Shown: one piece after another, positions 1-34,532 of the stretch
Position numbering within the stretch: position 1 is the first letter of the stretch
Layout of the letters: the number at the start of each line of letters is the position of its first letter
Position numbers and translations under genes: made by a program
Source of the DNA: Streptomycetaceae bacterium
GTDB lineage: Bacteria; Actinomycetota; Actinomycetes; Nanopelagicales; Nanopelagicaceae
NCBI GenBank assembly: GCA_007280125.1
Contig: QYPT01000012.1
Coordinates: 1 to 34,532, forward strand
Direction of reading: 5' to 3'
Length of the DNA stretch: 34,532 nucleotides
The notes under the pieces: model-generated
The model's database searches: none
What the model saw: only the letters and a program-made list of their open reading frames with translations
What the model was told of the DNA's origin: nothing

Positions 1-32
1 CCCATGCGCATTAAACGTATTTTTGTAGCCAA
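1..32 (-). CDS. rpsP: 30S ribosomal protein S16, N-terminal fragment truncated by the window edge
   Basis: Minus-strand reading from a TTG at 32..30 gives (M)ATKIRLMRMG, matching the S16 N-terminus; AGGAG (rc of 42..46) lies upstream; rpsP commonly lies downstream of ffh in Actinobacteria. Confidence 0.65.
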   Translation of the reverse strand, partial: MATKIRLMRM

Positions 33-142
33 GTGCGTGTGCTCCTATAAGTAATGGGTGAACATGAATGTCAGGGGGTAGAGGGCCCCGAACAGGTTCG
101 TAATTCTGCCATCTAGGGGTGAAAAGGCGAAATTGAGGCCTC

Positions 143-1606
143 CTAGCTGCTCTCTTCTTGAGCTCGTTTTGCCGGGTTGCCAGACTTGGATTTCTTCTTC
201 TGGATGACCTTTGCGCCAGGACGAGGCATACCGGCGCCCATACCGGCGCCCATACCGGCCATAGAAGGAGGCAATCCTTGAGGCGTGCCACCATTTCGCA
301 TCTGTCGCATCATCTTCTGGGCCTGGGTAAATCGCTCCACGAGTGAATTCACTTCTTTAACGGTGCGCCCTGCCCCATTGGCAATTCGAATACGTCGTGA
401 GCCATTGAGAATCTTAGGATCTCGGCGTTCGGTCGGTGTCATTGATTGAACGATTGCCTGCGTACGAGTGATTTCACCTTCATCAAAGTTTTCGATCTGC
501 TTCTTCATTGCGCCTGCACCGGGGAGCATTGAGAGCATCTTGGACATTGATCCCATCTTGGACATCGCCTGCAGTTGCTCGAGAAAATCCTCAAGAGTGA
601 AATCTTCACCACTGGCAAATTTACTTTCAAGTTTGGCTGAAGATTCAGGATCAAAGGCCTTCTTTGCTTGTTCGGCCAACGTTGCAACATCGCCCATTCC
701 AAGAATGCGAGAAGCCATACGCTCTGGATAGAAAATATCAAAGTCGGTGATTTTTTCGCCGGTTGATGTAAACATGATGGGGCGTTGCGTCATGTGAGCA
801 ATCGATAGCGCTGCTCCACCTCGGGCATCGCCATCCATTTTTGTCAGGACTACCCCGTCGAAACCAACACCATCAAGGAACGCTTGCGCCGTGCGCACTG
901 CATCTTGACCAATCATCGCGTCTACTACAAAAAGGATTTCAGTTGGATTGATTGCATCGCGAATTGCGATCGCCTCATTCATGAGCGTTGCATCAACGCC
1001 CAATCGGCCCGCAGTATCAACGATGACAATGTTGTGAAGCTTTGCTTTTGCAAAAGCAACGCCCTCTTTAGCGACCTTTACAGCATCGCCAACTCCGTTG
1101 CCAGGTTGGGGTGCAAATACTGGAACTCCAACGCCTTCGCCGACGACCTGTAGCTGAGTAACAGCATTTGGTCGCTGCAAGTCAGAGGCTACAAGTATTG
1201 GAGTGTTACCTTGGTCTGCAAAATACTTTGCCAATTTTCCAGCAAGAGTTGTCTTACCCGCACCTTGTAATCCAGCAAGCATGATGATGGTGGGTGGTTG
1301 TTTTGCAAGACGAACTCTGCGTGCATTGCCGCCGAGAATTTCGGTCAGCGCTGCATTGATAATTTCAAATATTGCCTGTGCTTGGTTGGAGCCAGACTGG
1401 ACAGTGGCAAGGGCGTCTATCGAACGTCCACGAACTATCTCAATAAATTCAGTAACAACTGGGAGGGCAACATCTGCCTCAAGGAGGGCTTCATGAATCT
1501 CAACGAGGGCGCTTTCCACGTCGGCTTTGGAAATCTTGCCACGAGAGCGCAGCGACCCAAGTACTCCGCCAAGTTTGGATGTTAATGAATCGAACATAGA
1601 CGCCAA
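143..1606 (-). CDS. ffh: Signal recognition particle protein Ffh (SRP54 GTPase)
   Basis: 487 aa ORF with GLQGAGKTT P-loop, DTAGRLGVD, TKMDGDARGGAALS and a Met-rich M domain (MSKMGSMSKMLSMLPG). Confidence 0.98.
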   Translation of the reverse strand: MASMFDSLTSKLGGVLGSLRSRGKISKADVESALVEIHEALLEADVALPVVTEFIEIVRGRSIDALATVQSGSNQAQAIFEIINAALTEILGGNARRVRLAKQPPTIIMLAGLQGAGKTTLAGKLAKYFADQGNTPILVASDLQRPNAVTQLQVVGEGVGVPVFAPQPGNGVGDAVKVAKEGVAFAKAKLHNIVIVDTAGRLGVDATLMNEAIAIRDAINPTEILFVVDAMIGQDAVRTAQAFLDGVGFDGVVLTKMDGDARGGAALSIAHMTQRPIMFTSTGEKITDFDIFYPERMASRILGMGDVATLAEQAKKAFDPESSAKLESKFASGEDFTLEDFLEQLQAMSKMGSMSKMLSMLPGAGAMKKQIENFDEGEITRTQAIVQSMTPTERRDPKILNGSRRIRIANGAGRTVKEVNSLVERFTQAQKMMRQMRNGGTPQGLPPSMAGMGAGMGAGMPRPGAKVIQKKKSKSGNPAKRAQEESS

Positions 1607-1608
1607 TC

Positions 1609-3897
1609 CTATCGGAGCATTTCGCGCAGGCGTCCCACCACTTCATCAGCCCGTTCCCTGGTTAATGGTCCCCCGGCAATCTCAGTTACATACAAGGTAT
1701 CAATCGCCTCTGCCCCCAAAGTAGTCACGATGGCAGATCGAATATCTACGCGACAGCGCGTTACGGCATCACCAATGCGAAAAAGTAGGCCCGGCATATC
1801 GTGACTTCGCACTTCCAAAACAGTCGAATCCGTTGATGCGCTTGTGAAGACCTCTACTTCAAGAGGTGGAACTGGGATTGTTGGCCGTTTCGCATAGGCG
1901 GCAATACGCGCTTGTATTTGTTTTTCTAGATCAGATTGATCAATGAGTGCGGAGTCGATAGCTTCATGCAATTTCTCTGCAGTTGGAATGGGTGCATGAG
2001 GATCTAGATTTACAATCCATTCCATCACAGCAGAGGCACCATGGGATCGAGTTCTGGCTGAGCGAACATCTAATCTGGCCACATGTAATACGCCAGCAAC
2101 GATGGATAAGAGCCCTGGTTTATCTGGTGCAATGATTTCTATAGCGTAATCGCTCTCGCGCACCGTGACAGCAACTCGAAGTGCGGCAACTTCAGCAAAT
2201 GCCCGCTGTTGTGCATCTAGTTCTGGTTGTTGTGCAAGTGTTGTCCCAGTCATTGCCGCCCGCACACGTCGAACCAAATCTGCAACAAGGGTTGCCTTCC
2301 ATGTACTCCAAGCACCACTACCTGTTGCTTCGCCATCTGCAATGCTTAAAGCATGCAATAGTTCAAGAGTGTCAATATTTGGAATCGCCGCCAAGACCGA
2401 ATCAATAGTGGCAGGATCATTGAGGTCTCGACGAGTAGCTGTTGCTGCCAAGAGAAGATGGTTTTGAACTAAGAGCGTTAACGTATGTGCATCCTCGTCA
2501 TTAAAACCAATACGCAAAGCCAATGGCTTTATCAGACGAGAACCACGTACCGAGTGATCCTCTGATGAGCCTTTCCCAATGTCGTGGAAGAGAGCGGCAA
2601 TAAGTAGTAAGTCTGGCCGATGCACTCGTCGAGTAAGCGCTGCAGCATGAACAGCAGTTTCCACCATATGTCGATCTACCGTGTGGCGATGCAAAACATT
2701 GCGTTGAGGCAAAGATCGCACCGGCGCCCACTCAGGAAGCCATGCTGTGATGATTTCTTCTTGATCTAAAGCTTCCCACACCTTCACCATCGCATTGCCT
2801 GCGCCAATGAGCGCAACAAGATTTTCGCGGGCCTCTCGTGGCCAAGGATTGGGAAGGAGATCTGCGCCATCCTTTATTGATTGCGCTAAATCAACACATG
2901 AATCCGGTGAAAGTGGAAGTCCGATTTGTGCTGCATTTGATGCTGCACGCAATCCTAAAACCGGGTCATGAGAATCAAAAGCATCTGCGTTAATCACTAC
3001 CTCCTGATGCACAACGCTTATGCCACGCGCTAGTGAAGTATTTTTAGAGCGATGCAAAATCCGACCAAGACCATCTTTGACTCTGTGATCTAAGCGATGC
3101 CATGTCAATTGCATTAAATAATCAATATCTCGAGCAGACTGCGCCACATCACTCATGAGCGCATCAGCATCGGAATAGCCCAGATCGAGGGCTACTTTGT
3201 CTTGTTCTTGAAAAAGTAATCGATCGCGGGATTTACCACTATGTCCATGAAGTGCTTCGCGAATATTGCTAAGGATTGATTCAGCTTTGCTAATGCGCTC
3301 CAGCGAAACATCTACTGCGCCAGAAAGAGCAATAGCACGCAGGGCGCTGATATCTCGCAGGCCACCTCGGGCCTCTTTCAAATCGGGTTCTAATAAATAG
3401 GCCAACTCTCCCGCTCGCGCATGACGGTGCATCATGCTCTCTCGCAACAGTGGCAAACGCTTGCGTGAATCTTTTCGCCAGTCATCGATCGAATCACTTT
3501 GCACAGATGCCACCAGATTCGGATCCCCGCAAACAAGGCGGATATCAAGAAGTCCCATCGCAACTTTTATATCCTCGCGAGCAGCTTCACGTGTCTCACT
3601 TCGAGTACGCACAGAATGATCAACGCTCCGCGGAATATCTGGACTTGACGTTGTTCCATCCCAAATCGGGTATAGAAGAGTATTAACAAATGCCAATAAA
3701 TCATCGGGCGTAAATTGCCCAGAATGCAAAAGAAGAATATCTAAATCTGATCCGGGAGATAACTCGCCGCGGCCGTACCCTCCGACCGCGGCGAGTGCTA
3801 TCCCATTAACTGATCGGTTATTTAGTGCAGAAAGAAAGAGACTGGATAGTTCGCGATCGCTCACGTTCGATCGCGCTCTTCGCTCTCGCGTTCCCAC
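1609..3897 (-). CDS. glnD: PII uridylyl/adenylyltransferase GlnD
   Basis: 762 aa; nucleotidyltransferase motif GGYGRGELSPGSDLDILLL, HD motif ALFHDIGKGSSEDHS, two C-terminal ACT domains; adjacent to glnB/amt. GTG start. Confidence 0.95.
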   Translation of the reverse strand: MGTRERRARSNVSDRELSSLFLSALNNRSVNGIALAAVGGYGRGELSPGSDLDILLLHSGQFTPDDLLAFVNTLLYPIWDGTTSSPDIPRSVDHSVRTRSETREAAREDIKVAMGLLDIRLVCGDPNLVASVQSDSIDDWRKDSRKRLPLLRESMMHRHARAGELAYLLEPDLKEARGGLRDISALRAIALSGAVDVSLERISKAESILSNIREALHGHSGKSRDRLLFQEQDKVALDLGYSDADALMSDVAQSARDIDYLMQLTWHRLDHRVKDGLGRILHRSKNTSLARGISVVHQEVVINADAFDSHDPVLGLRAASNAAQIGLPLSPDSCVDLAQSIKDGADLLPNPWPREARENLVALIGAGNAMVKVWEALDQEEIITAWLPEWAPVRSLPQRNVLHRHTVDRHMVETAVHAAALTRRVHRPDLLLIAALFHDIGKGSSEDHSVRGSRLIKPLALRIGFNDEDAHTLTLLVQNHLLLAATATRRDLNDPATIDSVLAAIPNIDTLELLHALSIADGEATGSGAWSTWKATLVADLVRRVRAAMTGTTLAQQPELDAQQRAFAEVAALRVAVTVRESDYAIEIIAPDKPGLLSIVAGVLHVARLDVRSARTRSHGASAVMEWIVNLDPHAPIPTAEKLHEAIDSALIDQSDLEKQIQARIAAYAKRPTIPVPPLEVEVFTSASTDSTVLEVRSHDMPGLLFRIGDAVTRCRVDIRSAIVTTLGAEAIDTLYVTEIAGGPLTRERADEVVGRLREMLR

Positions 3898-3942
3898 CTT
3901 AAATCACCGAGTGCATTGAATTATTGATCGTGTGAGGAGGAG

Positions 3943-5582
<1,640 letters not shown>

Positions 5583-5666
5583 ATTTCACGCGATTTCTCT
5601 CGATCTACTCGCCGTTGAGATGGGCACAAATATGGACCACGCGCATTAAATAAAAAGGCGAGTTAT

Positions 5667-5682
5667 GTTACAAGCGAGTTAC
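5667..5682 (-). promoter_or_regulatory. Putative GlnR-type box upstream of amt (GTAAC-N6-GTAAC on the minus strand)
   Basis: Plus strand GTTAC aagcga GTTAC, directly preceded by GTTAT (5662..5666); matches the spacing of the actinobacterial GlnR GTnAC-N6-GnAAC pattern. Confidence 0.45.
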
Positions 5683-6515
5683 AAAAGCCCCTGGATGTAA
5701 ATTTCAGGATCAAATGGAGCGAAATCTTTAGCGGACTCCCCCGTGCCGAGGAATTTTATGGGGATATCCAGGCTTTCCTCAATCGCTAATGCGATTCCTC
5801 CGCGGGCGCTTCCATCAATTTTTGTAAGTATGAGCCCAGTGACTTCGACGCTCTCTGCAAAGATTTTTGCCTGCATCAATCCATTCTGCCCAGTTGTCGC
5901 ATCAATTACCAAAAGAACTTCCTGCACGGGGGCAATCTTTTCAACAACCCGTCGAACTTTTCCAAGCTCTGCCATTAAGTCGTTCTTGTTGTGCAATCGT
6001 CCAGCGGTATCGATTACAAGGTAATCGACATTTCGCGCAACGGCTTGTTGCGTCGCATCAAATGCAACTGATGCGGGATCGGCATTTGCTGCGCCGTGTA
6101 TGACATCAATTTCTAATCTTTCGCCCCATGTTTGCAATTGATCAACTGCAGCCGCCCGGAATGTATCGGCCGCCGCAAGGAGAACCTGAGAATCCTCTCG
6201 TGCTAACGCTGCTGCCATTTTTGCTGCCGACGTTGTTTTGCCCGTCCCGTTGACGCCAACAATGAGAATCACTGTCGGGCCGGTAAGAGCTCTGGCAATC
6301 TCTCGCGATTTCTTGGAGAGTGCGCCATGCAGTGCTGCAACAATTGCCGATTCTGCATTCTCTGCTTTTGCCGATCTCGCTGCTTCAACTATTCTCGACG
6401 AAAGTTTTGCGCCAAGATCAGCTTCCAGAAGTGCAACCTCTAACTCATCCCAGTCTGCGGCACTGGCATGAGCAGTGCCTTTGATCTTTGATAGTAATTT
6501 TCCGAAAAGACCCAT
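5679..6515 (-). CDS. ftsY: SRP receptor GTPase FtsY (NG domain only)
   Basis: 278 aa; GVNGTGKTTSAAKMA, DTAGRLHNKNDLMAEL, TKIDGSARGG; starts almost directly at the N domain. Confidence 0.96.
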   Translation of the reverse strand: MGLFGKLLSKIKGTAHASAADWDELEVALLEADLGAKLSSRIVEAARSAKAENAESAIVAALHGALSKKSREIARALTGPTVILIVGVNGTGKTTSAAKMAAALAREDSQVLLAAADTFRAAAVDQLQTWGERLEIDVIHGAANADPASVAFDATQQAVARNVDYLVIDTAGRLHNKNDLMAELGKVRRVVEKIAPVQEVLLVIDATTGQNGLMQAKIFAESVEVTGLILTKIDGSARGGIALAIEESLDIPIKFLGTGESAKDFAPFDPEIYIQGLL

Positions 6516-6536
6516 GCTAATTAGGCCCGAACTTCG

Positions 6537-9500
6537 TTATTCGTTGTTAGTCTCGCGAAGGCGCTGTGAAATAACTTCAGTCACGCCATCACCGCGCATA
6601 GTCACTCCATAGAGTGCATCAGCGATTTCCATCGTACGTTTTTGGTGAGTGATGATAATCAACTGTGAATTCTCACGTAGCTCTTCAAGAATTCCTAATA
6701 GTCGTCCAAGGTTTACATCATCGAGGGCGGCTTCAACTTCATCGAGAACATAGAAAGGACTTGGTCGTGATTTGAAAATAGCGACAAGTAGAGCGATCGC
6801 CGTAAGAGATTTCTCTCCTCCAGAAAGAAGTGAAAGGCGCTTAATACGCTTTCCTGGTGGCCTTGCTTCTACATCAACACCCGAATTAATCGGATCATCT
6901 GGCTCAGTGAGGATTAAGCGACCATCTCCACCTGGGAAGAGGCGTGCAAAAATATCTTCAAAGTGACGAGCTGTTTCGACAAATGCATCCATAAAGATTT
7001 CCTGCACGCGATCATCAACCTCTTTAATGATGTCGAGCAAATCTTTCTTGGTGCGCTTGAGGTCCTCAAGTTGCTCAGCAAGGAAGCGCAGGCGCTCCTC
7101 AAGAGCCCCGTACTCTTCAAGTGCCAGCGGATTAATCTTTCCTAGAGTGGCAAGAGAGCGCTCTGTATTGTGGAGTCGCTTTTCTTGCTGGTCACGACGA
7201 TAAGGAATCAGTTCTGTAGCAACAATTTGTCCATCTTCGGTCTCCATAAATGTTGGAACATCATTCTCTGGACCGTACTCGGCAATAAGCGTTGCAATGT
7301 CGATTCCAAGTTCCTCAACGGCTTTAAGCTCGAGGGCTTCAATGCGCATTCTTTGTTCTGCGCGGGCAATTTCATCTTGGTGAACAATGGAGGTGAGTTG
7401 TTCCATCTCAACTGATAATTCGCGAGCACGAGCTCGAACAGTAAGTGTTTCTCCTTCACGCGCTGCGCGAGCTTCTTCTAAGCGACCACGTTCGGTTGCA
7501 GCTTTAGCAATCGAACGTTCAATATGAATAAGGGCCTCATAGGCAGATTCGGCAATCGCTTGAGAGACAACTGCACCTCGAGCACGTGCACCACGTCGGA
7601 CAACAGCACGCTCTGATGCTTCTCGTTCGGCAAGTGATGCATCCTCTAACGTCTTAGCTCTTGCCGCGAGTGAGTCAACCCGCTCTTCACTTGTGCGCAC
7701 GGCCAGGCGGGCTTCAACTTCAACACTTCGAGCAGTAGAAACTTGGGTACGAATTTCCTCAGCCGAAGAATGACTTGGTGGCTCAACATCACCATGGTGT
7801 TGCAATTGATTCTGAGCGATTTCAAGTTCACTTTCATCGCGAGTCTTAGCCGATGACGCTTCCTCAATGGATTTATTAAGGCGCTCTACTTCAGCACGAG
7901 CTGATTTCGCGTGCTGGCCAGCAACAGCCAATTGCTCTGTAAGGGCCGCGATACGCGCATCTGACTCATTAAGTTTACCTAGCGCGCCATCGTGATCACT
8001 TTGACGTGCATCCACTGTTGATTGCGCGGAAATAATTTCAAACTTCAAGCGATCACACACATGCCCGATATCGGTAACCTTTTGAGTCAAATCATCTATC
8101 AAGGCTTTGATCTCAATCAGCGACGCTGCAGATTTTGATCCACCTCGTGCACGCGATTGCGTAAAGACATCGCCTTCTTGTGTAACAACAGTTAAATGAG
8201 AGTGCTCACGAATAATGCGCTCGGCTGATCGTGCATCAGATGCGACGACGGTTGTAGAGAGCAACTCTTGCAACAGTGCATCAATCTGCGATGAGCGCAT
8301 ATGCGAAGTGAGTGGCGTTAGACCAGACGGGATTGTTCCAGAATTGACACGAGTGCCAGGTGCAAGAACGAGAAGGTCTGCTTGACCTAAATTTTCTGAA
8401 CGAAGCGTGGTGAGGGCGGTTACTGCGGCTGAAAGGTCTTGAACGACAATTGCATCGGCAAGTGAGCCCAAAGCAGCCGCTGCTGCGCTTTCCCATCCTG
8501 CATCAATACTGACAAGAGAGGCAATGCTTCCTAGAATCTGTAACCCTCGTGAATCATTGAGTAGTGCTGCGGCGCCATCGCGAGTTTGTGAGGTGAGGCG
8601 CATTGCTTCTAATTTTGATTCACTGGCATTGCGTTCACGATCTGCTGCGCGTTCTTTATCAATTAACTCACTCAGTGTTGCCTTTGCACTCTCTAGCGCT
8701 TTCTTGGCATTTTCAAATTGTGAATCTAAGCCGAGTTCGCCTGAATCAGCTGTAGATATTTCTGATTCATAGAGTGCGTATTCACGCTGGGCGTTATCAG
8801 CACGAGTTTGAGCTTCGTCACGAGCTTTAGTAAGTCGGCTTATTTCTTCAGAGATTGCACTCAGTCGCGCAGCAAGTGACTTGATATGTCCTTCTTGACG
8901 CGCCGTACCTTCGCGTTGATCGGCAAGTGCACGAAGAGCCGATGCAACTCGATCCTCTTCGTGTTTAAGATTTGCTTCAGCACTTGCCAATGAAGTTGTT
9001 GCTTCTTGCAAAAGAATCCGTGACTGAATAACGCCTTGGCGAAGTTCTGCTTCTTCTTGGCGAAGTATTGCAGCTTCGCGATCAAGACTCTCGGGATCGC
9101 GACCAGCAGTGCGAGCTTCTTCTGCTTCCTCTGCTAGAAAGCGCGAGCGCTCCTGAGCCAAACTTGCGGTACCGCGAAACTTCTCACGCAATGCGTTTAG
9201 TCGGTAATACGTTTCCTGTGCGGCAACTAATAATGGATTATCCGTGGCAGTTTGAGCATCAAGTTCGGTTTCACGGATTCGTGCACGATCTAAATCGGCT
9301 TCAACAATTGAACGACGCTCACGAAGAGCAGTCTCATCCGCAACTTCTGCAGTCACAGTCTTTGTTAGTGAAATCAGATCATCAGCCAGCAAGCGCAACT
9401 TTGCATCGCGAAGGTCTGCTTGAATTGTTGCCGCTTTCTTTGCAACCTCTGCTTGCTTACCCAATGGTCGCAGCTGACGGCGAAGTTCAACAGTGAGATC

Positions 9501-10076
9501 TTGTACGCGAGCCAAGTTAGCTTGCATGGAATCAAGTTTGCGAAGGGCCTTCTCTTTGCGCTTGCGATGCTTGAGCACGCCCGCTGCTTCTTCAATGAAT
9601 CCACGTCGCTCTTGTGGGTTGGCCATCAAGATTGCATCAAGTTGTCCCTGACCAACAATGACGTGCATTTCGCGACCAATGCCGCTGTCGCTTAGAAGCT
9701 CTTGAATATCAAGCAACCTGGAAGCGTCACCATTAATTTGATATTCGCTGGTGCCGTTACGGAAAAGTATGCGAGAAATAGTTACTTCGGTGTAATCAAT
9801 AGGGAGTGCGCCATCGGTGTTATCGATTGTTACTGAAACTTCAGCGCGTCCCAGTGGTGCGCGACCGCTGGTTCCGGCAAAGATAACGTCTTCCATTTTG
9901 CCGCCGCGAAGTGACTTCGCTCCCTGCTCGCCCATAACCCAACTCAGGGCGTCTACGACGTTTGATTTTCCGGAACCGTTAGGTCCGACCACGCAGGTAA
10001 TGCCCGGCTCTAGACGTAGCGTCGTAGATGAGGCAAAGGACTTGAAGCCCTTCAGCGTGATGCTCTTTAAATACAC
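6537..10076 (-). CDS. smc: Chromosome segregation protein SMC
   Basis: 1179 aa; Walker A GPNGSGKSNVVDALSWVMGEQG, coiled coil with hinge, signature LSLLSGGEKSLTAIALL, Walker B PFYVLDEVEAALDD. Confidence 0.98.
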   Translation of the reverse strand: MYLKSITLKGFKSFASSTTLRLEPGITCVVGPNGSGKSNVVDALSWVMGEQGAKSLRGGKMEDVIFAGTSGRAPLGRAEVSVTIDNTDGALPIDYTEVTISRILFRNGTSEYQINGDASRLLDIQELLSDSGIGREMHVIVGQGQLDAILMANPQERRGFIEEAAGVLKHRKRKEKALRKLDSMQANLARVQDLTVELRRQLRPLGKQAEVAKKAATIQADLRDAKLRLLADDLISLTKTVTAEVADETALRERRSIVEADLDRARIRETELDAQTATDNPLLVAAQETYYRLNALREKFRGTASLAQERSRFLAEEAEEARTAGRDPESLDREAAILRQEEAELRQGVIQSRILLQEATTSLASAEANLKHEEDRVASALRALADQREGTARQEGHIKSLAARLSAISEEISRLTKARDEAQTRADNAQREYALYESEISTADSGELGLDSQFENAKKALESAKATLSELIDKERAADRERNASESKLEAMRLTSQTRDGAAALLNDSRGLQILGSIASLVSIDAGWESAAAAALGSLADAIVVQDLSAAVTALTTLRSENLGQADLLVLAPGTRVNSGTIPSGLTPLTSHMRSSQIDALLQELLSTTVVASDARSAERIIREHSHLTVVTQEGDVFTQSRARGGSKSAASLIEIKALIDDLTQKVTDIGHVCDRLKFEIISAQSTVDARQSDHDGALGKLNESDARIAALTEQLAVAGQHAKSARAEVERLNKSIEEASSAKTRDESELEIAQNQLQHHGDVEPPSHSSAEEIRTQVSTARSVEVEARLAVRTSEERVDSLAARAKTLEDASLAEREASERAVVRRGARARGAVVSQAIAESAYEALIHIERSIAKAATERGRLEEARAAREGETLTVRARARELSVEMEQLTSIVHQDEIARAEQRMRIEALELKAVEELGIDIATLIAEYGPENDVPTFMETEDGQIVATELIPYRRDQQEKRLHNTERSLATLGKINPLALEEYGALEERLRFLAEQLEDLKRTKKDLLDIIKEVDDRVQEIFMDAFVETARHFEDIFARLFPGGDGRLILTEPDDPINSGVDVEARPPGKRIKRLSLLSGGEKSLTAIALLVAIFKSRPSPFYVLDEVEAALDDVNLGRLLGILEELRENSQLIIITHQKRTMEIADALYGVTMRGDGVTEVISQRLRETNNE

Positions 10077-10105
10077 GTGGCAAACCTACCCTAGCGACAT
10101 GCTCT

Positions 10106-10789
10106 TTAATTCGTTGCGGGCAGGCTCAAAATCTCATAAGCACGTCGGGCAGCCAGCTGCTCGGCTTCGCGCTTGCTTTTCCCATCTCCCTCGGCGATTG
10201 CCTCACCCGCAACCATGGCAACTGCGACAAAACTCTTATCGTGATCTGGCCCAGTCTCAGTAACGAGATATTCAGGGGCGCCTTTACCCTCGGCTGCGGC
10301 CAATTCTTGAAGGGCGCTCTTGCCATCGAGTCCTGCACCTTTTGCCATTGCATCTTCCAGTGTTGGGCCAATGAGAGTGCTCACAACTGATGAAGCGATC
10401 GCCATTCCTGATTCTAAATACACAGCGCCAATGAGCGCCTCTAGCGCATCAGCCAATAGTGAATTTTTATCTCTGCCACCTGTTACTTCTTCGCCTTTAC
10501 CCAGGCGCATATATTCACCGAGATTAAGAGTGCGGGCAATATCTGCAAGGGCGCGCATATTTACGATTCCAGAACGCAATGGAGATAATCGTGATTCATC
10601 AAGATCTGGATAGCGGCGATATAACTCTTCAGTGACAATCAAACCTAAAACAGAATCGCCAAGAAATTCAAGGCGCTCGTTTGTTTCTGTTGCACCTGAC
10701 TCATATGCATGAGAACGATGCGTCAACGCTAACTCGAGCAATTGCGGACTTATATCGACGCCTAGTGCTGTAGTGAGCGATGAATACAG
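10106..10789 (-). CDS. rnc: Ribonuclease III; the 5' end is probably upstream of the tracked TTG at 10741
   Basis: NERLEFLGDSVLGLIV RNase III signature and C-terminal dsRBD. The frame stays open upstream and encodes YSSLTTALGVDISPQLLELALTHRS; candidate CTG start at 10789 with GAGG upstream. The safe minimum is 10106..10741. Confidence 0.9.
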   Translation of the reverse strand: MYSSLTTALGVDISPQLLELALTHRSHAYESGATETNERLEFLGDSVLGLIVTEELYRRYPDLDESRLSPLRSGIVNMRALADIARTLNLGEYMRLGKGEEVTGGRDKNSLLADALEALIGAVYLESGMAIASSVVSTLIGPTLEDAMAKGAGLDGKSALQELAAAEGKGAPEYLVTETGPDHDKSFVAVAMVAGEAIAEGDGKSKREAEQLAARRAYEILSLPATN

Positions 10790-10790
10790 A

Positions 10791-10964
10791 TCAGACCTCG
10801 ATTACCTGACGACGGTTGTACATGCCGCATGTTGGGCAAGCAGTGTGTTGCAATTTTGGTTGCTGGCACTGTGGGCAGGCTGCAAGTGCTGCAGCAGTTG
10901 TCTTCCACTGGCTACGGCGGGAACGGGTCTTGGAGCGGGACATCTTTCGCTTTGGTACTGGCAC
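10791..10964 (-). CDS. rpmF: 50S ribosomal protein L32
   Basis: 57 codons from GTG: MPVPKRKMSRSKTRSRRSQWKTTAAALAACPQCQQPKLQHTACPTCGMYNRRQVIEV; L32 with CPQC...CPTCG zinc ribbon; absent from the supplied ORF track. Confidence 0.95.
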   Translation of the reverse strand: MPVPKRKMSRSKTRSRRSQWKTTAAALAACPQCQQPKLQHTACPTCGMYNRRQVIEV

Positions 10965-11078
10965 GATCGTTCCTCTTTCTTAGTGTTTCTTAGCGTTTCT
11001 TAGCGCTTCCGTCTAAAGCCCCAAACCCTGCGGGCAAGGGGTTCAGTATTCCCTATTTAGGCGAATTCTTGAAATCCG

Positions 11079-11654
11079 CTACTCCTGCTCCGTTAACCCC
11101 TGGAGCGAGGCCCATCGTGGGTCAATGACCTCATGGCCATGATCTGAGGCTAGAAGGCTCCATCTCACGCCGCATCCAGGGCATAACCCCGGACAATCTT
11201 CTGTGCAAAGCGGGTTTATTGGAAGGTCCAAGACAATCGCATCTCTGATTGGAGCCTCAAGGTCGAGAACATCGCCATCCATCATCAACTCATCATCTTC
11301 ATCTAAATCATCATTTTCTTCGCGGGCACGTTTGCGTTGCGCTTTAGTGTGAGCCTTCTCTGGCTCGTAGCGATACAACTCTTGAAATGCTCGATCTACT
11401 TCTATCTCTACTACCTCAAGACAGCGCATGCATTCGCCCTTTGCAATCGCATTTACTTGAGCACTTACAAGGACACCTTGAGTCACAGACTCAAGGCGAA
11501 GATCAACATGTATGTCTTCGCCAGGTTGAACTGCAATGACATCAATCCCCACTCTCTCGGGGGCTGGGATGTCAAAGAAATATTCTTTCATCTCACCTGC
11601 ACGCCGCGAAAGGTCGTGTGTGTTGAGAAGATAAACCTGCGAGGGGCGTGTCAT
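11079..11654 (-). CDS. DUF177 / YceD-family protein
   Basis: 191 aa; position upstream of rpmF and C-terminal NPLCTEDCPGLCPGCG typical of the family. Confidence 0.9.
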   Translation of the reverse strand: MTRPSQVYLLNTHDLSRRAGEMKEYFFDIPAPERVGIDVIAVQPGEDIHVDLRLESVTQGVLVSAQVNAIAKGECMRCLEVVEIEVDRAFQELYRYEPEKAHTKAQRKRAREENDDLDEDDELMMDGDVLDLEAPIRDAIVLDLPINPLCTEDCPGLCPGCGVRWSLLASDHGHEVIDPRWASLQGLTEQE

Positions 11655-11666
11655 GGAAAATATAAA

Positions 11667-12149
11667 CTATTTATCTGCGGCTAATTGAGAAAGCACATCA
11701 TTGTCGTGGGCACCGGCTAAACGCTCGCGTCCACGAGAAACAGCATCCATTGTCTTATTGAGAATGACCTCTAAAGTGGCTAGTCGAGAATCAATGTACT
11801 CCTCAACTTCTTGGCGTTCGTTCTCTGCAATCGCTCGCGCTTCAACAAGAATTCTCATGGATTCATCACGGGCAGATTGCACGATGGAAGTTTGCTCAAC
11901 CATGCGAGCAACTTCTTCACGGGCCATCGCTATTAATTGTTCGGCGCTACCACGGCCCTCTTCCAAAATTGCATCACGCGTGAGCAATAAGTTTTGGGCT
12001 TGCGCAAAATCTTGAGGCAAAGCGTTCTTGGCATCATCTAGTATTTCCAAAAGTTCGCTGCGGTGAACAACGCATGATGCAGATAATGGGACGCTTCGTG
12101 CCTCTTCGACCATTGTGATTGCTGAAATGAGTTTCTCGATGGAATCCAT
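11667..12149 (-). CDS. DivIVA-like coiled-coil protein, probable SepIVA homologue
   Basis: 160 aa, charged coiled coil; located between coaD and DUF177, as the mycobacterial sepIVA homologue is relative to DUF177. Confidence 0.7.
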   Translation of the reverse strand: MDSIEKLISAITMVEEARSVPLSASCVVHRSELLEILDDAKNALPQDFAQAQNLLLTRDAILEEGRGSAEQLIAMAREEVARMVEQTSIVQSARDESMRILVEARAIAENERQEVEEYIDSRLATLEVILNKTMDAVSRGRERLAGAHDNDVLSQLAADK

Positions 12150-12632
12150 TTATTTCTTACCTCCTAGGCGAACACGCAGTGCCTCGTGAACTTTGGGTGG
12201 AACCATGACGGAAACATCTCCGCCAAAGTGGGCAAGCTCTTTAACGATAGATGACGAGAGAAAAGAATGAGTCGGTGATGTTGCCATGAACATCGTTTCA
12301 ATCTTTGCTGCTTGAAAGTTAATTTGGGCCATCTGCAACTCGTAATCAAAATCCGTTACCGCGCGAAGTCCTTTAACAATGGTCCCGATATTATTTGCTT
12401 TGCAATAATCTGTTAATAGGCCATACCAAGAATCCACAACCACATTTCCGAAATCTTTCGTTGTCTCACGGATCATTTCGATTCGCTCCTCAACTGTAAA
12501 AAGGGAGGATTTTGTGCGATTTTCCAAGACCGCCACAACCACCTGGTCAAAGCGGGCGCCGGCGCGCTCGATGATATCTAGGTGACCATATGTGATCGGA
12601 TCAAAGGATCCAGGACAAACGGCGCTCTTCAT
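12150..12632 (-). CDS. coaD: Phosphopantetheine adenylyltransferase
   Basis: 160 aa; CPGSFDPITYGHLDIIERA, TIVKGLRAVTDFDYELQMA, FLSSSIVKELA. Confidence 0.98.
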   Translation of the reverse strand: MKSAVCPGSFDPITYGHLDIIERAGARFDQVVVAVLENRTKSSLFTVEERIEMIRETTKDFGNVVVDSWYGLLTDYCKANNIGTIVKGLRAVTDFDYELQMAQINFQAAKIETMFMATSPTHSFLSSSIVKELAHFGGDVSVMVPPKVHEALRVRLGGKK

Positions 12633-12661
12633 GTCGCAAACGCTAGCAATAGTTGAGGCTC

Positions 12662-13231
12662 TTATCCATTTTGAGCCAGGATTGCGTAGTAAATCAGGGC
12701 CTGGCCGTACTTTCGCTCACGCAGAGGCTGATACCCAACAGGCCACTTCAAGGTTTCTGCTTTTGCTGCTCGCTCTACTGCAACAAGTCCATCGGCTCGA
12801 ATGAATCCTCCGGCAAGTAATTGAATGAGAAGAAGATCAAGCTCTTTAGATGAAAAATCATAGGGTGGGTCTATATAGATAATGTTGTAACTAGTGGTTG
12901 CTGGCATTTCAAGAAACTTATGCGCAGACATTGGATAGAGATGAAACTCTCCGACAGTCTTTCCAATGAGTTCTGTATTGGCACGAATTGTCTTACATGC
13001 ACTTTCATCTCTCTCGACTGCGTGCACAAGTACTGCTCCACGCGAAAGTGCTTCCAGCCCAATTGCTCCAGATCCAGCAAATAGATCGAGAAAACTTAAT
13101 CCTAAGAAATCACCAAACTCTGACATTAATGAAGAGAACAAGCCTTCACGTGCTCGATCAGAAGTAGGTCTTGTCGCACCGGCAACTGAAGAGAGAGTCC
13201 GGCCTTTGGCGACTCCAGCAATAATCCTCAT
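12662..13231 (-). CDS. rsmD: 16S rRNA (guanine(966)-N(2))-methyltransferase RsmD
   Basis: 189 aa; MRIIAGVAKGRTL, TRPTSDRAREGLFSSL, LDLFAGSGAIGLEALSRGA, IYIDPPYDF. Confidence 0.95.
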   Translation of the reverse strand: MRIIAGVAKGRTLSSVAGATRPTSDRAREGLFSSLMSEFGDFLGLSFLDLFAGSGAIGLEALSRGAVLVHAVERDESACKTIRANTELIGKTVGEFHLYPMSAHKFLEMPATTSYNIIYIDPPYDFSSKELDLLLIQLLAGGFIRADGLVAVERAAKAETLKWPVGYQPLRERKYGQALIYYAILAQNG

Positions 13232-13247
13232 GGCGTTATCTTACTTT

Positions 13248-15476
13248 TTAGCCCTTATCTATGTAGTCAGCTGCCTCATCGGCCCGTAAATCGCTCAAAG
13301 CGCTCGCTAGAAGTGGGTACTGATTCAATGAAGGATCCGCGTCAACGAGCAATTGCGCATCCGTGCGGGCTGAATCGATAAGGACCTCGTCGCGAAGCAC
13401 GCGCAGTAAACGAAGATGCGAGCGGGTGCCCGACTGGCTAGATCCCAATACATCGCCTTCTCTGCGTTGCTCAAGGTCAATTCGGGATAATTCAAAACCA
13501 TCGAGTGTTCCTGCAACTGCATCGAGTCGAAGTCTGGCTGGCATCTCTTGCTCGACATTTGTCACCAGCAAACATAATCCGGGTGAAGTACCGCGTCCAA
13601 CTCGTCCACGCAATTGATGAAGCTGCGAAACTCCGAAACGGTCAGCGTCCATGATTACCATGATTGTTGCGTTAGGAACATCTACACCAACTTCAATGAC
13701 GGTCGTGGAAACTAAAACGTCAATTTCTCCAGCGCTAAATGCACGCATAGTCATGTCTTTTTCATCCGATGAAAGCTGCCCGTGCAAGATCGCAACCTTT
13801 AAACCGGCAAGGGGTCCGCTGTGCAACGATGGTGCCAATTCTTCAACACTGGCCATCTGGGCAGTTGTTGTCCCAAAAAGGAAATCCATATCTGAATCTG
13901 CAGATTGTGTTGCACTTATTCGAGGGGCAACGACATAAGCCTGATGGCCTTGTGCCACTTCCTCTCGAATGCGCGCCCATGCGCGCTCGACAAAGGCTGG
14001 TTTTTCTGTGGCCGCAATGACATGAGTAGTTATCGGTTGTCGACCTAATGGTAATTCACGCAAAGTTGAAACATCTAAATCACCAAAGACTGTCATTGCG
14101 ACCGTACGTGGAATTGGTGTTGCGGTCATGACCAACAAATGTGGAGGAAATTCTGCCTTTGTCTTTAGGGCATCTCTTTGTTCAACACCAAATCTATGTT
14201 GCTCATCAACCACAATTAATCCCAGATCTGCAAATGCAACGCTCTCGCCCAAAAGTGCGTGGGTTCCAATTACTATTCCGGCATCCCCCGATGCTGCAAG
14301 CGCAAGGGATTCTTTACGTGATGCAGCGTTCTGTGAACCCGTAATAAGAGTTACCTGAGTCGCATATTCGGCGCCACCAAGCATTCCGCCCTGTCCCAGC
14401 GTTCCCAATAGTTTGTTAAAGGTTCGCAAATGTTGTTGTGCCAAAACTTCAGTTGGCGCGAGTAGAGCAGATTGCCCTCCGCTATCTACAACAGCCAACA
14501 TCGCTCTCATCGCAACAATCGTCTTTCCCGAACCAACTTCACCTTGCAGGAGGCGATGCATCGGATGAGAAGCTGCCAGATCATCTTCAATTTCCTTGGT
14601 TACTGCAATTTGTCCAGGTGTTAATTCAAAAGGCAAAGTGGCATCAAAAGCCTCAAGTAATCTACCTTTACGAACGGGGCGCGACTTTGCATTGAGCGCC
14701 CGAAGCTCTGCGCGTCTCACTACTAGCAACAACTGCAATAAAAATGCTTCGTCAAATGTTAAACGCTCTCGTGCGCGATCGGCCTGGGAAAGATCTGTTG
14801 GTTGATGAAGATTGGTGAGCGCCTCTTTAAGGGTGGGATAATTATGCTCAGTGCGTATGTTTTCTGGAAGAAAATCTGGGACATCATCTAGCGCCTCTAT
14901 CGCTAATTTCATGCATTGAGCAATTTTCCATGACGGCAATTTTCCTGTGGCTGGATATAGCGGTAAATACTTACCCGCAAACTCATCAATGGCGCTATCA
15001 ACATCGCTTCCATCCGCAATGAGTTCGTAATCTGGATGCGAGAGTTGTTTCTTACCTTTGAAGTCGCCAACTTTTCCCGCAAAAAGTCCTTGGCGGCCGA
15101 CTCTCAGTTCGCGTTCGCGCCATGCTTGGTTAAAGAAAGTCAGTGAGAGTTTTGAGCGACCATCAGTGACAATCACTTCGAGTATGGTCCCTTTGCGCCC
15201 TTGAAGAGTTCGCGTATTGGTGCTGAAAATCTCCGCCAGAATAGTAACTTCATCATCGGCCTTGAGTTCAGAAATATCGCTGAGTTCTCCGCGCACAACA
15301 TATCGGCGCGGATAATGGCGCAAGAGATCATCAACGGTATGTGCTCCAATGCCATTTTCTAAGGCGGTGGCCGTGCGATCTCCCACGACGTCGCGTAATC
15401 GAGTCTCTAGGGTTGCCACGGCGACATTCTCTCGCTTTAGCGAAGGAGTTGCAGAGTATTCGTGGCGCGATTCCAT
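13248..15476 (-). CDS. recG: ATP-dependent DNA helicase RecG; true start may be the GTG near 15419
   Basis: GEVGSGKTIVAM, VDEQHRFGVEQR, MTATPIPRT, QLRGRVGRG. The first ~19 codons overlap the cydC 3' end by 40 nt. Confidence 0.95.
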   Translation of the reverse strand: MESRHEYSATPSLKRENVAVATLETRLRDVVGDRTATALENGIGAHTVDDLLRHYPRRYVVRGELSDISELKADDEVTILAEIFSTNTRTLQGRKGTILEVIVTDGRSKLSLTFFNQAWRERELRVGRQGLFAGKVGDFKGKKQLSHPDYELIADGSDVDSAIDEFAGKYLPLYPATGKLPSWKIAQCMKLAIEALDDVPDFLPENIRTEHNYPTLKEALTNLHQPTDLSQADRARERLTFDEAFLLQLLLVVRRAELRALNAKSRPVRKGRLLEAFDATLPFELTPGQIAVTKEIEDDLAASHPMHRLLQGEVGSGKTIVAMRAMLAVVDSGGQSALLAPTEVLAQQHLRTFNKLLGTLGQGGMLGGAEYATQVTLITGSQNAASRKESLALAASGDAGIVIGTHALLGESVAFADLGLIVVDEQHRFGVEQRDALKTKAEFPPHLLVMTATPIPRTVAMTVFGDLDVSTLRELPLGRQPITTHVIAATEKPAFVERAWARIREEVAQGHQAYVVAPRISATQSADSDMDFLFGTTTAQMASVEELAPSLHSGPLAGLKVAILHGQLSSDEKDMTMRAFSAGEIDVLVSTTVIEVGVDVPNATIMVIMDADRFGVSQLHQLRGRVGRGTSPGLCLLVTNVEQEMPARLRLDAVAGTLDGFELSRIDLEQRREGDVLGSSQSGTRSHLRLLRVLRDEVLIDSARTDAQLLVDADPSLNQYPLLASALSDLRADEAADYIDKG

Positions 15477-17002
15477 CCCGAATGAGTAACAACTATGAGT
15501 GTTCGTCCAAGGGCAAGCACCCTGTCTTCAATGCGGACTGCCAAATCGGAATCTAGATGCTCCGTTGGTTCGTCCAAAATTAGAACTTGTGCAGGAGAGA
15601 GCAATGCACGAGCCAGATTAAGACGCTTCACTTCTCCCCCTGAAAGGCCGCGACCCAAGTCTCCAATGATGGTGCTCAATCCGTCTGGGAGGTGATCCAC
15701 CAAAGAGTCAAGCTCTACAATTCCTAATACTTTCAATAACTCTTCATCCAGCGCCATGGGAGATGCAATCTTAAGATTCTCTCGCAATGATGTATTAAAT
15801 ACATGCCCACTCTGAATAGAACCAGTGATGTACATCCAGAGGTTATCAATATCCCTTAACTCGACGTCATTGATCAATACCGAACCCTCATAGGGCAGCA
15901 GCCCGAGCAGTGCCATTGATAACGTTGATTTGCCGCTTCCACTGCGCCCGCGAATTACTAAACACTCACCGCTCTTTAGGGTAAAGGAAACTGGAGTCAT
16001 GAAATGTTGATTATCGTCCCACTTAACCTGAACGTTTGTGGCACTGATTTCTACGATTGATGAATCGAGAGAAACTTTCCCAATAGATAACTCTTGAATT
16101 TCTTCTTGCAAGGTCTTGATTTCACTGCGAGCTAGTAGCATCTTGCCAGCGCTGTAGAGATTCGGATACCAAGCCGTGATTCCTTCAAACATAACTAAGG
16201 GTAGGAATATCAGCATCGTGATTTGTACTGCAGGTAAATCCTTCTGACTATTCAGGTGGCTTGCCATTAATGCAAGAGAAACAACGGTGAATCCCATGGC
16301 AAGAACAAAGAAGAATTGGTAACGTCGAATATGACGGAGTAAGGAATTCTCCTTCTTCCATATTGCATCTTCAATTACAGATGTCTTGGCCAAGCGCTCA
16401 TTTAAGTACCCATACAACTGAGCTTCAGCGATTCCGTGAGCCGCTTGCTCGATACAGGCAGAGTATTCACTTTCGGAGTGTTCGATTTCTCGTGCAACTA
16501 TTTCAGCACCATTCTTCACGAGAATAGGGACAATAATCAGCAGAAGCACACTCGTTGGGAAAGTGATCCAAAAAGACTCAGGGCGAATCCAATACCCAAC
16601 CAATACTCCGGCTGACACAGAAATCGTTGCCGCAACATGTGGCAAGGTGATTCGAAGTTGATATTCCTGTGCCCGCTCTACGTCATCTACTACTCGTTTA
16701 ACCAATTCTCCGGAATTAAAGTCCCTGACTAACGAAACTGAACGTGATGTGATTTTTTCAAAGAGCTGAACTCGAAGCTGAGTCAGTCGATCAAAGACCA
16801 CTTTATGGCTACTTAGACGTTCGAAATATCTGGCTACCGAGCGGGCAATTCCAAAGAAACGAACCATAACTATCGAAACACTTAAGGTGAGTAGAGGTGG
16901 CTGCGATGAAGCCATCGTTATTAGCCAGGCGCTAGTTATCGTCAATCCCATTCCAGAGATATATGCGCTAGAGCCCAGAATGTACGGGTAAAGTTTTTTC
17001 AT
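15437..17002 (-). CDS. cydC: ABC exporter CydC (cytochrome bd assembly)
   Basis: 521 aa TM-ABC fusion; GRSGSGKSTLSMALLG, LSGGEVKRLNLARALL, LILDEPTEHLD; encoded with cydD, cydB and cydA. Confidence 0.9.
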   Translation of the reverse strand: MKKLYPYILGSSAYISGMGLTITSAWLITMASSQPPLLTLSVSIVMVRFFGIARSVARYFERLSSHKVVFDRLTQLRVQLFEKITSRSVSLVRDFNSGELVKRVVDDVERAQEYQLRITLPHVAATISVSAGVLVGYWIRPESFWITFPTSVLLLIIVPILVKNGAEIVAREIEHSESEYSACIEQAAHGIAEAQLYGYLNERLAKTSVIEDAIWKKENSLLRHIRRYQFFFVLAMGFTVVSLALMASHLNSQKDLPAVQITMLIFLPLVMFEGITAWYPNLYSAGKMLLARSEIKTLQEEIQELSIGKVSLDSSIVEISATNVQVKWDDNQHFMTPVSFTLKSGECLVIRGRSGSGKSTLSMALLGLLPYEGSVLINDVELRDIDNLWMYITGSIQSGHVFNTSLRENLKIASPMALDEELLKVLGIVELDSLVDHLPDGLSTIIGDLGRGLSGGEVKRLNLARALLSPAQVLILDEPTEHLDSDLAVRIEDRVLALGRTLIVVTHSGWNRATNTLQLLR

Positions 17003-18624
17003 TTTCTTATCACTCGTAAAATTCGATCTCCCGCAACCATTGCACTCGTGTCATGGGTAATGGCAATAACTATTGCTCCCTCTTCTTGGGCACTTCTCAA
17101 GGCGCGCATCACATGGTTTGCGCTTTCTTGATCAAGGTCGGCAGTTGGTTCATCTGCGATTATCAATAATGGATTTCTAATAAGTGCACGAGCAACTGCA
17201 ATTCGGCGAATCTGACCACCTGATGCGCTGTTGCCGTGCTCGCCCCCTGCGATCTTGGTCTCTAAACCATCTGGGAGATCTGACAGAGAAAGGCCTGCAG
17301 CATCAAGTGCTCGTTCAATATCAGCATCACTCAGTGACGGTGACAATAAGATGAATTGATCGCGAACAGTTCCTGAAGCTAGTTGAGGGTTCTGAGGTAT
17401 CCACCCAATCAACTTCTGCCAGGCATCTGTTCTTTCTGGAGTAATTGCAATGTCGCCTTTATTTGTTGTGACGCAGAGATTGGCTGAGTGGGTCATGCCC
17501 AATAAATTTTTAGCAAAAGTAGTTTTGCCAATACCAGATTCGCCGATTATGAAAGTTAATTCACCTGCCTTCACTCGAGAACCAGGAACTACGACTGTCT
17601 CCATTGAATTCTTTGTGAATTCCCAATCACTCCAGTGAATTGAAGTAACGTCATCGCGCCCAATTGCCTCGGAACTTTGTGCAACTCCTTCTGATGAAAT
17701 CCCGCGCACAATTGCAATCTGGCGCAGAGCCTCCGTTCCATCTTCTGAAGCATGAAATAGCGATGCTGCATTGCGCACAGGGAAATACACCTCTGGAGCC
17801 AATATCAAAACGATCAGCGCGGGTTTGAAATCCATAGAACCTGAAACGAGGCGGAGACCTACCGAAACTGCCACAACTGCTACGGAAATTGTCGCTACTA
17901 GTTCTAGAGCAAATGCAGAAATGAATGATATTTTCAATACTTGCATTGTTTCATCCGTATATTTCTGGCCCATGACTCCAATGCGTTTGGATTGACTATG
18001 GCTTCGCCCAAAAATCTTCAGCGTTGCAAATCCACGCAATGAGTCTTCGAAATATCTAGAGAGCATCCCTAGTGATTGCCATTTGCGAGCTACTGAATCT
18101 GCCGAGTACCGTCCGATCAAGGCGCCAAAGAACGGTATCAGCGGAAGTGTCACCAAAGCGATGAAGGCTGAAAGACGATCTTCAAGAAACATAGTCGCCA
18201 TGACAGCAAAGGGAACGATGGATGCAAAAATCATTTGAGGAATGAAACGACCTAAATAAATATCCAGGCCATTTAAACCCTTGGTTAAAACGGTGCTTAA
18301 TTGCGCTGGTGAAGTCCCTGAATACGTGGCAACTGTGGAAGTTGTGGAATTACGAAGATTTCGCTTAATGGTTACTGCTTGGGAGCTTGTCCAGTGCTCA
18401 AAGCCAGCGTTAAAGAGAGCTCTCAGTAACCATAGAAGCGCGAGCAAGATTATCGAATGATTTACTCCAGGTGCATGACTAATGATCCCAATAATTACTT
18501 CAGCGATTAATACTGCATTTGCTATGAGTATCGTCGCCCACATTACCGCAGCAAAAATCCCTACGTACAAAAGTCTGCGGCTACCACTCGCAGTGAGTAG
18601 TAGCCGCAGATCAGATGATTTCAC
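16999..18624 (-). CDS. cydD: ABC exporter CydD (cytochrome bd assembly)
   Basis: 541 aa TM-ABC fusion; GESGIGKTTFAKNLLG, SASGGQIRRIAVARALI, IIADEPTADLD; 4-nt overlaps with cydC and cydB. Confidence 0.9.
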   Translation of the reverse strand: MKSSDLRLLLTASGSRRLLYVGIFAAVMWATILIANAVLIAEVIIGIISHAPGVNHSIILLALLWLLRALFNAGFEHWTSSQAVTIKRNLRNSTTSTVATYSGTSPAQLSTVLTKGLNGLDIYLGRFIPQMIFASIVPFAVMATMFLEDRLSAFIALVTLPLIPFFGALIGRYSADSVARKWQSLGMLSRYFEDSLRGFATLKIFGRSHSQSKRIGVMGQKYTDETMQVLKISFISAFALELVATISVAVVAVSVGLRLVSGSMDFKPALIVLILAPEVYFPVRNAASLFHASEDGTEALRQIAIVRGISSEGVAQSSEAIGRDDVTSIHWSDWEFTKNSMETVVVPGSRVKAGELTFIIGESGIGKTTFAKNLLGMTHSANLCVTTNKGDIAITPERTDAWQKLIGWIPQNPQLASGTVRDQFILLSPSLSDADIERALDAAGLSLSDLPDGLETKIAGGEHGNSASGGQIRRIAVARALIRNPLLIIADEPTADLDQESANHVMRALRSAQEEGAIVIAITHDTSAMVAGDRILRVIRK

Positions 18625-19667
18625 AGAGGCAATGTATCCAAGACTCCGCGTTCTGGATGCATTATCTGAGCAGCGCTCACGCGCTTTCTAAATACCCAGT
18701 ACGTCCAGCCCTGATAAACCAAGACAACAGGCGTCATAACAACCGCTACCACGGTCATTACTTTCAAGGTGTAGTCAGTACTCGATGCGTTTGTAATCGT
18801 GAGGTCAAATTGCGCCCCCAAAGAACTTGGCATAACCCGTGGGTACAGAGCCACAAAGAGTCCGGTTACAAAAGTCGTAATCGCTAACGATGACGCAATG
18901 AATGCCCATCCTTCGCGACGAAGATAATTTGCGCCGAACCCAGCCACCCACAAAAGTGCCGTCGCTACAGAGAGCGTGAGGAACTTCGCGTTGATGGATG
19001 GCAACATGAGGTTGCTCCAGACCAAGAAAGCCACTGCAGACACCGCTGCAACTAGGCCTAACTTGATTGCTAGATCATGAGCCTTGACACGAATTTCTCC
19101 TGCTGTCTTAAGCGCCAAGAAGTGCGCGCCATGGGTAAGAAATACGGTCAAGGTTACGACTCCGCCAAGTAGGGCATATGGATTAAGTAGATTGAAGAAT
19201 CCGCCGACATATTCGATAGAGCCACTCGCCGATTTCTCCAGTGGGACACCTCGAACGATGTTTGCAAATGCAACTCCCCACAAGAGGGCAGGTAGTGCGC
19301 TTGCGATAACAATCGCAACATCCCACCGTTGACGCCATTGTGCCTTGCCGTACTTGCTGCGATATTCAAATGCAACACCACGAACAATGAGTGCAACGAG
19401 TATGAGGAAGAGCGGTAAATAGAAACCACTAAAGAGCGTGGCATACCACTCCGGGAATGCGGCAAATGTCGCACCTCCTGCAACTAATAACCAGACTTCG
19501 TTACCGTCCCAGACTGGCCCAAGTGTCGTTAGTACTGCTCGACGATCGGCTTCATTTCGGGAAACAAAAGGAAGCAACATTCCTACTCCAAAGTCAAAAC
19601 CTTCGAGGACGAAATAACCAACCCAAAGAACAACAATCAAGATGAACCAGACGCTTTGAAATGACAT
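18621..19667 (-). CDS. cydB: Cytochrome bd ubiquinol oxidase subunit II
   Basis: 348 aa; VGYFVLEGFDFGVGMLLPFV and GPVWDGNEVWLLVAGGATFAAFPEWYA. Confidence 0.98.
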   Translation of the reverse strand: MSFQSVWFILIVVLWVGYFVLEGFDFGVGMLLPFVSRNEADRRAVLTTLGPVWDGNEVWLLVAGGATFAAFPEWYATLFSGFYLPLFLILVALIVRGVAFEYRSKYGKAQWRQRWDVAIVIASALPALLWGVAFANIVRGVPLEKSASGSIEYVGGFFNLLNPYALLGGVVTLTVFLTHGAHFLALKTAGEIRVKAHDLAIKLGLVAAVSAVAFLVWSNLMLPSINAKFLTLSVATALLWVAGFGANYLRREGWAFIASSLAITTFVTGLFVALYPRVMPSSLGAQFDLTITNASSTDYTLKVMTVVAVVMTPVVLVYQGWTYWVFRKRVSAAQIMHPERGVLDTLPL

Positions 19668-19682
19668 GGTATTTCTCCTTCC

Positions 19683-21086
19683 CTAGTAAGACATCACGAG
19701 TGGACGGGTATCGGACCCACCGAGAGAGGCGACTGGATAGTCTTCCTCAGGGCGTGGGCCGATATGGATAGTTCTGAGAATCAGTCCGACTTCAATGAAA
19801 GCCAATATTCCGTAAAGAACAGTGAATACGACCATCGTGAATAGGACTGCACCTGCAGATACCACTGTGCTCACGCCATCAGCCGTTTTGATTAATCCGA
19901 AAACCGCCCATGGTTGGCGCGCTGTTTCGGTGAATATCCAGCCAAATGAATTAGCGAGCAATGGCAAGAATGGCAATGAAATCATTGCTGGTGCGAACCA
20001 TTTACCTTTAGGAGTGCCGCCTTTGCGCAGTTGCCATAGCGCTAGGAGTGCGAAGAATGCGGCAATAAAACCAAAGCCCATCATCAGTCTAAATGACCAA
20101 TATGCCAAAGGAATATTTGGCTTGTAGTCACCAGGGCCATATTGAGTAACGTATTTTGCTTGTAGGTCATTAACGCCTTCTACGACGCCCTTGAAATCTC
20201 CCGTGGAGAGGAAGGAGAGAACTGAAGGAATATCGATTTGAAAGACTGACCGTGATCCATCTAGTGAACCAATAGTAAGTAATGAGAATGGCGCAGATTC
20301 CGTAGTTGTATACAAAGCTTCTGCGGCTGCCATTTTCATTGGCTGTTGTTCTGTCATCACCCTAGAAGTTAAATCACCTGAAATGCCAACAAGCACGAAG
20401 CTGATCAACATGGTGACTAAACCAGCTTTGAGCGTAACGCGAGACATTTCAATGTCCTTCTTCTTAATAATCAACCAGGCAGAAACTCCGGCGATAAAAG
20501 CTGCGCCAGTAAATGCTGCCGAGGGAATTGTGTGGAAGAAAGTAACAACCGCCGTCTTTTGCGTGAGGACTGTGAAAATATTTGTCAGTTCTGCTCGTCC
20601 CTTAGTCGCATTGAGAATGTAACCGACTGGATGCTGCATCCAAGCGTTGGCTGCGAGAATAAAATAGGCAGAAAAAATCGTTCCGGTCGCTGCTAACCAA
20701 ATAGAGGCGAGGTGAACTTTTTTCGGCAGCCGATCCCAACCAAAAATCCATAGTCCAAGGAATGTGCTCTCGAGAAAAAAGGCGAGCAAACCTTCAATAG
20801 CAAGTGGTGCTCCGAAAATATCGCCAACGAATCGGCTATAGGAGGACCAGTTCATTCCGAATTGAAATTCCTGGACAATGCCTGTCACGACGCCGATGGC
20901 GAAGTTAATAAGAAATAATCTTCCAAAGAATTTGGTCGCGCGTAAATACTTTAATTTATTTGTTCTAAACCAAGCCGTATGTAGTCCAGCAACCAGAAAG
21001 CTCATACCAATCGTGATTGGCACGAATAGAAAGTGATAGACCGTCGTTATAGCAAACTGCCAACGAGCAAGATCCAATGCATGCAT
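19683..21086 (-). CDS. cydA: Cytochrome bd ubiquinol oxidase subunit I
   Basis: 467 aa; ALDLARWQFAITTVYHFLFVPITIG, FLESTFLGLWIFGWDRLP; GGAGGAGGG SD upstream. Confidence 0.98.
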   Translation of the reverse strand: MHALDLARWQFAITTVYHFLFVPITIGMSFLVAGLHTAWFRTNKLKYLRATKFFGRLFLINFAIGVVTGIVQEFQFGMNWSSYSRFVGDIFGAPLAIEGLLAFFLESTFLGLWIFGWDRLPKKVHLASIWLAATGTIFSAYFILAANAWMQHPVGYILNATKGRAELTNIFTVLTQKTAVVTFFHTIPSAAFTGAAFIAGVSAWLIIKKKDIEMSRVTLKAGLVTMLISFVLVGISGDLTSRVMTEQQPMKMAAAEALYTTTESAPFSLLTIGSLDGSRSVFQIDIPSVLSFLSTGDFKGVVEGVNDLQAKYVTQYGPGDYKPNIPLAYWSFRLMMGFGFIAAFFALLALWQLRKGGTPKGKWFAPAMISLPFLPLLANSFGWIFTETARQPWAVFGLIKTADGVSTVVSAGAVLFTMVVFTVLYGILAFIEVGLILRTIHIGPRPEEDYPVASLGGSDTRPLVMSY

Positions 21087-21108
21087 GTTCCCTCCTCCTA
21101 CAAACCCT

Positions 21109-21130
21109 GAGCTAACAACGTTGCTAACTC
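21109..21130. promoter_or_regulatory. 22-bp imperfect palindrome 23 bp upstream of the cydA start (putative operator)
   Basis: GAGCTAACAAC|GTTGCTAACTC: 9 of 11 base pairs symmetric, perfect CAACGTTG core. Confidence 0.5.
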
Positions 21131-21336
21131 ACTTCCAATTCTTAGGCAGCACCTGCGCGTAATTGGTAGATTTGCTTGTTGCCCTGCTCACTCACGCTCA
21201 TCTAGGCGTGAAATCCCTGAGAGTCAGCCCCCTTTTATTTTTCACTCCTTCTCAATTAGCCTTCGCCCCCGCCTAGGCGCTACCCTTACGCCCGTTCAAA
21301 AGGACAAATCCAGTAAATCTCTGAAGGAGTACGACG

Positions 21337-21522
21337 ATGGCAGCAACATGCGATATCTGCGGCAAAGGCCCCAGCTTTGGCAATAACGTCTCGCACTCCC
21401 AGGTAAAGACACGTCGCCGTTGGAATCCAAATATCCAACGCGTACGTACCTTCATCAACGGAACATCAAAGCGTCAGAATGTCTGCACTTCTTGCTTGAA
21501 GGCCGGAAAAGTTTCCCGCTAA
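21337..21522 (+). CDS. rpmB: 50S ribosomal protein L28
   Basis: 61 aa; MAATCDICGKGPSFGNNVSHS...RRWNPNIQRVR...CTSCLKAGKVSR; GGAG SD. Confidence 0.98.
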   Translation: MAATCDICGKGPSFGNNVSHSQVKTRRRWNPNIQRVRTFINGTSKRQNVCTSCLKAGKVSR

Positions 21523-21529
21523 AGAAGCG

Positions 21530-22465
21530 CTACAAGAAATGCGTGAACCCCTGAGGGATTTGCGTGAGACCAAGAATTTCGCAATCACTTCCATCTTGCA
21601 CTGTGCCAATTTGCATGCCAGGAAGTTTAATTCCGGTAGCAAGAAACATGTGATCTTCTCCTCCACATGCAATCCAGTCCCATACGTAGGCGCCTACCTC
21701 TTGTGCCAAATCTGACAACTCACGAAATCCACTCGAGGCTTCAATCCACTCTGAAGAAATCTCTAATCTCACACCAGAACCCTTCGCCACTTGCTGGCCT
21801 TGTGTGAGTAGGCCATCACTGACATCGCATAAAGCATGAGCATCTAATAAGGCAATTGCTGCCGAATAATTAACCTCTGGCGCACGAAATTGAGAAATGG
21901 CTCTCTCTGCACATACTGAACTACGCAATGCGCTGATATTTATTTCTTTGCTGAGTAAGAACAAGCCTGCAGCAGAAAGCCCTGGTAGTCCGGAAAGAAA
22001 AACTCCATCCCCCACCTGCGCGCCAGAGCGCAAAATAGGATGTGAGACTTCGCCGATAGCAGTCATAGAAATCGTAACTACTGGGCCACGTACGAGATCT
22101 CCACCGATGACACTGACATTGCAGGTGTCGGCTTCATCTTTGATTCCTTGGGCAAGTTCCTTTATCCAGTTCATGCTCTCGTTGCCAGTTAAAGAAAGCG
22201 CTACAACAAGATGTCGAGGCTCGGCACCCATCGCATAAATATCTGCGAGGTTTGCCGCAGTAATCTTTCGACCAATCTCATGCGCGCTAGACCAAGTGCG
22301 TTTGAAATGAACGCCTTCGACTGCCATATCCGTTGTAACGACGGTGTTGGCTGCGCCCTGAGCCACCACGGCAGCATCATCGCCAATGCCAACAATTACC
22401 CGCGAATCCGAGGTCGCAAAAATACTCGCAAGGTATTCGATTACCTCTGACTCGGAAAAGCTCAT
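21530..22465 (-). CDS. thiL: Thiamine-monophosphate kinase
   Basis: 311 aa; GIGDDAAVV, VTTDMAVEGVHF, ANLADIYAMGAEP, CDVSDGL, CGGEDHMFLAT. Confidence 0.95.
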   Translation of the reverse strand: MSFSESEVIEYLASIFATSDSRVIVGIGDDAAVVAQGAANTVVTTDMAVEGVHFKRTWSSAHEIGRKITAANLADIYAMGAEPRHLVVALSLTGNESMNWIKELAQGIKDEADTCNVSVIGGDLVRGPVVTISMTAIGEVSHPILRSGAQVGDGVFLSGLPGLSAAGLFLLSKEINISALRSSVCAERAISQFRAPEVNYSAAIALLDAHALCDVSDGLLTQGQQVAKGSGVRLEISSEWIEASSGFRELSDLAQEVGAYVWDWIACGGEDHMFLATGIKLPGMQIGTVQDGSDCEILGLTQIPQGFTHFL

Positions 22466-22559
22466 GGGGCAACCTTACGCGGGATAAAAAGCCCCTGCCC
22501 CTATGTGAGAAAATGCGATACCGTCGCCTCACGCAATCGCCAGCTAGAAAGGAAATGAG

Positions 22560-22796
22560 ATGTCCGTACAGGCTTACATATTGATTCAAACTGAGGTTGG
22601 AAAAGCCACAAGTGTTGCCCATGCCGTTTCGGCCATCGCAGGTGTCACCCTAGCTGAAGGCGTAACTGGTCCATACGACGTCATCATGCGCGCAGAGGCA
22701 TCAAGCATGGAAGATTTTGGACGCGTTATTTTGTCTAAAGTTCAAGCGGTAGCAGGCATCACACGAACTCTTACTTGCCCAGTTACTACTTACTAA
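22560..22796 (+). CDS. Stand-alone Lrp/AsnC ligand-binding (RAM) domain protein
   Basis: 78 aa; MSVQAYILIQTEVGKATSVAHAVSAIAGVTLAEGVTGPYDVIMRAEA...GITRTLTCPVTTY; no HTH encoded upstream. Confidence 0.85.
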   Translation: MSVQAYILIQTEVGKATSVAHAVSAIAGVTLAEGVTGPYDVIMRAEASSMEDFGRVILSKVQAVAGITRTLTCPVTTY

Positions 22797-23866
22797 TTCC
22801 CCAGGACTGAATTCTTGCGCGAGAGCGCACACTTCATCAGTTCGTCAATAATCTCTGAATACGTAATGCCGCTTGCAGCCATTAATGATGGATACATTGA
22901 CGTGGGAGTAAAGCCTGGCATGGTGTTAATTTCGTTAATAACAATTTCACCTTTATCGCTATAAATAAAATCAACTCGAGCTAAACCAGAACACCCAAGT
23001 GATGTAAATGCAGTCTGTGCTTCGTTTCGAATTTCAGCAATTACATCTGCAGGCAAATTGGCTGGAATATTTGCCGTTGTAGCGTCGTCAAGATATTTAG
23101 CTTCAAAACTATAAAACTCGAACTTCTTATCGATAATCACTTCACCTGGTTGAGAAATGACTAGTGCCCCATCAACTTCAAGAACTGCAACTTCAATTTC
23201 ACGCCCGCTGATACCTTCTTCAACAAGTGCCTTGCGATCAAATCTATGTGCTTCGTGTATCGCGCCAGCCAATTCAGATGGATTATGAACTTTAGTAGTT
23301 CCACGACTTGATCCGCCTCGAGCTGGTTTTACAAAGAGCGGATAGGGGAAAATACTGACAAGGCTTTCGCAAGCCGATTGACTAGATGCCCACTTTTCTG
23401 CGGTGATGACTACGCCTTCGGCAACTTTCATTCCATGGGCGGAGAAAATTGATTTTGCAAATGACTTGTCCATCGCAGTTGCTGAAGCGAGTACACCACT
23501 TCCTACATAAGGGATATTTGCAATCTCACAGAATCCTTGAATTGTGCCATCTTCACCATAGGGACCATGCAAAATTGGAAATATTAAATCGACGCCTAAT
23601 GATTTACCATTAACGCTAAACCCATGAATATCAGTATTTACCTCAGGAGCATCCTCTGGCACCGATGGCAATACTCCATCAACAATTTCCAGCGGGTAAT
23701 CCTCTGGCATAACAACCCAACGACCTGATGTGCGAGTTATACCTATCAATATCGGTTGGTAGCGATCGCGATCTATCGCAGAAAGAATTCCACCTGCAGA
23801 TACGCAAGAGATTTCATGTTCGCTGCTTCGGCCCCCGCAAAGTATTGCGACAACAATCTTGCTCAT
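22793..23866 (-). CDS. ddl: D-alanine--D-alanine ligase
   Basis: 357 aa; CGGRSSEHEISCVSAGGI, HGPYGEDGTIQGFCE, VKPARGGSSRGT, NEINTMPGFTPTSMYP. Confidence 0.97.
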   Translation of the reverse strand: MSKIVVAILCGGRSSEHEISCVSAGGILSAIDRDRYQPILIGITRTSGRWVVMPEDYPLEIVDGVLPSVPEDAPEVNTDIHGFSVNGKSLGVDLIFPILHGPYGEDGTIQGFCEIANIPYVGSGVLASATAMDKSFAKSIFSAHGMKVAEGVVITAEKWASSQSACESLVSIFPYPLFVKPARGGSSRGTTKVHNPSELAGAIHEAHRFDRKALVEEGISGREIEVAVLEVDGALVISQPGEVIIDKKFEFYSFEAKYLDDATTANIPANLPADVIAEIRNEAQTAFTSLGCSGLARVDFIYSDKGEIVINEINTMPGFTPTSMYPSLMAASGITYSEIIDELMKCALSRKNSVLGN

Positions 23867-24870
23867 TTAATGAAGTCCTCCGAGCGGGTGCTGATTCCCA
23901 TCAGGCGAATTAATGCCTCTTGAGTGGTGATGAGTCCTGCAACAACATCAGCAACAGCTTCTATCACCGGAACCTCTACACCTACTCGGTGAGCGAGTTC
24001 TACGACAGCACTTGCCGATGCAACGCCTTCCACCGTCGTACCAACAAGTGCGCGTGCGTATTCCATAGATCCACCTCGAGAGATTGCCTCGCCAAAGCTT
24101 CTATTGCGCGAAAGTGGTGATGAACAACTAGCAACAAGGTCGCCCATGCCTGCAAGACCGGCAATACTCAGAGGATCGGCGCCGTGAGCCACCGCAAGCC
24201 GGGCTACTTCATTGAGCCCTCGAGTAATAAGCATCGCTTGTGTGTTCTCACCCAAATCAAGACCAACTGCCATACCGACTCCGAGCGCAATAACACTCTT
24301 GACTGCGCCTGCCATTTCGCATCCTAAAATATCTGTGGATGCATAAACACGGTAATAGGAAGTTGTGAATAGCTTCTGCATTTGATGTGCTAATTCATCA
24401 GATGCGGCAGCGGCGACAGCTCCAGCTGGCTCTCTGCGGGCTAACTCAAGGGCCAGGTTAGGACCTGTAATAATTGCAATCTTAGATTCATCAGCAGCTA
24501 GAACATCATGAATAACTTCACTCATTCGAAACTGGGTTGTAAATTCGATCCCCTTAAGCGTGCTGATAAGAATTGCATCAGAACTAATCAGCGGCTTCCA
24601 CTCTTGGAGATTGCTGCGAAGGACCTGCGCTGGAACCGCCAGAACATAAATCTTTGAGTGAGCAAAGGCTTTATCGATATCGCTTGTTGCTACAAGCGAA
24701 TGTGGCAAGTCAATATCCGGCAAATAGTTCTTATTTGTATGGTGAGAATTAACTTCCTCGACAACGCCTTGATTTCTGCCCCACATCAAAACATCATTGC
24801 CTGCATCGCATAAGACTTGCGCCATTGTTGTCCCCCAGGCGCCAGAACCCAATACCGTTACTTTGGTCAT
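23863..24870 (-). CDS. gpsA: Glycerol-3-phosphate dehydrogenase [NAD(P)+]
   Basis: 335 aa; VLGSGAWGTTMAQVL, ITGPNLALE, EMAGAVKSVIALGVGM, AGMGDLVASC. Confidence 0.97.
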   Translation of the reverse strand: MTKVTVLGSGAWGTTMAQVLCDAGNDVLMWGRNQGVVEEVNSHHTNKNYLPDIDLPHSLVATSDIDKAFAHSKIYVLAVPAQVLRSNLQEWKPLISSDAILISTLKGIEFTTQFRMSEVIHDVLAADESKIAIITGPNLALELARREPAGAVAAAASDELAHQMQKLFTTSYYRVYASTDILGCEMAGAVKSVIALGVGMAVGLDLGENTQAMLITRGLNEVARLAVAHGADPLSIAGLAGMGDLVASCSSPLSRNRSFGEAISRGGSMEYARALVGTTVEGVASASAVVELAHRVGVEVPVIEAVADVVAGLITTQEALIRLMGISTRSEDFIK

Positions 24871-25643
24871 TTTTTCTTTGCCTTCTTAAAATTTCCAGTC
24901 CGAGGTAAATCGGAAGTGTGCGGATCAAAAACTTCAGAAGGCGGATTCTCGCCGCGAATGGAAGCCACCATTGCTGTCAAAATCTTCATGACGTGTGCAG
25001 TTGCTTCAGCAAGGGCTTGAGGGTCCTCTTCTTTGCCATACCAAGCCGACATATCAATGGGTGTTCCTGCAACGTAGGTAACCTTTGTTCGGGGGAATAG
25101 GTGTGGGATTTTTCCATAGCGAGGCAAGACTTTAGCCGTGCCCCATGCAGCCACAGGGATAATCGGATTACGCGTAATAATTGCTAAACGAGCAAGGCCA
25201 GTTTTGGCAACCATGGGCCATAGGTTTTGATCACGCGTAAGGGTGCCTTCAGGATAAATACCAACAAGGTGACCAGCTTTCAAAGCAGCCACGGCATGGT
25301 CTAAGGCTTTATTTGCATCCCCGCTCTCGCGATCAACAGGTATCTGCCCGGCCGCTAAAACAATGCGCCCAATAATGGGTACATCAAAAACAGACCGCTT
25401 GCCAATGAATCGAGGCGCCCTGCCATTTTCATAGAGGAACTGCGCCAAAAAGATTACATCTGCGTATGAGACGTGATTGCTAGCAACAATCGCTGGACCT
25501 GATTTTGGAATGTTCTCCATGCCCGACCATTGACGCTTGGTGAAAAGGCGCAGGAGGGGAATGACGATGGCGGTACAAATCTGAAAGGTCTTATTGGTGC
25601 CTAGTGGCTGGCCCGTAGGCGGTTCATAACTAATCCCGCTCAT
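24867..25643 (-). CDS. plsC: 1-acyl-sn-glycerol-3-phosphate acyltransferase (PlsC family)
   Basis: 258 aa; NHVSYADVIFLA (NHxxxxD) and GIYPEGTLTRD motifs. Confidence 0.92.
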   Translation of the reverse strand: MSGISYEPPTGQPLGTNKTFQICTAIVIPLLRLFTKRQWSGMENIPKSGPAIVASNHVSYADVIFLAQFLYENGRAPRFIGKRSVFDVPIIGRIVLAAGQIPVDRESGDANKALDHAVAALKAGHLVGIYPEGTLTRDQNLWPMVAKTGLARLAIITRNPIIPVAAWGTAKVLPRYGKIPHLFPRTKVTYVAGTPIDMSAWYGKEEDPQALAEATAHVMKILTAMVASIRGENPPSEVFDPHTSDLPRTGNFKKAKKK

Positions 25644-25677
25644 GTGGGTAAGAGTACCCGCTGAGCGCTCTCAGACG

Positions 25678-25714
25678 AAGAAAAAGCGGGGCCAGCCATA
25701 GTGGCCGACCCCGC
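25678..25714 (-). terminator. Rho-independent terminator downstream of hup
   Basis: Minus strand GCGGGGTCGGCCA-CTA-TGGCTGGCCCCGC followed by TTTTTC. Confidence 0.85.
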
Positions 25715-25739
25715 CTTAGCGAGCCTTACTTAGGCTGAA

Positions 25740-26240
25740 TTACTTCTTCTTCTTTACAACCTTCTTTACTGCCTTCTTAGGGGCTGCTTTCTTTACAACC
25801 TTCTTTGCTGCCTTCTTAGGGGCTGCTTTCTTTACAACCTTCTTTGCTGCCTTCTTAGGGGCTGCTTTCTTTACAACCTTCTTTGCTGCCTTCTTAGGGG
25901 CTGCCTTTACTACAGGCTTTGCAACAACCTTAGGAGCTGGCTTTGGGGCTGGCTCAAGTTTGCGAGCGCCAGAAATAACTTCCTTAAGTCCTTTTGCAGG
26001 AAGGAAACGTGGCTTCTTGCTTGCCTTGATCTGAATGGTTTCGCCAGTGAAAGGGTTACGACCCTTACGTGCTTTGCGATCTACCTTCTTGAACTTACCG
26101 AAATCATTGATCATTACATCTTCACCCTTAGCCATGGTGCGAGTAATGGTGTCGAAAACGATATCTACAGCATGAGCTGCATCTTTCTTGCTGTCGTTGA
26201 AGTGTGGGGCCAACGCGGCAATGAATTGGGCCTTGTTCAT
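25740..26240 (-). CDS. hup: HU-family nucleoid protein with Lys/Ala/Pro-rich tandem-repeat C-terminal tail
   Basis: MNKAQFIAALAPHFNDSKKDAAHAVDIVFDTITRTMAKGEDVMINDFGKFKKVDRKARKGRNPFTGETIQIKASKKPRF; tail KKAAKKVVKKAAP repeats. ATG at 26240 has AAGGGG upstream; the tracked start at 26315 adds a non-HU N-terminus. Confidence 0.95.
   Translation of the reverse strand: MNKAQFIAALAPHFNDSKKDAAHAVDIVFDTITRTMAKGEDVMINDFGKFKKVDRKARKGRNPFTGETIQIKASKKPRFLPAKGLKEVISGARKLEPAPKPAPKVVAKPVVKAAPKKAAKKVVKKAAPKKAAKKVVKKAAPKKAAKKVVKKAAPKKAVKKVVKKKK
25752..25907 (-). repeat. Four tandem copies of a 39-bp unit encoding the HU tail
   Basis: ctttacaaccttctttgctgccttcttaggggctgcttt repeated in frame at 25752, 25791, 25830 and 25869 with one or two mismatches. 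Confidence 0.93.
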
Positions 26241-26429
26241 GGAAATCCCCTTATGTACGCGTAAAAAGTTAGGCTTTTGCCTACCTGTTAGAAATTTACG
26301 CAGTAAAAAGCGCATAGTCCAACACTTTCGCCGCGTGTCGCGCGTTTTTATTTCACATCGTGCTATTAGAAAGTAAAAGCACTAGCAAAAAAACCCTTAT
26401 TTCACGCTGGAAATTCGCTCTTAATCTCT

Positions 26430-26463
26430 CATCCACTAGTTGAGACTTTCATCTCACTAGCGA
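26430..26463. promoter_or_regulatory. Degenerate copies of the iclR/leuC palindrome between leuD and hup
   Basis: CATCCACTAGTTGAGACTTTCATCTCACTAG shares CACTAGTTGAGA and CATCTCACTAG with the palindrome at 28495..28513. Confidence 0.4.
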
Positions 26464-26472
26464 AAAATGCGC

Positions 26473-27069
26473 TTATTTCGCTGGAATTGTCTGCGGTTTA
26501 AAGGTTGGACGTGTCTTTTCAAAGGCATCAATGGAATCTGTCTGCTTCAAAGTCAGACCAATGTCATCCAAGCCTTCCATTAAACGCCAGCGGGTGTAGT
26601 CATCGATAACGAACCCAACGCTGCTTTTCCCGTATGAAACAGTGCGCGCCTCGAGGTCCACGGTGATCGCTAAATCGCTCTTGGCTTCAATGGCAACCCA
26701 TAGCGCTTCAACATCATTTTGAGATAGTTGAATTGTGAGTAAGCCTGCTTTGCCTGAGTTGCCACGGAAGATATCTCCAAAGCGAGGGGCGATGATTACT
26801 TTGAATCCGTAGTTCTGCAGCGCCCAGACTGCGTGCTCGCGTGATGATCCGGTACCAAAATCGATACCAGCGACAAGGATTGTGGCCGCTTTATATTTCT
26901 CTTGGTTGAGTTCAAAAGCTGGGTCATTGCGCCAAGCAGAAAAGAGACCATCTTCGAAACCAGAGCGTGTGACGCGCTTTAAATACACGGCAGGAATAAT
27001 CTGATCGGTATCAACATTGCTTCGACGTAGTGGAACTGCTGTTCCTACATGAGTAACAAATTTATCCAT
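26473..27069 (-). CDS. leuD: 3-isopropylmalate dehydratase small subunit
   Basis: 198 aa; [49 protein letters not shown]. Confidence 0.98.
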
Positions 27070-27080
27070 AATCTTCTCCC

Positions 27081-28475
27081 TTACAAATCTGCCGGTGATG
27101 ACAACGTGCCACGGATTGCTGTTGCTGCTGCAACGAGTGGACTCACTAAGTGAGTACGTCCGCCTTTGCCTTGACGGCCTTCAAAGTTGCGATTGCTTGT
27201 TGAGGCCGAACGCTCCCCCACTGCAAGTTGATCTGGGTTCATGCCTAGACACATAGAACATCCGGCATTTCGCCATTCAGCACCTGCATTGATGAAAACT
27301 TTATCCAGTCCCTCAGCTTCTGCCTGCAAACGAACTCGCGCCGACCCAGGCACGACCAACATGCGAAGTGATGATGCAATTTTCTTGCCATCAAGAATCG
27401 CTGCTGCGCTGCGAAGATCTTCAATGCGTCCATTGGTGCAAGAGCCCAAGAAAACAGTGTCAATCGCTATCTTTTTGAGTGGTGTTCCGGCCTCAAGACC
27501 CATATATACAAGGGCGCGTTCGGCTGCCCCGCGCTCTTCGGCATCAGCAATTGCTGAAGGATCTGGAACATTGCCAGATAAAGGTGCACCTTGTGCTGGA
27601 TTTGTACCCCACGTGACAAAGGGCGCAATATCCTCGGCCATCAGTGTTACTTCATGATCAAATTTTGCATCGGCATCAGTAGTCAACGTCTTCCAATAAG
27701 CAACCGCTGCATCCCAGTCCTCCGGAGCGTGTGGCTTGCCCTTGATGTAATCGAAAGTTGTTTCATCTGGCGCAATAAGTCCAGCGCGCGCACCGGCTTC
27801 AATGGACATGTTACAAACCGTCAAACGCGATTCCATGGTCATTGCGCGAATGGCGCTACCGCGATATTCCACGATGTAGCCAACTCCGCCGCCAGTACCA
27901 ATCTTGGCAATAATCGCCAAGATGACATCCTTAGATGTAACACCTGGAGCTAATTCGCCTTCGACATTAATTGCCATCATTTTTGGACGAATCAATGGCA
28001 GCGTCTGTGTAGCAAGTACATGCTCAACTTCACTTGTACCAACACCGAATGCAAGTGCGCCAAATGCGCCATGTGTTGATGTATGTGAATCTCCACAAAT
28101 GATTGTCATGCCAGGTTGTGTGAGTCCCAGCTGTGGTCCAACAACGTGCACGATGCCTTGGTCGATGTCTCCCAGGGAGTGGATGCGGACACCAAATTCT
28201 GCGCAATTTGCGCGCAAGGTATCTACCTGCAATTTCGATACTGGGTCAGCAATAGGTTGATCAATGTTCTGTGTTGGAGTGTTGTGATCCTCGGTTGCAA
28301 TCGTTAAATCCGGGCGGCGCACGGGGCGTCCAGCAAGGCGCAGACCATCAAAGGCTTGCGGGCTAGTGACTTCATGAATGAGATGCAGATCGATATAAAC
28401 CAAATCTGGTTCGCCTGCAGCGCTTCTAACGACATGTTCTTGCCAGATCTTCTCGGCTAAAGTCTTACCCATCAT
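27081..28475 (-). CDS. leuC: 3-isopropylmalate dehydratase large subunit
   Basis: [65 protein letters not shown] lies just upstream of the ATGATG at 28475/28472; the tracked 28502 start lacks support. Confidence 0.97.
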
Positions 28476-28489
28476 TACTCCTGATCGAC

Positions 28490-28520
28490 TTGACCATCTC
28501 ACTAGTTGAGATGTTAGTAT
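28490..28520 (+). promoter_or_regulatory. Putative iclR promoter with palindromic operator in the spacer
   Basis: TTGACC (28490..28495) - 19 nt - TAGTAT (28515..28520); palindrome CATCTCA-CTAGT-TGAGATG at 28495..28513; predicted +1 falls at the GTG start (28527). Confidence 0.6.
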
Positions 28521-28526
28521 TGCATC

Positions 28527-29243
28527 GTGGACAAGAAGAATAGCGGAGTTGGCGTATTAGACAAAGCCGTCGCAATTTTATCTACCCTTGAATCAGGACC
28601 GCACTCCTTGGCAGAACTCGTAGCAGCCACCGGAATCGCCCGTCCAACCGCCCACCGCCTTGCTGTAGCGCTTGAATTTCATCGCCTTGTAACTCGCGAT
28701 CTCCACGGACGATTTGTCTTAGGTCTTCGATCTGGCGAATTAGCAGCAGCAGCTGGCGAGGATCGTCTCCTCGCCGTTGCAGCACCTGCACTTGCCGCGC
28801 TGCGCGATGCAACAGGTGAAAGTGCGCAGTTGTATCGCCGCCAAGGCGATGTCCGCATTTGTGTCGCGGTTGCCGAACGTTTATCTGGTCTTAGGGATTC
28901 AGTACCAGTGGGATCCGCTCTCACTATGCAAGCCGGATCTGGTGCACAAATTCTTCTCGCCTGGGAAGATTCCGAACGCATTCATAAAGGCCTAACAAAT
29001 GCTCGATTTACTGCGGCGCAATTATCGGCAGTGCGTCGTCGCGGTTGGGCACAAAGTGTTGGAGAGCGCGAAGCAGGTGTTGCATCCGTATCTGCGCCAG
29101 TGCGCGGTCCCAACAATAAAGTTATTGCAGCAGTTGGTATCAGTGGTCCAATGGAACGCCTTGGTCGCCAACCTGGACGTCTCCATGCAGCCGCAGTTGC
29201 AGCAACGGCTGCGCGGCTTTCAGAACATATCGCTAACTCTTAG
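28527..29243 (+). CDS. IclR-family transcriptional regulator (NdgR/LtbR-like, divergent from leuCD)
   Basis: 238 aa; N-terminal [49 protein letters not shown] and IclR effector domain; divergent from leuC. Confidence 0.93.
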
Positions 29244-29338
29244 CTCGATAGCAGAATAAGTTAGACGTTTTCTATAGAGCATTTGACTTGCAGACTGTAA
29301 ATTACCCAGAGTTAGCTTTTCCTAGATAACCTTTCGGT

Positions 29339-30100
29339 ATGAGAAAAACAATTACTGCCCAAAATCTACGCAAAACAAACATCCTGGCAGGTTTTCTTCA
29401 CCTAGGACAGATGATTGCCGTGTTGGCTCTAAGCACTGACTTTTCCCTACCGATTACGGCAACATACATGTCGGGACCGCCGGGATCATCATTTGCCTCA
29501 CCGGTAGTTCTGTTCAAAACTCCTATAGGCCTCACAGTTGCAATCTTCTTGGGCCTATCAGCATTAGCGCATTTCATTGTCGCAAGTCCCAAGTTTTTCC
29601 CACGCTATAGCGCAGGGCTCTTGGAGAAAAGGAATTATTTCCGCTGGGTTGAATATGCAATTAGCTCATCGGTGATGATTGTTTTGATTGCTCAAATTAC
29701 TGGCGTAACCGAAATCGCCGCGATCGTTTCCCTTTTCGGCGTCAATGCTTCAATGATTCTCTTTGGCTGGTTGCAGGAAAAGTATGAGAATCCTGGAAGC
29801 GGTGGATGGATTCCCTTTATATTTGGATGCATAGCTGGCATCGTTCCGTGGATTGCATTGTTCTTCTACGTTTTCTCCATTGGCGGCCCAGGCGGCACAT
29901 CGGCTCCAGGTTTCGTCTACGGAATTGTCTTCTCGATCTTCTTACTCTTTAACTCATTTGCACTCGTGCAATGGCTGCAATACAAAAGAGTTAGCAGGTG
30001 GAACGACTATCTTCGTGGTGAGCGAACCTATATAACTCTTTCATTGGTAGCAAAATCCTTGCTAGCTTGGCAAATATTCGCAAACACACTTATTCCTTGA
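29339..30100 (+). CDS. Heliorhodopsin (inverted-topology retinal protein)
   Basis: 253 aa, 7 TM. Family motifs: AGFLHLGQMIAVLAL, ATYMSGPPGSSFASPVVL, FRWVEYAISSSVMIVLIAQI, GVNASMILFGWLQEKYE, FGCIAGIVPWIALFFYV, PGFVYGIVFSIFLLFNSFALVQWLQYK, YLRGERTYITLSLVAKSLLAWQIFANTLIP. K239, E105, H21 and H78 are at the expected family positions. Confidence 0.96.
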   Translation: MRKTITAQNLRKTNILAGFLHLGQMIAVLALSTDFSLPITATYMSGPPGSSFASPVVLFKTPIGLTVAIFLGLSALAHFIVASPKFFPRYSAGLLEKRNYFRWVEYAISSSVMIVLIAQITGVTEIAAIVSLFGVNASMILFGWLQEKYENPGSGGWIPFIFGCIAGIVPWIALFFYVFSIGGPGGTSAPGFVYGIVFSIFLLFNSFALVQWLQYKRVSRWNDYLRGERTYITLSLVAKSLLAWQIFANTLIP

Positions 30101-30568
30101 TTACGAAGCGGCAATAACCTTTTCGATCTGACCTGAATGATCCTTAGGGTGATTTGTGTAGCCCTTAAGCCAGCGAGCAATTGTGTACTCGCCTGCTTCT
30201 GAATGAACGCCATGTCGATCAAGATCTGCCAGAGACAATCTCTTAATGATGTCTAACGATCCTGCGCGAACGGCTTTATAGACGGCTAATGAATTCTCAA
30301 TCGGTAATTCGGTGTATCCCAAAATGGCACTCTCAGACCAAGCACCCTCGTCATATCCTTGAATAGATGAACCGAGAGGTTCGGCAACGAGGCGACGAAG
30401 TCGTGCATAGGACTGCGCCTCACTATCGGCGAGGTGGTGAATTACTTGGCGTGGAGTCCACTCCCCCGGCATGCTCTTATCAAAATCGGCGGGTGAAAGT
30501 TTTGCAACGAGGTCGGTGAAATATTTAGTAGCGGCTTCGTATTCATTTGCATAATCAATGATTTCCAT
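30101..30568 (-). CDS. DinB-like (YfiT/BstA-type) four-helix putative metal-dependent protein
   Basis: 155 aa; PGEWTPRQVIHHLADSEAQSYARLR and C-terminal NHPKDHSGQIEKV His motifs. Confidence 0.82.
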   Translation of the reverse strand: MEIIDYANEYEAATKYFTDLVAKLSPADFDKSMPGEWTPRQVIHHLADSEAQSYARLRRLVAEPLGSSIQGYDEGAWSESAILGYTELPIENSLAVYKAVRAGSLDIIKRLSLADLDRHGVHSEAGEYTIARWLKGYTNHPKDHSGQIEKVIAAS

Positions 30569-30606
30569 GCGGTAACTCTATGAGAAAAATAGAGAATTAT
30601 CCTGCG

Positions 30607-30679
30607 TAGCCCCGAAGGGATTCGAACCCTCGTAGCTGGCTTGAGAAGCCAGAGTCCTAGGCCGCTAGACGACGGGGCC
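30607..30679 (-). tRNA. tRNA-Glu(CTC)
   Basis: Minus strand ggccccgTCGTCTAGCGGCCTAGGACTCTGGCttCTCaaGCCAG...GGTTCGAATCC..cggggct; anticodon stem CTGGC/GCCAG, loop TTCTCAA. Confidence 0.93.
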
Positions 30680-30777
30680 CTAGTGAATTGCATGCCCCTT
30701 TAGAGCACGGTGAATCATAAGCCCCACAACTGCTTGAAACCAAAAGAGCTCAGCACTGCCCCTGACGCCGAGCGCAA

Positions 30778-31062
30778 CTACATAGGCATTGTTTCGAAAA
30801 CCCTGACGCCAGCCTTATTTGGACAGCCCTTTGCAAGTGCGACAGCGGCATCCATATCTAGAGCATTTATCAAGGTATATCCGCCAACAAAATCAGACCA
30901 CTCGGTGATGTCTTTTGCTCCACTCGAGGTCACAATCTTTCCTCCATTGAATTCACTGCCCATATCGGCCACATGCGGGGTTATGGCGGTAAACCAACTC
31001 ATCCATGCCTCATTGGAATCGACCTCATTGCTGGCATTGTAAATAAACATAAACTTTTTCAT
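30778..31062 (-). CDS. YCII-related domain protein
   Basis: 94 aa; MKKFMFIYNASNEV...AWMSWFTAI...DFVGGYTLINALDMDAAVALAKGCP, typical of the YCII/DGPF-like family. Confidence 0.7.
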   Translation of the reverse strand: MKKFMFIYNASNEVDSNEAWMSWFTAITPHVADMGSEFNGGKIVTSSGAKDITEWSDFVGGYTLINALDMDAAVALAKGCPNKAGVRVFETMPM

Positions 31063-31198
31063 TCTCTCTCCTTTGATTTCAGCTGCGAGCAGATCAGTTG
31101 TTGCTCGCGTCTGAATAAAGTAGGAGTTGAGAAATATCGCGTCAAGGATTACTACGAGATTTATGGGCTAAAAGCAAGAGATGAGGGGGGAACTATTG

Positions 31199-31270
31199 CT
31201 GGGGTACCAGGACTCGAACCTAGACTTACTGAACCAGAATCAGCAGGGCTGCCAATTACCCCATACCCCA
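31199..31270 (-). tRNA. tRNA-Gln(CTG)
   Basis: Minus strand TGGGGTATGGGGTAATTGGCAGCCCTGCTGATTCTGGTTCAG...GGTTCGAGTCCTGGTACCCCAG; loop TTCTGGT, complementary 7-bp acceptor TGGGGTA/TACCCCA. Confidence 0.95.
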
Positions 31271-31299
31271 ATTACGCAGGCGCAACGATACCGTAGAAA

Positions 31300-32757
31300 C
31301 TAGAGCGCGAGAGCCGCAGAAATGCGCTCCAATGATGCACTTTTGCCCAGTAATTCCATTGATTCAAATAACGGCGGAGAGACAGTGCTTCCCGTGACAG
31401 CGATCCGGACTGAACCAAAAGCAATGCGAGGCTTGAGGCCTAATTCTTCAATGAGAGATGCCCTTAGCGCGGCTTCGATAGTGTCGTGAGTCCATTGTGT
31501 CAGCGGTGTTAGCTCGGCAAGGGATCTCTTAAGTACATCCTTTGACGCAGCATCAGTGACCTTTGAAAGAGAATCAGCTTCTACGGCGAAGTTGGTTGCA
31601 AAGAGGAATTTCAACATTGCAGGTACTTCACTCAGGCGCGTGATGCGCTCTTGAATAATCGGTAGCGCTGATTTCACGAGTGCAATCTGCTCGTCAGTGC
31701 CAGTGATGACCTGGGCCCTGATCATAAATGGCAGCGCCCACGTCAAGAATTCATCAATAGTCAGTGCGCGAATTTTATCTCCGTTAATCGCTTCTAACTT
31801 CTTCATATCAAAGCGAGCAGGAGAACTATTGACACGTTCTACGGTGAAGAGCTCGGTCAATTCTTTCATCGTGATGTTCTCGCGATCATCTCCTGGTGAC
31901 CAACCAAGTAGTACTAGATAATTACAAATAGCCTCTGGCAAGAATCCAGCATCGCGGTACCAGGCAATAGAAACTTCACCATTTCGCTTGGATAACTTGG
32001 CATTGTCTTGGCCCATAACAAAAGGCAAGTGAGCAAATATTGGGTAATCCTCAAGAGCAACGCCCATTGCTTGATAGACGCGGATCTGTCGAGGAGTTGA
32101 TGAAAGTAAGTCTTCTCCGCGCAATACGTGGCTGACCTTCATCATGATGTCATCAACTGCGACTGCAAGTGTGTAGAGAGGTGATCCATCACCTCGTACT
32201 AAGACGAAGTCTGGAACAAATTTATGCTCGAACGAAACTTCACCGCGGATGGCATCGACGAATGTGGTACTTCCATCGGGCATGCGCATGCGTACAACTG
32301 CGTCGCGACCTTCTGCTCTAAATGCAGCCACCTGTTCTGGAGAAAGATCACGACACTGACCGTCATAGCCTGGTGCTTCATTGGCTGCGCGTTGTGCTTC
32401 CCGGCGCTCTTCTAATTCAACTGATGTGCAATAGCAGTGATAGGCATCGCCTTGATCGAGGAACTTCTGCGCCCAGTCTGCATAGATATCTAAGCGCTGT
32501 GACTGCAGATACGGACCATATGGACCGCCCACTTCAGGGCCCTCATCCCAATCGAGTCCGAGCCATCGCAATGTATCTAACGCTGCCGCAATGTATTCAT
32601 CAGTAACGCGAGTGGTATCGGTATCTTCAATTCTAAAGATGAACTTTCCGCCTGTGTGTCGGGCATATGCCCAATCAAAGAGTGCCGTACGAATATTTCC
32701 TACATGCAGATCACCTGTCGGTGATGGGGCAAAGCGAACGCGAATTTCTCTAGCCAT
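31300..32757 (-). CDS. gltX: Glutamyl-tRNA synthetase
   Basis: 485 aa; RFAPSPTGDLHVGNIRTALF (HIGH-type), FRIEDTDTTR, DNAKLSKRNGE (KMSKS-type). Confidence 0.97.
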   Translation of the reverse strand: MAREIRVRFAPSPTGDLHVGNIRTALFDWAYARHTGGKFIFRIEDTDTTRVTDEYIAAALDTLRWLGLDWDEGPEVGGPYGPYLQSQRLDIYADWAQKFLDQGDAYHCYCTSVELEERREAQRAANEAPGYDGQCRDLSPEQVAAFRAEGRDAVVRMRMPDGSTTFVDAIRGEVSFEHKFVPDFVLVRGDGSPLYTLAVAVDDIMMKVSHVLRGEDLLSSTPRQIRVYQAMGVALEDYPIFAHLPFVMGQDNAKLSKRNGEVSIAWYRDAGFLPEAICNYLVLLGWSPGDDRENITMKELTELFTVERVNSSPARFDMKKLEAINGDKIRALTIDEFLTWALPFMIRAQVITGTDEQIALVKSALPIIQERITRLSEVPAMLKFLFATNFAVEADSLSKVTDAASKDVLKRSLAELTPLTQWTHDTIEAALRASLIEELGLKPRIAFGSVRIAVTGSTVSPPLFESMELLGKSASLERISAALAL

Positions 32758-33547
32758 GAACGCTCACCTTATTCGTTAGTTCGCCAAGGCCTTCGATGGC
32801 CACGGTAATCGAGGAACGCTCTGGCATTGGGCCAATTCCCGCGGGTGTACCTGTCAAAATGACATCGCCCGGAAGTAAGGTCATGACTTGAGATACAAAA
32901 TTAATAATCGTAGGAATATCAAAAATCATGTCTGATAATTTTGCCGATTGTTTGATTTCCCCGTTGAGTGTTGCAGTGATCTTCTGGTCACCAGGTGTGA
33001 AATCAGTATCGATCCAAGGTCCCAGTGGACAGAATGTGTCAAAGCCCTTGGCTCTGGTCCACTGACCATCCTTTTTCTGCAGGTCTCGCGCAGTTACATC
33101 ATTTGCAACCGTGTAACCGAAAATCACATCATTGAATCGCTCTTTAGGAACATCTTTGCAAATGCGGCCGATAACAATTGCCAACTCTGCTTCATGATCA
33201 ACGCGATCACTCATTGCAGGCCAAGCGATTGTGTCCCCTGGGCCAGCCACGGATGTATTGGGTTTGAGGAAAATTACTGGCTCGCTCGGAACCTCGCCGC
33301 CCATTTCCTTGGCATGATCTGCGTAATTCTTGCCAATACATACAACTTTGCTCCGAGGCAGAACGGGAGCAAGTAAACGAACCTGCTGTAGTGGAACACT
33401 CTTGCCATTAGGAGTAATGCCCGCATAGAGCGGATCTCCTACAAGAACTGCAATCAGATTATCTTCGTTAATTAAACCAAAGAGAGGATCGCTACCTAGG
33501 CCCAGTGATGGGTCGGCTCCACCAGGAGAGAATCGAACGATGCGCAT
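32750..33547 (-). CDS. Fumarylacetoacetate hydrolase-family protein
   Basis: MRIVRFSPGGADPSLG..., VCIGKNYADHAKEMGGEVPSEPVIFLKPNTSVAGPGD, DHEAELAIVIGR, GYTVANDVTARDLQ, ILTGTPAGIG. The true start is probably the ATG at 33547, not 33649. Confidence 0.93.
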   Translation of the reverse strand: MRIVRFSPGGADPSLGLGSDPLFGLINEDNLIAVLVGDPLYAGITPNGKSVPLQQVRLLAPVLPRSKVVCIGKNYADHAKEMGGEVPSEPVIFLKPNTSVAGPGDTIAWPAMSDRVDHEAELAIVIGRICKDVPKERFNDVIFGYTVANDVTARDLQKKDGQWTRAKGFDTFCPLGPWIDTDFTPGDQKITATLNGEIKQSAKLSDMIFDIPTIINFVSQVMTLLPGDVILTGTPAGIGPMPERSSITVAIEGLGELTNKVSVHG

Positions 33548-33566
33548 CGGGCAAGGATATCGTGCC

Positions 33567-34532
33567 TTAGAGCGCGCTAATTTCACCACTTTGCGCGCTA
33601 GCAACTTCGCGAACAACCAAGACACTGCTAATCCTGCGTCTGCGACCAATTGGTCGCTCCGCAGTGATGCTCCAGCCTTGCAAACTGATGGTGCTTCCAG
33701 GGATAGGTACTCGGCCCAACTTCTTAGCCATCATTCCGCCGATGGTGTCGACATCGTGATAATCAACTTCGGCCACAGTAATCCCAAGTTCTTGCGCAAG
33801 GTCTTCGACATGAATTCCAGCTTGAGCGCGCGCCTTATCGTCGGTGAGCCATGTAAATGGCTCTTCCCCATCATCGAATTCATCTTCAATTTCTCCAACA
33901 ATCTCTTCCAAGATATCTTCGATGGTGATGATTCCAGCGGTTCCGCCATATTCATCGACAACGATCGCTAAGTGAATCTGGTCGCGCTGCATCTCTTTTA
34001 GCAACTCAGCGGCCATCTTAATTTCAGGAACAAATGTTGCAGAGCGCATGTGTTGCTCGACGCGCTCGCTTTGTTCTGAGTCGTGATGGTCAAGAGTGCG
34101 CTTTGCTAAATCCTTAACATAAGCAAGTCCAATGATGTTATCGATATCTTCACCAACAACAGGAATTCGAGAGAAACCAGACCTTAACGCCAGGGAAAGT
34201 CCTTGGCGCAGTGATTTATCTTTTTCAATCCAGACCATCTCGGTACGAGGAACCATGAGTTCGCGCACCAGAGTGTCACCTAACTCAAATACCGAGTGAA
34301 TCATTTCGTGTTCGTCAGATTCCACGAGACCGCGCTCATGTGCTTGATCCATTAGATCGCGAAGTTCGGCCTCATTCGCAAATGGTCCCTGGCGAAAGCC
34401 TTTACCAGGAGTTATCGCATTTCCAATAGCAATCAAGAGCATCGTGATAGGCACAAGGAAAGTAGCGAGGTAGAAAGCCACTACTGCGCCACTTCGCGCC
34501 CAAGAATGTGGATTCTGTTTACCCAGAGTGCG
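33567..34532 (-). CDS. CNNM/CorC-type CBS-pair transporter-associated protein, 5' truncated by the window edge
   Basis: CBS pair ([19 protein letters not shown]..., [30 protein letters not shown]) and CorC_HlyC domain. The frame stays open past the tracked start to the window end ([17 protein letters not shown]...). Confidence 0.9.

Follow-up and report, generated by a model that had tools for sequence, protein, structure and literature searches.

A complete heliorhodopsin gene with an altered intracellular loop 3 and a probable leaderless promoter at a variable site in a Nanopelagicales genome

Among the closest described systems, heliorhodopsin (HeR) HeR-48C12 has been solved repeatedly (PDB 6su3, 6su4, 6uh3, 9ljj), and AbHeR of Actinobacteria bacterium IMCC26103 (L067) has been studied for its function. 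Ion pumping was not seen for AbHeR, and the lysines K216, K217 and K220 of its intracellular loop 3 are required for binding glutamine synthetase (GS), whose gene adjoins that of AbHeR in an operon described, by prediction, as having a single promoter (PMC9529153). Co-transcripts of HeR and GS have also been detected in strand-specific metatranscriptomes (PMC8612252). The family is not uniformly non-transporting, as proton transport is reported for the viral heliorhodopsin V2HeR3 (PMC9448325). Here, we describe the HeR gene found in a 34,532-nucleotide stretch of DNA from a member of the Nanopelagicales (hereafter the window), and we compare it with these proteins and with the nearly identical HeR of isolate UFOp-RH-20apr16-193 (L002, genome G019).

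The gene occupies positions 29339..30100 of the + strand and translates into 253 amino acids followed by a stop codon, so that it is complete, as a preliminary description had claimed. It matched Pfam PF18761 with an E value of 4.2e-97 (324.7 bits against a cut-off of 26.7, covering model positions 1-242 of 242) and the HeR equivalog NCBIfam NF038020 with 339.1 bits against a cut-off of 100, and at the sequence level these scores exclude chance as the source of the family assignment. A profile search for type-1 rhodopsins (PF01036) gave no match in this ORF or elsewhere in the genome. The alignment to the crystallised HeR-48C12 (5e-105, about 64% identity; sequences of 6su3/9ljj) has no gap, with residue 8 pairing with residue 10 of 48C12 and so on to 253 and 255, which bears out the two-residue offset and the lack of large indels expected earlier. 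The motif FRWVEY places the counterion at E105 (codon 29651..29653, +), the TM3 glutamate equivalent to E107 of 48C12, and SLVAKS places S235 and the Schiff-base lysine K239 (codon 30053..30055, +). E105 and K239, together with H21 and H78, stand on the translation where the preliminary description had put them, and these four residues and S235 are invariant across 40 aligned relatives. An AlphaFold model built from 40 related sequences (mean pLDDT 85.5) contains seven long TM helices, with K239 in TM7 and an SxxxK motif (S235-x3-K239) within the helix spanning residues 224-251. The ten best PDB fold matches are all heliorhodopsins, led by 6su3 (TM 0.95, rmsd 1.1), and type-1 rhodopsin folds reach a TM of only about 0.6, in agreement with the earlier view that this is not a type-1 proton pump. 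Lysines and arginines over the loops number 12 on the N-terminus side versus 1 on the opposite side, a count from which the N-terminus is predicted to lie inside the cell, the inverted topology found across the family. We also considered a foreign base composition and rejected it, as the GC content of the gene (0.455 vs 0.484 for the window) is like that of other HeRs. Its sequence, fold and key residues all mark the gene as a complete, ordinary heliorhodopsin.

Such genes are common in this clade. One scan of genome contigs returned 417 relatives, of which the best 80 are 73-98% identical, come nearly all from freshwater actinobacterial assemblies and include Ca. Planktophila and IMCC26103, and the family was present in 15 of 41 sampled genomes. 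Judging by these relatives, too, the organism of the window most likely belongs to the Nanopelagicales. One related genome, G008, carries two HeRs about 8.5 kb apart (L122 6323-7081 and 15563-16315), 84% and 38% identical to the window HeR. In the tree, the window HeR groups first with that of L002 (support 99/92). Both belong to a six-member clade (100/98), which also holds those of G009 and G020 and stands apart from both sets of GS-linked HeR genes. The high value first placed on the gene was not upheld, since several HeRs have been solved or functionally studied and no informative conserved neighbour was found; as a single gene, it adds little to a family already well sampled and solved.

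The gene order in the window is leuD-leuC-iclR-HeR-dinB-tRNA-Glu-YCII-tRNA-Gln-gltX. Elsewhere in the window, positions 25740-26315 (-) encode an HU-type DNA-binding protein with a C-terminal lysine/alanine/proline repeat tail (KKAAPKKAAKKVV), which we take to resemble actinobacterial HupB. The IclR-family regulator (28527..29243, +; Pfam IclR_C and HTH_IclR) precedes HeR on the same strand at a distance of 95 bp, and a DinB_2-superfamily gene (30101..30568, -; Pfam PF12867, 5e-17) follows it immediately. This arrangement, with the dinB adjacency recurring in L002, could suggest a local operon in which HeR acts on the IclR or DinB-like protein, but dinB is convergent, and in relatives this site is either empty or filled by different genes (L107, L114 and L116). 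In G010, the stop codons of iclR and dinB are about 3 bp apart and the site is empty; in G009, the gap is ~5.7 kb (L107 1787-7537) and includes two response regulators and a histidine kinase; in G007, it holds a FUSC/aromatic exporter-like gene, and G008 has other cargo again. Among the best 80 of the 417 relatives, HeR is never next to iclR, L002 is alone in having dinB directly adjoining HeR, and no conserved partner gene was found in the neighbourhoods. A permease is the 5' neighbour in G019, and relatives whose iclR has no HeR next to it still encode a 99% identical IclR. We therefore consider a local operon very unlikely and reject IclR and DinB as dedicated HeR partners, as their adjacency is not conserved.

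G009 and G013 are close relatives of the window genome (LeuC 96%, IclR 99%), but their HeRs are just 85% and 74% identical; that of G009 lies at a clearly different place, and that of G013 is on a short contig without the window neighbours, with neither dinB nor gltX seen in the stretch that follows the G013 iclR. A TspO/MBR gene stands divergent beside HeR in G009 and G020 (L124 414-875, PF03073; L125 2686-3147, a close homologue). As a HeR neighbour, TspO/MBR is real in a few related genomes only and absent from the window, and we set it aside. Homology between the window and G019 ends at 29312, 27 bp before the ATG (blastn: L136 3265-3701 = window 29312-29748), so that the two 98% identical HeRs share a 27-bp leader (29312..29338, +) upstream of which G019 has the permease and an amidase rather than iclR, a comparison that joins two contigs overlapping by 348 bp at 98.6% and could involve a strain mixture. 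As the simplest reading, we infer either that a variable site took up HeR or that species exchanged the gene. The chromosomal context, which had been called clear, is thus weaker than first described: the contig is 1 of 128 in an assembly that is 86% complete and 3.6% contaminated, and the context differs from that of other HeRs.

Intracellular loop 3 of the protein, K216-R217-V218-S219-R220 (29984..29998, +), deviates from the clade consensus KKVGK. The window HeR departs from other aligned HeRs at 3 of the 147 columns that are >90% conserved in them, and all three lie here (K217R, G219S and K220R). R217 and R220 occur together only in the window and L002 HeRs. The lysines needed for GS binding in AbHeR raise the possibility that the window HeR likewise regulates GS specifically, acting in trans on the GS encoded on contig C15. 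This GS is about 86% identical to AbGS, and positive charge is retained at 216, 217 and 220 (K, R, R). However, the window HeR falls outside the GS-linked group of Cho et al. 2022, being flanked by iclR and dinB with the GS genes on other contigs, and the C15 gene adjoins cysK/cysE-like genes (judged from their sequences). Moreover, lysines 216, 217 and 220 are kept in 66, 59 and 65 of 67 HeRs without an adjacent GS, so they are no mark of GS binding; likewise, co-transcribed and lone HeRs have been reported to show similar loop conservation, with no difference (PMC11109279). The restriction of the R217 and R220 combination to two HeRs also speaks against this explanation, which we regard as unlikely, and we reject the idea that these lysines distinguish GS-linked HeRs. 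Because they are equally conserved without GS adjacency, loop 3 is more plausibly a general output surface than a site specific to GS. The persistence, far from GS, of charges proposed for GS binding bears on the open question of HeR function.

Upstream of the gene lies a -10-like box, TAACCT, at -12..-7 from the HeR ATG (29327..29332, +). A TAnnnT box at -12 or -13 was found in 79 of 84 distinct HeR upstream regions (71% at -12..-7 and 21% at -13..-8), which have little else in common, versus about 29% of 399 control ORFs from the same loci (24% and 5% at these positions, and about 1.6% at other offsets), and Shine-Dalgarno-like motifs were found in 3 of the 84 versus 19% of controls, where the HeR sequences are related by descent and the control start sites were picked naively. 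This geometry and the near absence of Shine-Dalgarno motifs point to leaderless mRNA, and the box is probably the -10 element of a leaderless promoter from which transcription would start at the start codon. Leaderless genes seem to be common in this clade, with HeR nearly always one of them. The box is also present in 22 of 22 GS-linked HeRs; given the HeR-GS co-transcripts observed (PMC8612252), read-through and a private HeR promoter may coexist there. Among the papers covered by a full-text search, none combined "leaderless" and "heliorhodopsin". Tentatively, and at slightly worse than even odds, we propose that HeR in freshwater Nanopelagicales is a self-contained relocating unit, consisting of the gene and a minimal leaderless promoter with its start at the ATG, which would settle at differing sites, the GS operon published as "single-promoter" among them, and whose signalling partner need not adjoin it. 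That GS-adjacent HeRs have their own -10-like box is a caution against inferring partners from neighbours.

As to retinal, the preliminary description had named carotenoid cleavage and crt genes as those to look for. The crt genes are present: on contig C5, crtI- and crtE-like genes (judged from their sequences) lie next to those for phytoene synthase and two lycopene-cyclase half-domains, arranged as crtE-crtI-crtB with divergent lycopene-cyclase halves (C5 12000-31000, L104), and the same region holds a second carotenoid cluster with a PF04240 carotenoid biosynthesis protein, a CrtI-like oxidoreductase and a glycosyltransferase. However, we found no BCD/Blh, RPE65-type oxygenase or type-1 rhodopsin in this 86% complete genome, an absence that is provisional. 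The same searches gave matches in relatives, so the search models work. HeR without any of the three occurs in seven genomes of the genus, the window's included, and relatives at 98% completeness (G002, G009) show the same absence. It might be argued that the opsin is non-functional in the cell since retinal is not made, as the lack of a detected Blh or RPE65-type enzyme would allow. Against this, neither the reading frame nor any photochemical residue is disrupted, the gene's conservation across the clade suggests that it is used, and a bacterium without known retinal-synthesis genes is reported to build functional rhodopsins (PMC7734400). We find a non-functional opsin very unlikely. With carotenoid genes present and these enzymes undetected, retinal is probably imported from outside, a source also proposed for other freshwater actinobacteria that lack blh (PMC12422013).

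We therefore favor, at a probability of roughly three in four, a non-pumping light sensor that acts via its cytoplasmic loops on partners encoded elsewhere. Its family, predicted fold and key residues are directly supported, and E105, S109, F204, F207, Q211, S235 and K239, the residues named in AbHeR, are identical in the window HeR. With the N-terminus inside the cell, as the positive-inside topology predicts, K239 would bind retinal acquired from outside, and E105 would serve as the counterion. Light would isomerise the retinal, and a slow photocycle would reshape the cytoplasmic loops, mainly loop 3, where the changed residues are observed; the reshaped loops might then modulate a soluble or membrane partner encoded elsewhere. 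Ion pumping would be absent, and transcription would start from the leaderless promoter suggested by the -10-like box seen upstream.

Compared with HeR-48C12, which it matches over residues 8-253 and in all photochemical residues, the window HeR is two residues shorter at the N-terminus and has KRVSRWND in loop 3 where 48C12 has KGKGKWSN. AbHeR is closer, at 75% identity, with the same numbering (E105, K239) and the same pocket residues, but it carries K, G and K where the window HeR has R217, S219 and R220, and it adjoins GS whereas the window HeR lies between iclR and dinB. Closest of all is the HeR of isolate UFOp-RH-20apr16-193, which shares both R217 and R220 and a downstream dinB but keeps G219 and has an amino-acid permease and an amidase upstream in place of iclR.
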